From NCBI RefSeq assembly GCF_025717045.1, contig NZ_JAOVZN010000005.1, positions 1 to 64,000 of the forward strand: a DNA stretch of 64,000 bases, written 5' to 3'. This stretch comes from Flavobacterium sp. SH_e (GTDB lineage Bacteria > Bacteroidota > Bacteroidia > Flavobacteriales > Flavobacteriaceae). The notes beneath the pieces are model-generated. The model was not told the DNA's origin and did no database searches. It saw nothing but the letters and a program-made list of their open reading frames with translations. This document shows positions 1 through 64,000 of the stretch, in pieces. Each line of letters starts with the position of its first letter. Position 1 is the stretch's first letter. Made by a program: the position numbers and the translations under genes.

Positions 1-22
1 GTATGTCGTCGCCTTTCTTTTG

Positions 23-51
23 AAAACCCTGTTTCATAAACGGGGTTTTTT
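23..51 (+). terminator. Rho-independent terminator of an upstream unit
   Basis: A 10-bp hairpin (AACCCTGTTT pairing with AAACGGGGTT, loop CAT) runs into a T-tract. The transcript it ends starts before the window, and the first 20 bases cannot be assigned to a gene. Confidence 0.8.
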
Positions 52-87
52 ATTCTAACTTTTACTTATAGAAATATAAGTAAATAA

Positions 88-160
88 GGTACCTTAGCTC
101 AGATGGTAGAGCAATGGACTGAAAATCCATGTGTCCCTGGTTCGATCCCTGGAGGTACCA
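88..160 (+). tRNA. tRNA-Phe (GAA)
   Basis: Cloverleaf readable by eye: acceptor stem GGTACCT pairs with AGGTACC, discriminator A at 160, D-arm with AGCTCAGATGGTAGAGC, anticodon GAA at 121-123 in loop CTGAAAA, T-arm TTCGATC. The 3' CCA is not encoded. A perfect inverted repeat (61-84) sits just upstream and tRNA-Leu follows after six bases, so the two are probably co-transcribed. Confidence 0.96.
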
Positions 161-166
161 CATAAT

Positions 167-252
167 GCTCGGATGGTGAAATTGGTAGACACGCTGGACT
201 TAAAATCCAGTGAACAGCAATGTTCGTGCGGGTTCAAGTCCCGCTCTGAGTA
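167..252 (+). tRNA. tRNA-Leu (TAA)
   Basis: Class II tRNA with a long variable arm. The acceptor stem GCTCGGA pairs with TCTGAGT (two wobbles), the anticodon stem is CTGGA/TCCAG with TAA at 201-203, the variable arm pairs GAAC with GTTC around 212-227, and the T-arm contains GGTTCAAGTCC. CCA is not encoded. The 5' end could be one base earlier. Confidence 0.95.
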
Positions 253-255
253 CTA

Positions 256-293
256 AAACTTCAATTAGCTTTTGCTAATTGAAGTTTTTTTTT
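256..293 (+). terminator. Terminator of the tRNA pair
   Basis: Perfect 14-bp stem (256-269 with 274-287), TTTT loop, then a T-tract. It separates the tRNA unit from the protein genes that follow. Confidence 0.93.
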
Positions 294-363
294 GCATAAA
301 ATTGAGCTCAGTCACTAAATTTTATATTTTTACTTCATTATTTAGCTCAAATTTTTCTAAAGT

Positions 364-816
364 ATGCAAAATGTTTTTCTTAAAGAAGATTGTGATCAAT
401 ATATAAGTAGAATTAATCAGCTTAAATCAAATACACAGCCGCTTTGGGGCAAGATGTCTGTTGATCAAATGTTGGCTCATTGTAACGTTACTTATGAAAT
501 GGTATATGATGATATTCATCAAAAACCTAATGCATTTATGAGATTTATTTTAAAATCGTTTGTAAAAAATAAAGTAGTAGATGAATCTCCATATCCAAAA
601 AATATAAGAACGGCTCCGCAGTTTATTATAAAAGGCTATCGAAATTTTGAACTTGAAAAAGAAAGACTTATTTCTTATATCAATAAAACTTTAGAATTAG
701 GTAAAAATAATTTTGAAGGAAAAGAATCTCTTTCTTTTGGTAAATTATCTTCTAAAGAATGGAATAATATGTTTGCAAAACATCTAGACCATCATTTTTC
801 TCAATTTGGAGTTTAA
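364..816 (+). CDS. DinB-like DUF1569 family protein
   Basis: A 150-residue soluble protein resembling DUF1569 of the DinB/YfiT four-helix superfamily. Candidate metal ligands fit that fold: His39 in a MLAHCN motif after the first helix, and His140, His143 and His144 in the C-terminal HLDHHFSQFG motif. These folds usually bind a divalent metal and are often thiol-dependent transferases or of unknown activity; the substrate here cannot be inferred. The gene is monocistronic or paired with the next one, 15 bases downstream. Confidence 0.75.
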   Translation: MQNVFLKEDCDQYISRINQLKSNTQPLWGKMSVDQMLAHCNVTYEMVYDDIHQKPNAFMRFILKSFVKNKVVDESPYPKNIRTAPQFIIKGYRNFELEKERLISYINKTLELGKNNFEGKESLSFGKLSSKEWNNMFAKHLDHHFSQFGV

Positions 817-831
817 ATAAAGATAATAACT

Positions 832-1272
832 ATGGCTATGAGAATCTATATCCTTATCTTTTTTCTTCTTTTCGGATTGTCTTCTAATGCTCAAAAGCAA
901 GAAGTTCAAAAATGTATCGAATCATTTTTTGAAGGGTTTCATCAAAGAGATTCAACAAAGATAAAATTAGTTTGTTCTGAAACAATGATATTGCAGTCGA
1001 TTAGCGAAAATACTAATAAAGCGAATAAACTGTCTAATGAGAGTAGCAAGGAATTTTATAAATCTATTGCATCAATTCCTTCAAATATGAAATTTAAAGA
1101 AAAAATATTGAGCTACAATATTCAAATTGACGGAGTGATGGCTCACGTTTGGTCACCGTATGAATTTTATATAAATGATAAGCTTAGTCATTCGGGGGTT
1201 AATGCTTTTACTTTATTCAAAGAAAAAGATTCTTGGAAGATTATTTATTTAATTGACACCAGAAGAAAATAA
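832..1272 (+). CDS. Secreted NTF2-like (SnoaL/DUF4440-type) protein
   Basis: 146 residues with an N-terminal signal peptide of about 20 residues ending in SNAQ. The mature part has the helix-then-curved-sheet pattern of NTF2-like proteins: an early helix with IESFFEGFHQRDSTKI and a late strand pair with GVNAFTLFKEKDSWKIIYLIDT. Such proteins bind small ligands or act as weak enzymes; none is specified here. The next in-frame ATG (838) would give a cleaner signal peptide start and is equally possible. It follows the DinB-like gene closely and converges on the endonuclease gene, whose stop is adjacent. Confidence 0.7.
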   Translation: MAMRIYILIFFLLFGLSSNAQKQEVQKCIESFFEGFHQRDSTKIKLVCSETMILQSISENTNKANKLSNESSKEFYKSIASIPSNMKFKEKILSYNIQIDGVMAHVWSPYEFYINDKLSHSGVNAFTLFKEKDSWKIIYLIDTRRK

Positions 1273-1923
1273 TTAATTTTTGAGAATTTCAGTGTTATAA
1301 TACAAGCAAATATCATTTATAAGACATTCAGGGCATTTTGGTTTGGGCCGGCAGATTTCACGGCCTAAAAATGAAATTGCCATTCCTATTTCAGACCAAA
1401 TATTTTTAGGCAAAGCTTGCATTAAATCTTTTTCGACTTTATTCCCGTCTTTACTTTCTTTAATAATTCCAATTCTTGGTGCAACACGAATAACGTGTAA
1501 ATCTGATATAATTCCTTCAGATGGCTTACCTGTTTCTCTTAAAATTACATTTGCAGATTTTCTTCCAATACCTTTTAATGCAGTTAGCCCTGACATTGTT
1601 AAAGGAATTTCATTATCATTTTGAATTGTTTTTGCAATATCCAGAATCCATTGTGCTTTAGTTCCGTAATTTCGAACTTTAGTTATGTATGGCAAGAAAG
1701 TCTCTAAATCGGTTTTTGATAAGCTTTTAAGTGTGGGGAATTTATCAAATAAAGCTGGTGCAATTGAATTGATATTGGCATCAGAATCCTGAGCTGATAA
1801 AACAACCATAACCAATAACTGATATGGATTTTGATAATCTAAAGGGTGTTTTCGTCCTTTATATTCTTTTAATATAGGTTTTAATTTCGTTTCCCAATCC
1901 GTATTTTCTCCAAATAAATTCAT
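1273..1923 (-). CDS. Endonuclease III-like DNA glycosylase/AP lyase
   Basis: 216 residues, the usual length for Nth. The helix-hairpin-helix LKGIGRKSANV holds the catalytic Lys122, and SDLHVIRV supplies the catalytic Asp141 (E. coli Nth has VDTHIFRV). Four cysteines at 191, 197, 200 and 206 should ligate a [4Fe-4S] cluster, but the first spacing is five residues rather than the classical six. Expected role: base excision repair of oxidised pyrimidines. The substitutions around the active site (ISDLH for AVDTH) suggest a diverged subfamily rather than the core Nth, so I give no symbol. Confidence 0.85.
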   Translation of the reverse strand: MNLFGENTDWETKLKPILKEYKGRKHPLDYQNPYQLLVMVVLSAQDSDANINSIAPALFDKFPTLKSLSKTDLETFLPYITKVRNYGTKAQWILDIAKTIQNDNEIPLTMSGLTALKGIGRKSANVILRETGKPSEGIISDLHVIRVAPRIGIIKESKDGNKVEKDLMQALPKNIWSEIGMAISFLGREICRPKPKCPECLINDICLYYNTEILKN

Positions 1924-1972
1924 TTTAATTTGAGTTTAAAACATTGGTAATTAGTGTTTTGTAATTATAAAT

Positions 1973-2839
1973 TTACGAATTTTTAATAAAACTTAAAATC
2001 TTTTTAATGACATTATGACTTCCTAAAATTTTTCTATGGCCAAGACCTTCTGTTAGATATAAAGATCCATTTTGAAGATTTTCATTAATATGTATACCGG
2101 CTTTTACTGGGACTTCAGGATCATCTTTGTCATGCATTACTAAAACTGGAATTTTTACTTTTTGAGCCGCTCTGAAAGCTGAAAAATCATCCATTTTAAC
2201 TTGGTGTTTATTTTCAAAAGATTCCTTCAAATGCGTACTAATCTCTTTTTTTAATCCAAGTTTAAAAGTAAATTCATCCAAAATATCTTGAACAATATCG
2301 CCACTTCCAATTATTACTGCTTTTTCTACTTTAAGTCCGTCTTTAATCGCATTTAAAACAGACATTCCTCCTAAAGAATGTCCAATTGCAATTTCAAAAG
2401 GCCCAAATTGTTTTTCAATTTCTAAAATAGATGCTATAAACTCAGACATTATTGTCGTTTTTCCTTTTGATTTTCCATGTGCTGGAGCATCAAAACTTAC
2501 CGTTGAATATCCGTTTTCTAAAAGTTCGTCAGCTATTTTAAAAAGTTGAGTTCCTCTTCCAGACCAGCCATGGACCAACAAAACTTTGCGTTGACTTTGT
2601 CCATAAGTATAAGTAACAACGCTTTTATCGATTGCAGGTATAGAAATTAATTCTTGCAAACTTTTACGATCCATTTCTAATTCACGTTTCGGAACTTTAT
2701 GCTTTATAGGAGTCGTAAATATTTTTGCAGCAAATTTTGTAACTAATTTTGTGGATATAAATTCGCAAATTTTCGCAGAAATTATAATAATCTTAGGAAT
2801 TTTTAATGATTTAGTAGGATTAATTGCCTTTTTTGCCAT
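1973..2839 (-). CDS. Alpha/beta-hydrolase
   Basis: 288 residues. After a basic N-terminal stretch of about 55 residues, the fold starts with the oxyanion motif VHGWSG (89-94), the nucleophile elbow GHSLGG (Ser155), an acid in HDKDDPEVP (Asp239 or 240) and a catalytic His268 in GLGHRK. A complete triad predicts an esterase, lipase or acyl-hydrolase; the substrate is unknown. The hydrophobic patch at 16-25 could be a membrane anchor or amphipathic helix. Divergent from glgA. Confidence 0.8.
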   Translation of the reverse strand: MAKKAINPTKSLKIPKIIIISAKICEFISTKLVTKFAAKIFTTPIKHKVPKRELEMDRKSLQELISIPAIDKSVVTYTYGQSQRKVLLVHGWSGRGTQLFKIADELLENGYSTVSFDAPAHGKSKGKTTIMSEFIASILEIEKQFGPFEIAIGHSLGGMSVLNAIKDGLKVEKAVIIGSGDIVQDILDEFTFKLGLKKEISTHLKESFENKHQVKMDDFSAFRAAQKVKIPVLVMHDKDDPEVPVKAGIHINENLQNGSLYLTEGLGHRKILGSHNVIKKILSFIKNS

Positions 2840-2957
2840 TTCAATAAAACTTATTTAAATGAAGAATTTTGCTTTTTTTTTTGCTAAATTTAAAAAAGCA
2901 TAAAAGTAACACTTAATTGATTTGCTTCTTATAAATAATTATAAATTAATTTCTGGA

Positions 2958-4385
2958 ATGGAAATATTTCATATTAGTGCAGAATGTTATCCTATGGCAA
3001 AAGTAGGTGGTTTGGCAGATGTGGTAGGGGCATTGCCAAAATATCAACAATCTGCTGGGCATGATGTTAGGGTTGTTGTTCCTAGTTATGATACTAAATT
3101 TAGAAATGAAAATAATTTTGAGTGTGTTCACTGGGGAACAGTTAAATTGGGAAATTTTAATTTTCAATTTAGTGTTTTAAAAGAAACAACAGATAAATTA
3201 GGTTATGAATTGTACCTAATAGAAATTAATGAATTATTTAATCGCCCAAATGTGTATGGTTACGAAGATGATATAGAAAGATTTTTGTCATTTCAAATTG
3301 CTACGCTCGATTGGATTATAGCACGAAATAAAATTCCAGATATTATTAATTGCCATGATCACCATACAGGTGTTATTCCGTTTTTGCTTCAATTTGCTTA
3401 TAAGTATGAGATTTTAAAAGATGTAAAAACAGTTATCACAATTCATAATGGTTTATATCAAGGCTGGTTCGGTTTTGATAAACTGTATTATTTACCTGAG
3501 TTTGATTTAAGACATATTGGATTTTTAGAATGGAGTAATTCTATAAATTCTTTGGCGGTAGGTATAAAATGTGCTAATGCTGTAACTACAGTTTCTCCAA
3601 GCTATTTAAACGAAATTAATATTTCAGCAAATGGTTTAGAATCGTTGTTTAATTCTGTTAGAAGTAAATCTAAAGGAATTTTAAATGGAATTGATATTGA
3701 AGTCTGGAACCCGCTGAAAGATCCAATGATTGAGGAGAATTATTCGATCCAAGATTTTGAAATAGGAAAAAGAAAAAATAAAGAAAAGTTGTGTGAGCAA
3801 TTTGAATTAGATCCATCAAAGCCTTTATTCAGTTTTATTGGCCGGCTGTTTGAAGAGAAAGGCGGTGATTTGCTTCCGCATGCTTCTGCTTTGGCTTTAT
3901 CTGAGCATTTCGAAGAAATTAATATTTTGATTTTAGGATCAGGAAATTCAGAAATTGAATCGCAGTTAACTCAGTTACGAAATGATTATAAAGGGAATTA
4001 TAATGTTTTTATAGGTTATAATGAAGATTTGGCACATTTGATTTATGCTGGCTCAGATTATATTTTAATGCCTTCGCGGGTTGAACCATGTGGTTTAAAT
4101 CAAATGTACGCGATGCGTTATGGAACAATACCAATTGTTAGAAGAACTGGAGGATTGCGAGATACGGTTATTGATTTTGGAGACGAAGGAAATGGAGTTT
4201 GCCATGATCAGGCTTCGGTTGCTGATATTTGCTATTCAATAAACCGTGCGGTTAGGTTGTATGAGGATAAAATAAATTTCAATAAAGTTTTAAAAAGAGG
4301 AATGTCAGCAGATCATTCCTGGGAAAGAGTTTGCCAAGAATATATCGAAATATACAACTTAATAATTCAGCAAAATGAAATTTAA
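2958..4385 (+). CDS. glgA: Glycogen synthase (ADP-glucose type)
   Basis: GT5 family, GT-B fold, 475 residues. The N-terminal KVGGLADVVGALP motif (Lys15) binds ADP-glucose, and the C-terminal domain has the PSRVEPCGLNQMYAMRYG motif with the conserved Glu, then TGGLRDTV. It elongates alpha-1,4-glucan in the cytoplasm. An in-frame ATG at 2922 exists, but family members start at MEIFHISAECYP, so 2958 is preferred. The last 11 bases overlap glgC, which implies translational coupling. Confidence 0.95.
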   Translation: MEIFHISAECYPMAKVGGLADVVGALPKYQQSAGHDVRVVVPSYDTKFRNENNFECVHWGTVKLGNFNFQFSVLKETTDKLGYELYLIEINELFNRPNVYGYEDDIERFLSFQIATLDWIIARNKIPDIINCHDHHTGVIPFLLQFAYKYEILKDVKTVITIHNGLYQGWFGFDKLYYLPEFDLRHIGFLEWSNSINSLAVGIKCANAVTTVSPSYLNEINISANGLESLFNSVRSKSKGILNGIDIEVWNPLKDPMIEENYSIQDFEIGKRKNKEKLCEQFELDPSKPLFSFIGRLFEEKGGDLLPHASALALSEHFEEINILILGSGNSEIESQLTQLRNDYKGNYNVFIGYNEDLAHLIYAGSDYILMPSRVEPCGLNQMYAMRYGTIPIVRRTGGLRDTVIDFGDEGNGVCHDQASVADICYSINRAVRLYEDKINFNKVLKRGMSADHSWERVCQEYIEIYNLIIQQNEI

Positions 4386-5655
4386 AAAGAAAAATGTAGT
4401 TGCCATTATTTTAGGAGGTGGACAAGGTTCACGTTTATTTCCATTGACAGAAACAAGATCGAAACCTGCAGTTCCGATTGGAGGGAAATACCGTTTGGTA
4501 GATATTCCGATTTCTAATTGTATCAATTCTGATATTTTTAAAATATTTGTTTTGACGCAATTTAATTCAGCATCCTTAAATGCTCACATCAAAAACACTT
4601 TTAATTTTAGTATTTTAAGTCAGTCTTTTGTAGATATTTTGGCGGCTGAACAAACTCCGGATAATCCAACTTGGTTTCAAGGAACGGCAGATGCTGTAAG
4701 ACAATGTATGTCACATTTTTTGAAACATGATTTCGACCACGCTTTAATTTTATCAGGAGATCAATTGTATCAAATGGATTTCAATGAAATGTTGGAAGCT
4801 CATATTGCTGCTGATGCCGAAATTTCTATTGCAACATTGCCAGTAAATGCTAAAGATGCTCCAGAATTTGGAATTCTTAAAACAGATCACGAAAATAATA
4901 TTCATGCTTTCATTGAAAAACCTCATGCGTCATTATTGCCCGAATGGGAATCTGAAGTTAGTGAACAAATGCAGGAAAAGGGTAAAAAATACCTTGCCTC
5001 AATGGGAATTTATATTTTTAATAAATCATTGCTACAAGAATTAATGGCTGATCCAGAAACAAAAGATTTTGGAAAAGAGATTATTCCGCAAGCCGTTGGA
5101 AAACATAAAATATTAAGTTACCAATATGAAGGATATTGGACAGATATTGGAAATATTGAGTCCTTTTTTGAGGCAAACATTGGTTTAACAGATGATATTC
5201 CAGAGTTTAATTTATTCGATAACGAAAATAAAATTTTTACAAGACCAAGATTATTACCTCCTTCAAAGTTTAGAAATTCAATTATTAATCAATCTTTAAT
5301 TTCGGAAGGCTGTATTATTAATGCGAAAGAAATTAAAAGCTCTGTAATTGGTATTCGTTCAAGAATTGGTGAAGGAACGGTCTTAGAAAACTGTTATGTT
5401 ATGGGTAATGATTTCTACCAAGATCTTGAGGAAATGAACCATGAAAGCAGTATAAATAAAATTCACGTTGGTATTGGCGAAAATTGTTATATCAAAAATG
5501 CTTTGGTCGATAAGAATGTACGAATAGGAAATAATGTACATATTAGCGGAGGAAAGCATTTAGATAATTTTACCAATGAATTGTACAGTATAAAAGACGG
5601 AATTGTTGTTATCAAAAAAGGAGTTACACTTTCAGATAATTTTAGAATAGAATAA
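4375..5655 (+). CDS. glgC: Glucose-1-phosphate adenylyltransferase
   Basis: 426 residues. The N-terminal nucleotidyltransferase signature ILGGGQGSRLFPLT, the KPAVPIGGKYRLVDIPISN segment and GTADAVRQ mark ADP-glucose pyrophosphorylase. The C-terminal third is a left-handed beta-helix with hexapeptide-like repeats (IGIRSRIGEGTVL, VRIGNNVHISGG). It makes ADP-glucose from glucose-1-phosphate and ATP, the committed step of glycogen synthesis, and is usually allosterically regulated. It overlaps glgA and precedes glgB by 60 bases. Confidence 0.96.
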   Translation: MKFKKKNVVAIILGGGQGSRLFPLTETRSKPAVPIGGKYRLVDIPISNCINSDIFKIFVLTQFNSASLNAHIKNTFNFSILSQSFVDILAAEQTPDNPTWFQGTADAVRQCMSHFLKHDFDHALILSGDQLYQMDFNEMLEAHIAADAEISIATLPVNAKDAPEFGILKTDHENNIHAFIEKPHASLLPEWESEVSEQMQEKGKKYLASMGIYIFNKSLLQELMADPETKDFGKEIIPQAVGKHKILSYQYEGYWTDIGNIESFFEANIGLTDDIPEFNLFDNENKIFTRPRLLPPSKFRNSIINQSLISEGCIINAKEIKSSVIGIRSRIGEGTVLENCYVMGNDFYQDLEEMNHESSINKIHVGIGENCYIKNALVDKNVRIGNNVHISGGKHLDNFTNELYSIKDGIVVIKKGVTLSDNFRIE

Positions 5656-5715
5656 ATTTCAAAAAAGCCAATATAAAAGTCCCAAATTCCAAACCCAATT
5701 ATTCTCTAAACTAAT

Positions 5716-7620
5716 ATGAGCAAAGTAATCCCACATTCTCTTTTTACTGATTTTGATATAGATTTGTTCAAAGCTGGAAAACACTTCAAACTATATGAAA
5801 AGCTTGGAGCTCATTTAATTGAAGTTAATGGAGTAAAAGGTGTTTATTTCGCAGTTTGGGCACCAACAGCTCATTCAGTTTCGGTTGTTGGCGATTTTAA
5901 TTATTGGACACAAGGCGAACATGCTTTAAATGTTCGCTGGGATTCTTCTGGAATTTGGGAAGGATTTATTCCAGATATTTCAAAAGGAGCACTTTATAAA
6001 TATAAAATCCAATCTAATATAAATGGTGTAATTACAGAAAAAGCAGATCCCTTTGCACGTTATTGCGAAAAACCGCCTCATACAGCTTCTGTTGTTTGGG
6101 ATTTAGATTATAATTGGAAGGACGAAAACTGGATGCAGACACGTCAGGATTTTAATGCTTTAGATAAACCTTATTCGGTTTACGAAGTACATTTAGGATC
6201 TTGGAAAAGAGCAGATCATAATCGTTTTTTGACTTATCTTGAACTTGCTGATGATTTAGTAAAATATGTAAAGGAAACAGGTTTTACGCATGTCGAATTT
6301 ATGCCAATTATGGAATATCCTTATGATCCTTCGTGGGGCTATCAGTTGACAGGATATTTTGCTCCTACTTCTCGTTTTGGAAAACCGCAGGATTTCATGG
6401 TTTTAGTAGATCGACTTCATCAAGAGGGAATTGGGGTGATTTTAGATTGGGTTCCATCGCATTTTCCCGACGATGCACACGGTTTAGGTTATTTTGACGG
6501 TTCGCATTTATACGAACATCCAGATAGAAGGAAAGGCTATCATCCAGATTGGAAAAGTTTAGTTTTTAATTATGGAAGAAATGAAGTTCGAGCTTTTCTA
6601 ATAAGTAATGCTGTTTTTTGGCTTCAAAATTATCATATTGATGGACTTCGTGTCGATGCCGTAGCTTCGATGCTTTATTTGGATTATTCTAGAAAAGATG
6701 GCGAGTGGGAAGCTAATATTTTTGGAGGAAGAGAGAATTTGGACTCCATTAGTTTTCTTAAAGAATTTAATGAAGTAATTTATTCTAATTTCAATGGTGT
6801 ACAGACTATTGCTGAAGAAAGTACTTCGTTTTCAATGGTCTCAAGACCAACTTCTGTTGGAGGTTTAGGTTTTGGTATGAAATGGATGATGGGTTGGATG
6901 CACGATACTTTAAAGTATTTTCAAAAAGAAACGGTCTATAGAAAATACCATCAGAATGAATTGACTTTTTCGATGACTTATGCCTTTACTGAAAATTTCA
7001 TGCTTCCGTTTTCTCATGACGAAGTCGTGTATGGCAAAAACTCTCTTATTTATAAAATGCCAGGAGACGAATGGCAGCGTTTTGCAAATTTGAGATTATT
7101 ATACGGCTATATGTTTACGCATCCAGGAACGAAACTTTTGTTTATGGGAGCTGAGTTCGGACAAACATCTGAATGGAATTTTGAACAAAGTTTAGATTGG
7201 CATTTACTTCAATATGATTTTCATTCTGGAATAAAAAGGCTAATTACAGACTTAAATCAATTGTATAAGTCACAGCCCGCATTGTATGAAAAGCAATTTA
7301 GAGGAGATGGCTTTGAATGGATTAATTATTCCGATCATCAAAATGCGATTTTATCCTATATCAGAAAGGGGAATAATCCAGATGAAAATATAATTGTGGC
7401 TTGCAACTTTACCCAAGTCGTTCGAGAGAACTACAGGATTGGAATTCCGAAAAAAGGCAAATTAAAAGAGATTTTTAATAGTGATGCCAAAATATATGGC
7501 GGAAGCGGAGTTGAGAGCTCGAATCCATTAAATGTTGAATCAATTTCTTATGATGGAAGGGATTTTTCTGCTGAATTAATTTTGCCGCCACTTAGTGTAA
7601 CCGTATATTCTTTGGTTTAA
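5716..7620 (+). CDS. glgB: 1,4-alpha-glucan branching enzyme
   Basis: 634 residues: an N-terminal CBM48-type E-set domain (about 35-125, APTAHSVSVVGDFNYW), then a GH13 barrel. Catalytic residues can be read as nucleophile Asp314 (GLRVDAVASMLYLDY), acid/base Glu367 (IAEEST) and transition-state stabiliser Asp435 (SHDEVV). It introduces alpha-1,6 branches into the glucan made by GlgA. Together the three glg genes form a complete synthesis operon. A terminator follows directly. Confidence 0.96.
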   Translation: MSKVIPHSLFTDFDIDLFKAGKHFKLYEKLGAHLIEVNGVKGVYFAVWAPTAHSVSVVGDFNYWTQGEHALNVRWDSSGIWEGFIPDISKGALYKYKIQSNINGVITEKADPFARYCEKPPHTASVVWDLDYNWKDENWMQTRQDFNALDKPYSVYEVHLGSWKRADHNRFLTYLELADDLVKYVKETGFTHVEFMPIMEYPYDPSWGYQLTGYFAPTSRFGKPQDFMVLVDRLHQEGIGVILDWVPSHFPDDAHGLGYFDGSHLYEHPDRRKGYHPDWKSLVFNYGRNEVRAFLISNAVFWLQNYHIDGLRVDAVASMLYLDYSRKDGEWEANIFGGRENLDSISFLKEFNEVIYSNFNGVQTIAEESTSFSMVSRPTSVGGLGFGMKWMMGWMHDTLKYFQKETVYRKYHQNELTFSMTYAFTENFMLPFSHDEVVYGKNSLIYKMPGDEWQRFANLRLLYGYMFTHPGTKLLFMGAEFGQTSEWNFEQSLDWHLLQYDFHSGIKRLITDLNQLYKSQPALYEKQFRGDGFEWINYSDHQNAILSYIRKGNNPDENIIVACNFTQVVRENYRIGIPKKGKLKEIFNSDAKIYGGSGVESSNPLNVESISYDGRDFSAELILPPLSVTVYSLV

Positions 7621-7622
7621 TA

Positions 7623-7656
7623 AAAATCTTACAATCGTTTTTACTGGTAAGATTTT
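7623..7656 (+). terminator. Putative terminator of the glg operon
   Basis: A 10-bp perfect inverted repeat (AAAATCTTAC with GTAAGATTTT) starts three bases after the glgB stop. The T-rich tail is short, so termination may be partial. Confidence 0.65.
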
Positions 7657-7732
7657 GTTATTATATCGTGTTAAAATTACCGATTTATCGATTTTTTGAT
7701 CAGTAATTTAAGACTCAGTCAGAAAAAACGTT

Positions 7733-7778
7733 TTCGTGAATAAACCTTTTATTCATAGAGGTTTACGAACTTTTTTTG
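7733..7778 (+). terminator. Second hairpin with T-tract, possibly attenuator-like
   Basis: Two mutually exclusive pairings are visible: GAATAAA (7738-7744) with TTTATTC (7748-7754), or TTCGT plus AAACC with GGTTTACGAA (7760-7769), the latter followed by seven Ts. It lies between glgB and the GH31 gene and just before a TATGTTTG element. Confidence 0.5.
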
Positions 7779-7786
7779 TATGTTTG
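7779..7786 (+). promoter_or_regulatory. Promoter -7 element for the GH31 gene
   Basis: TATGTTTG matches the Bacteroidota TAnnTTTG consensus, 38 bases before the GH31 start. No clear TTG at -33. Confidence 0.45.
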
Positions 7787-7823
7787 AAAGAAAGACAAAG
7801 TTATAAATTAATTCATTCGAGAT

Positions 7824-10223
7824 ATGATTACAAACACATCATTAGAATACAAAGGCGATTTATATCCATCAAAAATTGTCTCTTATGAACATGAAGGAGA
7901 TTCGATTTTCTTTAATACAGATAATAAAGTAATCTTAAAAGTCACAATTCTTCGTGATAGTTTAATTCGTTTTCGTTTTACTACAAAAGGATATTTTAGC
8001 AATGACTTTTCTTATGCTATTGATAAAACACAGCTTCATGGTTATAATTTTTTAGAAGTTACAGAGGAAGAAACATACTATCAAATTAGAACGAGCAAAG
8101 TAAAATGTAAAATTCAGAAAGCTGATGTGCGTCTTTCGATTTACGATTTAAATGATTTTCTAATTCTTGAAGATGAACTTGGTTTTCATTGGGAAGAAAG
8201 CTATGAATACGGTGGAAATATCGTAAAAATGAGTAAATATTCTAAAGATGGCGAATGTTATTACGGACTTGGCGATAAGGCTACTCAAATGAATCTTAAA
8301 GGTAAGAGAGTCGAAAATTTTGCCACAGATCAATATGCTTATCAAAAAGATCAAGATCCTCTTTATAAAGTAGTTCCGTTTTATATTGGTCTTCATAATA
8401 AACAATCTTACGGAATCTTCTTCGATAATACATTTAGAACTTTCTTTGACTTTTGTCACGAAAGAAGAAATGTAACTAGTTTTTGGGCAGAAGGAGGCGA
8501 GATGAATTATTATTTCGTTTACGGTCCGCAAATGCAAGATGTTGTGACTACTTACACCGATTTGACAGGAAAACCAGAATTACCGCCACTTTGGGTTTTA
8601 GGATATCACCAATGTAAGTGGAGCTATTATCCTGAAAGTAAGGTGAAAGAAATTACATCGAAATTTAGAGAACTTCAAATTCCTTGTGATGCCATTTATC
8701 TCGATATTGATTATATGGAGGGATTTAGATGCTTTACCTGGAATAAAAACTATTTTCCTGATCCGAAAAGAATGGTTGCCGAACTAGCTGAAGATGGTTT
8801 TAAAACGGTTGTCATTATAGATCCTGGAATTAAAATCGATAAAGATTATTGGGTTTATAAAGAAGCTTTAGAAAAAGATTATTTCTGCAAAAGAGCCGAC
8901 GGGCCTTATATGAAAGGAAAAGTTTGGCCGGGAGAATGTAATTTTCCTGATTACACAAATCCCGTAGTTAGAGAATGGTGGGCGGGATTATTTAAAGAAT
9001 TAGTTGCAGATATAGGAGTTAAAGGAGTTTGGAATGATATGAACGAACCGGCAGTAATGGAAGTTCCAAATAAGACTTTCCCTATGGATGTTCGTCATAT
9101 TTATGATGGAAACCCTTGTAGTCATAGAAAAGCGCATAATATTTACGGAACGCAAATGGCAAGAGCAACTTATCATGGAGTTAAACGATTTGCATATCCA
9201 AAACGCCCATTTGTAATTACAAGATCAGCATATTCTGGAGCGCAACGCTATACATCTTCTTGGACAGGTGATAATGTCGCAACTTGGGAACATCTTTGGC
9301 TAGCTAATATTCAGGTACAGAGAATGTCAATTTCAGGAATGGGATTTACAGGTTCTGATATTGGAGGATTTGCAGAACAGCCAACGGGCGAATTATATGC
9401 CCGCTGGATTCAGTTAGGTGTTTTTCATCCGTTTTGTAGAACGCATTCATCTGGAGATCACGGAAATCAAGAACCGTGGGCTTTCGATGAAGAAGTAATT
9501 AATATAACAAGAAAATTTGTTAGTCTTCGATATCAATTATTGCCCTATTTATACACAATGTTTTGGCAGTATATTGAAGAAGGAATTCCGATGCTGAAAC
9601 CTTTGGTTTACTTTGATCAAGATGATACACAAACACATTATCGCAATGATGAATTTATCTTTGGAAATCAGATTTTGGTCTGTCCTATACTTGAACCTAA
9701 TGCTGTAGGCAGACGTATGTATATACCTAGAGGAGAATGGTATAATTACTGGACAAATGAACTTTTTATAGGTGGTAGAGAAATTTGGGTTGACAGTAAA
9801 TTTGATGAGATTCCGGTTTTTGTAAAAGCGGGCGCAATTATTCCGAAATACCCGGTTCAACAATATGTTGGCGAGTTAGAATTTGATGAATTAACGTTTG
9901 ATGTTTATTACAAAAATGGCAAAGAACAATCAGCAGTTTATGAAGATGCACAAGATGGTTACGATTATAAAAAAGGACGTTACAGCTTCTTGTCATTAAG
10001 AAATATTGGAAAGGAGAAAGAATTGATTATCCAGCTTCATAAAGAAGGAAAATACATAACTCCATATACAAAATACAAAATCAACTTAATTGGTTTGCCA
10101 TTTAAAGTTTCTGAGATTGAAATAGACAACGAAAAAATTGAATTTGATAAAATCAGCTTTGAACAAAATAATTTCTTAATTGTTGATAAAGAGTTTAATG
10201 AGCTTCATATTGTTGGAGAATAG
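7824..10223 (+). CDS. GH31 family alpha-glucosidase
   Basis: 799 residues, typical of GH31. It has an N-terminal beta-sandwich, then the barrel with nucleophile Asp405 (GVWNDMNEP) and acid/base Asp483 (TGDNVATW), followed by the GSDIGGF and RTHSS motifs and C-terminal sandwich domains. There is no signal peptide, so it should act in the cytoplasm, releasing glucose from alpha-glucans. Its position behind glgACB suggests glycogen or maltodextrin turnover. It has its own putative promoter after the glg terminator. Confidence 0.92.
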   Translation: MITNTSLEYKGDLYPSKIVSYEHEGDSIFFNTDNKVILKVTILRDSLIRFRFTTKGYFSNDFSYAIDKTQLHGYNFLEVTEEETYYQIRTSKVKCKIQKADVRLSIYDLNDFLILEDELGFHWEESYEYGGNIVKMSKYSKDGECYYGLGDKATQMNLKGKRVENFATDQYAYQKDQDPLYKVVPFYIGLHNKQSYGIFFDNTFRTFFDFCHERRNVTSFWAEGGEMNYYFVYGPQMQDVVTTYTDLTGKPELPPLWVLGYHQCKWSYYPESKVKEITSKFRELQIPCDAIYLDIDYMEGFRCFTWNKNYFPDPKRMVAELAEDGFKTVVIIDPGIKIDKDYWVYKEALEKDYFCKRADGPYMKGKVWPGECNFPDYTNPVVREWWAGLFKELVADIGVKGVWNDMNEPAVMEVPNKTFPMDVRHIYDGNPCSHRKAHNIYGTQMARATYHGVKRFAYPKRPFVITRSAYSGAQRYTSSWTGDNVATWEHLWLANIQVQRMSISGMGFTGSDIGGFAEQPTGELYARWIQLGVFHPFCRTHSSGDHGNQEPWAFDEEVINITRKFVSLRYQLLPYLYTMFWQYIEEGIPMLKPLVYFDQDDTQTHYRNDEFIFGNQILVCPILEPNAVGRRMYIPRGEWYNYWTNELFIGGREIWVDSKFDEIPVFVKAGAIIPKYPVQQYVGELEFDELTFDVYYKNGKEQSAVYEDAQDGYDYKKGRYSFLSLRNIGKEKELIIQLHKEGKYITPYTKYKINLIGLPFKVSEIEIDNEKIEFDKISFEQNNFLIVDKEFNELHIVGE

Positions 10224-10279
10224 TTTAATTCTGATATTTTTTTTCCTAATTGTATAAAATATTTTATTTTTTTTAATTG

Positions 10280-10287
10280 TATTTTTG
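10280..10287 (+). promoter_or_regulatory. Promoter -7 element for the M48 protease gene
   Basis: TATTTTTG matches TAnnTTTG, 20 bases upstream of the start codon. A TTG at 10250 is rather far away. Confidence 0.4.
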
Positions 10288-10307
10288 ATATAAAAATCGC
10301 GTGAATT

Positions 10308-11117
10308 ATGAAAAAATATGTGTTTTTAGGAATTTTTGGAGCACTTGTTGTGGCATGTGCAACAAATCCAATTACAGGAAAACAAAATTTGAATTTTGTT
10401 TCAAATAGTGAACTATTTCCATCTTCATTCCAGCAATACAGTCAGTTTTTATCAGAGAACAAAGTGATAACTGGAACTGCAGATGCAAAACGTGTAGAGA
10501 CTGTTGGTTATAAAATTAAAGCGGCAGCTGAGAAATACCTCAATTATTTAGGACAATCTCAATATTTAAAAGATTACCGTTGGGAATACAAACTTGTTGA
10601 TAATAAAGAAGTAAACGCTTGGTGTCTTCCTGGAGGAAAAATTGTGGTGTATTCTGGTATTTTGCCAATTACACAAGACGAATCTGGTTTAGCAACAGTA
10701 ATGGGGCACGAAGTTTCTCACGCACTTGCAAATCATGGGGCGCAAAGAATGTCTGCAGCACAATTACAGCAAATAGGAGGTGTAGCACTTGATGCAGCAA
10801 CAAGCAATAAATCGGAATCAACGAGACAAATATTTTCTCAAGCTTACGGAATTGGTTCTGAAGTGGGAGTAATGCTTCCATTTAGCAGAAGTAATGAAAG
10901 CGAAGCCGATAAAATAGGTTTAACTCTAATGGCAATAGCAGGATATAATCCAGACGATGCCGTTACTTTCTGGAGTAGAATGGCTGCTAAATCTGGCGGA
11001 TCTGGAACTCCTGAGTTTATGAGTACGCACCCGTCTGACGCTACAAGAATTGCGAATATTAAAGCTTTAATTCCTGAAGCAAAAGCAATTGCTCTAAAAG
11101 TTGGAACAATAAAGTAA
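10308..11117 (+). CDS. M48 family zinc metalloprotease lipoprotein
   Basis: 269 residues. The N-terminus is a lipoprotein signal with a VVAC lipobox (Cys17). HEVSH at 134-138 gives two zinc ligands and the catalytic Glu135, and NESEAD supplies the third ligand (Glu199). The family resembles LoiP/BepA-type periplasmic proteases that handle misfolded envelope proteins. Membrane anchoring at the outer or inner membrane is inferred from the lipobox. It is monocistronic, with a clear terminator 25 bases downstream. Confidence 0.88.
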   Translation: MKKYVFLGIFGALVVACATNPITGKQNLNFVSNSELFPSSFQQYSQFLSENKVITGTADAKRVETVGYKIKAAAEKYLNYLGQSQYLKDYRWEYKLVDNKEVNAWCLPGGKIVVYSGILPITQDESGLATVMGHEVSHALANHGAQRMSAAQLQQIGGVALDAATSNKSESTRQIFSQAYGIGSEVGVMLPFSRSNESEADKIGLTLMAIAGYNPDDAVTFWSRMAAKSGGSGTPEFMSTHPSDATRIANIKALIPEAKAIALKVGTIK

Positions 11118-11142
11118 GACAAACTTATTTTTATATAATACA

Positions 11143-11175
11143 AAAAAAGCTATTCGATTTCGAGTAGCTTTTTTC
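11143..11175 (+). terminator. Terminator after the M48 protease gene
   Basis: Stem AAAAAGCTATTCGA with TCGAGTAGCTTTTT (one wobble) followed by Ts. Confidence 0.88.
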
Positions 11176-11278
11176 TTTCAGGAAGAGTTGATGATTTAAT
11201 AATGCACGAATTGAATAATTTATATCTGATTATGATAAAAATTAGATAAATTCGTAGCCTATTAATAAAATCATTTCT

Positions 11279-12604
11279 ATGAAAAACCTACAAAAAGGAG
11301 ATAAGAAGCTCTTAAATGCTTGGGCATTTTACGATTGGGCTAACTCAGTTTATACCTTAACAATCGCTTCCGCTGTATTTCCGATTTTCTATGAAGCTTT
11401 ATTTTCCGATCGTGATCATTATATTGATGTTTTCGGAATGCATCTTAAAAATTCAGCTTTAATTAGTTTTATTACGGCTGCTGCATTTTTAGTTGTTTCA
11501 TTTATTTCTCCACTATTATCAGGAATTGCTGATTATGTTGGAAATAAAAAATCTTTCATGAAATTTTTCTGTTACATGGGAGCTTTGTCATGTATGGGAT
11601 TGTATTGGTTTGATTTGGATAATATTTATGTTGGTTTATTATTTTACTTTTTAGGATTATTAGGTTTCTGGGGAAGCTTAGTTTTTTATAATTCTTACCT
11701 TCCAGATATTGCATTTGAAGATCAACAGGATAAAATTAGCGCAAAAGGATATTCTTTAGGATATATAGGAAGTGTGATTTTACTGATTATCAATTTAGCA
11801 ATGATCATGAAACCAAAACTTTTTGGTATTACTGGTACAGATGGAGAAGCTGCAATGAAAGCAATGCGTTATTCATTTGTAATGGTCGGAGTATGGTGGA
11901 TTCTTTTTAGTCAGTACACATATTATTATTTGCCAAAAGGAAGTAAAGAAAAAAGTCAGAAATTGACAAAAGATGTCGTTTTTAACGGTTTTAGAGAATT
12001 AAAAAAGGTTTGGGCGGCATTACAGAATATAACTCCATTAAAACGTTATTTAGGAGGTTTCTTTGTTTCAAGTATGGCAGTTCAAACAGTGATGTTAGTA
12101 GCCACTTACTTTGGAGCGCAAGAAATTCAATGGACTAACAAAGAAGAAAGTACAATAGGATTAATTATTTGTATTTTATTGATACAATTGGTTGCTGTTG
12201 CGGGCGCAGTTTTAACATCCAGAGCTTCTGCAAAATGGGGAAATATCCCAACTTTAATATTTATTAATACTTTATGGGCTGTTTTCTGTGCTTTAGCTTT
12301 CTTTATCACGCTTCCAATTCATTTTTACGTTATGGCAACTGTGATTGGTTTGGTAATGGGAGGAATTCAGGCTTTATCAAGATCTACGTATTCGAAATTA
12401 CTTCCAGAAACAGAAGACACAACTTCATTTTTTAGTTTTTATGATGTTGCAGAAAAAATCGGAATTGTAATTGGAATGTGTGTTTACGGAATTATTGATC
12501 AGATTACAGGAAGTCCGCGTGCGGCAATTGTAATTTTAGCAATTTTCTTTATTACAGCAATATTCCTTCTTAGAAGGGTGCATAAAAAAGACGTTTCAAA
12601 TTAA
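11279..12604 (+). CDS. UMF1-type MFS transporter
   Basis: 441 residues, about 12 hydrophobic segments. The N-terminal AFYDWANSVYTLTIASAVFP motif is characteristic of the UMF1/Atg22-like branch of the major facilitator superfamily. Some members are linked to amino-acid or vacuolar efflux in fungi; the bacterial substrate is not known. It acts in the inner membrane. The gene stands alone, with a terminator about 20 bases after its stop. Confidence 0.85.
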   Translation: MKNLQKGDKKLLNAWAFYDWANSVYTLTIASAVFPIFYEALFSDRDHYIDVFGMHLKNSALISFITAAAFLVVSFISPLLSGIADYVGNKKSFMKFFCYMGALSCMGLYWFDLDNIYVGLLFYFLGLLGFWGSLVFYNSYLPDIAFEDQQDKISAKGYSLGYIGSVILLIINLAMIMKPKLFGITGTDGEAAMKAMRYSFVMVGVWWILFSQYTYYYLPKGSKEKSQKLTKDVVFNGFRELKKVWAALQNITPLKRYLGGFFVSSMAVQTVMLVATYFGAQEIQWTNKEESTIGLIICILLIQLVAVAGAVLTSRASAKWGNIPTLIFINTLWAVFCALAFFITLPIHFYVMATVIGLVMGGIQALSRSTYSKLLPETEDTTSFFSFYDVAEKIGIVIGMCVYGIIDQITGSPRAAIVILAIFFITAIFLLRRVHKKDVSN

Positions 12605-12626
12605 CTGAAACGCCTTTGAAATAGCT

Positions 12627-12690
12627 AAATCACGAATTGCAATAATTATTTGATTGATGATAGTTTTGTAATTCGTGATTTTTTTTCTTC
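12627..12690 (+). terminator. Terminator after the UMF1 transporter gene
   Basis: A 12-bp perfect stem (AAATCACGAATT with AATTCGTGATTT) with a roughly 30-base loop and a T-tract on the plus side. It lies between two convergent genes. Confidence 0.75.
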
Positions 12691-12695
12691 TATAA

Positions 12696-13418
12696 TCAGC
12701 TTTTTGAAATGCTTCCTGATCCTGAAACTTTTACATCTTTCTTTTCTGGATTTCCAATATATCTGATGTTTCCAGAGCCTGAAACTCGTGCAGTTAAACT
12801 TTCGTTACAAGAAACTTTACTATTTCCAGAACCTGAAACGTTTGCTTCAACAATTTTTGATTTTAAATCTGCTGCATCGATGTCACCCGAACCAGAAAGT
12901 TTTGTCGAAAAATTATCTGCAATTCCTTTTAAATGCACATTTCCAGAACCGCTTACGTTTAATTCCAAATTATTAGCATCAACTGGTAAAGTAAAATTTC
13001 CAGAGCCAGATAATTTTACGACAAATTTGTCAGTTTTAATTACGTCTTTTGACTGAATATTTCCAGAACCCGCTAAACTCAATTCAGATATTTTTTCAAA
13101 AGGAACTGTAATCTGAATATTTTTAGTTGGTTTTATATTCGTAAATTTTTCAACATAAATTTTTAGCGAATTATCCTCAACTTCAACTTTAATGGCAGAC
13201 AATAAATTCTCTTCGCCTTTTAAAGTAATTTTTCCCTCTTTTCCTGCAACCAAATCCACATCAAAAAAGCCGGAAATTTTAATTCCATCATACTCTCCAG
13301 TTGTTCTCGTTTCCGTTACAACATTTCCATTTCCTTTTAATTTGTTGTTTTCTTGTGCATTAATAGTACAGTTTATGAAAAGTACCGATAATGCTAATAG
13401 TAAAATTGATTTTTTCAT
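12696..13418 (-). CDS. Secreted head-GIN domain protein (DUF2807)
   Basis: 240 residues with a signal peptide (ALSVLFINCTINAQ). The mature protein carries seven SGSGN-like repeats roughly 20 residues apart (AGSGN, SGSGN, SGSGD, SGSGS), the mark of DUF2807 auto-transporter-adhesin head-like beta-helices. Function is not established; a surface or periplasmic beta-solenoid is predicted. It is the last gene of a four-gene unit headed by an ECF sigma factor, 19 bases after the DUF4097-like gene. Confidence 0.82.
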   Translation of the reverse strand: MKKSILLLALSVLFINCTINAQENNKLKGNGNVVTETRTTGEYDGIKISGFFDVDLVAGKEGKITLKGEENLLSAIKVEVEDNSLKIYVEKFTNIKPTKNIQITVPFEKISELSLAGSGNIQSKDVIKTDKFVVKLSGSGNFTLPVDANNLELNVSGSGNVHLKGIADNFSTKLSGSGDIDAADLKSKIVEANVSGSGNSKVSCNESLTARVSGSGNIRYIGNPEKKDVKVSGSGSISKS

Positions 13419-13437
13419 TGTTTTGATTTTTAGATGA

Positions 13438-14496
13438 TTAATTCTTTGTTAGTGAAATATTTCCGTAGTTCGAATTTATATTGATTTTATTCTGACCTTT
13501 TTTCTTGTAGAAGCCGGCAATTCTTTTACTGTTACTTTTAACTTCAGAAACAGAAATATCTAAACTATTGTCATGTTTGATATTCGAATATCTTGCAGAA
13601 ATATCAAAGTCAAAAGCATAATTGGGCACATAACCAATCGAAATATCTGTATATCCAGAGTTTATATTGATATTTCCAGCTTTTTCATTCATTGTTTCAA
13701 TTTTGATTTTACTGTAATTAGTATCATAACTGAAATTGCTTGAGATTTCTCCAATAATAATTGTTAAATAATTTCCTGAACCGTTTAAAGAATTGACTTT
13801 ATCAAATTTAAGAGTTCCATAATTGCAATCCATTTTGATGTTTTGTCCATCGCCAAGATTAACATCTGTATAATTTGCGCTTATATTTAAATTTCCAGAA
13901 TCACTAATTTTAAGTCCAGAATATCTAGCATCGACGTTTCCTGTTTTTATATAATCAATACTTGAATTTTGGCAATATTGAATTGAAACTTGATTGTTAG
14001 TTCCATTTAATTTTCCTAAAATAACTTTTCCGTATTTGCAGTCAATATCTGTTGAAGATTCTGCATTTGGAACAAAAATATTACCGTATTTATTAACCAA
14101 TTTTATAGATCCATTTTTTGGAATTTTAATTAAATAATTAATTTCAAAACTGTTGTTGCTTCCTTTGCTTTTGAGGTTAGAACTTCCGAGTTTAGTAACT
14201 GCAGAAACTAGCCCTTTTAGCGCTGTAATATCTACATCTATGCTATTTAATCGTTCGTTTACCCAATTTTCATTTGGTCCATTTACTTTTATGGTTATAT
14301 CCAGATCGATTTTATCTTCGTCCCAAGTGGTCACCGTGATATTTCCATATTTATTATCAACATCAATTCCTGCGTTCGAGTTTACTATATAAGTTTTCTT
14401 TATGTTTTTTTGTTTAGTTATAAAAGTGTCATCATTTGAAAATCCTAAAAATGGAATCAAAAGAAATAAGATTAGTAAGTTATAGTGTTTTTTCAT
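13438..14496 (-). CDS. Secreted DUF4097-like beta-strand repeat protein
   Basis: 352 residues with a signal peptide ending near LGFSNDD. The remainder is a run of short strands with recurring YGN, YGK and SGYTDISIG motifs, as in DUF4097-type solenoids. It belongs to the same structural class as its downstream neighbour, and both probably work in the envelope. Its start overlaps the end of the anti-sigma gene by 17 bases, so expression is coupled. A membrane-stress sensor or effector role is inference from the sigma/anti-sigma context only. Confidence 0.75.
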   Translation of the reverse strand: MKKHYNLLILFLLIPFLGFSNDDTFITKQKNIKKTYIVNSNAGIDVDNKYGNITVTTWDEDKIDLDITIKVNGPNENWVNERLNSIDVDITALKGLVSAVTKLGSSNLKSKGSNNSFEINYLIKIPKNGSIKLVNKYGNIFVPNAESSTDIDCKYGKVILGKLNGTNNQVSIQYCQNSSIDYIKTGNVDARYSGLKISDSGNLNISANYTDVNLGDGQNIKMDCNYGTLKFDKVNSLNGSGNYLTIIIGEISSNFSYDTNYSKIKIETMNEKAGNININSGYTDISIGYVPNYAFDFDISARYSNIKHDNSLDISVSEVKSNSKRIAGFYKKKGQNKININSNYGNISLTKN

Positions 14497-15013
14497 TAGA
14501 GGTGTTTTTTAGTTTTTCATTGTCTTCAATTCTTTTCAAAACGGTTTGTAAAAAAGAAATACGCGTTTGGAGATTGTTTATCATTGCATAAATAATCTGT
14601 TTGTTCTCGCCATTTTTCTGCAATTCATTTATGATTTTTTGATAATCAGCATCAAAAGTTTTCATCTGATTCAAGGCGTCATTAATGATCTGCTCATTTT
14701 CAGGTGAACTTTTTTCTTTTAATTTAACCAGTTCGTTATCAATCAGAATATTGAAAATAGAATCGGTACGTTTAGTTTCTTTAGAGGCAAATTTGAATTC
14801 TTTTGGTTTTTCGTTTTTGTAAAAAAGAGATATTCCAATCATTAATACAATCGAAGCGGCAATAGCCGTTACGAACCAATATCTTTTCTTAGGTTCTTTC
14901 TTTTCTAATTTTTGCAGAAAATCCATTTGATGATCAGGGTTTAATTCCTGAATATCCCATTCGTTTTCAAATCTGTTGAATAATTCGTCTAAATTGTCTT
15001 TTTCATTTTTCAT
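14480..15013 (-). CDS. Membrane anti-sigma factor
   Basis: 177 residues: a cytoplasmic N-terminus of about 43 residues, one transmembrane helix (about 44-65, ending LMIGISLFY), and a periplasmic Lys/Glu-rich coiled-coil-like tail. This architecture, and its place 14 bases after the ECF sigma gene, identify the likely cognate anti-sigma factor. There is no zinc-binding HxxxCxxC motif. Confidence 0.78.
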   Translation of the reverse strand: MKNEKDNLDELFNRFENEWDIQELNPDHQMDFLQKLEKKEPKKRYWFVTAIAASIVLMIGISLFYKNEKPKEFKFASKETKRTDSIFNILIDNELVKLKEKSSPENEQIINDALNQMKTFDADYQKIINELQKNGENKQIIYAMINNLQTRISFLQTVLKRIEDNEKLKNTSNEKTL

Positions 15014-15027
15014 AATTCCAATTCATT

Positions 15028-15582
15028 TTATATCTCTTCCAATTTTTTTCTCAAACTGTCTTTAGCTCTGCTCAAAGTTGTTCTGCAATTTGCATAAGTA
15101 ATGTTTAAAATTTCACAGATTTCTTCTTGATCATAACCTTCAATGTAAAAAAGCGTCAATACCATTCTGTAATTGTCTTTTAGCTGTAGAATTGTATCTA
15201 AAACCTGTTTTACTTTTAGACTGTTTAAGTCAATATTTTCAGAAATAATTCCGTCATTTTCTTCAATTTTATAAAGCTGTTTACTAATATCTTCTACTTG
15301 AAAAGAGTTGTTTTTTTTATAAAAATCGATACTATAATTGATGATTATTTTTTTTAACCATGCACCAAAAGCCACTTCTTGTTTATAGTCATTGATTTTT
15401 GTAAAAGCTTTTAAGAAACCTTCTTGCATGACGTCTTGTGCAAAATGTTCGTCTTTTACAATACGAAAAGCCACATTATACATCGCTTTACAATAGCGAT
15501 TGTATATTTCAAACTGCGCTTTCTGGTTGTTGTTTTTGCAAAGCACAATTAGATCTTCGATATTTTGGTTTTTTATATTCAA
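15028..15582 (-). CDS. ECF RNA polymerase sigma factor
   Basis: 184 residues. Sigma region 2 is at about 20-85 (FRIVKDEHFAQDVMQEGFLKAF), and region 4 at about 135-180 (MVLTLFYIEGYDQEEICEILNIT, then an SRAKDSLRKKL recognition helix). Regions 1.1 and 3 are missing, as in ECF factors. It heads an operon with an anti-sigma factor and two secreted beta-repeat proteins, which are likely targets. Confidence 0.93.
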   Translation of the reverse strand: MNIKNQNIEDLIVLCKNNNQKAQFEIYNRYCKAMYNVAFRIVKDEHFAQDVMQEGFLKAFTKINDYKQEVAFGAWLKKIIINYSIDFYKKNNSFQVEDISKQLYKIEENDGIISENIDLNSLKVKQVLDTILQLKDNYRMVLTLFYIEGYDQEEICEILNITYANCRTTLSRAKDSLRKKLEEI

Positions 15583-15746
15583 GTAGTGGCTTTTGGTTTT
15601 TAATATAGACTTGGCTTTTTTTTGTTTGTTACAGTTTTGATAAAAAAAATAAAGAATATTTTTTGATTTTACGTAATGCCGTAAGGTATAATAAATTCAT
15701 TGCTATAATTTCACATAAAATTTTAATACCAAAAACAAATTCAATT

Positions 15747-16430
15747 ATGAGAAAACTAAACAAATGCTTTGCAATCCTGTTTGTTATGACAGGATTTATG
15801 TTAACTTCATGCAGTAGTGATTCTGGCGAAACGGCTGGCGAATCAACAGGAGATTACTGGCCTTCTAAAATAGGAAATCAATGGGTTTTTGATCAAGATG
15901 GATCTGAAAGCACGATAAAAATCCTAAGCTCATCAAATAAAGATGGCAATACGTATTATAAATTCAATCAGCTATTTGGAGGAAATGATGAAATTTCTGG
16001 TACAGCAGGCGCTTCATTAAAAAAGGTTAAAGGAGATTATTATGTAAGTATTGATGAAGTTACTTATGATGCAGAAGGAATAACTGGTAAAATGACTGGT
16101 TATGAATTCATCCTTTTTAAAGATTATCTAGAAGTTAACCAAACATGGACAGGAAGTTATTCTCAAGAAACAACTTTTAACATAGCTAATTTTCCAGCTA
16201 TTAAAATGACGGTAAATTATACAGGAACTATTTTAGAAAAAGGAACAAGTATAAAAGTGAAAGAGGTGACTTATGATAATGTTGTTAAATTTAAATTTCA
16301 TTTGGATGCTTCAATGCAAGGCCAAACGTCTTCATCTGATTCTTACTATTGGATCGCTAAAGATGTTGGAATCGTTAAATTTGAATCAGCAGGAAGTACT
16401 TCAGAATTAGTTTCATATTCTGTAAAATAA
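15747..16430 (+). CDS. Hypothetical lipoprotein
   Basis: 227 residues. I start at the internal ATG because it gives a good lipoprotein signal (MRKLNKCFAILFVMTGF then LTSC). The tail contains SSDSGE, then a beta-rich domain (WPSKIGNQWVFD, YYWIAKDVGIVKFES). The pattern resembles Bacteroidota lipoproteins that measure or bind something at the surface; the family is not recognised. Divergent from the ECF sigma operon; a strong terminator follows. Confidence 0.72.
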   Translation: MRKLNKCFAILFVMTGFMLTSCSSDSGETAGESTGDYWPSKIGNQWVFDQDGSESTIKILSSSNKDGNTYYKFNQLFGGNDEISGTAGASLKKVKGDYYVSIDEVTYDAEGITGKMTGYEFILFKDYLEVNQTWTGSYSQETTFNIANFPAIKMTVNYTGTILEKGTSIKVKEVTYDNVVKFKFHLDASMQGQTSSSDSYYWIAKDVGIVKFESAGSTSELVSYSVK

Positions 16431-16451
16431 TTCTAAAAAAAACACATTTTT

Positions 16452-16483
16452 AAAACCCGAAAAGTCTTTTTCGGGTTTTTTGT
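16452..16483 (+). terminator. Terminator after the lipoprotein gene
   Basis: Stem AAAACCCGAAAA with TTTTTCGGGTTTT, then Ts. Confidence 0.92.
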
Positions 16484-16692
16484 TTTCTAAACTCTACACT
16501 CTATTATTTTTCTAAAAATAGTTAATTCGAATTATTTGTACTTTAAGTTTGTTTTGGCATAATGATTGTCTATTTTTATGCCCTATCTTGTAATTGAAAT
16601 ACGGAACGTGTTTTCAGTAAAAACTACAATAAGTCATACTCTTTTTACAGATAGTATAAAATTTTTAATGACAAAACGACTTATATTTTATT

Positions 16693-19146
16693 ATGTCAAA
16701 CCATAAAATACTTACTATTGACAATCTGTCACTTCAAGAATTTGACTCAGAGGCAGAATTAATTCCATTATTGACGCCGGAAGACGAGGAGGAAATGAAT
16801 AATGAAGAGCTTCCTATTTCGCTTCCAATTTTACCTTTACGTAATACTGTTTTATTTCCTGGGGTTGTAATTCCAATTTCTGCAGGAAGAGATAAATCTA
16901 TTAAATTGATTAATGATGCAAATGCTGGTGGTAAAATCATTGGCGTTGTATCTCAAATTAACGAAGAAGACGAAGATCCGTCAAAAGACGATATTCATAA
17001 AATAGGAACTGTAGCACGTATTTTACGTGTTTTAAAAATGCCTGACGGGAATGTAACAGTTATCCTTCAAGGAAAAAAACGTTTCGAAATTGACGAAGTT
17101 GTTTTAGAAGAACCTTACATGACAGCAACTATTAAAGAAGTTGCAGAAGAACGTCCTGAAGAAAATGATTCTGAATTTACCGCTATTTTAGATTCTGTAA
17201 AAGAATTAGCAATTCAGATAATTAAAGAAAGCCCAAACATTCCATCTGAAGCTACATTTGCCATTAAAAACATTGAAAGCCAATCGTTTTTAATCAATTT
17301 TGTTTCTTCAAATATGAATTTATCTGTAAAAGAAAAACAAGGACTTTTATCGATAAACGGATTAAAAGAACGCGCTTTAGAGACTTTACGTTATATGAAT
17401 GTCGAACTTCAAAAATTAGAGTTGAAGAATGATATTCAGTCAAAAGTTCGTTTTGACTTAGACCAGCAACAAAGAGAATATTTCCTTCACCAGCAAATGA
17501 AAACCATTCAAGAAGAATTGGGAGGCGTTTCGCAAGAAGAGGAAATGGACGAAATGGGGCTTAAAGCCAAAACCAAAAAATGGGACGAAAAAACGCAGAA
17601 ACATTTCGAGAAAGAATTGTCTAAAATGCGTCGTATGAATCCACAATCTCCAGATTTTGGAATTCAGCGTAATTATTTAGAGCTGTTTTTAGAATTGCCT
17701 TGGGGCGAATATTCTAAAGATAAATTCGATTTGAAACACGCTCAGAAAATATTAGATAAAGATCATTTTGGGCTTGATGAAGTAAAGAAAAGAATGATTG
17801 AACATTTGGCAGTTTTAAAATTGCGAAATGACATGAAATCACCAATTATATGTTTAACAGGGCCTCCAGGAGTTGGTAAAACTTCTATTGGTCGTTCTGT
17901 AGCAGAGGCTTTAGGGCGCGAATATGTTCGTATTTCTTTAGGAGGTTTACGTGACGAAGCAGAAATTCGCGGACATAGAAAAACCTATATTGGAGCAATG
18001 CCTGGACGTATTATTCAGAGTTTGAAAAAAGCAGGGACTTCAAATCCAGTATTTATTTTAGATGAGATCGATAAATTATCAAATGGTAATAGCGGTGATC
18101 CATCTTCAGCTTTATTAGAAGTTTTAGATCCAGAGCAAAATAGTGCTTTTTACGATAATTTCCTTGAAATGGGATATGACTTGTCTAAAGTAATGTTTAT
18201 TGCAACTTCAAATAATATGGCAGCTATTCAGCCTGCGTTGCGCGACAGAATGGAAGTAATTAAAATGTCAGGCTATACAATTGAAGAAAAAGTTGAAATT
18301 GCTAAAAGACATTTATTCCCAAAACAATTGGAAGCTCACGGGTTAACTGCAAAAGATTTGACTATTGGTAAAAAACAATTAGAAAAAATCGTTGAAGGAT
18401 ATACCAGAGAATCAGGTGTTCGTAATTTAGAAACTAAAATTGCTCAAGTAATTAGAAATGCAGCAAAATCTGTTGCAATGGAGGAGGAGTATAACAAAAA
18501 AGTTACAGATGAAGATATTATAGCGATTTTAGGAGTGCCAAGATTAGAGCGTGATAAATATGAAAATAATGATGTTGCTGGTGTTGTAACTGGTTTGGCC
18601 TGGACAAGTGTTGGAGGTGATATTTTGTTTATCGAATCTTTAATTTCTGAAGGAAAAGGTGCTTTGACTATTACAGGGAATTTAGGAACTGTAATGAAAG
18701 AATCTGCGACTATTGCCTTAGAATACATTAAAGCAAATGCTAAGAAATTAGGTATTAGCACAGATCTTTTCCAAAAATACAATATTCACTTACACGTTCC
18801 AGAAGGTGCAACTCCAAAAGATGGACCAAGTGCTGGTATTGCAATGCTGACGTCTTTAGTTTCTCTTTTAACTCAAAAGAAAGTTAAGAAAAGCCTTGCT
18901 ATGACAGGCGAAATCACTCTTAGAGGAAAAGTATTGCCAGTTGGCGGTATTAAAGAGAAAATCTTAGCTGCAAAAAGAGCAGGTATCAAGGAGATTATTT
19001 TATGTCATGAAAATAAAAGTGACATTGATGAAATTAAAGAAGAATATTTAGAAGGTTTGACTTTTCATTATGTGAAGGAAATGAGCGAAGTATTAGCGCT
19101 AGCTTTGACAGATCAAAAAGTTAAAAATGCTAAAGAATTAAAATAA
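16693..19146 (+). CDS. lon: ATP-dependent protease Lon
   Basis: 817 residues, all Lon domains present. The N-terminal LAN domain (about 45-240, [16 protein letters not shown]) is followed by a coiled-coil and then the AAA+ module with Walker A GPPGVGKT (Lys396) and Walker [10 protein letters not shown]. The protease domain has catalytic Ser713 (GPSAGIAM) and Lys756 (GGIKEKIL). It degrades misfolded and short-lived regulatory proteins in the cytoplasm. The roughly 130-base leader has a TAAGTTTG element at 16544 without a convincing -33 box. Confidence 0.98.
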
Positions 19147-19169
19147 GTTTTTTTTACTTCAAATTTTAA

Positions 19170-19210
19170 AAATCCAAATTCCAATTTACAGATTGGGATT
19201 TGGATTTTTT
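19170..19210 (+). terminator. Terminator of lon
   Basis: A 16-bp stem (AAATCCAAATTCCAAT with ATTGGGATTTGGATTT, one wobble) followed by Ts. Confidence 0.9.
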
Positions 19211-19302
19211 TATGCTTTTATGTTTAAGATTTTGGTTTTAAAACCTGACGTAAATATTAAATTCATATAGTTATAAAAATTATTTTTTAAGTTATATAAT
19301 TT

Positions 19303-19310
19303 TATCTTTG
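19303..19310 (+). promoter_or_regulatory. Promoter -7 element for porQ
   Basis: TATCTTTG, a perfect TAnnTTTG match, 38 bases before the porQ start. Confidence 0.55.
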
Positions 19311-19348
19311 TATTTGCGTTATTCCCATATTGGAGCGCCCAAAACAAA

Positions 19349-20368
19349 ATGTTTAAGAAAGTTATTTTATTTTTTACAATTTTAATTTGTTCGTTTTCTT
19401 TCGGACAAGTTGGCGGGCGTTACACCTATCAATTTTTAAATTTGACTACTTCACCAAGGCAGGCGGCGTTAGGAGGGGATATTATTACAATATATGATGA
19501 AGATGTTAATCAGGCTATGTCTAATCCAGCACTTATAAACGCAGACATGGACAATCACTTGGCAATGAATTACGGAAGTTATTACGGAGAGGCATCTTAC
19601 GGTACGGCTTCGTATGCTTATACTTATGACAGGCATTATCAAACTTTCTATGCTGGTGTTACTTATGTGAACTATGGTACATTTGAAGGTTATGATGAAA
19701 ATGGCCAAGCTACATCAAACTTTAGCGGAAGCGAAGGCGCGCTTTCTTTCGGATATGCCTACAATGTTCCTTATACAGATTTTTTTATAGGTGCAAGCGG
19801 TAAGTTAATTACTTCTTCATTAGAAACTTACAACTCAATAGGAGGTGCAGTTGATTTAGGTTTTTTATATCTAATTGAAGAGAAAAATTTAAATTTTGGA
19901 TTGGTATTTCGCAACATTGGTACGCAGTTTACTACATATTCAGGAATCAAAGAGAATTTACCGTTTGAAATCGTTGCAGGTATTTCTCAAGAATTAGAAC
20001 ACGTGCCAATTCGCTGGCATCTTACATTAGAGAATCTACAGCAATGGAATATTTCTTTTTCTAACCCTAATCGTGGTGAAACTAATATTGATGGATCAAC
20101 AAGTCCAGAGAAAGTTTCTTTTTTTAATAATACTTTAAGACACGTTGCATTTGGTGTGGAACTTTTTCCTAAAAAGGCATTTAATTTTCGAATAGGATAT
20201 AATTTCAGAAGAGGAGAAGAGTTGCGAGTAGATGAACAGCGTAATTTTTCAGGAGTTTCATTAGGTTTCGGTTTAAAATTAAATAAGTTAAGATTTAACT
20301 ATTCGTATTCGAGATATACATTGGCAGCTAACACAAGCCTTTTTGGTTTAACATTAAATTTTCAATAA
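19349..20368 (+). CDS. porQ: Type IX secretion system protein PorQ
   Basis: 339 residues with a signal peptide ending SFSFGQ. The mature protein begins GGRYTYQFLNLTTSPRQAALGG, typical of PorQ, and is a series of amphipathic strands ending in an aromatic residue (LFGLTLNFQ), consistent with an outer-membrane beta-barrel. PorQ belongs to the T9SS that exports adhesins, gliding proteins and enzymes in Bacteroidota. The L,D-transpeptidase-like gene and cmk follow on the same strand. A location next to cmk recurs in Flavobacterium from memory, unverified. Confidence 0.88.
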   Translation: MFKKVILFFTILICSFSFGQVGGRYTYQFLNLTTSPRQAALGGDIITIYDEDVNQAMSNPALINADMDNHLAMNYGSYYGEASYGTASYAYTYDRHYQTFYAGVTYVNYGTFEGYDENGQATSNFSGSEGALSFGYAYNVPYTDFFIGASGKLITSSLETYNSIGGAVDLGFLYLIEEKNLNFGLVFRNIGTQFTTYSGIKENLPFEIVAGISQELEHVPIRWHLTLENLQQWNISFSNPNRGETNIDGSTSPEKVSFFNNTLRHVAFGVELFPKKAFNFRIGYNFRRGEELRVDEQRNFSGVSLGFGLKLNKLRFNYSYSRYTLAANTSLFGLTLNFQ

Positions 20369-20372
20369 ATAC

Positions 20373-20978
20373 ATGAAACTATTTTATTTGGTTTTGTTTG
20401 TGACTGTAAGTTTTTTTTCTGGTTCAAAACTTGCTTTCAAAGAAGAGGATGATGCTATTTCTACAATAGAAATGGAACGAATTAATAGCAGAATTGCTGA
20501 TATAAAAAACATGATTAGTATTGATTCTAAATACAATCAAAAGATTGCTTTTCTAATTGATATGAAAGTTCCTTCTGGGAAAAATCGCTTTTTTGTTTAC
20601 GATTTACAGAAAAATGAAGTTGTAGATCAAGGTCTTGTAGCTCATGGTTCTGGTTCTGAAACTGGTGTGAAAGGAATTTTAAAATTTAGCAATATGCCTA
20701 ATTCTAATTGCACCGCATTAGGAAGGTATTCAGTAGGCAAAACATACAAAGGTATTTTTGGAAAAGCATATAGATTGGCTGGTTTAGAGGAAACTAATAA
20801 TAATGCTTTGAAAAGAGCAATTGTACTTCATCATTATTCTGCAGTTCCTTATGATGAACAAGATTATTATATTAGCAATAGTCACGGATGTCCAATGGTT
20901 AATGAGCAATTCTTCAAAAGAATAGAAAAAATAATTGATGGTTCAAAATCGAATATCATTATGGATATTTACTATTAA
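20373..20978 (+). CDS. Murein L,D-transpeptidase catalytic domain family protein
   Basis: 201 residues with an N-terminal signal peptide. The catalytic signature SHGCPMVNE near residue 170 matches the YkuD-like fold (His and nucleophilic Cys), and VAHGSGSETG plus IVLHHYS upstream fit the secreted murein L,D-transpeptidase-like group. Expected to act on peptidoglycan crosslinks in the periplasm. It starts four bases after porQ, so the two are one unit; whether it helps T9SS insertion is unknown. Confidence 0.82.
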   Translation: MKLFYLVLFVTVSFFSGSKLAFKEEDDAISTIEMERINSRIADIKNMISIDSKYNQKIAFLIDMKVPSGKNRFFVYDLQKNEVVDQGLVAHGSGSETGVKGILKFSNMPNSNCTALGRYSVGKTYKGIFGKAYRLAGLEETNNNALKRAIVLHHYSAVPYDEQDYYISNSHGCPMVNEQFFKRIEKIIDGSKSNIIMDIYY

Positions 20979-21063
20979 AAAAAAACTTCTTAATCCAGAA
21001 ATAATAAATAGAACTTTTTATTGTCGGAATGATTTGTTTTCGATGATGAAAAGTTTTTTTTAG

Positions 21064-21113
21064 TTCATTAATTAATGAGAAAATAAATAATATTTCATTT
21101 TTCATTAATTAAT
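21064..21113. repeat. Two AT-rich palindromes upstream of cmk
   Basis: TTCATTAATTAATGA at 21064-21078 is itself palindromic and recurs as TTCATTAATTAAT at 21101-21113, 37 bases later. They lie just before the likely cmk promoter and could be operators, or chance in AT-rich DNA. Confidence 0.45.
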
Positions 21114-21143
21114 ATAGGTGTTCCAAATAAAAAGAAAGATGGC

Positions 21144-21151
21144 TACATTTG
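21144..21151 (+). promoter_or_regulatory. Promoter -7 element for cmk
   Basis: TACATTTG, a perfect TAnnTTTG match, with an imperfect TTCC at -33 spacing (19 bases). It gives a leader of about 70 bases before the TTG start. Confidence 0.5.
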
Positions 21152-21226
21152 TAGAAGTTTTGGCGACGCTTTTGTTGTTAACTGAATAAGCAGTCATTAA
21201 AAAAATAAAAATTTAAAAATAAAGAA

Positions 21227-21919
21227 TTGAAAAAAATTACCATTGCAATCGACGGATTTTCATCTACAGGCAAAAGCACTCTTGCAAAACAATTAGCAAA
21301 AGAATTGGAATATGTTTATGTAGATACTGGTGCTATGTATCGTGCTGTAGCTTATTTTGCTATGCAGCATAATTTTATAGGAGCTGATTTTTTTGATAAA
21401 AATGCTCTTATTGAAAATTTGTCTAAAATTCAGTTAGAATTTAAATTCAATTCTGATTTAGGTTTTGCTGAAATGTATTTAAACGGTGATAATGTTGAAA
21501 AACAAATTAGAACTATCGAAGTTTCTAATTTTGTTAGTAAAGTTGCTGCAGTATCAGAAGTTCGTGCTAAATTAGTAGAACAACAGCAAGAAATGGGGAA
21601 AAACAAAGCCATTGTTATGGATGGAAGAGATATTGGAACTGTTGTTTTTCCTGACGCAGAACTTAAAATATTCATGACAGCTAGCGCAGAAACACGGGCT
21701 CAAAGGCGTTTTGATGAATTACAGCAAAAAGGAGATAATGTCTCTTATGAAGAAGTTTTGAAAAATGTTGTAGAAAGAGATCATATGGATACACATCGAG
21801 AGGATTCTCCTTTAGTAATTGCTGAAGATGCAATTGAGATCGATAATTCTTACTTAAATAAAGAAGAACAATTTGCAGCTGTTTTAGAATTAGTGAATGA
21901 TGTTGTTAAAACAGCGTAA
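21227..21919 (+). CDS. cmk: Cytidylate kinase
   Basis: 230 residues. The P-loop GFSSTGKST (residues 10-18), DTGAMYRAVA and the MDGRDIGTVVFPDAELKIFMTA segment are diagnostic. It phosphorylates CMP and dCMP in pyrimidine nucleotide recycling. The start is TTG: the reading frame upstream meets a stop at 21206 with no ATG between, and the protein would otherwise lose its first strand. The 248 bases before it hold two palindromes and a promoter motif. Confidence 0.95.
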   Translation: MKKITIAIDGFSSTGKSTLAKQLAKELEYVYVDTGAMYRAVAYFAMQHNFIGADFFDKNALIENLSKIQLEFKFNSDLGFAEMYLNGDNVEKQIRTIEVSNFVSKVAAVSEVRAKLVEQQQEMGKNKAIVMDGRDIGTVVFPDAELKIFMTASAETRAQRRFDELQQKGDNVSYEEVLKNVVERDHMDTHREDSPLVIAEDAIEIDNSYLNKEEQFAAVLELVNDVVKTA

Positions 21920-21986
21920 TTTTTTGCAGATTTCATTTTAAATGGTAGTTTTACCGCTTCATTTTTACTAAAGACAAATTTATTAT

Positions 21987-23363
21987 ATGGGGATTAAAAA
22001 CAGATTGATCTTAATGAGCTTTCTTCAATTTTTTGTTTGGGGAGCCTGGCTTATAACAATTGGAAATTATTGGTTTGGCACAAAAAACTGGGAAGGAACT
22101 CAATTTGGACTAGTTTTTGGAACTATGGGAATCGCTTCTCTTTTTATGCCAACTCTAACAGGTATTATTGCCGACAGATGGGTAAATGCTGAAAAGCTTT
22201 ACGGAGTCCTTCATATTTTATATGCTGCAGTTTTATTCGGAATTACGCAAGTTACAACACCAGATACCTTTATTGTTGTAATGCTTTTGGCAATGTGCTG
22301 TTATATGCCAACAATTGCTTTGAGTAACTCTATTTCTTATACTTCGCTTAAATTAAACAATAAAAACATCGTTAAAGATTTTCCGCCAATTCGTGTTTGG
22401 GGAACAATTGGGTTTATTGTCGCAATGTGGATTACTAATTTAAGTGGGAGTAAAGCGACAGAATATCAATTCTATATTGCTGGAATTGGTGCTTTAATTC
22501 TTGGGATTTATGCCTTTACTTTACCAAAATGTGAACCACAGCGCTTGATTAAAGAAAATGCTACTTGGATAGAAACTTTTGGATTAGAGTCTTTTAAATT
22601 GTTTGCAAATTATAAAATGGCTTTGTTTTTTGTTTTTTCTATGTTTTTAGGAGGAGCATTACAGTTAACAAATGCTTATGGTGATGTGTTTTTAGATGAA
22701 TTTAAACATTTTCCAAAATATGCAGATTCTTTTGTAATTCGTTATTCGACTATTATTATGTCGATTTCTCAAGTTTCTGAGACGTTGTTTATTCTTGCGA
22801 TTCCGTTTTTCTTAAGACGTTTCGGAATCAAACAAGTTATGTTAATCAGTATGTTGGCTTGGGTTTTACGTTTCGGATTATTTGCTTTTGGTGATCCTGT
22901 TGGAGGTTTATGGATGATTATTCTGTCTTGTATTGTATACGGAATGGCATTTGATTTCTTTAATATTTCAGGTTCTTTATTCGTAGAAAGCAATACCGAT
23001 TCTAAAATTCGTTCTTCTGCACAAGGTTTGTTTATGATGATGACAAATGGAGTAGGAGCGGTTTTGGGAAGTTTAACTTCTGGATGGGCGATTGATCGTT
23101 TTTTTACAAAATCGTTCGCTAATACAACTGAGTTAGCTGGATTTTTACAAACAGATGCTACTAATGAGAAAATGGTGGAATTTGTAAAAGGACAAGGAAA
23201 TTCAATTTCTGTTGATGGAATTTTTGCAAATCCAGTTTTAATGAAAGACTGGCATACAATCTGGTTGTCATTTGCACTTTATGCCTTAGTAATTGCAATT
23301 GCTTTTGCTGTTTTATTTAAGCATAAACATGATCCAAAAGAGATTGAGAATTTGAGTCACTAA
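21987..23363 (+). CDS. NupG-type nucleoside:H+ symporter (MFS)
   Basis: 458 residues with 12 predicted transmembrane helices. The N-terminus LILMSFLQFFVWGAWLITIGNYW and the GIIADRWVNAEK loop match the nucleoside:H+ symporter family of the major facilitator superfamily (E. coli NupG, XapB). It imports nucleosides across the inner membrane. Its position right after cmk suggests linked pyrimidine salvage. A hairpin follows. Confidence 0.85.
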   Translation: MGIKNRLILMSFLQFFVWGAWLITIGNYWFGTKNWEGTQFGLVFGTMGIASLFMPTLTGIIADRWVNAEKLYGVLHILYAAVLFGITQVTTPDTFIVVMLLAMCCYMPTIALSNSISYTSLKLNNKNIVKDFPPIRVWGTIGFIVAMWITNLSGSKATEYQFYIAGIGALILGIYAFTLPKCEPQRLIKENATWIETFGLESFKLFANYKMALFFVFSMFLGGALQLTNAYGDVFLDEFKHFPKYADSFVIRYSTIIMSISQVSETLFILAIPFFLRRFGIKQVMLISMLAWVLRFGLFAFGDPVGGLWMIILSCIVYGMAFDFFNISGSLFVESNTDSKIRSSAQGLFMMMTNGVGAVLGSLTSGWAIDRFFTKSFANTTELAGFLQTDATNEKMVEFVKGQGNSISVDGIFANPVLMKDWHTIWLSFALYALVIAIAFAVLFKHKHDPKEIENLSH

Positions 23364-23418
23364 GATTAGAAATAATCTTTGTCAAATTTTAAAGATATGA
23401 CAAAGATAGTTACACATA

Positions 23419-23454
23419 GTAAACCCGACAGTTTTTTTAACCTGTTGGGTTTAC
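23419..23454 (+). terminator. Probable terminator after the nucleoside transporter gene
   Basis: A 13-bp stem (GTAAACCCGACAG with CTGTTGGGTTTAC) whose loop holds Ts; the downstream T-tract is weak. Confidence 0.6.
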
Positions 23455-23489
23455 GTTTGTAAAGACCTTATGGAAATAAAAAGTTATAA

Positions 23490-23560
23490 CCTAGCCCCGA
23501 TAGAGCGGATATCCTTTTATGGCGGGGTTCGCCATAAAAGATAGGAGCGAAAGCGGGACT
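23490..23560 (+). repeat. Dispersed imperfect palindrome, copy 1
   Basis: A roughly 71-base imperfect inverted repeat beginning CCTAGCCCCGATAGAGCGG and closing on the hairpin ATGGC-GGGGTTC-GCCAT (centre about 23524). The second copy is at 42785-42864 in the opposite orientation. It lies in a 414-base gap, which otherwise holds only the upstream hairpin and the rpsA promoter and leader. Confidence 0.8.
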
Positions 23561-23627
23561 AAACGTCTTGAAAAAACCTAAAATCTTCTGCTTCTTAATA
23601 ATCAACTGACAATCAATCTGGAAATAT

Positions 23628-23658
23628 TTTGTAAATCCAAATATTTGTAGTAATTTTG
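23628..23658 (+). promoter_or_regulatory. rpsA promoter
   Basis: TTTG (23628-23631), 19 bases, TAATTTTG (23651-23658): an excellent Bacteroidota housekeeping promoter. Transcription should start near 23662, leaving a leader of about 116 bases. Confidence 0.8.
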
Positions 23659-23715
23659 CAGACCTTTTGGCAGAGAAGAGTTTCCTTTAGGTATCAACCA
23701 TTTATGTAAAACAAC

Positions 23716-23758
23716 TTCTGTATTTTCTATCGCATAGAGAAACTCGAGAAAAACAGAA
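23716..23758 (+). promoter_or_regulatory. Hairpin in the rpsA leader
   Basis: TTCTGT pairs with ACAGAA and encloses the perfect hairpin TCTAT-CGC-ATAGA (23726-23738), 20 bases upstream of the start codon. Possible autoregulatory site for S1. Confidence 0.45.
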
Positions 23759-23777
23759 TACAAATTTTTTTATCAGC

Positions 23778-25553
23778 ATGTCTGAACAAACAAAATCACA
23801 AGAAGAGTTTTTAGCAAATTTTAACTGGCACAACTTCCAAGAAGGAATCGATGCAGTAGATGAAAAAAACTTACAAGAGTTTGAGGAACTAGTATCTAAA
23901 ACTTTCATCGCTACAGATCAAGAAGAAGTAGTTGAAGGAGTTGTAGTTAGAATTACAGATAGAGACGTTATCGTTGATATCAATGCTAAATCTGAAGGTG
24001 TTATTTCTTTAAACGAATTTCGTTACAACCCAAATTTAAAAGTAGGTGACAAAGTAGAAGTATTAATCGACATCCGTGAGGATAAAACAGGTCAATTAGT
24101 ATTATCTCACAGAAAAGCACGTACTATCAAATCTTGGGATAGAGTTATTGCAGCTAATGAAACTGGAGAAATCGTTAACGGTTTTGTTAAATGTAGAACT
24201 AAAGGAGGTATGATTGTTGACGTATTCGGTATCGAAGCGTTCTTACCTGGATCTCAAATTGACGTTAAGCCAATTAGAGACTACGATGTATATGTAAACA
24301 AAATGATGGAATTCAAAGTGGTAAAAATCAACCACGAATTCAAAAACGTTGTTGTATCTCATAAAGCTCTTATCGAGGCTGATATTGAAGTACAGAAAAA
24401 AGAGATCATCGGTCAATTACAAAAAGGACAAGTATTAGAAGGTGTTGTTAAAAACATTACTTCTTATGGTGTGTTCATTGACTTAGGTGGTGTTGACGGA
24501 TTAATTCACATTACTGACCTTTCTTGGAGTAGAATCAACCACCCAAGTGAAGTTCTTGAATTAGATCAAAAATTAAACGTTGTAATCCTTGATTTCGATG
24601 ATGAGAAAACAAGAATTCAATTAGGATTGAAACAATTAAACGCTCACCCATGGGATGCTTTAGATGCTAACTTAACTGTTGGTGATAAAGTTAAAGGTAA
24701 AGTAGTTGTAATCGCTGATTACGGTGCTTTCATCGAAGTTGCTGAAGGTGTTGAAGGTTTAATCCACGTTTCTGAAATGTCATGGTCAACTCATTTACGT
24801 TCTGCTCAAGATTTCGTAAAAGTTGGAGATGTTGTTGAAGCTGTTATCTTAACTTTAGATAGAGATGACCGTAAAATGTCATTAGGTATCAAACAATTGA
24901 CTCAAGATCCATGGACTGACATTACTTCTAAATACCCAGTAGGTTCTAAACATACAGGTATCGTTAGAAACTTCACAAACTTTGGTATTTTCGTAGAATT
25001 AGAAGAAGGAATTGATGGATTAATCTACATTTCTGACCTTTCTTGGACTAAGAAAATCAAACACCCATCTGAGTTTGTAAACGTTGGTGAAAAACTTGAT
25101 GTTGTAGTATTAGAGTTAGATGTTGAAGGACGTAAATTATCTTTAGGTCACAAACAAACTACTGCTAATCCTTGGGATCAATACGAAGATTCTTTCGCTG
25201 TAGGAACTATCCACAATGGTGAGATTTCTGAAATCGTTGACAAAGGAGCTACTGTAGAATTCGGAGATGATATCGTTGCTTTCATTCCTACTCGTCACCT
25301 TGAAAAAGAAGACGGAAAGAAATTGAAAAAAGGTGATACTGCTGATTTCAAAGTAATCGAGTTCAACAAAGAATTCAAAAGAGTAGTTGCTTCTCACACT
25401 GCTATCTTCCGTGAAGAAGAAGAGAAAAACGTGAAAGCTGCTGCTGAAACTACTGCATCTGCATCTACAAACGCGCCAGCTGCGACTTTAGGTGATAACA
25501 ATGATGTATTAGCTGCTTTAAAAGCTAAAATGGAAAAAACTGAGAAAAAATAA
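23778..25553 (+). CDS. rpsA: 30S ribosomal protein S1
   Basis: 591 residues carrying a series of S1/OB domains (e.g. VEGVVVRITDRDVIVDI, LEGVVKNITSYGVFIDLGGVDGLIH, VKGKVVVIADYGAFIEVAEGVEGLIH, HTGIVRNFTNFGIFVELEEGIDGLIY), with more diverged ones at each end and an Ala-rich C-terminus. It recruits mRNA to the small ribosomal subunit. Codon use is more C-rich at third positions than its neighbours, consistent with high expression. Strong promoter and terminator on either side. Confidence 0.97.
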   Translation: MSEQTKSQEEFLANFNWHNFQEGIDAVDEKNLQEFEELVSKTFIATDQEEVVEGVVVRITDRDVIVDINAKSEGVISLNEFRYNPNLKVGDKVEVLIDIREDKTGQLVLSHRKARTIKSWDRVIAANETGEIVNGFVKCRTKGGMIVDVFGIEAFLPGSQIDVKPIRDYDVYVNKMMEFKVVKINHEFKNVVVSHKALIEADIEVQKKEIIGQLQKGQVLEGVVKNITSYGVFIDLGGVDGLIHITDLSWSRINHPSEVLELDQKLNVVILDFDDEKTRIQLGLKQLNAHPWDALDANLTVGDKVKGKVVVIADYGAFIEVAEGVEGLIHVSEMSWSTHLRSAQDFVKVGDVVEAVILTLDRDDRKMSLGIKQLTQDPWTDITSKYPVGSKHTGIVRNFTNFGIFVELEEGIDGLIYISDLSWTKKIKHPSEFVNVGEKLDVVVLELDVEGRKLSLGHKQTTANPWDQYEDSFAVGTIHNGEISEIVDKGATVEFGDDIVAFIPTRHLEKEDGKKLKKGDTADFKVIEFNKEFKRVVASHTAIFREEEEKNVKAAAETTASASTNAPAATLGDNNDVLAALKAKMEKTEKK

Positions 25554-25574
25554 TTCTTAGTTTCATCTAAATAG

Positions 25575-25603
25575 AAAGTCCCGCAGAAATGCGGGAGTTT
25601 TTT
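25575..25603 (+). terminator. rpsA terminator
   Basis: TCCCGC-AGAAAT-GCGGGA hairpin followed by Ts. Confidence 0.88.
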
Positions 25604-25619
25604 GTTTATAATTGTTTCA

Positions 25620-25676
25620 GTTTTCAAGTTGCTCCTCAATTGCGAGTTCGAGCGGAGTTGAGAACTTTTTGAAAAC
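25620..25676. repeat. Nested inverted repeat between rpsA and the exbD array
   Basis: GTTTTCAAGTT pairs with AACTTTTTGAAAAC around an inner CTCAA/TTGAG repeat. It lies between convergent genes and may serve as a terminator for the exbD unit, or be a fragment of a dispersed element. Confidence 0.5.
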
Positions 25677-25691
25677 GATATTTACTTAGTA

Positions 25692-26228
25692 TTAATTTGA
25701 TGCTAACAATTTTGATTCTTCTGGTGTAAAATCATCTACGATAGTGTAGGTGTTTATATTTGCCAGTCTCATTTCTTCTAAAATATCTACTAAATTTCCA
25801 TAATTACTTTTGGTGGATGGTTTTATAAAAACAATTGCACCTCGGTTTGGTTTTCCTATAGAAGCTGAATATTTTAGCATTTTATTATTGAAAGCGGTTA
25901 ATTCAGTTCTAAATTTATTTTTGCTAAACTCAGTTTCTGTAGGCTTTTCCAATGGATCTGGAGATAATATACCTGAATATGTTATGATTTTATCGTTGTC
26001 TCCTAATATAACAGTGTAAAAACGGTCAGCTATAAAACAGCTTGCAATGGGTTCTCCACCGCATCCTCTAAATCTGTCTGGTAAATTTAGATCCATAACT
26101 TTAGGTTTAGCCAATTCACCAACCAACATAAAAAATATAATCAACAAAAAAGAAACGCTGACCATTGCTGTTAAATCAACTCTGGAGGTTAATTTTCTAC
26201 TTCTAACTTTTTGAGGCAGATTTTTCAT
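25692..26228 (-). CDS. ExbD-like protein, array copy 4 of 4
   Basis: 178 residues from the MKNLPQKV start shared by its paralogues; the frame is open 69 bases further up, but that would overlap the previous gene. One N-terminal helix (VDLTAMVSVSFLLIIFFML, 17-35), then a periplasmic domain ending in the conserved DFTPEESKLLASN. The position of the proton-carrying Asp of ExbD/TolR is Ser24. The loop after the helix has a CGG...SC cysteine pair. It is transcribed last of the four, and no exbB is nearby. Confidence 0.8.
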   Translation of the reverse strand: MKNLPQKVRSRKLTSRVDLTAMVSVSFLLIIFFMLVGELAKPKVMDLNLPDRFRGCGGEPIASCFIADRFYTVILGDNDKIITYSGILSPDPLEKPTETEFSKNKFRTELTAFNNKMLKYSASIGKPNRGAIVFIKPSTKSNYGNLVDILEEMRLANINTYTIVDDFTPEESKLLASN

Positions 26229-26253
26229 AAGTTTTATATTTAATACAGAAGAG

Positions 26254-26787
26254 TTATTTTGAAGCCAATAATTCTGATTCTTCAGGAGTAAAATCATTTA
26301 CAATAGCATAAGTATCAATTCCTGTAATTGCCATTTCGTCAAGTATATCAATTAAATTTTTGAAATTAGATTTATTACTTGGCTTAATTATTACTACTGG
26401 TCCATTTTTGGGTTTTCCTAAAGCGGCTGAATATTCAAGGATTTTTTGTTTTCTGATTTTTAATTCTTGACGTATTCCATTTTTTCCATAATCTATTTTT
26501 TTTGGAGCTTGTATAGGAGCAAATATTAATCCTGAATAAGTTACTATTTTATTATTTTCGTCTAATAAAACTGTTATGGTACGATTGTTATTACCAAAAC
26601 CGCATATAATAGTACCTTCTGGATACTGATATTTTTCCGGAAGAGATAAATCCATAACCTTAGGTTTAGCCAATTCACCAACCAGCATAAAAAATATAAT
26701 CAACAAAAAAGAGACACTAACCATTGCAGTTAAATCTACTCTTGAATTTAACTTTCTGCTTCTAACTTTTTGAGGTAAATTTTTCAT
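26254..26787 (-). CDS. ExbD-like protein, array copy 3 of 4
   Basis: 177 residues, the same architecture as its neighbours: a basic N-terminus (MKNLPQKVRSRKLNSR), helix 17-35 with Ser24 in place of the ExbD aspartate, and a periplasmic domain with GPVVIIKPSNKSNFKNLIDILDEM. Only one cysteine in the variable loop (CGFGNN). It sits 25 bases before copy 4. Membrane topology is predicted as N-in, C-out. Confidence 0.8.
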   Translation of the reverse strand: MKNLPQKVRSRKLNSRVDLTAMVSVSFLLIIFFMLVGELAKPKVMDLSLPEKYQYPEGTIICGFGNNNRTITVLLDENNKIVTYSGLIFAPIQAPKKIDYGKNGIRQELKIRKQKILEYSAALGKPKNGPVVIIKPSNKSNFKNLIDILDEMAITGIDTYAIVNDFTPEESELLASK

Positions 26788-26798
26788 AGACTTTATAT

Positions 26799-27326
26799 TT
26801 AATTTGAAGCTAGTAATTTGGATTCTTCTGGACTGAAATCATTTACTATTGCATAAGTATCAATTTTTGCAATTGCCATTTCATCCAAAATATCTACAAG
26901 ATTTTTAAAGTTACTTTTTTTACTTGGTTTAATGATCACAACCATTCCTCTTCCAGGTCTTCCTAATTGAGCAGAATAATTAAGCATGTTTTTATTTTGT
27001 TTTAAAAGTTCTTGTCTTATTCCGTCTTTTCCGTATTCAAATTTTTTCGGAGCAATTTTGGGTACTTCTAGGAATCCCATATAAGACACTAATTTATCAT
27101 CATCTCCTAGTAAAATTGTGTAAGAACGGTTTTCTCCACAGCCACCAGTCCACTTGCATGTATGCGGATCATAATCTGGTAGACTTAAATCCATGATTTT
27201 ATTTTTTCGCAATTCAATTGTGACCATAAAAAATATAATCAGTAAAAAAGAAACGCTAACCATTGCTGTTAAATCTACTCTTGAATTTAACTTTCTGCTT
27301 CTGACTTTTTGAGGTAAATTTTTCAT
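26799..27326 (-). CDS. ExbD-like protein, array copy 2 of 4
   Basis: 175 residues from the MKNLPQKV start; an ATG three codons earlier is less likely by comparison with the paralogues. Helix with Ser24 instead of Asp, variable loop with two cysteines (CKWTGGC), and a conserved C-terminal half (VIIKPSKKSNFKNLVDILDEM, EESKLLASN). Separated by 11 bases from copy 3. Confidence 0.8.
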   Translation of the reverse strand: MKNLPQKVRSRKLNSRVDLTAMVSVSFLLIIFFMVTIELRKNKIMDLSLPDYDPHTCKWTGGCGENRSYTILLGDDDKLVSYMGFLEVPKIAPKKFEYGKDGIRQELLKQNKNMLNYSAQLGRPGRGMVVIIKPSKKSNFKNLVDILDEMAIAKIDTYAIVNDFSPEESKLLASN

Positions 27327-27341
27327 ATGTAACAATTTATA

Positions 27342-27866
27342 TTAATTAGAGGCTAGTAATTTTGATTCTTCTGCAGTAAGATCGTCAACTATTGAATAGG
27401 TTTCAATTTTAGCAATTTTCATTTCATCTACGATATTTACTAAACTGCCATAGTTCGAGTGCTTACTCGGCTTTATAATAACAATTACTCCACTCATTGG
27501 TTTTCCTTCAGAAATCATATAATCTTGAACTTCTTTCTTTTTGCGGAACACCTCTTGTCTTATCTCATTTTTTTGAAATTTAAATTCTTTTGGTTTCTCC
27601 AATGGAAATTCTAGTAAACCTGAATAAGTAATCATTTTGCCATTTTTATCTAACAATATTGTAAACAGTTGATCAGCTTTAAAACATCCAATATTCTCTA
27701 GACATGCATATTTCTCTGGCAAATACAGATTCATTTTTGGAGGCTTTGATAATTCGTTAACAACCATAAAAAATGCAATAAGTAAAAAAGAAATACTAAC
27801 CATTGCAGTTAAATCAACTCCTGAATTTAATTTTCTATCTCTGAATTTTTGAGCTAAATTTTTCAT
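27342..27866 (-). CDS. ExbD-like protein, array copy 1 of 4 (promoter-proximal)
   Basis: 174 residues, the most diverged of the four: it begins MKNLAQKFRDRKLNSGVDLTAM, and the helix reads MVSISFLLIAFFMV, again with Ser where ExbD has Asp. The loop has CLENIGC. The C-terminal half keeps VIIKPSKHSNYGSLVNIVDEM. Standard ExbD works with ExbB and TonB to use proton flow; the substitution argues against that here. The upstream 213-base gap is shared with the divergent fasciclin gene. Confidence 0.8.
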   Translation of the reverse strand: MKNLAQKFRDRKLNSGVDLTAMVSISFLLIAFFMVVNELSKPPKMNLYLPEKYACLENIGCFKADQLFTILLDKNGKMITYSGLLEFPLEKPKEFKFQKNEIRQEVFRKKKEVQDYMISEGKPMSGVIVIIKPSKHSNYGSLVNIVDEMKIAKIETYSIVDDLTAEESKLLASN

Positions 27867-28079
27867 AATTGATGATTTTTGTTTTTAAATTTAACAATAA
27901 AAGAAATGCAAAAAGTAAATTTTTTGGGTTTTTTTAAAGAAAAATTAAATTAAGTTAATGCCTTGTTTTGCTGGAAATTTAAGAGAGAATTTGCGCTTTT
28001 TGACATAAGACTGGTTTCAAGCGAAAACCAAAACAAGTTTATCACCGTAAATGAGCTTATAACTTAAAATCATTTAAAT

Positions 28080-28634
28080 ATGAAAACTAAAAAAATTTTA
28101 GCCCTTGCAGTTTTAGCTTTAGGATTTGCATTTACATCAAATGCACAAAAATCAGTAATGGTTGGCGGTGCAGCGATGTATCCAAATAAAAACATTATTG
28201 AAAACGCTGTAAATTCAAAAGATCATACAACATTGGTTGCCGCAGTAAAAGCAGCCGATTTGGTTGAGACTTTAAAAGGAAAAGGCCCTTTTACTGTTTT
28301 TGCTCCAACAAATGAAGCCTTTGATAAATTGCCAAAAGGAACAGTAGAAACATTATTAAAACCAGAGAATAAAAAAATGCTTCAAAACATTCTGACTTAT
28401 CATGTTGTGGCAGGGAAATGGAATGCTTCTGATATTGCAAAAGCAATAAAAGAGGGTAAAGGAAAAGCAACTATAAAAGCGGTAAATGGCGGAACATTGA
28501 CAGTTTGGATGAAAGGAAAAGATTTATATATTACGGATGAAAATGGTAATAAATCAAAAGTTACTATTGCAGATGTAAATCAATCAAATGGTGTGATACA
28601 TGTAATTGATGCTGTGTTGCTTCCTAAAAAATAA
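28080..28634 (+). CDS. Secreted fasciclin-domain protein
   Basis: 184 residues: a signal peptide (AFTSNAQ), then one FAS1 domain with KGPFTVFAPTNEAFDKLPKGTVETLL, LTYHVVAGKW and NGVIHVIDAVLLP. FAS1 domains mediate cell-surface adhesion; the target is unknown. It is secreted and probably periplasmic or extracellular. Monocistronic, ended by a strong hairpin. Confidence 0.93.
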   Translation: MKTKKILALAVLALGFAFTSNAQKSVMVGGAAMYPNKNIIENAVNSKDHTTLVAAVKAADLVETLKGKGPFTVFAPTNEAFDKLPKGTVETLLKPENKKMLQNILTYHVVAGKWNASDIAKAIKEGKGKATIKAVNGGTLTVWMKGKDLYITDENGNKSKVTIADVNQSNGVIHVIDAVLLPKK

Positions 28635-28663
28635 TTAATATCTCCATAATAGTTGCCTACAAT

Positions 28664-28698
28664 AAAAAGTCCTTTAGATTCTCTAGAGGGCTTTTTTT
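28664..28698. terminator. Bidirectional terminator after the fasciclin gene
   Basis: A 15-bp imperfect stem (AAAAAGTCCTTTAGA with TCTAGAGGGCTTTTT) flanked by A- and T-tracts; it can end both the plus unit and the convergent minus unit. Confidence 0.85.
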
Positions 28699-29062
28699 AT
28701 AAAAATCTATCTTTTAAGATGTATAAAATTGAAAAGGCATTGATGGCAAACAAAAAGACAAGAACCGATCTATCTATTACCGCGCCTTGTGCTAAACAGA
28801 AGAAATCTATAACGAAAATTAAAATTATTAAAGTGTATTTTATTTGCTCTTTTAATGTAAGTATATTTTTTGTAAGAAAGTAGAAAATAGTACTGCAAAT
28901 CAAAATAAAAAGCAGAGAAGCAAATAAAAAATAAAGTATAATAGTTAGATTTCTTAAGTCACCAATTCCATCAGTTTTAAGGCAGAATAATAACCAGATC
29001 AGAATAGAAATGAAAAATATTCCGTTTGTAACTTTAATAAATTGCAGAAAATTATTTTTCAT
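28697..29062 (-). CDS. Small membrane protein, unknown
   Basis: 121 residues from the ATG that avoids overlap with the RhtA-like gene; an earlier start would overlap it by about 50 bases. Four hydrophobic segments (about 9-27, 38-60, 75-95, 100-118). I do not recognise the family. It follows the exporter gene by eight bases and probably shares its transcript. Confidence 0.6.
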   Translation of the reverse strand: MKNNFLQFIKVTNGIFFISILIWLLFCLKTDGIGDLRNLTIILYFLFASLLFILICSTIFYFLTKNILTLKEQIKYTLIILIFVIDFFCLAQGAVIDRSVLVFLFAINAFSILYILKDRFL

Positions 29063-29070
29063 TTGGATAG

Positions 29071-29916
29071 TTATTTTTTTGCGGTTAATGTACTTCCTGC
29101 TGAAGCAATTATGACACAAACTACAGCCAAAATTTCGTTGAAATTCAAATTTTCATGAAGGAAAATAAATGCACAGATAGAAGCTGCGGCAGGTTCTAAA
29201 CTCATCAAAATACTAAAAGTACGTGGAGGAAGTTTTCCTAATGCTTTCATTTCTAGTGTAAACGGAATTGCGCTAGATAAAAGAGCAAGAGCGACACCCA
29301 TTCCGAAAAGTTTTGAAGTTAGATTGGCTAAGCCATTTTCTAGAAAGCCAAATGGTAAAACTAAAAGTGCGGCAAACAACATTCCTGTTGAAACAGCATC
29401 ACCATCATTCATTATTTGAGAAATCTTTCCGCCTAAAACTATATAAGCACTCCAAAATGCTCCAGCTAAAAGTGCACAGATAATTCCTATCGGATTCAAA
29501 CTATCATTTGTCCAAGGAGCAATTAGTAAAATTCCGATTGCGGCCAATAAAACCCAGCAATAATCAATTAAACGTTTTGAACCCGCTATTGCCAATAGTA
29601 ATGGACCAACAAATTCAAGTGTAACAGCAAGTCCGATTGGGATTTTTTCTATAGCGAAGTAAAAAATCAAATTCATTGCACCTAGAGACAAGCCATACGG
29701 AATTACAATTTTCCATTGTTTTGCTGTTACAGCCTTAAAATTAGGTCTGTAAGCTAATAATAAAATTAATGCAGAAATGCCGATACGCATAGATGCTGTG
29801 CCCGCAGCGCCGATTGCAGGAAATAAAGTTTTTGCAATTGCTGCTCCGCATTGCACACTGATAATTGCTAATAATACTGCAGGAACAGGTGGCAGACTGA
29901 TTTCTCTGTTTTTCAT
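29071..29916 (-). CDS. EamA/RhtA-like exporter
   Basis: 281 residues, ten predicted helices in two EamA repeats (about 10-140 and 150-275). SVQCGAAIAKTLFPAIGAAGTASMR and LVGPLLLAI-like segments resemble RhtA, the threonine/homoserine exporter of E. coli. The substrate is inferred only. Inner membrane. First gene of a probable two-gene unit. Confidence 0.82.
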   Translation of the reverse strand: MKNREISLPPVPAVLLAIISVQCGAAIAKTLFPAIGAAGTASMRIGISALILLLAYRPNFKAVTAKQWKIVIPYGLSLGAMNLIFYFAIEKIPIGLAVTLEFVGPLLLAIAGSKRLIDYCWVLLAAIGILLIAPWTNDSLNPIGIICALLAGAFWSAYIVLGGKISQIMNDGDAVSTGMLFAALLVLPFGFLENGLANLTSKLFGMGVALALLSSAIPFTLEMKALGKLPPRTFSILMSLEPAAASICAFIFLHENLNFNEILAVVCVIIASAGSTLTAKK

Positions 29917-29978
29917 AAAAAGTAAGACAGAATCATAAAACGCTTTATTTCTGTCGGATAAATAAAATGTATTCTAAA

Positions 29979-30122
29979 TTAATTGCCTAAAGCTTTTTTA
30001 GTGACGTAAGCGCGATAACCAATAATAGCCATCTGCCATTTTTTTGCTTTAGAAATATCTAAACCTTGTTTGGTAAAGCTTGGCAAAAGTAGTTTGTTTA
30101 GTTTAGCTAATAATTTATACAT
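29979..30122 (-). CDS. 47-residue conserved small protein
   Basis: Encodes MYKLLAKLNKLLLPSF, then a basic, Trp- and Tyr-containing stretch (KKWQMAIIGYRAYVTKKALGN). I recall similar short proteins in Flavobacterium, sometimes labelled SsrA-binding protein, which is doubtful because SmpB is about 150 residues. Evidence that it is real: a perfect TATCTTTG element (30139-30146) stands 17 bases upstream, and the coding frame is biased like its neighbours. Function unknown; an amphipathic or membrane-binding peptide is possible. Confidence 0.7.
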   Translation of the reverse strand: MYKLLAKLNKLLLPSFTKQGLDISKAKKWQMAIIGYRAYVTKKALGN

Positions 30123-30138
30123 AGTAGATTTGTTTCGT

Positions 30139-30146
30139 CAAAGATA
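30139..30146 (-). promoter_or_regulatory. Promoter -7 element for the 47-residue gene
   Basis: TATCTTTG on the minus strand, directly abutting the T-tract of the upstream terminator; a TTTG lies about 23 bases further up, inside the terminator hairpin. Confidence 0.55.
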
Positions 30147-30147
30147 T

Positions 30148-30180
30148 AAAAAAGACTTTGTGTTTGAAACAAAGTCTTTT
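30148..30180 (-). terminator. Terminator of the serine hydrolase gene
   Basis: A 12-bp perfect stem (AAAAGACTTTGT with ACAAAGTCTTTT) with a T-tract on the minus strand. Confidence 0.9.
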
Positions 30181-30203
30181 ATGCAGTAAAATGTAAAAAA
30201 CAT

Positions 30204-31637
30204 CTAGATTTTTAGAATGAGGTTTTCGTCTCCTTCAGTTTGTCTATTTATAGCATTTTTTGGAGCTTCCATCCAACCTGTTTTATTAATGACAAACTTA
30301 AAAAGATGCGTTTTGTCTTTTTCAAATTGTGATTTAGGAACTGATAGTTCAAATTTGTTTTTGCTTTTCTGAATCATTTGAAAATTACTGTCATTTGGAT
30401 TCCACTTGTCAAAAGAACCTGCGATAGAGACACTTTTAACTAAATTAGGATCTAAGTTTTTATCATGTTCATAAACAAACACAACATTATCGTCTATGAT
30501 TTTGTAACCATAAATTCCAGTTTGTTTTTTGTTTTCAGTCAATAAATCATTAGAAAGTCTAACAATTGCTTCGCCTAAAGCATTTGCAGTACTTTCGTCA
30601 CTTATATTTACAATAATTGAAATTCCTAATTGACGTTCTGGATAAATAATTAGCATATTTTGAGTTCCAAATGCACCTCCATGTTTCCAACAGTTTTTTC
30701 CGTTTTCGTCGACTTGAATATAATCCCAAAAATAACCGTTCCAAGTTGTTGGACTGTTTAATAGATTTCGCTGAGATTCTTGAACAATTTTATTTTTTGT
30801 ATTTAATTCATAACTAATAAATTTGGTCAAGTCACTTAAAGTAGATTTTAATCTTCCTGCAGCTCCCCAAAGATTATCTGAAATCGTTGGCATTAAAACT
30901 CCTTTCAAATTATAGCCATTAGCAATTACAGTATTAGGACTTACATTTATACCACTTGATTGCATATTCAACTTTGAAAAAATATTTTCCTTTAAAAGCG
31001 TTTCGTAACTTTTCTGATAAACATTTTCTAGAATATGTGCCGTCAAATTAAGGCTTCCATTGCTGTATTTAAATTTAGTTCCAGGTAAAGTGTCTAATTT
31101 AACGGTTTTAAGATCCTCAAAGAAGTTTTCGCGAGTATAATTCTCATCCATTTTTTTGAATGCTAAATAACTGCTGTCGTTTCTGTTTTTTCTTAACTCT
31201 GAATTGTCTGGAAGATCTTTGTCAAAACCAGTTCTAAAAGAAACCAAATCTTTAATTGTAATTGGTATTCCATTATATTCTAAGTTCGGGTAAGAACCGG
31301 TAATGTATTTTCTAATATCATCATCTGGATTTAGTTTTCCTTCTAAAACTGCCTGAGCAGCAAGTAATCCAGTGAATAATTTAGTAATGGACGCAACTTC
31401 AAAAATGGTATTATTGTTGGCTATATTTTCTTTTCCTTTGTCAATTTCTCCGTAATGTCTGGTGTATGTTTTTCCATTTTTAACAACGCCAATTGAGATA
31501 GAATTCGCTTTTGATTTATTAGAAAGTATCGAAGCAGTTTTATCCATTGCAATAAAAATACTTTTATCAATGGTGTTTTTCTGTGCTAGTATAGAAAAAC
31601 TTAAACACAAAAATAAAATTGAAATATTTTTTTTCAT
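30204..31637 (-). CDS. Secreted serine hydrolase (beta-lactamase family) with C-terminal glycogen-binding-like domain
   Basis: 477 residues. Signal peptide ending SILAQK; a class C beta-lactamase/PBP4*-like domain (about 25-380) with SITK (Ser83 and Lys86), a tyrosine motif YSNGS and WKHGG. After about residue 390 a separate E-set domain shows VSIAGSFDKWNP and FKFVINKTGWMEAP, like the AMPK/CBM48 glycogen-binding fold. It may hydrolyse esters, D-amino acid peptides or beta-lactams in the periplasm. The tail could bind glycan. True resistance activity is unlikely without specific evidence. Confidence 0.82.
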   Translation of the reverse strand: MKKNISILFLCLSFSILAQKNTIDKSIFIAMDKTASILSNKSKANSISIGVVKNGKTYTRHYGEIDKGKENIANNNTIFEVASITKLFTGLLAAQAVLEGKLNPDDDIRKYITGSYPNLEYNGIPITIKDLVSFRTGFDKDLPDNSELRKNRNDSSYLAFKKMDENYTRENFFEDLKTVKLDTLPGTKFKYSNGSLNLTAHILENVYQKSYETLLKENIFSKLNMQSSGINVSPNTVIANGYNLKGVLMPTISDNLWGAAGRLKSTLSDLTKFISYELNTKNKIVQESQRNLLNSPTTWNGYFWDYIQVDENGKNCWKHGGAFGTQNMLIIYPERQLGISIIVNISDESTANALGEAIVRLSNDLLTENKKQTGIYGYKIIDDNVVFVYEHDKNLDPNLVKSVSIAGSFDKWNPNDSNFQMIQKSKNKFELSVPKSQFEKDKTHLFKFVINKTGWMEAPKNAINRQTEGDENLILKI

Positions 31638-31671
31638 GCGTCAGATTTTTGTTTTTACTGAAATAATAAAT

Positions 31672-31704
31672 AGAAAAACCAGTGGTATAAGCACTGGTTT
31701 TTCT
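31672..31704 (-). terminator. Terminator of the blaI-blaR1 operon
   Basis: A 13-bp perfect stem (AGAAAAACCAGTG with CACTGGTTTTTCT), eight-base region between arms, Ts on the minus strand. It begins 17 bases past the last gene. Confidence 0.9.
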
Positions 31705-31720
31705 GTTGAGAATTAAATAA

Positions 31721-33568
31721 TTAAGCTTTTTTATTTTCTTTTTCCCAAGCTTTCATGTCTTTTTCATGCTGTTTCATGTCTTTAGCGTGTTGCTTCATAT
31801 CTTTAGCATGTTGTTTCATATCTTTTTCGTGCTGTTTCATATCAAGTTCATACTGCTTCATGTCTTGCTCGTATTGCTTCATGCTATTTTCATAATCTTG
31901 AGAGTTATCTCCAAATTTGAATTTAAAGTCATAATTGAATTTCTCCATATTAGCACTGAATTTTTCCATCGCGATTTCATATTTCGCCATTTCTTTTTCA
32001 TAATCAGCTGATCTTTGAGACATGATAGCTTCAATTTGCTTTTCATAGGCATCCATTTGTGGTTCAAATGATTCCATCTGCTTTTCGAACGCTTCCATTT
32101 CTTTTTCAAACTTACTCATTGCAACTTTATCATTCGGATTCTTTGGTGCAACTGGAGGTTTTGGCATTTTTGACATGTCTATTGCTGGAGCAGGAGGCAG
32201 TGGTCCTGAAGGAAATGAAGGTGGAGTTGGAGGTGTTGGAGGAACAATATCTCCGTTACGAACAATTACTCTCTCATTTCTGATAATTATCGGTGTTCTA
32301 AAGTTTTTATCAGTATTGATAACAATAGCTTTTGTTCCATTTTCGTCAGTACCTATTGCAAGCTCGCAATCTTTTATAGCTTGGTCTCCGTCAATTTTGA
32401 TCGTTTGTTTTTTACCAGAATCTGATTTTACTTTGATCTGAATTGCAGTTAACTCTTCTTTCGTATTTCTTTTTACGTCAGAAATTTCAACATCAAGATT
32501 ATGATTTGCTTTTAATTTTCCTGGTAATTCGTTTAACTCTTTATCAGTTGTATTTTTTGTTATCTTGATAGTTTCGTCAGAATCTTTAACGGTGTCTCTT
32601 TTTATGATAGCGATATCATCTTGTTTTTTTTCCTGAGCAATTGTCTTTATTTGAAATAAAAGGACAAATGCACCAAGAGCAGGAATTACTGCCGAATATT
32701 TCCAGTAATTTCTTTTGTTTGATTGATTTTTGTTTAACATAACAATTCGTTTTTTGATTAATGATTGATAAAAATGATTGGTGATTGCAACACAAGTTTC
32801 ATGTGTTGTTATTTTTAAAAGCGTGTATTGATACGCTTTTTTGTCTGAAATTTTCTTCGCTGCTTCACTATCAGCAATAAATTCAAGATTTTGTAAAATA
32901 GCTTTTTTGTAAAGCCATACAATTGGGTTAAACCAAAATAGGATACAGAATATTCTAGAAATTAAAACATCAACGGTATGTTTTTGATCACTGTGTACTT
33001 TTTCATGTTCTAGAATATTTTCTAGTTCTGCTGCCGTGTATAGTGATGAGTTATACACGATGTAATCGAAATAAGAAAAAGGAGCAATATTTTCATTGAC
33101 GTCAATAAATTTAAAATCATCTTGCTGTTTTACTTTTTTTCCTTTTAAGACAGAGTTTAAGCTGTAAAAATCAAGTGCAAATTTGGTCATGAAAGCCAAG
33201 AAACCAATTCCGTATGCAAGACCTAAAACTAAATTCCAATTGATCTCAAAACTTTCTTCCTCAACGGCATTTACTGTTGTCGGTCTATACTGAGGTTCAT
33301 ATGCAATAACATCATGATTTGAAGTTGGAATATTTTCAACCGTATTTCTCACAATAACAGGATCTGGAGCCAGTGTAGGCGGCGCTTCAATCCAAATTAC
33401 TTTGGTATAAACGACAAAAGGAAGTACAACAGAAGTAATTAATCCAGCGATTAAAAACCAGCGGCTGCTGTTAAAAAAAGTTTCTTTGCGAAGTAAAAAA
33501 ATGTAAGCAAAATAGAACATTGCCAACAACCCGCTTGATTTTAAGATAAAAATGAAAAGTGCTTCCAT
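31721..33568 (-). CDS. BlaR1-like M56 metallopeptidase with coiled-coil tail
   Basis: 615 residues. Three N-terminal helices, then HEKVH (188-192) zinc protease motif of M56 and a fourth helix at about 293-312 (VIPALGAFVLLFQ). The periplasmic part has a Pro-rich linker (PPTPPTPPSFP, about residue 452-) and a long Lys/Glu/Met-rich tail with repeated seven-residue units (MKQYEQD, MKQHEKD, MKQHAKD). In BlaR1 the M56 domain cleaves the repressor BlaI after ligand binding outside; here the penicillin-binding domain is absent and the tail is the likely sensor. Last gene of a four-gene operon. Confidence 0.85.
   Translation of the reverse strand: MEALFIFILKSSGLLAMFYFAYIFLLRKETFFNSSRWFLIAGLITSVVLPFVVYTKVIWIEAPPTLAPDPVIVRNTVENIPTSNHDVIAYEPQYRPTTVNAVEEESFEINWNLVLGLAYGIGFLAFMTKFALDFYSLNSVLKGKKVKQQDDFKFIDVNENIAPFSYFDYIVYNSSLYTAAELENILEHEKVHSDQKHTVDVLISRIFCILFWFNPIVWLYKKAILQNLEFIADSEAAKKISDKKAYQYTLLKITTHETCVAITNHFYQSLIKKRIVMLNKNQSNKRNYWKYSAVIPALGAFVLLFQIKTIAQEKKQDDIAIIKRDTVKDSDETIKITKNTTDKELNELPGKLKANHNLDVEISDVKRNTKEELTAIQIKVKSDSGKKQTIKIDGDQAIKDCELAIGTDENGTKAIVINTDKNFRTPIIIRNERVIVRNGDIVPPTPPTPPSFPSGPLPPAPAIDMSKMPKPPVAPKNPNDKVAMSKFEKEMEAFEKQMESFEPQMDAYEKQIEAIMSQRSADYEKEMAKYEIAMEKFSANMEKFNYDFKFKFGDNSQDYENSMKQYEQDMKQYELDMKQHEKDMKQHAKDMKQHAKDMKQHEKDMKAWEKENKKA
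31736..31882 (-). repeat. Seven 21-bp tandem units within the M56 gene
   Basis: Residues 563-611 are seven consecutive heptads (MKQYEQD, MKQYELD, MKQHEKD, MKQHAKD twice, MKQHEKD, MKAWEKE) with a matching 21-bp DNA repeat. The sequence favours a helical, probably coiled-coil, tail and is prone to copy-number change. Confidence 0.85.
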
Positions 33569-33578
33569 AATATTTTGA

Positions 33579-33947
33579 TTATTTACCTTCTTTTGGATTT
33601 TCGATCATATCTAAGATTTCGCGTAACTCATCTGCCGAAATTTTTTCTTCTTTAGCAAAAAACGAAACCATGCTTTTATAAGAACTATTAAAATAATTGT
33701 CAATTGCAGTACTCATAAAGCCTTTTCGATAATCTTCAATACTTACAGCTGGATAATATTGATGTGTATTTCCAAAAGCATTGTGAGCAACATAACCTTT
33801 CTCTTCCAAATTACGAACAATGGTAGACAAAGTATTGTAATGCGGCTGATCTTCTAAAATCTCTGCTTGAATTTCTTTTACAAAAGCCTTTTTCAACTTC
33901 CATAAGATATGCATGATTTCTTCTTCTTTGTTGGTTAGTTTTTGCAT
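33579..33947 (-). CDS. BlaI/MecI-type transcriptional repressor (copy 2)
   Basis: 122 residues. Winged helix-turn-helix with LTNKEEEIMHILWKLKKAFVKEI and TLSTIVRNLEEKGYVAHNAFGNTHQYYP, then a dimerisation helix (DELREILDMIEN). Close paralogue of the protein at 35587-35955, identical across most of the DNA-binding half. In the BlaI family the repressor is inactivated by cleavage after signalling by the M56 protein encoded next to it. It has no promoter of its own, lying 18 bases after the first M56 gene. Confidence 0.92.
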   Translation of the reverse strand: MQKLTNKEEEIMHILWKLKKAFVKEIQAEILEDQPHYNTLSTIVRNLEEKGYVAHNAFGNTHQYYPAVSIEDYRKGFMSTAIDNYFNSSYKSMVSFFAKEEKISADELREILDMIENPKEGK

Positions 33948-33965
33948 CCTTTATATTTTAAATGA

Positions 33966-35579
33966 TTACTCACGAGTTTCAATTTCAATAACGCCATTTG
34001 CACCAGCTTCGCCAAATTGAGCAATTGCATCTATACCTTTATATATGTGCATAGTTTTAATATCACGAGGTTGTATATCTTCTAGATTAAAATTGCTTGG
34101 CATTACATTTCCATCCACGATTATAAGTTTTTTTCCGTTAAGAGAAACTTTACTTGAACTTGAAACGACAATTTTTGGCCCATTTTCAGATGTTGTTATT
34201 GTGGTAACATTGTTGTCTTTATTTGTCGTTACAATAGTGCTAATATTTGTATTAGTATCACTGTTAGTTTTTGTACTAGTAATAGAATTAGTGTTAACAT
34301 GGGTTTCTGTATTAGTAGTTATATTTTTGTTTTCTATTGTTTTTGCAGTAACTTTCACTTTGTCGTTCGAACTTACTTTTTTGCTAACAACAATTTTTTC
34401 GTCTGATGTTTGTATGCCAGCTTTTTTGCTTCCATCTTTATCTGTAATAACGACTATTCCAAAATCTTTGATGGTTTTATCTCCAACTTGTATTGATTGT
34501 GTTTTCTCGCTACCATTAATTACATCAACTTTAATAGATGTCAATAGATTTTGCGAGTTTCTTTTGATTTCAGAAACTTTAAAATCAATATTGTGAATTG
34601 ATTTTAAGTTCGCTTTAAGTTCTTTTAATTCTGCATCTGTAGAGTTTTTCGTGATTTTGTAAACATTTACAGATTCAGTTCCTGTCGAAACCGCTTTTAA
34701 ATTCTGCTGTCTTTCTTTTGCAATTACTTCAATTTGAAATAATAATACAAATGCTGCAAGCGCAGGAATTACAACATAATACTTCCATGAATTCCTCTTT
34801 TTTGATTGATTTTTGTTTAACATGACGATTCGTTTTTTGATTAATGATTGATAAAAATGATTGGTGATTGCAACACAAGTTTCGTGTGTTGTTATTTTTA
34901 AAAGCGTGTATTGATAGGCTTTTTTATCTAAAATTTTTTTTGCAGCTTCTTTATCAGCAATAAATTCTAAATTTTGCATTATTGCTTTTTTATAAAGCCA
35001 AACAATTGGATTGAACCAGAAAATGATGCTGAATGCTCTAGAAATCAGTACGTCTATGGTGTGATTTTGATCGCTATGTACTTTTTCATGTTCAATAATA
35101 TTCTCTAATTCTGAAGGCGTGTATAGTGATGAGTTGTAAACGATATATTCAAAATAGGAGAAAGGCGCAATGTTTTCGTTTATGTCGATAAATTTAAAAT
35201 CGGCTTGCTGTTTTACTTTTTTTCCTTTAATAATGGTATTCAAACTATAGAAATCAATTCCTAGTTTTATGAAGAACACTAAAAATCCGATTGCGTAAAG
35301 GCCAAGAATTAGAAACGTCCAATTAAAATCGACAGCTTCTTCTTGTGAAACATTTACTAACGATGTTGAAATATTTGTATTTAAATCGTTTGTAGTATCA
35401 ATCCATATAACCTTTGTGTAACTTACTAATGGTAAAATTGAAGAAACAATTAATCCAGACAATAAAAACCATCTGTTGCTATTAAAAAATGTTTCTTTGC
35501 GAAGTAAGAAAAAGTAAACACAATAAAACAAAAGCATTAAGCTGCTTGATTTGGCGATATAAATGAAAACTGCTTCCAT
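33966..35579 (-). CDS. BlaR1-like M56 metallopeptidase with plug-like C-terminus
   Basis: 537 residues, paralogous with the 615-residue protein up to about residue 380 (HEKVH at 164-168; shared ITKNSTDAELKEL and VIPALAAFVLLFQIE segments). It then diverges: a Thr/Asn-rich stretch near 400-455, and a C-terminal 60 residues (KLIIVDGNVMP, DIKTMHIYKG, GEAGANGVIEIETRE) resembling the TonB-dependent-receptor plug, as in Bacteroidota SusC-like proteins. The plug-like part may be the periplasmic sensor. It follows blaI copy 1 by seven bases. Confidence 0.83.
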   Translation of the reverse strand: MEAVFIYIAKSSSLMLLFYCVYFFLLRKETFFNSNRWFLLSGLIVSSILPLVSYTKVIWIDTTNDLNTNISTSLVNVSQEEAVDFNWTFLILGLYAIGFLVFFIKLGIDFYSLNTIIKGKKVKQQADFKFIDINENIAPFSYFEYIVYNSSLYTPSELENIIEHEKVHSDQNHTIDVLISRAFSIIFWFNPIVWLYKKAIMQNLEFIADKEAAKKILDKKAYQYTLLKITTHETCVAITNHFYQSLIKKRIVMLNKNQSKKRNSWKYYVVIPALAAFVLLFQIEVIAKERQQNLKAVSTGTESVNVYKITKNSTDAELKELKANLKSIHNIDFKVSEIKRNSQNLLTSIKVDVINGSEKTQSIQVGDKTIKDFGIVVITDKDGSKKAGIQTSDEKIVVSKKVSSNDKVKVTAKTIENKNITTNTETHVNTNSITSTKTNSDTNTNISTIVTTNKDNNVTTITTSENGPKIVVSSSSKVSLNGKKLIIVDGNVMPSNFNLEDIQPRDIKTMHIYKGIDAIAQFGEAGANGVIEIETRE

Positions 35580-35586
35580 AAACCGA

Positions 35587-35955
35587 TTATTTTTCGTCGT
35601 TTTTATTTTCGATCATAGATAAAATTTCACGCAATTCATCTGCTGAAATTTTTTCTTCTTTGGCAAAAAAGGAAACCATACTTTTATAAGAACTATTAAA
35701 GTAATTATCAATTGCGGTTTTCATAAATCCTTTTCTGTAATCTTCAATTGCTACAACTGGAAAGTATTGATGTGTGTTTCCAAAAGCATTGTGTCCAACA
35801 TATCCTTTTTCTTCCAGATTACGAACAATTGTCGACAATGTGTTATAATGTGGCTGATCTTCTGTGATTTCAGCTTGAATTTCTTTTACAAAAGCTTTTT
35901 TAAGCTTCCATAAAATCATCATAATTTCTTCTTCTTTGTTTGTTAACTTCTGCAT
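35587..35955 (-). CDS. BlaI/MecI-type transcriptional repressor (copy 1)
   Basis: 122 residues, winged helix-turn-helix as in copy 2 (LTNKEEEIMMILWKLKKAFVKEI), with a dimerisation tail DELREILSMIEN. First gene of the four-gene operon; its start is about 18 bases behind the promoter -7 box and is preceded by three palindromic operator candidates, which implies autoregulation. Confidence 0.93.
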   Translation of the reverse strand: MQKLTNKEEEIMMILWKLKKAFVKEIQAEITEDQPHYNTLSTIVRNLEEKGYVGHNAFGNTHQYFPVVAIEDYRKGFMKTAIDNYFNSSYKSMVSFFAKEEKISADELREILSMIENKNDEK

Positions 35956-35972
35956 CTTCTCTAATTTTAATT

Positions 35973-36003
35973 CAAACCTACAACTATTTTTTTAGTTACA
36001 CAA
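35973..36003 (-). promoter_or_regulatory. Promoter of the blaI-blaR1 operon
   Basis: Minus-strand TTG (36003-36001), 20 bases, TAGGTTTG (35980-35973), matching the TTG-N17-23-TAnnTTTG pattern. The transcript would start near 35969, about 14 bases before blaI. Confidence 0.7.
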
Positions 36004-36038
36004 CTATAAAAGTAGTTATTTAACTAAAAATTAAGTTG
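35981..36038. promoter_or_regulatory. Three 18-bp palindromic operator candidates, 20 bp apart
   Basis: Sites at 35981-35998 (CAACTATTTTTTTAGTTA), 36001-36018 (CAACTATAAAAGTAGTTA) and 36021-36038 (TAACTAAAAATTAAGTTG, inverted and one-off). Consensus CAACTA-N6-TAGTTA. Site 1 fills the spacer between -33 and -7; site 2 covers the -33 TTG. Expected BlaI binding sites. Confidence 0.7.
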
Positions 36039-36119
36039 TATTTGAATTTAGAGCGCAAAAAAGCCATTCAAATTTAATGGTAATAAATTGAATTTTAAGG
36101 ATTTAAGAAGTTAAAGTTT

Positions 36120-37337
36120 TTATGAAGCTTTCTCGTTGGTTAAAGCATTTTTAATCCAAATACAGCATCCAGTTGCAACCACACCAATACTTGCCATAAA
36201 AAACCAGTTAATTTGGTAACCAAATCTGGTAATAATCTCAAAGCCAAGTTTTGAACTGACAATATGTGCAAGACTAAAACTCATTGTATAAAGAGCCATA
36301 TATCGGCCTTCTTGTCCGCGTGGAGCACGGCTTAAGGCAAAAGCATTAGAAAATGGAAAAGTAAGAACTTCACCAATCGAAATACAAACCATACTTACAA
36401 CCAATATTCCAGCCCAGAAATTAATAAGAAGCAAAAAGAAACTAGAAGCCAATACAAAAGAACCTATAATAATGATTCGAATCTTCGGAAAGGCTTTTCG
36501 TTCTAAAAATCCAACTGTTGGCATTTCTAGAGAAAATATTAATAATCCGTTTAAGGTCATTAGTAAACCAGTTTGGAATTCGCTTAAACCAAATTTTTCA
36601 TTATGATATAATGGAAGAGTAGTAAATAACTGGAAGAAAATCATAGCTGTAATAAAGCTTACAAATAAGAAAACCCAGAATATTTTATCATGAAAAACCG
36701 ACTTTACATCAGAAGCGCTTTCTGCTTTATCATCGTGGGCTGCCTTTTTCTTTTCTTTTACCAGTAAAGCAAAAATCGAGATCGAAATAATACAAGAAGC
36801 TCCGTCAACCCAAAATAATCCTGAATATCCCATTCCCATAATAATTAAACCTCCAAGAGCTGGCCCTGCAGCAAAACCTAAATTTACAGCAAGGCGCACA
36901 AGTGTTAGCGCGCGAGTTCTGTTTTCTGGTTTTGCATAAGCTCCAAGAGAAACAAACATCGCGGGTCTAAACATATCGGCAATTGTCATAAGAACAAACA
37001 TTGCAGCACAAAGAGCCCAGAAAGTTGTAATATATTGCACAAAGAAAAGAGAAACTCCACTAGTAAATAAGCTAAAAATCATGATTTTATAGAATCCGAT
37101 TTTATCTGAAAGTTTACCGCCAAGCCAAGAACCCAGCATTGATCCAAAACCAAATGAAACCATAATCCACCCAACTTGATTGTACGAAAAATGAAGATCT
37201 TCTTTTAAATATTTGGATAAAAAAGGAAGAACCATTGTTCCGGCGCGGTTGATAAAAGTGATGATGGCAAGAATCCAAACTTCTCTGGTGAAACCTCGAA
37301 AGTTGTTAATGTAGTGGGTTAAAGCAGTTTTAAGCAT
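36120..37337 (-). CDS. MFS transporter
   Basis: 405 residues, 12 predicted helices, with the motif-A loop GSWLGGKLSDKIGFYKI between helices 2 and 3. Similar to MdtH-like drug efflux permeases, but the substrate cannot be assigned. Its CAAAGTTA complement (37360-37367) is a TAACTTTG -7 element on the minus strand. It lies behind the blaI operon promoter region on the same strand and is independently transcribed. Confidence 0.82.
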   Translation of the reverse strand: MLKTALTHYINNFRGFTREVWILAIITFINRAGTMVLPFLSKYLKEDLHFSYNQVGWIMVSFGFGSMLGSWLGGKLSDKIGFYKIMIFSLFTSGVSLFFVQYITTFWALCAAMFVLMTIADMFRPAMFVSLGAYAKPENRTRALTLVRLAVNLGFAAGPALGGLIIMGMGYSGLFWVDGASCIISISIFALLVKEKKKAAHDDKAESASDVKSVFHDKIFWVFLFVSFITAMIFFQLFTTLPLYHNEKFGLSEFQTGLLMTLNGLLIFSLEMPTVGFLERKAFPKIRIIIIGSFVLASSFFLLLINFWAGILVVSMVCISIGEVLTFPFSNAFALSRAPRGQEGRYMALYTMSFSLAHIVSSKLGFEIITRFGYQINWFFMASIGVVATGCCIWIKNALTNEKAS

Positions 37338-37393
37338 TTTGTTTGATAAATTATCGTCACAAAGTTAGGAAACTTTGTCTCGTTAAGTGGTTG

Positions 37394-37421
37394 TTGTTTT
37401 GTTACTTTTGAACTATTTTTG
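37394..37421 (+). promoter_or_regulatory. Promoter of the DUF1684 gene
   Basis: TTG (37394-37396), 17 bases, TATTTTTG (37414-37421); an overlapping TACTTTTG at 37403 may be a tandem element. It places transcription start near 37425 and excludes translation from an ATG at 37419. Confidence 0.68.
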
Positions 37422-37436
37422 CAGAAAATTTCTAAG

Positions 37437-38036
37437 ATGAAAACTATAAACGCCATTGCTTTATTGTTGGTTTTTAATTTTGCTTTTGCCCAAAAAAAGT
37501 TTAATAAAGCTGATGTTCAAAAATTCCAAAAGAGAATTAATTCAGAATTTGCTGATCCTAAGGCAAGTCCGTTGATGGCTGAAGATCTAAAAACGTTTAA
37601 AAGCTTAGATTTTTTTCCTATTTCTGAAACTTATTTTGTGAATGCAACTTTGGTGAAAGCTAAAGGCGGAAAAGTTTTTGAAATGAAAACTTCAGGAAAT
37701 TATACTCCAAAGTATATTAAATATGGAACTTTAAACTTTAAAATAAATGGAAAAGCCTTTAAATTGGCGGTTTATCAAAGTTTAGAGCTAATCGTTCAGG
37801 AAAAATATAAAAACCATCTCTTTTTACCTTTTTCAGATTTAACAAGCGGAAAACAAAGCTACATTGGAGGCCGTTATATTGATTTAGAAATTCCGAAAGG
37901 AAATACAATAGCAATCGATTTTAACCAAGCTTATAATCCGTATTGTGCTTATAATTATAAGTATTCTTGCCCGCTTGTGCCTCAGGAAAATGATTTGAAA
38001 ATTGAAATTAAAGCAGGAGTTAAAGCTTTTCATTAA
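37437..38036 (+). CDS. DUF1684 family secreted protein
   Basis: 199 residues from the ATG behind the promoter. Signal peptide MKTINAIALLLVFNFAFAQ. The C-terminal NPYCAYNYKYSCPLVPQEN motif and IEIKAGVK are typical of DUF1684. Family function is unknown, though the fold is proposed to bind small ligands. Its stop shares a base with the TatD start (TAATG), so they are translationally coupled. Confidence 0.85.
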   Translation: MKTINAIALLLVFNFAFAQKKFNKADVQKFQKRINSEFADPKASPLMAEDLKTFKSLDFFPISETYFVNATLVKAKGGKVFEMKTSGNYTPKYIKYGTLNFKINGKAFKLAVYQSLELIVQEKYKNHLFLPFSDLTSGKQSYIGGRYIDLEIPKGNTIAIDFNQAYNPYCAYNYKYSCPLVPQENDLKIEIKAGVKAFH

Positions 38037-38683
38037 TGGAATATTTCAATTTTCATACACATCAATTTACCAATCAACCTAATGTTTTAGAATTGGTTAA
38101 TCAGTATCCAAAAGATTTTGATGCCGCGATTCCGTTTTATTCCATCGGGATTCATCCTTGGTATATCGATGAAAATCGTATTGATGAAGATTTGAAAATT
38201 ATAGAAGAAAAATTGCAAACTCGAAATTGTCTAGCAATAGGAGAATGCGGTTTGGATAAAAGAATTGAGGTTCCGTTTGATTTACAAATTTCTGTTTTTG
38301 AAAAACAGTTAGAATTAGCAGAAAAATTTAAGAAACCTGTAGTTATTCATTGTGTTGCTGCTTTTCAGGAAGTAATGGCTATCAAGAAAAGAATGAAGAT
38401 AAATGTTCCAATGATTAGTCATGGTTTTTCAAAAAATAATCAGTTAGCAGAACAATTAATTTCGGCAGGGTTTTATCTTTCATTTGGAAAATATTTATTG
38501 AAAAATCCAGATTTGAAAACGGTTTTTCAAAATGTTCCAAATGACCGTTTTTTTCTTGAAACCGATACAATTGAAGAATCAATTCAACAAGTTTATGAAT
38601 TAGCTTGTGAGTATAAAAGGTTAGATTTAAAAGAGTTGCAAGGAGTTATTTTAAGTAATTATAAAAGTATATTTAACCAATAA
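38036..38683 (+). CDS. TatD-family metal-dependent hydrolase
   Basis: 215 residues. Metal-binding amidohydrolase pattern: HTHQF (8-12), GECGLDKR, VIHCVAAF, ISHGFSKN and LETDT. TatD proteins are 3'-5' exonucleases or DNases involved in quality control; this short form matches Bacteroidota members. One-base overlap with the preceding gene. Confidence 0.87.
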   Translation: MEYFNFHTHQFTNQPNVLELVNQYPKDFDAAIPFYSIGIHPWYIDENRIDEDLKIIEEKLQTRNCLAIGECGLDKRIEVPFDLQISVFEKQLELAEKFKKPVVIHCVAAFQEVMAIKKRMKINVPMISHGFSKNNQLAEQLISAGFYLSFGKYLLKNPDLKTVFQNVPNDRFFLETDTIEESIQQVYELACEYKRLDLKELQGVILSNYKSIFNQ

Positions 38684-38792
38684 TAAGAATAAAAAATAAG
38701 CAGTATTTGAGTTCAAAGTTTGTCACCCTGACAACTGGGAAGAACTTGAAACTTGAAACAAAAAAAATAAAAAGTAAAAAAATAAAGAATAT

Positions 38793-39506
38793 ATGGCAGA
38801 ATGGACAGAAAGAGCAGAGCTTTTGTTTACTAAAGAAGGATTAGAAAATTTACAAAAATCTAATGTTTTAGTTGTTGGACTAGGAGGAGTTGGATCTTTT
38901 GCAGCTGAATTTTTGGCAAGAGCAGGAGTAGGAAACATGACAATTGTAGATGGAGACGTAGTGGATATTACCAATATTAACCGTCAATTGCCGGCTTTGC
39001 ACTCCACAGTTGGTCAGCCAAAAATTAAAATTGTTGGCGATCGTTTGATGGATATTAATCCAGAATTGAATTTAACTCGTGTTCAGGAATTTCTTTCTCC
39101 AGAACGTGCTTTTGAGATTGTATCTCCAGAATTTGATTATGTTTTAGATTGTATTGACAGTATTACTCCAAAATTAAATCTGATTATTGCTGCAAAACGC
39201 AAAAGAGTAAAAATCATAAGCAGTATGGGAGCTGGAGGAAAAATGTTGGCATCTAAAGTAAAAGTGACAGATATTTCTAAAACGATAAACTGCTATTTCT
39301 CTAAAACAATTCGCAAGCGTTTAAAAGAAGCAAAAATCAATAAACTTAAAGTAGTTTTTTCTTCTGAAATTCAAGACGAAAAAAGCTTAAAGCTAACAGA
39401 CGGTAAAAACTTCAAAAAATCATTCTACGGAACAAACAGCTATATGCCAGGATTATTTGGCTTACACGCAGCCGAAACAGTGATTAGACATCTACTTAAA
39501 AAATAA
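38793..39506 (+). CDS. tcdA: tRNA threonylcarbamoyladenosine dehydratase (TcdA-like E1 protein)
   Basis: 237 residues. ThiF/MoeB fold with the ATP-binding GLGGVGSFAAE (29-39), NRQLPALHSTVG and DCIDSITPKLNLI, plus SSMGAGGK, which is characteristic of TcdA/CsdL. It cyclises ct6A at position 37 of tRNAs reading ANN codons. The C-terminal basic part is as in TcdA. It starts 109 bases after the TatD gene; a CTAAG-repeat element follows. Confidence 0.85.
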   Translation: MAEWTERAELLFTKEGLENLQKSNVLVVGLGGVGSFAAEFLARAGVGNMTIVDGDVVDITNINRQLPALHSTVGQPKIKIVGDRLMDINPELNLTRVQEFLSPERAFEIVSPEFDYVLDCIDSITPKLNLIIAAKRKRVKIISSMGAGGKMLASKVKVTDISKTINCYFSKTIRKRLKEAKINKLKVVFSSEIQDEKSLKLTDGKNFKKSFYGTNSYMPGLFGLHAAETVIRHLLKK

Positions 39507-39657
39507 GGTTCTAAGATGCTAAGATTCTAAGGTGCTAAGTTTTTTTTGTAGCTGAAACACAGAATCTTAATTTCTTGAACTTTTAAATAAAGCTGATAGT
39601 CAGCTTTGACAAAGTTAAGTGTGCAAAAAATAGAAACCTCAGAACCTTAGAGCCTTT
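39506..39657. repeat. CTAAG-repeat element, copy A
   Basis: Starts with the tandem run GGTTCTAAGATGCTAAG and ATTCTAAGGTGCTAAG, then T8. It contains a perfect hairpin AAAGCTGA-TAG-TCAGCTTT (39589-39607) and closes with an inverted version (CTCAGAACCTTAGAGCC, about 39638-39654). No coding frame is apparent. A copy is at 55166. Confidence 0.7.
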
Positions 39658-39664
39658 AAAAAAA

Positions 39665-40327
39665 ATGATTAAAACAGTAATTTTTGATATGGACGGCGTA
39701 ATTGTTGACACAGAGCCTGTTCATCGTTATGCTTATTATTTACAATTTTCGGAATTGAATATAGAAGTTCCTGAAGAAATGTACACCACATTTACAGGAT
39801 TTTCTACTCGAAATACATTTCAAACTTTAAAAAGCTATTTTCCAACTGTAGAGCAGGAAGTGGAAGATTTGATTCAAAGAAAGAGAACTATTTTTAATGA
39901 TGCTTTTGATACTAAGGAAGATTTGTATCTTTTGGATGGTGTTGAAGAACTAATTAAAGATTTGTACAATAACGGATTACAATTAATTTTGGCTTCTTCG
40001 GCTTCAAAAGTAACTATTGATCGTGTTTTTACAAGATTCAATTTGCATCAGTATTTTACACATATTGTTAGTGGAGAAGATTTTCCGCAATCGAAACCAA
40101 ATCCGGCAATATTCATTCATGCTGCTTCATTATCTGTTGCGGCAAAAGAAGAATGTATTATAATCGAAGACAGTACAAATGGTGTTAAGGCTGCAAAAGG
40201 AGCAGGAATTTATTGTGTAGGCTATAGAAGCGAACATTCACATCTTCAGGATTTGTCTGAAGCAGACTTGGTTATCGATCATTTTAGTGAATTAAATGCA
40301 GAAAAAATATCACAGCTTAAGGCTTGA
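39665..40327 (+). CDS. HAD-family phosphatase, beta-phosphoglucomutase-like
   Basis: 220 residues. HAD motif I FDMDGVIVDTEP (8-19), motif II LASSASK, motif III with KPNPAIF and IIEDSTNGVKAA. The cap and DxD pattern fit phosphatase or phosphoglucomutase members; the substrate cannot be named. Downstream, the DUF2911 gene has its own promoter. Confidence 0.87.
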   Translation: MIKTVIFDMDGVIVDTEPVHRYAYYLQFSELNIEVPEEMYTTFTGFSTRNTFQTLKSYFPTVEQEVEDLIQRKRTIFNDAFDTKEDLYLLDGVEELIKDLYNNGLQLILASSASKVTIDRVFTRFNLHQYFTHIVSGEDFPQSKPNPAIFIHAASLSVAAKEECIIIEDSTNGVKAAKGAGIYCVGYRSEHSHLQDLSEADLVIDHFSELNAEKISQLKA

Positions 40328-40345
40328 ATTATATAAAATTTAACA

Positions 40346-40374
40346 TTTGTTCCCTGTTTGAATTTGTAAATTTG
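40346..40374 (+). promoter_or_regulatory. Promoter of the DUF2911 gene
   Basis: TTTG (40346-40349), 17 bases, TAAATTTG (40367-40374); excellent match, with transcription start expected near 40378. It rules out the in-frame ATG at 40324 as the start. Confidence 0.75.
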
Positions 40375-40395
40375 AAAAAAATTAAACTTAAAATA

Positions 40396-41238
40396 ATGAA
40401 GAAACTACTTATTGCTTTAGCCCTGATCTTAGCGCCATTAGCATCAGAAGCACAAGTAAAAACGCCGCAAGCAAGTCCAAAAGGATACATTAAGCAAACT
40501 GTTGGTTTAACGGATGTTGAAGTTACGTATTCAAGACCGGGAGCAAGAGGGAGAGCTGTGTTTGGTAATTTAGTTCCATTTGGAAAACTATGGAGAACAG
40601 GAGCGAATGAAAATACAATTATCAACTTTAGCGATGACGTAATTATTGACGGTAAAACGCTGAAGAAAGGAAAATATGCAATTTATACAGTTCCTAGAAT
40701 CGAAAGCTGGGATATCATTTTTTATCTTTCTACAGATAACTGGGGATTGCCAGAAAATTGGAACGATTCTTATGTAGTTTTGAAAACTACTGTAAAAGAG
40801 GATGCATTACCAACGCCTGTTGAAACATTCACAATCGGAATTAATGGTTTAGATCCAAATTTTGGTTATTTAGATATTGCTTGGGAAAACTCTCATGTTG
40901 CTTTAAAGTTTGAAGTTCCTACAGCTAAAATTGCTGTGGCAAGTATTGACAAAGCTTTAGCTGGTCCAACTTGGAACGATTATTTTGCTGCTTCTCAATA
41001 TTTATTTCAATCAAACGGAAATATTGATACAGCAAGAACTTACGTTGACAAAGCTCTTGATATGAGTTCTGATAAACCATATTATGTTTCAAGATTAAAA
41101 TCTTTGATCCAAGCAAAACAAGGCGATAAAAAAGGAGCAATTGAAACTGCAAAAGCTTCTTTAGCATCTGCTGAAGCTGCAAACAATGCAGATTACGTAA
41201 AATTGAATAAAGATAGTATTGCTGAATGGAGCAGATAA
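40396..41238 (+). CDS. DUF2911 secreted protein
   Basis: 280 residues from the ATG behind the promoter. Signal peptide ending PLASEAQ; the mature part has the DUF2911 pattern (ASPKGYIKQTVGLTDVEVTYSRPGARGR, LWRTGANENTIINFS, KGKYAIYTVP). The C-terminus (about 200-275) has helical TPR-like repeats (DTARTYVDKALDMS). Probably periplasmic; function unknown. Confidence 0.88.
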   Translation: MKKLLIALALILAPLASEAQVKTPQASPKGYIKQTVGLTDVEVTYSRPGARGRAVFGNLVPFGKLWRTGANENTIINFSDDVIIDGKTLKKGKYAIYTVPRIESWDIIFYLSTDNWGLPENWNDSYVVLKTTVKEDALPTPVETFTIGINGLDPNFGYLDIAWENSHVALKFEVPTAKIAVASIDKALAGPTWNDYFAASQYLFQSNGNIDTARTYVDKALDMSSDKPYYVSRLKSLIQAKQGDKKGAIETAKASLASAEAANNADYVKLNKDSIAEWSR

Positions 41239-41266
41239 GATTTTAAATTCTAATTTTTAAAATATC

Positions 41267-41300
41267 AAATTCCAAAACTGACGAGTTTTGGAATTTTTTT
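41267..41300 (+). terminator. Terminator after the DUF2911 gene
   Basis: A 12-bp perfect stem (AAATTCCAAAAC with GTTTTGGAATTT) and Ts. Confidence 0.9.
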
Positions 41301-41391
41301 TGTCTTTTTTTAAGCTTAATTTAGCGTTGAGAGAATTCTAAAACCGTAAGAAGAAACATAAAAACCTTGAACTTGAAACAAAAAAAGAATT

Positions 41392-42018
41392 TCAATTCAA
41401 ACTTGGTGGCTCAGGAATCCTAACCGTTTTCTTGATTTTCTTAATAAGAAGATAAAAAGTAATTCCGCCCAAAACAATCAGCAACGCAATTTGGAGCTGG
41501 CCAAGTACATTATTTCTATTATACATCGCGTTTGCGGCGGCAAGTTTCGCTTTTCCTTCTTCAATTTGAATTTGCGATAAAGCTTCGAGTGTTTTTAAAG
41601 CTTTTGCGCTAGAATTAGCAATTTGATTCCAATTTTTGTTTTCAACCTGTTTGTTGATTTCTTTGCATGATCCCAAAAACGCATCGAAATATTGTTTTTC
41701 CTTATTTGTTAAAACTGTTTTCGCGTACAAATCATCTATATCATGAATAATATCGAGCGTATGAATAATTTCATTTTTTTTAATGTTGTCGCTTAAATTT
41801 AGCTTTTCAGCTTCTGCTTTTATAAAATGAAGTTCTTTAGAATATTGAAAAATATAATGCGCTACAACCAACCTGTCTTTGTAGATTGCATTAATGTTAT
41901 CATTTACATTTTTGGAATTTCGAAGCGTATTAAAATTTCCAAGAAGAATAATAAGCATTACAATGAGTAATATAAAAGCAGCTTTGGTTTTGTTGCTATA
42001 CTTTTTTTGATCTTTCAT
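41392..42018 (-). CDS. Membrane-anchored four-helix-bundle (MCP-type sensor) domain protein
   Basis: 208 residues: helix 1 (about 12-30, AAFILLIVMLIILLG), a periplasmic alpha-helical domain of about 140 residues similar to the 4HB_MCP ligand-binding module, helix 2 (about 172-192), then a short cytoplasmic tail (KKTVRIPEPPSLN) with no HAMP, methyl-accepting or kinase module. It could sense something for a partner protein; the partner is unknown. It lies next to another membrane protein of unknown function. Confidence 0.72.
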   Translation of the reverse strand: MKDQKKYSNKTKAAFILLIVMLIILLGNFNTLRNSKNVNDNINAIYKDRLVVAHYIFQYSKELHFIKAEAEKLNLSDNIKKNEIIHTLDIIHDIDDLYAKTVLTNKEKQYFDAFLGSCKEINKQVENKNWNQIANSSAKALKTLEALSQIQIEEGKAKLAAANAMYNRNNVLGQLQIALLIVLGGITFYLLIKKIKKTVRIPEPPSLN

Positions 42019-42057
42019 AAAGCTTATTTTTTTAGGAGTAACTTACTTATTTCAGTT

Positions 42058-42660
42058 TTATCGATTTGCTGTTTTATACATGAGTTCTACATTTTTAATT
42101 GAGCCAATTGGAGCAATTTTAATATGTTTTTGTCCAATTGCAACATAAAAATAATATAAGCTATTTGTACCGAGAAGACTAACTTCCTGCGGTTCTTCGT
42201 CGTTAAAATTAATTTTATAATTATAATCTAAAGTTTGCTTGTCGATGCGTTCTGAGGTATAATAACCGTCGGCAATACCAGTTCCTAAAAAGAAAGACAA
42301 AAGCACAACTGCCAATGTTCGTAGAGCAATACCATTATAATAACTTGTTTTTTCTTCTAAAGAAAATCCTTCAACAGATTTCAATTCGAACATTCTTTGC
42401 ACAAAGGTTTTTTGGTTATTCTTCAAAAGAAATTTTGGAAGATAATAATGGCTGACGAATAATGAAATTACGGCAAATAAAACTATCGGATTTGAACTCA
42501 AATATGCAATCGGACTCATTAAAATATCTGTAATTGTGGAGAATTTCAAGATATTTATTCCCAATTGATAATAGTAAATACTGTCTTTAAGTATTCCCAT
42601 CATGATAAGAAATACATAGCCTAATGGAAGTAACTTTTCAATATCGCTCGAAATTTTCAT
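42058..42660 (-). CDS. Hypothetical membrane protein
   Basis: 200 residues with helices at about 10-30, 45-70 and 110-130, then a C-terminal soluble part (KHIKIAPIGSIKNVELMYK). No family recognised. It is 39 bases upstream of the 4HB protein on the same strand, so they may form a unit. Confidence 0.65.
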   Translation of the reverse strand: MKISSDIEKLLPLGYVFLIMMGILKDSIYYYQLGINILKFSTITDILMSPIAYLSSNPIVLFAVISLFVSHYYLPKFLLKNNQKTFVQRMFELKSVEGFSLEEKTSYYNGIALRTLAVVLLSFFLGTGIADGYYTSERIDKQTLDYNYKINFNDEEPQEVSLLGTNSLYYFYVAIGQKHIKIAPIGSIKNVELMYKTANR

Positions 42661-42784
42661 TTAATTTCTCCAGTTTTAAATTAGTTAGTGGTCCGTTTTA
42701 CAACTTACTAAAATAATATTTTTTACTTACAAAAAAGGAGAATTATACTTTAAAGAAATTATGTGTCTAATTTATATATTTTAT

Positions 42785-42864
42785 AGGAGCTATTTCCTGC
42801 TGTCCGCTATATCTTTTGTGCCGAACCCCGGCACAAAAGGATGCCGCTTCCATCAGGGCTAGGG
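42785..42864 (-). repeat. Dispersed imperfect palindrome, copy 2
   Basis: Minus-strand reading CCCTAGCCCTGATGGAAGCGG and then a hairpin GTGCC-GGGGTTC-GGCAC followed by AAAAGATATAGCGGA. Same order of blocks as 23490-23560, but the stem bases differ in a compensatory way. It lies in the 247-base gap before the symporter's 3' end. Confidence 0.8.
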
Positions 42865-42907
42865 CAAGAGATTTTTTTATTTAATGAAAATCAGAAAGAG
42901 TAATTTG

Positions 42908-44632
42908 CTATTCCAAAATCACTTCATTATCATCTGATTTCCCTCTGAAAAATAAAAACTGCAAAACAACTGCCAACACAATCGTTAAAATTGCTCCAAT
43001 AAAATTAAGCCACAAATAACCTAGTTTTTCTTGGCTGTAAATCATAAAATAATAAATGACAAAAATGGTAAGCTGACTTATAATAGCACTGATAAACATT
43101 GGCTTTGCCTGAACTCTTTTAGTATAAAAAGCTACAAGGAAGATTCCTAAAACTGTTCCGTAAAAAATAGAACCAATAATATTTACAAGCTGAATTAAAT
43201 TTTCAAACAAAGTTCCAACGCAAGCAAAAAGTATCGCTATAACTCCCCAAAAAAGAGTGAAAAACTTAGTAACATGTAAATAGTGTTTCTCTGATTTTTC
43301 TTCTTTCTGGTTTCGTTTATAAATATCAATTGCAGTTGTAGAAGCCAATGCAGTAAGCCCAGAAGCCGTTGAAGACATTGCAGCCGAAAGGATAACGGCC
43401 AATAACAATCCGATAAGGCCTTTTGGCAAATAGTTCAGGATAAAATGAAAAAATACATAATCTTTATCGTTTGTTTCAGTATGGCTATCTGCTCTTGAAA
43501 TTATTTCTTTCGCTTTATCGCGAAGATCTTTTTCTTTATTGGACAAAGCAACCAATTCTTTTCTTAAAATTGGATTGTCGTAATCCTGATTCAACTGATC
43601 GATGTACAATAAATTGATTACTTTTTTGTCTTCAGAAAGTTTGACTAACTTTTCCTCTAAAGCGTGATATTCATTTTTAAAAGCCGATTTTTCAATCGCA
43701 ATTTTATTATTCGGATTAAAATTTAGTGGCACTGGATTGAATTGAAAAAATACAAATACCATAACTCCTGTCAAAAGAATAAAGAACTGCATTGGAACTT
43801 TTAAAAGTCCGTTCATGATTAATCCCATTTGGCTTTCACGAACCGATTTTCCAGACAAATAACGCCCAACCTGAGATTGATCTGTACCAAAATAGGCGAG
43901 AGCTAGAAAGAAACCTCCGGTTATACCGCTCCAAAATGTGTATTTTTCTTCGGGATCAAAAGAAAAATCAACGATATTCATTTTATCATTTGCTCCAGCA
44001 ATATGCAGCGCACTATTGAAAGTCATATCATTTGGAAGGTAATGCAAAATCAAGAAAAACGTGATAAACATTCCAGACATGATTACAAACATCTGTTGTT
44101 TTTGGGTTACGTTTACCGCTTTTGTACCACCAGAAAAAGTATAAATAATTACCATAACTCCAATAATGATATTCATTATCGTTAAGTTCCACCCTAAAAG
44201 TGCAGACAAGATGATGGCTGGGGCATAAATGGTTAAACCAGTTCCTAAACCTCGTTGAACTAAAAACAAAATTGCAGCAAGTGAACGGGTTTTAACGTCA
44301 AATCTTCTTTCTAAAAATTCGTAAGCGGTATAAACTTTACTTTTATGATATAGCGGAATAAAGGTCAAACAAATCACAATCATGGCAATTGGCAAACCAA
44401 AATAGAATTGCACAAAACCCATTCCGTCATGATATGCTTGTCCAGGCGTAGATAAAAATGTAATTGCGCTGGCTTGTGTTGCCATTACAGAAAGTCCTAC
44501 AGTGTACCAAGGTGTTTCATTGTTCCCTAAAATGAAATCCTCTACGTTTTTACTGCCTCGGGTTTTCCAAGAGCCATATCCAACAATGAATAATAATGTG
44601 ACAATAAGTACGATCCAGTCAAATAGCTGCAT
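42908..44632 (-). CDS. Sodium:solute symporter (SSS family)
   Basis: 574 residues, about 13-14 transmembrane helices, with SSS motifs GSWKTRGSKNVEDFILGNNETPWY at the N-terminus, SFFLVAQASAITFL-like and ALAYFGTDQSQVGRYLSGKS. A charged insert (about 300-390) interrupts the C-terminal half. It likely couples Na+ to uptake of a sugar or related organic solute. Co-transcribed with a 35-residue membrane peptide and a PIG-L deacetylase upstream, separated from the former by three bases. Confidence 0.88.
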   Translation of the reverse strand: MQLFDWIVLIVTLLFIVGYGSWKTRGSKNVEDFILGNNETPWYTVGLSVMATQASAITFLSTPGQAYHDGMGFVQFYFGLPIAMIVICLTFIPLYHKSKVYTAYEFLERRFDVKTRSLAAILFLVQRGLGTGLTIYAPAIILSALLGWNLTIMNIIIGVMVIIYTFSGGTKAVNVTQKQQMFVIMSGMFITFFLILHYLPNDMTFNSALHIAGANDKMNIVDFSFDPEEKYTFWSGITGGFFLALAYFGTDQSQVGRYLSGKSVRESQMGLIMNGLLKVPMQFFILLTGVMVFVFFQFNPVPLNFNPNNKIAIEKSAFKNEYHALEEKLVKLSEDKKVINLLYIDQLNQDYDNPILRKELVALSNKEKDLRDKAKEIISRADSHTETNDKDYVFFHFILNYLPKGLIGLLLAVILSAAMSSTASGLTALASTTAIDIYKRNQKEEKSEKHYLHVTKFFTLFWGVIAILFACVGTLFENLIQLVNIIGSIFYGTVLGIFLVAFYTKRVQAKPMFISAIISQLTIFVIYYFMIYSQEKLGYLWLNFIGAILTIVLAVVLQFLFFRGKSDDNEVILE

Positions 44633-44635
44633 AGG

Positions 44636-44743
44636 TTATGAGTATAATTGCATGATTAAGAAAAAGATAGCAATATAAATTGCATTAGCTACTAAAACAT
44701 AAGTGTAGCTTTTTTTCCATTTTTTTGTTTTTTTAGCGTCCAT
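44636..44743 (-). CDS. 35-residue single-pass membrane microprotein
   Basis: Reads MDAKKTKKWKKSYTYVLVAN and then AIYIAIFFLIMQLYS: a basic N-terminus and one transmembrane helix, so inside-positive, N-in topology. It starts two bases after the PIG-L stop and ends three bases before the symporter start, making it an integral part of the operon. Possible accessory subunit of the symporter; family not recognised. Too small for routine gene calling, but context is strong. Confidence 0.75.
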   Translation of the reverse strand: MDAKKTKKWKKSYTYVLVANAIYIAIFFLIMQLYS

Positions 44744-44745
44744 TT

Positions 44746-47277
44746 TTATTGCTTTAAATCTTGTTTAGGAGCTTCAATTGGCTGTTTTAGAGAAATAATA
44801 TTCGATAATAATCGATATGCTCCAGAAACGCCTTCTGGCAATTCTCTAAAGAAACTCAAACCAGTGTAAATATAATATCCTTTTCCGTATGGCGCGACAA
44901 GTAAAGCTCCGTCTTTAGCAGATTCTCCTTTATCATGCGAGGAAATAATAGGAGTGAAGGCAGCATCGTATTCATTTGGGTAATACAAACCTTGCTCTTG
45001 TGTCCATCCTTGAAAATCTTTTTCAGAGATTTTATTTGGCGTATTTAAAACAGGATGATTTGGCGCTAAGAAAGTAATTTTAGCATTTTCTTCTGTAACA
45101 CGATCATTTGACAATTTTAACGGATATGGAGCAATTTTATCAGTTACTAATTTTCCGTTTGTGTTGTACTGAACAATCATGTTTTTTCCGCTTTTTACAA
45201 AATTGAAAAGTATATTTTGTTTGTTTGCCAAGGCATTAACGGTATTGTAAGCACGAATTCCTGTAATAACAGTGCTGAAAGAATCTAGCTTTTGAGGCGT
45301 AATTTCTTCAGGTTTTATAATAGTAACTTTGTATCCCATTTGAGTTAAACTTTCAGGGACTTCGTCTCCAGCGCCCATGATATAAGCAATTGCATCGCCA
45401 GAAGTTTTTAGATCTATTCTAATGCACTTTGATTCAGCTGGTTTTAGAACCATTTGTTTTGTAATATGGCTGAAATCTATAATAGTTTCATCTTTGTCAA
45501 AACGTTTATTGTCTACAATAGCGACACTCTTCGCCATAACTTCTTCTGGATTTACAGGAGGCGTCACTTCAAAATAAAATACTTGTTCATTTCCTTTTTT
45601 GTCTAAAGTAAACGGAATTTCTTTAGGAGAAACAGACCAGCTTTTTGGTAATTCTAATTGTAGATTTCCTTTAACATCATCTTTTCCTGCACGAACTTTT
45701 ACCGGAATCATTTTACTTTTAGTATTGGTAAAAAGTAAAACTCTTTCTAAAATTGAAGTTGTAACTTCTGGAACAATATCAAGGAAATTATACATTTCGC
45801 CTTTTACGCCATCATTGTATTTGAAAACAACAGTACGCTCAAACGGAATTTCAACATTATTGATTTTTACATTAAAAACAACTTTTGCATCACGAATAAT
45901 ATCTGGAGTTCCAATAATTTCCTGATTAGAAACAGTGTACATTCCAACAGTTGCTTTTTCTTTTAACCAATATGGCTGTGTATATTCTATATCATTTGGA
46001 AGCTGTAACTGTAAATTGATCTTTTGATCGCTATTGTTTTTTAAAATGCTATTTTGAGTTGTCGTTTTATTATCTGGAAGTGTTGTTACACTAACTAACT
46101 GCATGTCAACAGAACATCTATTGATAGCTTCAAGCGTTAGTTTAATAGTGCTTCCTGGAGTTGCTTCCTGTTCATTTGAAACCGCTTCAAGATACAAACC
46201 TGAACAAGAGGCGATAATATTTTTTATAGCAGCTAGTTTAATTGTTTTCCAATGTGTATCGTCTAAAGATTCGATCATGGAATAGGCTTTAACTAAATCT
46301 GGAATACTTGCAGATGGATTACTGAAGTTATATTTTGAAACGATCGAAGCAATTAAATCGCCAACTGGTTTTCCGTTTTTAACACGATTCCAGCTTGTAT
46401 CGATTCCGTCAAATAAATTATCACGTTCTTTTGGAGTTTCACCATTTATAAGCTCTAAGTATTCAGTTTCTTCACCGCGAACCCCTGTGCTTCCAAAACC
46501 TTGAGATTGGTGACGGCTTCGGCTTAAAGCTGCAATTTCCTGATTCGATTTTCCTATTCCAGTGTAGTAAACACCTGTCTCTAGCTTTGTAAATTTAGAT
46601 TTATTTGCAGCATTAAATTTTTCTTGGCTTCCATAAAACCACCATGACGGATTAAAAAATTGACGTTTTACTTGCCAAGGTTTAACGTATTTTAATTGTT
46701 CAGGATAAACTTTTGGATCATTTGTTAATTTGAAACTCTCAACGCTCAACATTGCAGAAGACGTGTGATGTCCGTGTGTCGTGCCTGGAGAACGGTGGTC
46801 AAATCTATTGATAATAATATCTGGTTGAAATTTTCTGATTGTCCAAACTACATCAGCAAGGACTTTATTTTTGTCCCAAATGTCTAAAGTTTCATCAGGA
46901 TTTTTTGAAAAGCCAAAATCATTTGCTCTTGAAAAGAATTGTTCACCTCCATCAATTTTTCTAGCTTCAATTAATTCTTGAGTTCTAATAACGCCAAGTA
47001 ATTCACGCAATTGCGGTCCAATTAAATTTTGGCCTCCATCTCCACGTGTAAGTGATAAATAGCCAGTTCTAGCATTCATTTCATTTGCTAAATACGAAAT
47101 CATTCTAGTATTTTCATCATCTGGATGCGCTGCAACATACAATACAGAACCTAGAAAGTTTAATTTTTTGATTTGATTGTAAATTTCTACTGAATTTGGT
47201 TTTTGTGGCTGCTGTGCAAATGAAATTTGAAAACCTATAAAAAATAAAAGAAAGATATGAACCTGTATTTTTCGCAT
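44746..47277 (-). CDS. Secreted PIG-L (LmbE) family deacetylase with C-terminal domains
   Basis: 843 residues. Signal peptide ending QISFAQQ. The PIG-L domain (about 40-250) carries the metal motifs AHPDDE and HGHHTSS. It is followed by beta-sandwich domains (about 330-620) and a C-terminal Rossmann/GATase1-like part (about 640-835). PIG-L enzymes remove N-acyl groups from amino sugars. With the downstream symporter, the operon probably processes and imports an amino sugar or glycoside; the substrate is unproven. Confidence 0.85.
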   Translation of the reverse strand: MRKIQVHIFLLFFIGFQISFAQQPQKPNSVEIYNQIKKLNFLGSVLYVAAHPDDENTRMISYLANEMNARTGYLSLTRGDGGQNLIGPQLRELLGVIRTQELIEARKIDGGEQFFSRANDFGFSKNPDETLDIWDKNKVLADVVWTIRKFQPDIIINRFDHRSPGTTHGHHTSSAMLSVESFKLTNDPKVYPEQLKYVKPWQVKRQFFNPSWWFYGSQEKFNAANKSKFTKLETGVYYTGIGKSNQEIAALSRSRHQSQGFGSTGVRGEETEYLELINGETPKERDNLFDGIDTSWNRVKNGKPVGDLIASIVSKYNFSNPSASIPDLVKAYSMIESLDDTHWKTIKLAAIKNIIASCSGLYLEAVSNEQEATPGSTIKLTLEAINRCSVDMQLVSVTTLPDNKTTTQNSILKNNSDQKINLQLQLPNDIEYTQPYWLKEKATVGMYTVSNQEIIGTPDIIRDAKVVFNVKINNVEIPFERTVVFKYNDGVKGEMYNFLDIVPEVTTSILERVLLFTNTKSKMIPVKVRAGKDDVKGNLQLELPKSWSVSPKEIPFTLDKKGNEQVFYFEVTPPVNPEEVMAKSVAIVDNKRFDKDETIIDFSHITKQMVLKPAESKCIRIDLKTSGDAIAYIMGAGDEVPESLTQMGYKVTIIKPEEITPQKLDSFSTVITGIRAYNTVNALANKQNILFNFVKSGKNMIVQYNTNGKLVTDKIAPYPLKLSNDRVTEENAKITFLAPNHPVLNTPNKISEKDFQGWTQEQGLYYPNEYDAAFTPIISSHDKGESAKDGALLVAPYGKGYYIYTGLSFFRELPEGVSGAYRLLSNIISLKQPIEAPKQDLKQ

Positions 47278-47308
47278 ATTGTGGTTAATTGTTTTTTTGA
47301 AAGTGCCT

Positions 47309-47316
47309 CAAAAGTA
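47309..47316 (-). promoter_or_regulatory. Promoter -7 element of the PIG-L operon
   Basis: TACTTTTG on the minus strand, 32 bases upstream of the PIG-L start. The -33 box is unclear. Confidence 0.4.
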
Positions 47317-47395
47317 CTAATTATTTTACGGAACAGTATTTAAATGAAATGTTAATGATTAATAATTTGATCAATATTTGAATTAGAGAAAGCAA

Positions 47396-47426
47396 AAAAG
47401 CTGCCAGAAATAATCTGACAGCTTTT
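47396..47426 (-). terminator. Terminator of the beta-propeller lipoprotein gene
   Basis: Stem AAAAGCTGCCAGA with TCTGACAGCTTTT (one mismatch) plus a T-tract on the minus strand. Confidence 0.88.
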
Positions 47427-47453
47427 GAAATTATCTTTGCGAATTGCTCTTAA

Positions 47454-49076
47454 TTATTTCAGTTTGTTTTCTGTATCAACATAATTTCCTGTAATAGTTA
47501 CGTTGCTTCCTTTAGTAACCTTACCATAAATTGTAATTGAAGAAGTGCTGCCTATAAAATTGATTTTAGCACCGCTGTTCAATCTTAAATCCCCCCAAAT
47601 AACAACAGAACCTTCAATATTTAAAACCGATTTGTCGTTAATAATAAGCTCTGTTGGATTCGTTTGCTGGTATTTACCTTGAGATAAAGTTCCTCTCATA
47701 TTGAAAGTTCCTTGGCTATTTAAAGTCAAATTGCTTAGAACCGCGATCGAACCACAATGTGTTAAAACTGCACCAGAATTGATAATTGCCGAATTAATAG
47801 CAGTTGCTCCTTGGTATGATTTAATCTCATTAGAATTCAAGATCAAATCTCTACCTTGATTATATAAACCGTAAGTTAAACAGCTTGCAAATGTTGTATT
47901 TGGCTTTTCCATTTTAATGATTTTCAAACCGCCTGTTCCGCTGGCAACATAAATATAATCACCGCTAGATTTTACATAGTTTGAAGAACCCGCAATTCCA
48001 ACAGAACCCAATAAAGTAAGTTGTGTTGCAGATTGATAGACGTTAAGCCCAAGAGCTCCATTTGCAACAAAAGCATATCCATCGTTTACAGAAACAGCAT
48101 TTGTTACATTGTCTTCAGCAGCAGCTGGAATCCCTATGGTTTGCAGTTTTGATCCGCTGTTAATATCATAAACACCAAGACCGTTAGGACCTTCAGAAAC
48201 TAATAATTTTGTTCCGTCAATATCCATTGTTCTTTTCGCCCCGCTTACATCTGAAGATGTTGTAAAGCTTTTTTGTAATGCAAGAGTCGATTGATTGTAG
48301 ATATTAACTCCTTTAGTTCCGCTCAAAGTCACAACTTTATCACTTGTAAGAGCAATAGAACGTAAGTCGGCCATTGCGACTTTTCCTGTAATTGCTTTTG
48401 TTGAAGTGCTTAATTTGAATAAACTTCCGTTATCTCCTGTAACTGCAAAATAATTTGAAGTATTAGCAGCAACATCTGTTGTAACTCTGCTTTCCAAATA
48501 ATTTGTTTTTAAAGTATTGGTAAGCAATCCAGAACTTAAATCCATATTGAATACAATTGCCGGATTTCCTGCAAGCTGAGAATCTTTATCAACATCCTTT
48601 GCAGCTCCGATAATTAAATTTCCATTTGCGTAAGTAAGAGATGTAATATCTGTATTTGGAATTAAAGCAGAAGTAACCAATTTTGGTTTATAAGGATCAG
48701 AAACATCAATAACATCAATTGCTCCCGAATAAACATCGCCTCTTGTGATATAAGAAACATAAGCATAATTTCCGTTCACAGTTACATGACTCGCTTGAAG
48801 CGTTTTTCCATTAGCATCAACTGGAGGTTTTACTTCAGCAATTTGAACTAAAGGGAAAGTAGTGTTCGTTGTTTCTGTCGTTTTTCCTGTAGCAGAAACA
48901 TTGTCAACCGAGACAACACCAGAATTTGTAAGGTCAAGTCTTTGATTTAAGGCAGTTTGATCAGTAGTAATTGTAATGTTATTTAACGATTGGTTGTCGT
49001 TTTTGTCATTGTTATCGTCACAACCAATTAGAAGTGACATTGCTAAAAATGAAAGTAAATAAACATTCTTTTTCAT
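47454..49076 (-). CDS. LVIVD-repeat beta-propeller lipoprotein
   Basis: 540 residues. I start at MKKNVYLLSFLAMSLLIGC because it gives a lipobox (LIGC) and follows the TATCTTTG promoter element by 31 bases. Repeats of the LVIVD type (VIDVSDPYKPKLVTSALIP, VNIYNQSTLALQKSF, GLGVYDINSGSK) give a propeller of roughly 110-430. The end (LTHCGSIAVLSNLTLNSQGTFNM, INFIGSTSSITIYG) is a beta-helix-like tail. Surface-exposed lipoprotein likely; ligand unknown. Confidence 0.8.
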   Translation of the reverse strand: MKKNVYLLSFLAMSLLIGCDDNNDKNDNQSLNNITITTDQTALNQRLDLTNSGVVSVDNVSATGKTTETTNTTFPLVQIAEVKPPVDANGKTLQASHVTVNGNYAYVSYITRGDVYSGAIDVIDVSDPYKPKLVTSALIPNTDITSLTYANGNLIIGAAKDVDKDSQLAGNPAIVFNMDLSSGLLTNTLKTNYLESRVTTDVAANTSNYFAVTGDNGSLFKLSTSTKAITGKVAMADLRSIALTSDKVVTLSGTKGVNIYNQSTLALQKSFTTSSDVSGAKRTMDIDGTKLLVSEGPNGLGVYDINSGSKLQTIGIPAAAEDNVTNAVSVNDGYAFVANGALGLNVYQSATQLTLLGSVGIAGSSNYVKSSGDYIYVASGTGGLKIIKMEKPNTTFASCLTYGLYNQGRDLILNSNEIKSYQGATAINSAIINSGAVLTHCGSIAVLSNLTLNSQGTFNMRGTLSQGKYQQTNPTELIINDKSVLNIEGSVVIWGDLRLNSGAKINFIGSTSSITIYGKVTKGSNVTITGNYVDTENKLK

Positions 49077-49107
49077 AAATTTCTTTTTTGGATTATAAAA
49101 TTCGGCG

Positions 49108-49115
49108 CAAAGATA
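49108..49115 (-). promoter_or_regulatory. Promoter -7 element of the propeller lipoprotein
   Basis: TATCTTTG on the minus strand, a perfect match, 31 bases before the chosen start. Confidence 0.6.
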
Positions 49116-49230
49116 AAGTATAAATAAATTAATGTAAGGCATTTCTGTTGTTAAACTTATTGCAATACAGTGATTTATATTAAATATACAACGATTTAAC
49201 AAAAGAGCCCATTAAACAAATCATAAAAAA

Positions 49231-49260
49231 AAGAGAGTATCAAATAAATGATACTCTCTT
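49231..49260 (-). terminator. Terminator of the His/Asp-rich protein gene
   Basis: A 12-bp perfect stem (AAGAGAGTATCA with TGATACTCTCTT) followed by T-rich DNA on the minus strand. Confidence 0.9.
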
Positions 49261-49284
49261 GTATTGATTGCTAATGATTTAGCA

Positions 49285-49803
49285 TTATCTTCTTCCGTGA
49301 CCGTGTCCATGATCGTGATCGTCGTGATCATGTCTGTCATGGTGTTTATCATGTTTGTCGTGTTTGTCGTAATGTTTGTAATCTTTACGATCGTAACGAC
49401 GGTCATTGTAACCATATACAGGTCTTGGTTTATAAGGTCTTTGCGGAGCTCCATGATATCCTTTATAATATTTTACTCTATGGCGATCAAAATATGTATA
49501 AGGAGTTCTACCGTGGTAATCTGTCAAAACTACTTTATAACCTCCATACAAATCATAGTTTCTATATTGTCTAGGTAAGTAAGTTGTTCTTACCCATCTT
49601 CCTCCTCCGAAATAGATGAATTGCGATGCACGAACATCGTAATAAGCTTCAATATCTGGAAGATAGTAATATTCCATTTCTGTATATCCCACTGGTCCCC
49701 AAGCTGGTGGAGTTCCAATATTAACGTTGATCGATACTTGGGCTTGCGTGGCATTTGCAACCATTAGAAATAATCCGGCGATTGCTAACTTTATCGTTTT
49801 CAT
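49285..49803 (-). CDS. Secreted protein with His/Asp-rich tail
   Basis: 172 residues. Signal peptide ending ANATQAQ; a Tyr/Gly-rich body (YYYLPDIEAYYDVRA, FIYFGGGRWVR); and a tail of alternating His, Asp, Lys and Gly from about residue 140 to the end. The tail suggests metal binding. No family recognised beyond resemblance to other Bacteroidota secreted proteins of unknown function. Monocistronic. Confidence 0.75.
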   Translation of the reverse strand: MKTIKLAIAGLFLMVANATQAQVSINVNIGTPPAWGPVGYTEMEYYYLPDIEAYYDVRASQFIYFGGGRWVRTTYLPRQYRNYDLYGGYKVVLTDYHGRTPYTYFDRHRVKYYKGYHGAPQRPYKPRPVYGYNDRRYDRKDYKHYDKHDKHDKHHDRHDHDDHDHGHGHGRR

Positions 49804-49992
49804 CTTTTTTTATTTTTTAAATGTTAATCTTGAATAGGGATATTCATATACTGTGCCAAAAAAATAAATGAGATGTATTTTATCGGATAAAAATGCATTT
49901 CAACGAATGTGTTTTAATCTGCAAAGCGTATAATTTGTTGATATTGAGGAATTTTGCCCTGCTTTTGAAATTTAGAAAAAAAAACAAAAAAA

Positions 49993-51834
49993 TTATTTAT
50001 AATTGACAACTCTAGGCTTTGCAAGTTCAAAACTTTGAAGTCCATAATCGGTGGTTTCAAATGTATTAGTTTTGAAAACATTATCTCCCTGTTGAGGAAT
50101 GCTTGGGTAATATGAAAGTGATAGTTGAAACGAGCTAAAAACCAGATAATCATTACTTACCAATAAACCAATAGTAAGTTTGGAATACGGTTTATTTTTA
50201 GTCATTGCGATTTCTGGGCTTCCTAAAACTGCAATAGAATAATTAAAGAAAGGATTTAAACGAAAACCCAATAAAGAATGCGGAGAATAGGTTTGTGTTT
50301 GTAATGACAAAACGGCTTTACTTGTTCCATACAAATAACTGTTAAATCCTGCCAAGCCATTCTCTTCATTTATGTTTAATTGATCTCCAATAATATCATC
50401 TCTATTTATTCCAACAACCACTTTAGGATTCACGAATTGTCTGATTTTCCAATTTCCTACGCTAAACAATTTTGTAAAATAATTAGATTCAAACAGAAAA
50501 GAAGTTTGATAGGTTTTAGATTGATGAAAAAAAGTTCCAGCTTCAAAATTCATACTCAAAAAGCCTAATCGATAATAATTCCCAAATGAAAATTGGGCAC
50601 CAACATAAGGCCTCCAAAAAGTATTTTTGTATTGATAGCCAAAGGTTACGCCATAAATGCGTCCTATCGGAACGTCTTCGGTTTGTCCATTTCTAAAAAT
50701 ATAACTGTCTTTAATAAACTTTCGCGTATTTAACCCAATTCCGCTTAAAATTAGTTTTTCAGAAGAATAAAAATGATTTGGATCATAAATCTCTGATGGC
50801 GATTCGCTATAATTGACATTCAAAAATCGGGCAGTAGTAATCAAATTTGTTATTGCCTTATTTTCATCTTCATACATTTTGGTAGCGTGTCCAGCCCATA
50901 AATCCTGAGAAGTATATTTTTTTGGCTGATAAGCAAAAGCTGGATCAGGACCTTGTAGGGCTTGTAAAGTATCTTTTCTGAAGCTTTCGTCAACGTAAAT
51001 TCCGCCTGCCCATTTGGTTAATGGAGAGTAGAAATCTCGCTCGATATCTATACTTTTAAGATAATTATTATCTAAATCCATATTGTAATGGAGAACAGTA
51101 CCAATATAAGTATTCTTAATATTTGGAACTGTATAGGTTACGTCATTTCCATTTTGTCCATCGCTAAATCGATTGGTAAAACGATATTCTAATTGCTGTC
51201 CAGAACCAAAAAAATCTTTTTCTTTAAATCCAACCGAAACTTGATTGCTAGAAATAGAAAATCTAGGAATTGTACTCCACGAATCTAAAACACGAATCGT
51301 AACATCTACAGAATCGGAAGCGACACCAACAGTCTGATTTGAAATTCGAACAGCGGTAACATAGCGTTGTGCACGTATTAAACGCTCTGTTTCTAGAACT
51401 TTATAAGTGTTATAAGGAGTATTTCTCTTAAAAAGCAATAAATTATAAATCGCTATTTTTTTTGTTTTCAAATGAAGTCTGTTACCCATTCTTTCTCCCC
51501 AGTTTTTAGGCATTTGCGTGGTATCGGCAACAGAATGTCCAAAAGGATCTAAGGTAATGATGTTTATTTTTCGAATAATCTTTCCATCATAATGAGTAGA
51601 ATCTATAGGAACTAGCAATTCTTTGTTTTTCTGTGGCTTTTTAGATCTAAAAAACAATTTATGCATGGCTTGCGTAAATTTATTTTTCTTAGAATAATTT
51701 CGAATTTTAGTATAGATTTCTGTTGTGTCTTTTTGAGTTTTTGGCTCTTTTTTAGTTGTATCTACCTGAGAATATCCGCTCTGTAAGCAAAAGCATAACA
51801 AAATAAAAAATAGTATTTTTTTGTTTAAAGACAT
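49993..51834 (-). CDS. Outer-membrane protein with POTRA-like domain and barrel
   Basis: 613 residues. Signal peptide ending SGYSQ; then a basic linker (about 25-90), a POTRA-like module (about 120-190, LLFKRNTPYNTYKVLETERLIR and VDVTIRVLDSW), and a series of amphipathic strands with alternating hydrophobic residues to the C-terminal VVNYK. It resembles BamA/TamA-like outer-membrane proteins, without a signature strong enough for a specific name. Presumably helps insert or export a protein at the outer membrane. Confidence 0.68.
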   Translation of the reverse strand: MSLNKKILFFILLCFCLQSGYSQVDTTKKEPKTQKDTTEIYTKIRNYSKKNKFTQAMHKLFFRSKKPQKNKELLVPIDSTHYDGKIIRKINIITLDPFGHSVADTTQMPKNWGERMGNRLHLKTKKIAIYNLLLFKRNTPYNTYKVLETERLIRAQRYVTAVRISNQTVGVASDSVDVTIRVLDSWSTIPRFSISSNQVSVGFKEKDFFGSGQQLEYRFTNRFSDGQNGNDVTYTVPNIKNTYIGTVLHYNMDLDNNYLKSIDIERDFYSPLTKWAGGIYVDESFRKDTLQALQGPDPAFAYQPKKYTSQDLWAGHATKMYEDENKAITNLITTARFLNVNYSESPSEIYDPNHFYSSEKLILSGIGLNTRKFIKDSYIFRNGQTEDVPIGRIYGVTFGYQYKNTFWRPYVGAQFSFGNYYRLGFLSMNFEAGTFFHQSKTYQTSFLFESNYFTKLFSVGNWKIRQFVNPKVVVGINRDDIIGDQLNINEENGLAGFNSYLYGTSKAVLSLQTQTYSPHSLLGFRLNPFFNYSIAVLGSPEIAMTKNKPYSKLTIGLLVSNDYLVFSSFQLSLSYYPSIPQQGDNVFKTNTFETTDYGLQSFELAKPRVVNYK

Positions 51835-51913
51835 TCGGTAGTTTTTCTGCTAATAGATTTAAGTTTTATGAATATAGGTAATATTATAGAAGTGTTATAG
51901 CATAACGCCATTT

Positions 51914-53014
51914 TTAATTTTCTGTTGTAACTTTTCGTGTTCGCCATCTAAATTTCCGCGGAACATGATTTCCCATGAGATAACCCCATGCGGAAAGAGA
52001 TTCAATTCGATCAAAAATAATTTTTAAAATAGCAAGAAGCGGAATGGCTAAAAACATTCCAGAAACTCCAGCCGCCGCGCCTCCAACAATAATTCCCATA
52101 ATCGAAACAAAGGCATTTATTTCTACTTTAGAATTTATAATTAATGGCACAAGAAGGTTATTATCAATGAATTGTACAATAATATTCACAATCAAAATTC
52201 CAAGAATCACAGAGGTTTCGCCAGATCCTGTTAGAGAAGCTAAAACAGTTATAATTCCAGCGATTGTAATTCCAATATAAGGAATAAGGTTCAAGATACC
52301 CGTAATTAATCCTAACAATATGAAATATTTGATGCCAATAATCCATAATCCTAAACTTGTTAAGACAGAAACTACAAGCATTTCGATAATTAAACTTACG
52401 ATATAATTGTTAATAGAAACTTTTATCTGAGAAAGAATATCCATTAAAGCGGGATGGTTTTCTTTTTTAATTAATTTTGCTAAGAACAGCTTAAAATGTT
52501 CTTTATAAATTAAAAACAAAAAAGTATAGACAATAATAATCATACTGTCTAATAGAACGTCGCTTACAGATATTATAAAAGATCCCAGTTTTGCTTGACC
52601 GGTTTTTACTGAATCTTTGGTAACCGAATCTAAATATTTTTTTTGTTCTCCAATACTTACCTGAAAATTTTCTCTAATGAATTTATGAATTTCGATTATA
52701 AAAGAATTGGCATTCTTCTTTATGGTCTCAAAATCATTAGCCATATAGGTAACTTGATAAGAAATGAAAATCAAGATTCCAACAATAAAGGATAGAAAAA
52801 TTACGAGACAGGTCATTGCTGCAAGATGCCTTGGGAATTTCAATTTTGTATTGAAAAAAGTAAAAATAGGCAGTAATAATACGGCAAATAGAAATGCCAT
52901 TAAAACTGGTGTTAAAATATCTTTTCCGATGCAAAAAATAAATGCAAAACAGATTAAGGTAACAAGAATAAAAGAAAGTTTTGCATAAAATGGTAAAGTT
53001 ATGGGCCGAGTCAT
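51914..53014 (-). CDS. AI-2E family transporter
   Basis: 366 residues, seven to eight helices with the central conserved LGLITGILNLIPYIGITIAGI and the GGAAAGVSGMFLAIPLLAILKI motif of the family (PF01594). Members include transport or efflux proteins such as E. coli TqsA and PerM. Inner membrane; substrate undetermined. Confidence 0.88.
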   Translation of the reverse strand: MTRPITLPFYAKLSFILVTLICFAFIFCIGKDILTPVLMAFLFAVLLLPIFTFFNTKLKFPRHLAAMTCLVIFLSFIVGILIFISYQVTYMANDFETIKKNANSFIIEIHKFIRENFQVSIGEQKKYLDSVTKDSVKTGQAKLGSFIISVSDVLLDSMIIIVYTFLFLIYKEHFKLFLAKLIKKENHPALMDILSQIKVSINNYIVSLIIEMLVVSVLTSLGLWIIGIKYFILLGLITGILNLIPYIGITIAGIITVLASLTGSGETSVILGILIVNIIVQFIDNNLLVPLIINSKVEINAFVSIMGIIVGGAAAGVSGMFLAIPLLAILKIIFDRIESLSAWGYLMGNHVPRKFRWRTRKVTTEN

Positions 53015-53115
53015 TTTTATTTTATTTAGCTGAATTATAAAACAAATATTACAATTAATTTGCCTTTTTTCGTTGCAGCTTTTCTTGTGCCCGTTATAAA
53101 ATTCCCATTACAATT

Positions 53116-53646
53116 TTAATCGAAAAATTCCCTTTCTTCATATTTTGCTGGAATTATCGAAATTCCTTTTTGCAGTAGTAAATTGTTCGGGAAAACTATT
53201 TTTTCACCTTCTTTCGTTTTTAGACTTACGTGAAAAGTATTGATGTCCTCAATTTCAGCTTCTATTGGAAAATCTTTATCATGGATTTTGATTGTGTCTC
53301 CAATTCTAAAAGGAAACGAGAAAAACAAAACCATTCCAGAAGTTATATTGCTCAAAATAGACCATTGAGCAAACATTGCAACACCAATAACGGTTGCGAT
53401 AGAAGAAATTGTAATAAAAATATCTTCTGTCTGAACTCCCCAAATAACAATTAAAGTTGTTACTACAAGAATGTTCATTAAAATATTAATGTATTTGATA
53501 ACTAGATTTGTGCGGTGTTCAAATAATTGACTTGTATAGGCGAAACGTCTTATTAATTTAGCGATTACCATTCGCAATACAATCAAAACTCCAATAAGAA
53601 CTATTGTTGCTATTATTTCGCGGCTATACTCTTTAAAAGAAAACAT
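53116..53646 (-). CDS. Small MscS-type mechanosensitive channel
   Basis: 176 residues. Two helices (about 9-27 and 47-65), a third pore helix with IGVAMFAQWSILSNITSGMVLFFSFPF, then a short beta domain (FRIGDTIKIHDKDFPIEAEIEDINTFHVSLKT). Shorter than typical MscS (about 280 residues), lacking most of the C-terminal domain, as do a number of Bacteroidota forms. Probably protects against hypo-osmotic shock. Confidence 0.85.
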   Translation of the reverse strand: MFSFKEYSREIIATIVLIGVLIVLRMVIAKLIRRFAYTSQLFEHRTNLVIKYINILMNILVVTTLIVIWGVQTEDIFITISSIATVIGVAMFAQWSILSNITSGMVLFFSFPFRIGDTIKIHDKDFPIEAEIEDINTFHVSLKTKEGEKIVFPNNLLLQKGISIIPAKYEEREFFD

Positions 53647-53656
53647 AAATAAATTT

Positions 53657-54241
53657 TTACACTAAAGTAGTCAAAAAATCATAAACTTTGGCTGTCGGAA
53701 GTCCCATAACATTTGTATAAGAACCTTCAACTTTTGCAACTGCCATGAAACCAAACCATTCCTGAATTCCGTATGCACCAGCTTTATCATAAGGTTTGTA
53801 ATTTTCTATATAATATAAAATAGCTTCATCTGATAAATCATTGAAAGTTACTTTAGTAATATCGTGCAATAGAGTAGAAGAGTTCTTAGTTTTAAAGCAA
53901 ACAGATGTAATTACATCGTGTGTAGTGTTAGACATCGATTTAATCATTGAGAAAGCTTCTTCTGCGCTTTTTGGCTTCCCTAAAGCTTTATTCTGATGCC
54001 ATACAATAGTGTCGCTGGTAACTAAAATTTCATTTTCTTTCAATTCGCCTTCAAATGCATTGGCTTTTAGTTCGGCAAGATAATCAGTGATTTCGACTGC
54101 TTTTAATTCTGGGGGATAAATTTCTTCGACATCCTTTAAGCGAATTTCAAAATCAAGATCTAAATCCTTAAAAAACTGTTGTCTGCGAGGAGATCCCGAA
54201 GCTAAAATGATTTTATAATTTTTTAGTTTTTCTTTAAGCAT
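53657..54241 (-). CDS. maf: Maf family nucleoside triphosphate pyrophosphatase
   Basis: 194 residues with the family motifs LASGSPRRQQF (14-24), SDTIVWHQNKALGKP and YDKAGAYGIQEW. Maf hydrolyses non-canonical NTPs such as dTTP/UTP or methylated NTPs, preventing misincorporation. It overlaps the next gene upstream by eight bases and ends 10 bases before the MscS gene, in line with one transcript. Confidence 0.92.
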   Translation of the reverse strand: MLKEKLKNYKIILASGSPRRQQFFKDLDLDFEIRLKDVEEIYPPELKAVEITDYLAELKANAFEGELKENEILVTSDTIVWHQNKALGKPKSAEEAFSMIKSMSNTTHDVITSVCFKTKNSSTLLHDITKVTFNDLSDEAILYYIENYKPYDKAGAYGIQEWFGFMAVAKVEGSYTNVMGLPTAKVYDFLTTLV

Positions 54242-55160
54242 TGTATTTGATATTTAAGGCAATAACCAGGATTGATAAGATTCCGAAGAATAAAATAAGT
54301 TTTAAAATAGTGCTTAAATGCTGGAAATCTTTTTGTGTTTTTGCACTAAATATTTTTACGATAAAGTATAATAAAGGAGCTAAAACTGTTGCAAAAGCAT
54401 AAAATATAGTAATATAAAGCTTATTCTGCATGAAATAGGTATTACTATAAAGGGCAAGTAAAACAAAAGCAACAATTGCAAAACCTAAAGCGATTTTTGC
54501 TGCTCTGTTTACGCCAATTGCAACTGGAAGTGTATTCATTCCCATATTGTAATCGCCATTTACGTCTTCAATATCTTTAACAATTTCACGTATAAAATTA
54601 ATCATGAAAGCAAATAAAGCATAGTCGGTTAGAATTGAAAAAAGACTTGCCATTTGCGCTTGATTTTCATGAGTTGTGGCAGGAAAAAGATCAAAAACAC
54701 CAATGATTAAAACACTTACAGCTAAAAGTAATGCTACAACAAAGTTTCCTACAATCATGATTTGTTTTAACGTTGTTGCGTAGAAATACAATAGTGAAGC
54801 AATTAAAATGAAAAGTGATGCAAAAGTTGGTCTTTGAATAATATTAGATAAAATAAATCCTATTGCAACCCCAGAAACGTTTAAGCCAATATAAATGTTG
54901 TAAGCAGCTGTTTCGCTGATTCCTTTTCCAACGACAACATCATTTGGTTTGTTAATGCTATCTGTTCCTACATCATAAATATTATTAATAACATAACCTG
55001 CCGCAGCGAGTAAAACGGTGCTTAAAACAAGTAATCCATATTGCCAATCGGCTAATGCAAGCGGAACATCTTGCTGTTTTAAAAAAGCATAACGAAAAAG
55101 AAGCTGCATAAAAGCAAGCATTAAAAGGTTTTGATAACGTATAAGTTTTAGGAATTTCAT
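54234..55160 (-). CDS. UbiA-family prenyltransferase (geranylgeranylglycerol-phosphate synthase type)
   Basis: 308 residues, nine helices. The first Asp-rich motif NNIYDVGTDSINKPND and the second DIEDVNGDYNMGMNTLP are the metal/prenyl-PP sites. Bacteroidota members with this context are usually labelled geranylgeranylglycerol-phosphate geranylgeranyltransferase; the exact substrate is uncertain. It overlaps maf. Confidence 0.85.
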   Translation of the reverse strand: MKFLKLIRYQNLLMLAFMQLLFRYAFLKQQDVPLALADWQYGLLVLSTVLLAAAGYVINNIYDVGTDSINKPNDVVVGKGISETAAYNIYIGLNVSGVAIGFILSNIIQRPTFASLFILIASLLYFYATTLKQIMIVGNFVVALLLAVSVLIIGVFDLFPATTHENQAQMASLFSILTDYALFAFMINFIREIVKDIEDVNGDYNMGMNTLPVAIGVNRAAKIALGFAIVAFVLLALYSNTYFMQNKLYITIFYAFATVLAPLLYFIVKIFSAKTQKDFQHLSTILKLILFFGILSILVIALNIKYNA

Positions 55161-55165
55161 TTTTT

Positions 55166-55208
55166 GAGGTTCTGAGAGGCTAAGATGCTAAGGTTCTAAG
55201 TTTTTTTA
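55166..55208. repeat. CTAAG-repeat element, copy B
   Basis: GAGGTTCTGAGAGGCTAAG and then ATGCTAAGGTTCTAAG plus T7: the same tandem units and orientation as copy A at 39506. The inverted closing part is missing here. Between two genes on the minus strand. Confidence 0.7.
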
Positions 55209-55244
55209 AATTAACAATTTATTATTAACAATTCACAATTAAAC

Positions 55245-55772
55245 TTAATCGTGCTGTCCGTTAAAATATTCCATCCATTTTCCCTGTACTTTCATTACTT
55301 GTTCGATAACGTCTCTTACGGCTCCACGTCCGCCCTTTACGTGCGAAATATAACGGCAGATTTTTTTTATTTCAGGACTTGCATCTTGCGGACAAGTTGG
55401 AAGTCCTGTCAATTTCATGACATGAAAATCAGGAATATCATCTCCCATATACAACACGTTTTCAGGCTTAATATTTTGTCTTTCAATATATTCGTTAAAA
55501 GTTTTTACTTTGTCAGGAGTTCCTAAATGAATGTCTGAAATACCCAAATTGCGAAGACGAACACGAACACCTTCATTGCTTCCTCCAGAAATAATGCACA
55601 CGTGATAACCGCTTTCAATTGCTGCTTTCATTGCATAACCATCGCGAATGTTCATAGTTCTCAACATTTCGCCTTCATTGGTTACTAAAACAGAACCGTC
55701 TGTAAGTACGCCGTCTACATCAAAAACAAACGTTGTGATGTCATTCATTAATTCTTTATAACTTTTTGCCAT
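55245..55772 (-). CDS. KdsC-like HAD phosphatase
   Basis: 175 residues, the size of KdsC. DxD motif FVFDVDGVLTDGSV (15-28), motif II IISGGSN, motif III PENVLYMGDDIPDF. Consistent with 3-deoxy-D-manno-octulosonate 8-phosphate phosphatase for lipopolysaccharide; the related YrbI/NeuA-type sugar phosphatases cannot be excluded. It overlaps the DUF2520 gene by 17 bases. Confidence 0.83.
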   Translation of the reverse strand: MAKSYKELMNDITTFVFDVDGVLTDGSVLVTNEGEMLRTMNIRDGYAMKAAIESGYHVCIISGGSNEGVRVRLRNLGISDIHLGTPDKVKTFNEYIERQNIKPENVLYMGDDIPDFHVMKLTGLPTCPQDASPEIKKICRYISHVKGGRGAVRDVIEQVMKVQGKWMEYFNGQHD

Positions 55773-56517
55773 TATGCTGTATAGATTGTGTTAGGATTTT
55801 ATAGATATTTTTTTTGTTTTCGTTTTGTAAAAATGCCAAATGAGCGTCGATAGTATTCGAATCGTGACGAATAGCTGGTCCAGTTTGCGCATCAATTGGA
55901 TCTAACGTATTGATTTTATCAGCCGTTTCCTGAATTAAAGGTCTTAAGATCGCAAAAGGAAGCTGATTTTCTTCACAAATTTCATGTCCAATTTGGTATA
56001 AATGATTCGTGAAATTGCTAACAAAAACTGCAGCAACATGAAGCGCTTTTCGCTGTTCAGAACTTATGGAATAAACCGCAGTTGAAACACTTTTAGCAAC
56101 GGTTTCCAAAAGCTTAAAATCGGCTGTATTTTCTGCTTCCAAGCAAAAAGGAACAATTGAAAAGTCGATATTTTTATTCTTAGAAAAAGTCTGCAACGGA
56201 TAAAAAACACCTCGTCGATTTTTTGGATCCAAAAATTCAATTGAAGATGTTCCAGAAGTATGCACTACAAATTGATTGTTGAAAGGAATTTGTTCTGAGA
56301 CCTCTCTGATTGCATTATCTGATACAGAAATAATATACAAATCTGCTGGCTGTAATTCGTTAAAATTTGTAATAATCTTTTCAGAATCAATTAAATGAAG
56401 TAAAGTTTCTTTCTTTCTAGAAAAAACCTGTTTGATTTCAACAATTTTATTTGCTGTGAAAGCCTTTATTAAATGCTGTGCAACATTGCCGGAACCAATT
56501 ATTGTTATCTGAATCAT
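55756..56517 (-). CDS. Rossmann-fold DUF2520 protein
   Basis: 253 residues. N-terminal nucleotide-binding GSGNVAQHLIKAF (8-20) and NELQPADLYIISVSD; the C-terminal part (about 135-245) is the DUF2520 helical domain (ALHVAAVFVSNFTNHLYQIG). Resembles 6-phosphogluconate-type or F420/NAD(P) oxidoreductases of unknown substrate. It leads the unit with the KdsC-like gene, and the start codon is nearly at the transcription start. Confidence 0.82.
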   Translation of the reverse strand: MIQITIIGSGNVAQHLIKAFTANKIVEIKQVFSRKKETLLHLIDSEKIITNFNELQPADLYIISVSDNAIREVSEQIPFNNQFVVHTSGTSSIEFLDPKNRRGVFYPLQTFSKNKNIDFSIVPFCLEAENTADFKLLETVAKSVSTAVYSISSEQRKALHVAAVFVSNFTNHLYQIGHEICEENQLPFAILRPLIQETADKINTLDPIDAQTGPAIRHDSNTIDAHLAFLQNENKKNIYKILTQSIQHNGKKL

Positions 56518-56522
56518 AGGAG

Positions 56523-56551
56523 CAAAATTAATATTATTTTTTTAATGCAAA
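56523..56551 (-). promoter_or_regulatory. Promoter of the DUF2520 gene, almost leaderless
   Basis: Minus-strand TTTG (56551-56548), 17 bases, TAATTTTG (56530-56523). The ATG begins five bases after the -7 box (56517), so the mRNA should have almost no leader. Confidence 0.7.
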
Positions 56552-56767
56552 GGGTCTGTCAAATTATTGATAATGGATTTTTAAAGTTTTTATCGTTCTA
56601 TATTTTTTGTTTGAATTCTAATAGTTTTTTGATAAAAAGCATTGTTTAATAAAACTATCTTTATTTTGTAGGTTTAAACTTTCTAAATTATCAATTTGTT
56701 TGAAAAATAGTCCTTATTTTTGGTTTTTATTAACAAAAGCCAAAGACAGCTAATCAACATTTTTAAG

Positions 56768-56775
56768 TACTTTTG
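56768..56775 (+). promoter_or_regulatory. Promoter -7 element for ccsBA
   Basis: TACTTTTG, 31 bases before the start; a weaker TATTTTTG lies near 56715. Confidence 0.5.
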
Positions 56776-56806
56776 TCGCACTTTTATACAATGTAATTCC
56801 TAAGAA

Positions 56807-59800
56807 ATGGATAAAAAAATATTCTCTTTTTTGTTTTCTACACGATTAATGGCCGTTCTTTTTTTAACATTCGCAATTGCAATGGGTGTTGGAACTTTTA
56901 TCGAAAGTAAATACAATACCGATACAGCCAGAATACTAATTTACAATACTTGGTGGTTTGAAGCAATTATGGCCATCTTTATGATTAATTTCTTCGGAAA
57001 TATCAAAAAATACCAATTGCATAAAAAAGAAAAATGGGCAACTTTGTTATTACACCTTGCCTTTGTTTTTATCATTTTAGGGGCTTTTATTACACGTTAT
57101 ATTAGTTACGAAGGAATGATGCCTATTCGCGAAGGAGCAGCAGAAAACCAAGTCTACTCAGATAAAACCTTTTTGACTGTTTTTGTTGACGGTGAATATA
57201 AGGGTGAAATGAAAAGAAGAGTTTTTGAAAAAAGCCTTTTGCTTTCTCCTGCAACCAATAACGATTTTACAATTGCTGGAAAATTTGACCAGACTCCTTT
57301 TGAAGTTTCGTACTCAAACTACATCATGGGAGCTAAAGAAGTGGTTAAACCAGATCCGAACGGAACTTTGTACTTAAAATTAGTTGAAGCAGGAGCGGGA
57401 GGAAGAGAAGAACACTACCTAAAAGAAGGTGAAGTTCAGAACATTCATAATGTTTTATTTGCCTTAAATAAGCAAACTGACGGTGCAATCAACATTAATA
57501 CTACTGGTAAAGAATACACAATTCAAACTCCTTTTGAAGGTGAATTTATGCGAATGGCAGATCAGTTTAAAGGAAAAGTTACAAAAGATAACGTTCAGCC
57601 TTTAATGATGCGTTCTTTATACAGTATTGGCGACATTAGAATTGTATTTCCAGAGCCTCCAATGAAAGGGAAAGTAGATTATGAATCAAATAATGACTAC
57701 AAAGCAAAATCTCATACAGATGCCGTTGTGGTAAAAGTAAAAGCCGAAGGACAAGAAAAAGAAGTAATGGTTTTTGGTTCTAAAGGTCAAGTTGGAGAAG
57801 CTAAAACAGTTAAAATCGGCAATATTGAATATTCTATTTTCTTTGGAAGTAAAGCTTATATTTTACCTTTTAAAGTTAAACTGAATGATTTTATTGCTGA
57901 TAAATATCCTGGCACAGAAAAAAGTTATTCTGCTTTTAAAAGTAAAGTAACCGTTCAAGATTCGACAGAAACATTTGATGCTGATATCTTTATGAACCAC
58001 GTTTTAGATTATAAAGGATACCGTTTCTTCCAGTCTTCATTTGATCCAGATGAAAAAGGAACAGTTTTATCTGTAAACCATGATTTCTGGGGAACAAACA
58101 TTACATATTTAGGATATTTTCTATTATACATTGGTTTAATGGCAATTATGTTTACTAAACATTCTCGTTTTGGAGATTTAAAAAGAAAATTAGAGAATAT
58201 TCAAAAGAAAAAACAAAAACTAATCACAATATTAGTTTTATTAATTGGTTTGAACGGTTTTGCTCAGCAAACGCCTCATGTACATTCTCACGATCATGAA
58301 CACGATCATGCACATTCTGCAGATCCAAACGATCATGCTAATCACGTTACAGCTCCACCTAGTCAGAAACAATTAGATTCGTTATTGACTATATACAAAG
58401 CGCCAGAGTCTCATGCTGCCAAATTTGGCCGTTTAATTATTCAGGATGCTGGAGGAAGAATGAAGCCAATTAATACGTTTTCATCTGAATTATTGAGAAA
58501 AGTGAGCCACAAGGACACTTACAATGGAATGAATTCTGATCAGGTTTTCTTATCTATGACGCAATATGCGCAGGTTTGGATTCAGATTCCATTGATCTAT
58601 ATTAAATCTGGAAACGATAGTATTCGTAAAATTATCGGAATTGATTCAAAAGATCAATACGCACCATTTGTAAAATTCTTTGATGAACAAGGAAATTATA
58701 AATTATCTCCTTATTTAGATGCAGCTTATAAAGCAGCAAATCCAAATAATTTCGAAAAAGATTTTGTTGAAACTGATAAGAAAGTAAACTTAATGGAATC
58801 AGCATTAAGTGGAAGCATTTTGAAAATTTTCCCAATTCCGAATGATCCAAACCATAAATGGGTTTCTTATTTAGAACGTGAGGGTGCTGGTTTTAAAGGA
58901 ATGGATTCTACTTATGTGAAGCAAATTCTTCCATTATATTTTAGTGCTTTAAATAATGGTTCTATTGAGAAAAACTTTGACACAGCTGATAATTTGGTTG
59001 AAAGCATTAATGGTTTCCAAAAGAAATTTGGAGCTAAAGTACGACCAAGCGAAGAAAAAATCGACGCTGAGATTGCTTACAACAAATATGATGTTTTCAA
59101 AGTATTGCCTTATTGGTACATTACGGTAGCAATTTTGATGCTTATGTTTACGATTTTAAATATTTTCTTTGAGAAAAAATGGCTTCGAATCACCGTAAAT
59201 GTCTTTCATGTTTTCGTAGGTTTACTATTTGTTCTTCATACTTTAGGATTAATTGCGCGATGGTATATTTCTGGGCACGCACCGTGGAGTAATGCTTATG
59301 AATCTATAGTCTATGTTGCTTGGTCGACAATGTTCTTCGGATTGGCTTTCGATAGAAAATCAAAATTAACAATTGCTTCATCTGCATTTGTTACAGCAAT
59401 GATTTTAATGGCGGCATATATGAACTGGATCGATCCAGAAATTGCAAATTTACAGCCTGTTTTGAACTCTTATTGGTTAATGATTCACGTTGCTGTAATT
59501 GTAGCAAGTTATGGTCCAACTGCTTTAGGAATGATTTTAGGTTTTGTGGCTCTTTTATTGATTTTCTTTACAAATGATAAAAACAAAGCCAAAATGGATT
59601 TACATATAAAAGAAGTAAGCTACATTAACGAAATGGCTTTGACAATTGGTCTTATTATGTTAACTATTGGAAACTTCCTTGGAGGACAATGGGCAAATGA
59701 AAGTTGGGGACGTTACTGGGGTTGGGATCCAAAAGAAACTTGGGCTTTAATCTCTATTATGGTTTATGCCTTTGTAATTCACGCTCGTTTTGTTCCAGCT

Positions 59801-60037
59801 TTAAGAGGAAAATGGTTCTTTAACTTAATGAGTATGTATGCTTTTATTTCGATTTTGTTTACCTATTATGGAGTAAACTTCCACTTAGTAGGTTTACACT
59901 CTTACGCAAGCGGAGAAGCACATTCATTAAACTGGATTTATTACTGTTTAATTGTTATTTCTTTAATCGGTGCAGTTACTTATCCGAAATACAGAAAATA
60001 CTATAAGACTAAAAAAGTAAAGAATAAAAAATCTTAA
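56807..60037 (+). CDS. ccsBA: Cytochrome c biogenesis fusion protein CcsBA
   Basis: 1076 residues, the size of a fused ResB-ResC (System II) protein. The N-terminal ResB half (about 1-480) has four helices around a large periplasmic domain. A His-rich, Asp-containing linker (about 490-515) separates it from a signal-like hydrophobic stretch and a soluble region. The C-terminal CcsA half (from about 750) holds the tryptophan-rich WWD-type motif WANESWGRYWGWDPKETWALIS. It exports and attaches haem to apocytochromes c. Stands alone with its own terminator. Confidence 0.93.
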   Translation: MDKKIFSFLFSTRLMAVLFLTFAIAMGVGTFIESKYNTDTARILIYNTWWFEAIMAIFMINFFGNIKKYQLHKKEKWATLLLHLAFVFIILGAFITRYISYEGMMPIREGAAENQVYSDKTFLTVFVDGEYKGEMKRRVFEKSLLLSPATNNDFTIAGKFDQTPFEVSYSNYIMGAKEVVKPDPNGTLYLKLVEAGAGGREEHYLKEGEVQNIHNVLFALNKQTDGAININTTGKEYTIQTPFEGEFMRMADQFKGKVTKDNVQPLMMRSLYSIGDIRIVFPEPPMKGKVDYESNNDYKAKSHTDAVVVKVKAEGQEKEVMVFGSKGQVGEAKTVKIGNIEYSIFFGSKAYILPFKVKLNDFIADKYPGTEKSYSAFKSKVTVQDSTETFDADIFMNHVLDYKGYRFFQSSFDPDEKGTVLSVNHDFWGTNITYLGYFLLYIGLMAIMFTKHSRFGDLKRKLENIQKKKQKLITILVLLIGLNGFAQQTPHVHSHDHEHDHAHSADPNDHANHVTAPPSQKQLDSLLTIYKAPESHAAKFGRLIIQDAGGRMKPINTFSSELLRKVSHKDTYNGMNSDQVFLSMTQYAQVWIQIPLIYIKSGNDSIRKIIGIDSKDQYAPFVKFFDEQGNYKLSPYLDAAYKAANPNNFEKDFVETDKKVNLMESALSGSILKIFPIPNDPNHKWVSYLEREGAGFKGMDSTYVKQILPLYFSALNNGSIEKNFDTADNLVESINGFQKKFGAKVRPSEEKIDAEIAYNKYDVFKVLPYWYITVAILMLMFTILNIFFEKKWLRITVNVFHVFVGLLFVLHTLGLIARWYISGHAPWSNAYESIVYVAWSTMFFGLAFDRKSKLTIASSAFVTAMILMAAYMNWIDPEIANLQPVLNSYWLMIHVAVIVASYGPTALGMILGFVALLLIFFTNDKNKAKMDLHIKEVSYINEMALTIGLIMLTIGNFLGGQWANESWGRYWGWDPKETWALISIMVYAFVIHARFVPALRGKWFFNLMSMYAFISILFTYYGVNFHLVGLHSYASGEAHSLNWIYYCLIVISLIGAVTYPKYRKYYKTKKVKNKKS

Positions 60038-60055
60038 ACGATTATTTTTAGATAT

Positions 60056-60091
60056 AAAAAAAAGGTTCAACATCACGTTGAACCTTTTTTT
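60056..60091. terminator. Bidirectional terminator after ccsBA
   Basis: A 15-bp perfect stem (AAAAAAAGGTTCAAC with GTTGAACCTTTTTTT) with flanking A/T tracts, between convergent genes. Confidence 0.92.
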
Positions 60092-60108
60092 GTTGTATAG
60101 ATTTAATT

Positions 60109-60843
60109 TCATCCTGAAAATCTTCCGCTTAGTAAAAGTATAATAGTCAGAATAATAAAGAATGAAATCAAAAATATAATATGACTTAAGATTGATAATA
60201 AAAAGGCTTTTGCTGTTGGTATTTTATCAAAAAACTGAATATTAGTCCAGAAAATTAAAATCAATCCAATTATATATGTAAATGATGAAAATAACTGCAT
60301 ATGATCTGTTTTGTTTAAATAAAGCAGAATTGGAAATGTCAAAATCTGAACAAAAAGTCTTTGAGATGCTTTGAAAGTATTTAATACAAAAAATTCAATA
60401 AAATTGTAGCCTTGGTTTCTAAATACTGCATAAGTCCCGATTGTATATAGGGGAATCGTAGCAATAGTGACCCAAGAAAAATGAGAAGGAATCCATTCAT
60501 TTAAATTTTCATAATTCAAATATTCGTTAGATTCTCCCTTAAAGTAACTTATATGGAAGTAATGAATTAAAAAGCCATATAAAGTAGCTAAAACGACAAC
60601 TAGTGATAAAGGTTTAAAATGACGAGCTCGTTTTCCCTCTATAAACTCACGAACAGAATGTCCTGGTCTTGTAAAAAGCTGTTTTAAAGAATACAAAATT
60701 CCTTTATCAAAATGCAATAAACCATGCTGAATGTCGTGCCACAAAAAATGAACATTAATTTTATGTGTTTCTGCAGACTGCCCGCAATTATTGCAATAAT
60801 GACCTTTAAAAACTTGATGACAATTTTTGCAAATGATTTCCAT
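60109..60843 (-). CDS. DUF3667 membrane protein with zinc ribbon
   Basis: 244 residues. N-terminal four-cysteine ribbon (Cys5, Cys8, Cys17, Cys20), then HDIQHGLLHFDKGILYSLKQLFTRPGHSVREFIEGKRARHFKPL, typical of DUF3667, and five to six hydrophobic segments. Function unknown. It lies 26 bases after the DoxX-like gene and probably shares its transcript. Confidence 0.88.
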   Translation of the reverse strand: MEIICKNCHQVFKGHYCNNCGQSAETHKINVHFLWHDIQHGLLHFDKGILYSLKQLFTRPGHSVREFIEGKRARHFKPLSLVVVLATLYGFLIHYFHISYFKGESNEYLNYENLNEWIPSHFSWVTIATIPLYTIGTYAVFRNQGYNFIEFFVLNTFKASQRLFVQILTFPILLYLNKTDHMQLFSSFTYIIGLILIFWTNIQFFDKIPTAKAFLLSILSHIIFLISFFIILTIILLLSGRFSG

Positions 60844-60869
60844 TTCAGTACAATATTTGATTTATGAAT

Positions 60870-61247
60870 TTACTTTTTTATGATGCCATCAGGATACATA
60901 ATTGCCAATAAAACTATTATCAGAAGAAAATTATACTCAACACCATTTCTTCCGCCACCTACAACAAACCAGCCTTCTTTAAAATGCACTAAAATGATTC
61001 CCATAATAAGGACAAAAATGGTGACATAACCAGCAAGTTTAATGTATTTATTGGCTAATAAAAGAATCGCAGTAACAACATGAGATAATTTGATGCTCCA
61101 GGCAAGAAAAACGCCATAAGGAGCAAAACCGATTTGATTTAGAAAAAGATTGCCGAAATCATTTATTCCATTATTGAACATTCCAAAAACGGAATGAGTA
61201 AGGAGAATAATCGCGATAGCGATTCTCAAAAGTAAGTTTGCATTCAT
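60870..61247 (-). CDS. DoxX-like membrane protein
   Basis: 125 residues from the ATG at 61247 (an alternative TTG at 61265 would add six residues). Four helices with ATAILL-like and GGGRNGVEYNFLLI segments resembling DoxX/DoxD. The role may be redox-related or structural; not assigned. It follows the terminator of the sigma/anti-sigma unit and so has its own promoter or read-through. Confidence 0.72.
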   Translation of the reverse strand: MNANLLLRIAIAIILLTHSVFGMFNNGINDFGNLFLNQIGFAPYGVFLAWSIKLSHVVTAILLLANKYIKLAGYVTIFVLIMGIILVHFKEGWFVVGGGRNGVEYNFLLIIVLLAIMYPDGIIKK

Positions 61248-61280
61248 AAATTGGTTTTTGGTCAATTAAAAATAATAAAA

Positions 61281-61308
61281 AAACGCATATTGCTATGAAT
61301 ATGCGTTT
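61281..61308 (-). terminator. Terminator of the sigma/anti-sigma operon
   Basis: An 11-bp perfect stem (AAACGCATATT with AATATGCGTTT); the run of As before it is the minus-strand T-tract. Confidence 0.9.
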
Positions 61309-61331
61309 TAACTTTTTAAAACAGATTAAAT

Positions 61332-62120
61332 TTAAACTTTTCCTAAAGTATAAAGCTGTGTCATTGTTGGAGTAGGGCTTCCGCCAGCTGGTTCCAAAGT
61401 AATTCCAAATGCTTCAGCCGAATCTGTTTGACTAACAGCAAAGATTTTTTGCGAATTGCCTTCAAAATTATCCAGTAAACCAATACTTGTTGGTGTAAGA
61501 ACTGGAGTCAATTTAAGTGACCAAACTTGATAAACCATTCCTTTTGGAGGAGTTGGTAAACCTGCAGCATCAATATAAGTTGTTTTAGTCTGCTTATTCC
61601 AGTATACTTTAGCAAAAGAAGATGGTGAAACAGCCTGACCGCCAAGAGTTACTCCTGTATTTTTAATATCTCTTACAATACTTAAGTTTTTCTCAGTTTG
61701 TTTATTCTGTTGATCTAAAAAGGCATATTCTCGCTGGATTTTATTTTTCTCATTTCCAACAGTAGAAATTGCTTCCTTGGTTTTTGTTAATTCTAAAGTT
61801 TGATATCCTAAGCCGAGTAATAAAAGTATTGTCGCTGCCCAGCCCACATATTGAGACCAGTTTGAAGCTGGCTTCATGTCAACTACTTTTCCATGTTTTA
61901 GTTCCAAACGAGCTTTAATTTTCTCGAAATTTTCTACTGAATGGAACGGAGAGAAGCTAGACGAAAGGGCAATTATGGCTTTTTCTATCGAAATAATTTC
62001 CTGATCAACTTCAGGCGCTTTTTTGGCAAGTTCAGCTATTTCTAGATTTTCTTTTTCGCTCAGTAGGCCGTAAACGTACAGCTCTAAAATTCCTGATTCT
62101 ATATATTCTTGTGCTTCCAT
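61332..62120 (-). CDS. Anti-sigma factor (RskA-like)
   Basis: 262 residues. Cytoplasmic N-terminus (about 1-85, YVYGLLSEKENLEIAELAKKAPEVD), one transmembrane helix (about 89-107), a coiled-coil segment, and a periplasmic RskA-like domain (YWNKQTKTTYIDAAGLPTPPKGMVYQVW). It should hold the ECF factor inactive until a signal is received, usually through proteolysis. Start codon overlaps the sigma stop by one base (TAATG). Confidence 0.9.
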   Translation of the reverse strand: MEAQEYIESGILELYVYGLLSEKENLEIAELAKKAPEVDQEIISIEKAIIALSSSFSPFHSVENFEKIKARLELKHGKVVDMKPASNWSQYVGWAATILLLLGLGYQTLELTKTKEAISTVGNEKNKIQREYAFLDQQNKQTEKNLSIVRDIKNTGVTLGGQAVSPSSFAKVYWNKQTKTTYIDAAGLPTPPKGMVYQVWSLKLTPVLTPTSIGLLDNFEGNSQKIFAVSQTDSAEAFGITLEPAGGSPTPTMTQLYTLGKV

Positions 62121-62650
62121 TATATTTTTAAATAATTACGTAAATCGTTAATACAGTTTCTGTTTTGTGTTTTGATAGTTCCCAGTGGCATTGCCAATTC
62201 TTCTGAAGCTTCTTGTTGGGTATATCCTTTAAAGAATAACAGATTAATTATTTCGATACATTTTGGTTTTAGTTTTTTCACGAATTCTTGAATTCCAATT
62301 GCATCGAGTTTGTGACTTAATTTATTACTCTCATCTAACAGATTTACGAAATTATCTGAGGAAAGGTTTTTTTGAGTGTTATTATAATCTTTAGAACGAA
62401 GTTTATCGATCGATGTATTTCTGGCAATATTAATGATCCAGGTGTAAAAACGACCTTTACTTTCGTTATAAGAATCAATGTTTTTCCAGATTTTGACAAA
62501 AACATCTTGCAGAACATCTTCTGCTTCTTCTCGATTTTTAATTAGTACATGAATGACAGAAAAAAGACTTTTCGAGTACATGTCGTACAAATGTGTAAAC
62601 GCCTTTTCGTCCTTTTTGTAAATTAAAACTAATAGTTCTTCTTGACTCAT
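62120..62650 (-). CDS. ECF RNA polymerase sigma factor (SigK-like)
   Basis: 176 residues. Region 2 at about 20-85 (FTHLYDMYSKSLFSVIHVLIKNREEAEDVLQDVFVKIW) and region 4 at about 122-172 (CIEIINLLFFKGYTQQEASEELAMPLGTIKTQNRN). Followed by its RskA-like anti-sigma factor. The 15-base element 49 bases upstream of the start recurs at 63354 on the other strand, a likely autoregulated promoter. Confidence 0.94.
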   Translation of the reverse strand: MSQEELLVLIYKKDEKAFTHLYDMYSKSLFSVIHVLIKNREEAEDVLQDVFVKIWKNIDSYNESKGRFYTWIINIARNTSIDKLRSKDYNNTQKNLSSDNFVNLLDESNKLSHKLDAIGIQEFVKKLKPKCIEIINLLFFKGYTQQEASEELAMPLGTIKTQNRNCINDLRNYLKI

Positions 62651-62698
62651 AGATTGGGATTTTTAAGTTTAAATATTAAAAGCTAAGACATTATATAG

Positions 62699-62713
62699 GT
62701 AACCTTTTATAAA
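62699..62713 (-). promoter_or_regulatory. Putative ECF-sigma promoter element, copy 1
   Basis: Minus-strand TTTATAAAAGGTTAC, identical to 63354-63368 on the plus strand. It sits upstream of the sigma gene, as expected for an autoregulated promoter; no shared -10 box is obvious. Confidence 0.6.
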
Positions 62714-62939
62714 GATAAATTATTTTTTTGTGATTTTTCTTATTTTTTTTAATGCTCTAAACCCTCATAAAATAAGGGCTTCTTAAAAAAAAGTCATTTT
62801 TTTTGATTTTTTTTAAAACCAAAAATAATCCAATTACGTAAATGTTTTTATAAACGTCAGAATGATCTTAAAAAATTGTCAAAACAAACTAATTCAGAGA
62901 AAAACTGTTGTTATAAAAATTATTTAAAAAAAAGGCATT

Positions 62940-63056
62940 ATGGATAGCACAATTTTAGTCAAAATATTAATAGTTGGATTAACAACAGTTTTGACATTGA
63001 CCATTTTTAATGAAAAGGCTTTTTTAGAAGACGTAATAAAAGTGAGAGTGGAATAA
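62940..63056 (+). CDS. 38-residue membrane microprotein
   Basis: MDSTILVKILIVGLTTVLTL and then TIFNEKAFLEDVIKVRVE. One predicted transmembrane helix (about 5-24) and a charged tail. The start is preceded by AAAAAAAAGGC, a plausible binding site. Divergent from the ECF sigma gene. No family recognised. Only the length and neighbourhood support it, so moderate confidence. Confidence 0.5.
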   Translation: MDSTILVKILIVGLTTVLTLTIFNEKAFLEDVIKVRVE

Positions 63057-63086
63057 ATCTTAAGTGTTTATAACAGAGAATCGATT

Positions 63087-63155
63087 ATGAAATTTTTAAA
63101 ATTATTCGTTCTGCTCATTTTCGCACTATTGTTTATACTGCTCTATAAACAATAG
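63087..63155 (+). CDS. 22-residue membrane microprotein
   Basis: Almost entirely one transmembrane helix: MKFLKLFVLLIFALLFILLY then KQ. 30 bases after the previous microprotein. It resembles small helix peptides in composition only; I do not recognise it. It could be chance, but two adjacent single-helix frames next to a sigma factor deserve notice. Confidence 0.45.
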   Translation: MKFLKLFVLLIFALLFILLYKQ

Positions 63156-63156
63156 A

Positions 63157-63353
63157 AATATTTAAATTAATAATATAAGATATAAAATAGTTGATGTACT
63201 CGGACTTCCAAATTCAAGTTTTTTTTAAAGATGTCTAAACGATGATTTAGGAATTAAGATTACACAATACAAGCCATTTGAAAATATTTTGAAAGTTCGT
63301 GAGACATCAGGGGGTTAAAAAAAATTTCGAAACAACCGAGTCATCAACTATAA
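63157..63353. other. Non-coding stretch with a long-range stem
   Basis: No coding frame seen. GATGTCT (63230-63236) can pair with AGACATC (63302-63308), with CGA/TCG extending the pairing. A structured RNA is possible but not supported otherwise. Confidence 0.3.
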
Positions 63354-63368
63354 TTTATAAAAGGTTAC
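63354..63368 (+). promoter_or_regulatory. Putative ECF-sigma promoter element, copy 2
   Basis: TTTATAAAAGGTTAC, identical over 15 bases to the element upstream of the ECF sigma gene. It is about 40 bases upstream of a terminator hairpin. Confidence 0.6.
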
Positions 63369-63384
63369 ATAATAGTTAATTCAT

Positions 63385-63447
63385 GGTTTGATTTGTTTGT
63401 ATGGGGGGAAGCCTAACGTCTGATTAACGTTAGGCTTCATTTTTTAT
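63385..63447 (+). ncRNA. Candidate short RNA bounded by sigma element and terminator
   Basis: Between copy 2 of the sigma element and a terminator lies about 60 bases with no credible reading frame (one ATG reads eight codons only), a G6 run at 63403-63408 and a strong hairpin. Boundaries are estimated. It could simply be the tail of a longer transcript. Confidence 0.35.
63408..63447 (+). terminator. Strong terminator before the glutathione peroxidase gene
   Basis: A 12-bp perfect stem (GAAGCCTAACGT with ACGTTAGGCTTC), seven-base loop, T-tract. Confidence 0.93.
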
Positions 63448-63529
63448 TTAACTTTTGATTGGGAAAATTTAAAGACTGAAAATAGTTTTAATGAAATGGA
63501 TTTTAGCTAATTTTATAAAAAATTATCAG

Positions 63530-64000
63530 ATGAAAAAAATATTATTTATACTATTTGGAGCAGCTTTATTGTGCGGTGCGCAGACAAATGCTCAAACAAG
63601 TAAGAACAAATTATCTAAAAAAGATAAAGTCATGGCAAAAGAAACAATTTATCAATTTAAAGTAGAAGATTTATCAGGAGACACTTTTGATTTTGCGTCT
63701 TTAAAAGGCAAAAAAATCTTGATTGTCAATACTGCTTCAAAATGCGGTTTAACTCCGCAATACAAAGATTTAGAAGCGGTTTACAAAGAATATAAAGATA
63801 AAGGTTTCGTAATTGTTGGATTTCCGGCAAATAATTTTGCTTCACAAGAACCTGGAACGGCTAAAGAAATCGAAACTTTCTGCCAGCAAAATTACGGTGT
63901 AACTTTCCCGATGATGAATAAGGTTTCAGTAAAAGGAAGTGATATGTGTGAAGTTTATAAATTCTTAACTGAGAAATCAAGAAACGGTTTACAGGACTCT
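63530..64000 (+). CDS. Glutathione peroxidase-like protein, partial (3' end beyond window)
   Basis: Starts at 63530; 157 codons are visible and the frame is open at the edge. Signal-like N-terminus (ALLCGAQTNAQ), then a thioredoxin-fold domain with NTASKCGLTPQY (peroxidatic Cys), VGFPANNF and FPMMNKVSVKG. Bacterial GPx of this type reduces hydroperoxides, usually with thioredoxin. Its promoter lies after the terminator at 63408. Confidence 0.9.
   Translation, partial: MKKILFILFGAALLCGAQTNAQTSKNKLSKKDKVMAKETIYQFKVEDLSGDTFDFASLKGKKILIVNTASKCGLTPQYKDLEAVYKEYKDKGFVIVGFPANNFASQEPGTAKEIETFCQQNYGVTFPMMNKVSVKGSDMCEVYKFLTEKSRNGLQDS

Follow-up and report, generated by a model that had tools for sequence, protein, structure and literature searches.

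A dyad array with an exact 20-bp step as the probable autoregulatory BlaI operator of a duplicated blaI-M56 operon in Flavobacterium

The window analysed here, 64,000 nucleotides of Flavobacterium sp. SH_e (contig NZ_JAOVZN010000005.1), carries a blaI-M56-blaI-M56 operon whose promoter is overlaid by three consecutive dyads. Comparisons across genomes make it very probable that this array is the autoregulatory operator-promoter of the duplicated operon, bound by BlaI dimers repressing their own operon. The sites, their spacing, their phase to the promoter, their conservation and their link to blaI were established by computation. The array and the promoter consist of the following elements:

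36022..36037, minus strand: distal dyad O3, one mismatch (ACTT for ACTA), recovered in the one-mismatch tandem pair match 36003-36036
36002..36017, minus strand: middle dyad O2, an exact site, whose promoter-proximal edge TAGTTG provides the -33 TTG
35982..35997, minus strand: proximal dyad O1, AACTA-N6-TAGTT, an exact site spanning the -33/-7 spacer
36003-36001, minus strand: -33 TTG element, assigned from sequence, its G conserved in 86 of 101 upstream regions
35980-35973, minus strand: -7 element TAGGTTTG, assigned from sequence by the TAnnTTTG consensus and its fixed phase to O1
35968, minus strand: predicted transcription start, with the box at -12 to -5 and a leader of about 12-13 nt to the ATG, inferred from the geometry in PMC9723704

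The original prediction described three 18-bp palindromes at 20-bp intervals on this promoter. All three sites were recovered: CAACTA-N6-TAGTTA occurs exactly on the plus strand at 35981 and 36001, and with one mismatch on the minus strand at 36021-36038. The number of palindromes and the 20-bp steps stand, but the length of 18 bp does not; the terminal C and A fall outside the true symmetry, which is that of the 16-bp AACTA-N6-TAGTT core. As 14-mers the dyads lie at 36023-36036, 36003-36016 and 35983-35996, a step of exactly 20 bp, and the minus-strand promoter region of the blaI operon (locus L013) reads ACAACTTAATTTTTAGTTAAATAACTACTTTTATAGTTGTGTAACTAAAAAAATAGTTGTAGGTTTGAATTAAAATTAGAGAAGATG. 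A 20-bp-spaced dyad pair or triple was found in none of 300 dinucleotide-preserving shuffles of the whole window, and none of 20,000 such shuffles of the 164-bp intergenic region contained a pair or triple. The further claim that all dimers would sit on one face of the DNA holds roughly, not exactly, since 20 bp corresponds to 1.9 turns at 10.5 bp per turn. The computed helical offset is about 34 degrees between successive dimers and about 69 degrees between the outer two; 34 degrees is predicted to be close enough for contact between neighbouring BlaI dimers.

A genome scan, proposed along with the original prediction, was run on single dyads and returned 8 places versus 35 for a reversed control. 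Single dyads are thus not enriched genome-wide, the signal resides in the array, and single sites were not used to define a regulon. Tandem matches with up to three mismatches in the same genome were also fewer than in the control (20 vs. 60); those with zero or one mismatch were two blaI promoters only, and this search gave no extra trans target in the window's own genome.

The promoter elements sit on the minus strand where they had been placed, with a 20-bp spacer between the TTG and TAGGTTTG. The TTG was assigned as -33 element in the original prediction, which fits the usual layout of Bacteroidota promoters. The promoter is of the Bacteroidota type (TTG, 20 bp, TAGGTTTG), with O1 occupying its spacer, and drives the whole blaI-M56-blaI-M56 unit. 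For the primary sigma factor of Flavobacterium, the -7 element has the consensus TAnnTTTG and covers -12 to -5 (PMC9723704). A dimer bound on O1 or O2 would exclude RNA polymerase. Downstream of the promoter, the operon comprises:

35587..35955, minus strand: blaI copy 1, a BlaI/MecI-type winged-helix repressor of 122 aa (PF03965, MecI structure match)
33966..35579, minus strand: M56 (BlaR1-like) membrane metallopeptidase 1, with an HEKVH motif (PF05569 only, E 1e-13)
33579..33947, minus strand: blaI copy 2, 91% identical to copy 1, with no upstream dyads (PF03965)
31721..33568, minus strand: M56 (BlaR1-like) membrane metallopeptidase 2, with an HEKVH motif (PF05569)
31704-31672, minus strand: terminator-like hairpin of 13 pairs closing the operon

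PF03965 covered the full protein for both BlaIs, well above the cut-off (E 3.9e-30 and 5.5e-31), and a MecI structure chain was matched at E 2e-9. The NCBIfam BlaI, MecI and CopY models all scored far below their cut-offs for these proteins, which are therefore not staphylococcal, Bacillus or copper equivalogs. Both M56 proteins contain the PF05569 domain and the HExxH motif and are 63% identical across 420 columns; together with the 91% identity of the BlaIs, this indicates a tandem duplication of the blaI-M56 unit. The blaR1_generic model matched only their protease region, scoring 35-39 bits where its cut-off is 400, and Pfam detected no extracytoplasmic penicillin-binding (transpeptidase-type) sensor domain in either, so that induction by beta-lactams is not to be assumed. 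The C-terminus of M56 protein 1 showed a weak, below-cut-off resemblance to the SusC/RagA signature; this end resembles a TonB-receptor plug motif, unlike M56 protein 2 (31721-33568), which ends in a proline-rich stretch followed by a repetitive charged tail (KQHEKDMKQHAKDMKQ..). A PF00144 serine hydrolase at 30204-31637 was rejected as an operon member because the terminator-like hairpin intervenes, and no dyad array was present upstream of it.

Conservation was assessed with the exact 34-bp tandem pattern ACTA-N6-TAGT-N6-ACTA-N6-TAGT, the reversed pattern serving as control. Of 299 Flavobacterium genomes, 213 contained the tandem pattern and 2 the control; of 299 Flavobacteriaceae genomes, 135 contained it, representing 115 of 236 genera, and none the control. 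A phylum-wide search found it in 47 of 395 genomes (control, 1), including 22 from other families of the same class; there, none of the 8 genomes from another family within the order had it, nor did any genome outside the class. One locus from another family of this class (L117:1501-1594) has five ACTA-N6-TAGT dyads in a row upstream of its BlaI gene, each exactly 20 bp from the next.

The pattern was closely linked to blaI. At 81 of 87 tandem loci found by the DNA pattern alone, a BlaI gene lay within the fetched stretch of about 1.5 kb (29/30, 27/30 and 25/27 in the three sets), mostly directly downstream. Among Flavobacterium genomes, 212 of 245 with a BlaI orthologue carried the tandem pattern versus 1 of 54 without (Fisher p ~1e-34). 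The perfect tandem pair was absent from the other 33 orthologue-bearing genomes, some of which have near matches, e.g. L232.

Spacing was examined in 166 distinct upstream regions from loci picked by BlaI protein similarity alone, with dyad pairs counted at no more than one mismatch per dyad. A perfect dyad was present in 106 of these regions and two or more dyads in 101. Pairs were spaced by 20 bp in 195 cases and by 40 bp in 89, and spacings of 19 or 21 bp did not occur among the 166 regions. The -7 box begins 16 bp past the start of the proximal 14-mer in 104 of the 106 regions. Across the 101 orthologous upstream regions with at least two dyads, ACTA-N6-TAGT was invariant in the proximal dyad, and O3 was less conserved than O1 and O2. 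On reading the sequences, the 60 regions that lack a perfect dyad were nearly all second blaI copies that follow an M56-type gene; L232, with its three one-mismatch dyads, is an exception. These internal copies are a natural control, having a near-identical protein and no dyads. At L033 and L042 a GC-richer, repeat-like element (GCGTTAAGGATT..GGCGGTATCC..CCCGCCCTTGCGGG..) lies between promoter and blaI; here and at further loci whose proximal dyad is 125-284 bp away from the ATG, it lengthens the leader and leaves the operator undisturbed.

Two further BlaI genes occur in the same genome, one solo on contig C16 and another on C19. Upstream of the solo C16 gene, ACTAATTAATTAGT dyads lie 40 bp apart, and a dyad with one mismatch sits midway, 20 bp from either. 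A solo blaI with no adjoining M56 gene at L003:1486-1848 has three upstream dyads at 20-bp steps, the outer two sharing an ATTAAT centre. The C19 gene is part of a run of genes, and at the start of this run TCTACATTTGTAGA and TCTATAATTGTAGA lie 20 bp apart. Of 299 Flavobacteriaceae genomes, 82 contained the corresponding TCTA-N6-TAGA tandem and 1 the control; when 30 of the loci were fetched, 29 adjoined a BlaI closest to the C19 protein. In this operator class (L267-L296) the third dyad is often 28 bp, rather than 20 or 40 bp, from its neighbour. Compared with one another, the ACTA, C16 and C19 operators have the register and the 20-bp step in common, while the base outside CTA is not the same throughout. 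In the protein alignment, the recognition region starts with H-Y-N in all 101 ACTA proteins and the C16 protein, and with A-x-T in all 29 TCTA proteins. The ACTA/TCTA class thus appears to track recognition-helix residues, a correlation across orthologue groups. The repressor architecture for BlaI proposed in the original prediction is strongly supported by these comparisons, in that the dyads travel with blaI, their spacing and -7 phase are rigid, and the paralogues behave alike.

On BlaI's own promoter the dyads lie in the CTA-N6-TAG / TACA-N2-TGTA register. The inner TACA-N2-TGTA core is absent from the window's dyads, whose N6 is A/T-rich with no CA..TG, and is retained as TCTACATTTGTAGA in the paralogous C19 group. 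Staphylococcus and Bacillus BlaI-MecI systems share with this operon the Pfam family, a dimeric winged-helix repressor, an M56 protease in the operon and multiple operators over promoters, e.g. OP1-OP3 of B. licheniformis (PMC3305447). They differ in their TACA/TGTA operators with the inner CA..TG, in having a divergent blaP/blaZ target and in an M56 protein with a penicillin sensor domain. The CopY operator consensus is RNYKACANNTGTMRNY (PMC7253601). AACTA-N6-TAGTT matches all of its outer positions in the same register, and CopR-CopY systems also often have two operators; however, the distance between these is mostly 24-39 bases with a mode of 26, and the systems are copper-responsive and have no M56 protease (PMC7253601).

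In the Firmicute Clostridium thermocellum, DAP-seq and EMSA showed that BlaIs bind GACTAT or GTCTAT half-sites, and their targets have two inverted-repeat pairs upstream (PMC8457756). BlaI_0696 and BlaI_1845 resemble the present repressors in family, in ACTA/TCTA-class half-sites and in autoregulation, and one operon likewise has two BlaR1 genes. In contrast to the array described here there are two pairs, and the text consulted reports no fixed 20-bp rule or promoter phase; the GTCTAT repeats have a five-nucleotide inner spacing that may not equal the N6 here. This binding in vitro is the strongest experimental support, from another phylum, for such half-sites as BlaI sites. It also bears on whether the array could be the operator of a different regulator, with blaI merely the first gene of the regulated operon. 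BlaI binding at the window's sites is a prediction and their inner bases depart from the classical TACA-N2-TGTA, but the sites vanish where blaI is missing (1/54 vs. 212/245), three BlaI paralogue groups each have their own dyad variant at the same 20-bp step, and the half-sites match those bound by the C. thermocellum BlaIs. We consider a different regulator very unlikely.

Still less credible is a role of the repeats in RNA, as a terminator or hairpin ending the upstream transporter gene. The inverted repeats are A+T-rich and lie downstream of a same-strand MFS gene (36120-37337), and one family match, L083, is terminator-like. A terminator would not account for the fixed 20-bp step, the fixed phase to the -7 box or the recurring association with a downstream blaI across genomes, and the internal bases vary with pairing not kept. 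We give equally little weight to genuine BlaI sites whose array serves in activation or DNA bending rather than in repression. Placed upstream of the -33 element, the distal dyad could suit activation, but the two most conserved dyads lie over the -33 element and the spacer, where they should block RNA polymerase, and the characterised BlaI, MecI and CopY proteins are repressors.

For autorepression by BlaI, we infer binding, promoter occlusion, repression, cooperativity and proteolytic release from the BlaI family. BlaI dimers would sit on two or three dyads in a row, all of which have the CTA-N6-TAG register that is standard for BlaI/CopY. The proposed proximal dimer would fill the sigma-A promoter spacer and the middle dimer would cover the -33 TTG, so that RNA polymerase would be kept off; the weaker distal dyad probably stabilises the complex via dimer-dimer contact along the DNA. 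Once signalled, the M56 protease would cleave BlaI or trigger its loss, and release of BlaI would switch on the operon along with other targets, if there are any.

Six of the 87 pattern loci had no BlaI gene in the fetched stretch. The tandem match at L083 was rejected as a target, being terminator-like. The others are candidate trans targets:

L048 (same site as L073): upstream of a GLPGLI protein and an outer-membrane protein
L094: upstream of a PF00144 serine hydrolase
L081: upstream of an esterase-like protein
L113: upstream of an ABC permease
L118: upstream of a TonB-domain protein

A second site in one genome, L077, likewise precedes a PF00144 hydrolase and is a further candidate. At L094 and L113 the -7 box keeps its +16 position relative to the proximal dyad. 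The PF00144 hydrolase adjoining the window's operon (30204-31637) has a beta-lactamase/AmpH-like fold, and its relatives at L077 and L094 carry the dyad array on promoters of their own.

A literature search with partial coverage found no study of a BlaI operator, of BlaI binding or of its transcription in Bacteroidota, and the array does not appear to have been described in Flavobacteriaceae and relatives. That BlaI acts on repeated dyads or operators is already known. What these sequence comparisons suggest as new is a 20-bp array rule common to three BlaI paralogues, two half-site classes (ACTA and TCTA) that go together with the residues of the recognition helix, and a few candidate trans targets. 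As a tentative possibility, which we would not yet favour over its negation, Bacteroidota BlaI dimers may line up side by side as a short filament along two to five dyads, for which the 20-bp step would be obligatory. Paralogues would be separated by one outer base (ACTA vs. TCTA) read at the start of the recognition helix (H36-Y37-N38 vs. A36-x-T38), making insulated, protease-released switches whose signal would not be a beta-lactam.

BlaI-M56 pairs are common in Bacteroidota. The 34-bp pattern, with its near-zero background, locates BlaI-M56 promoters as well as unlinked candidate targets (PF00144-family serine hydrolases, a GLPGLI protein operon, an ABC permease and an esterase), which makes the regulon and the inducing signal directly testable. 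The array system also offers a compact case for how repressor paralogues avoid cross-talk.
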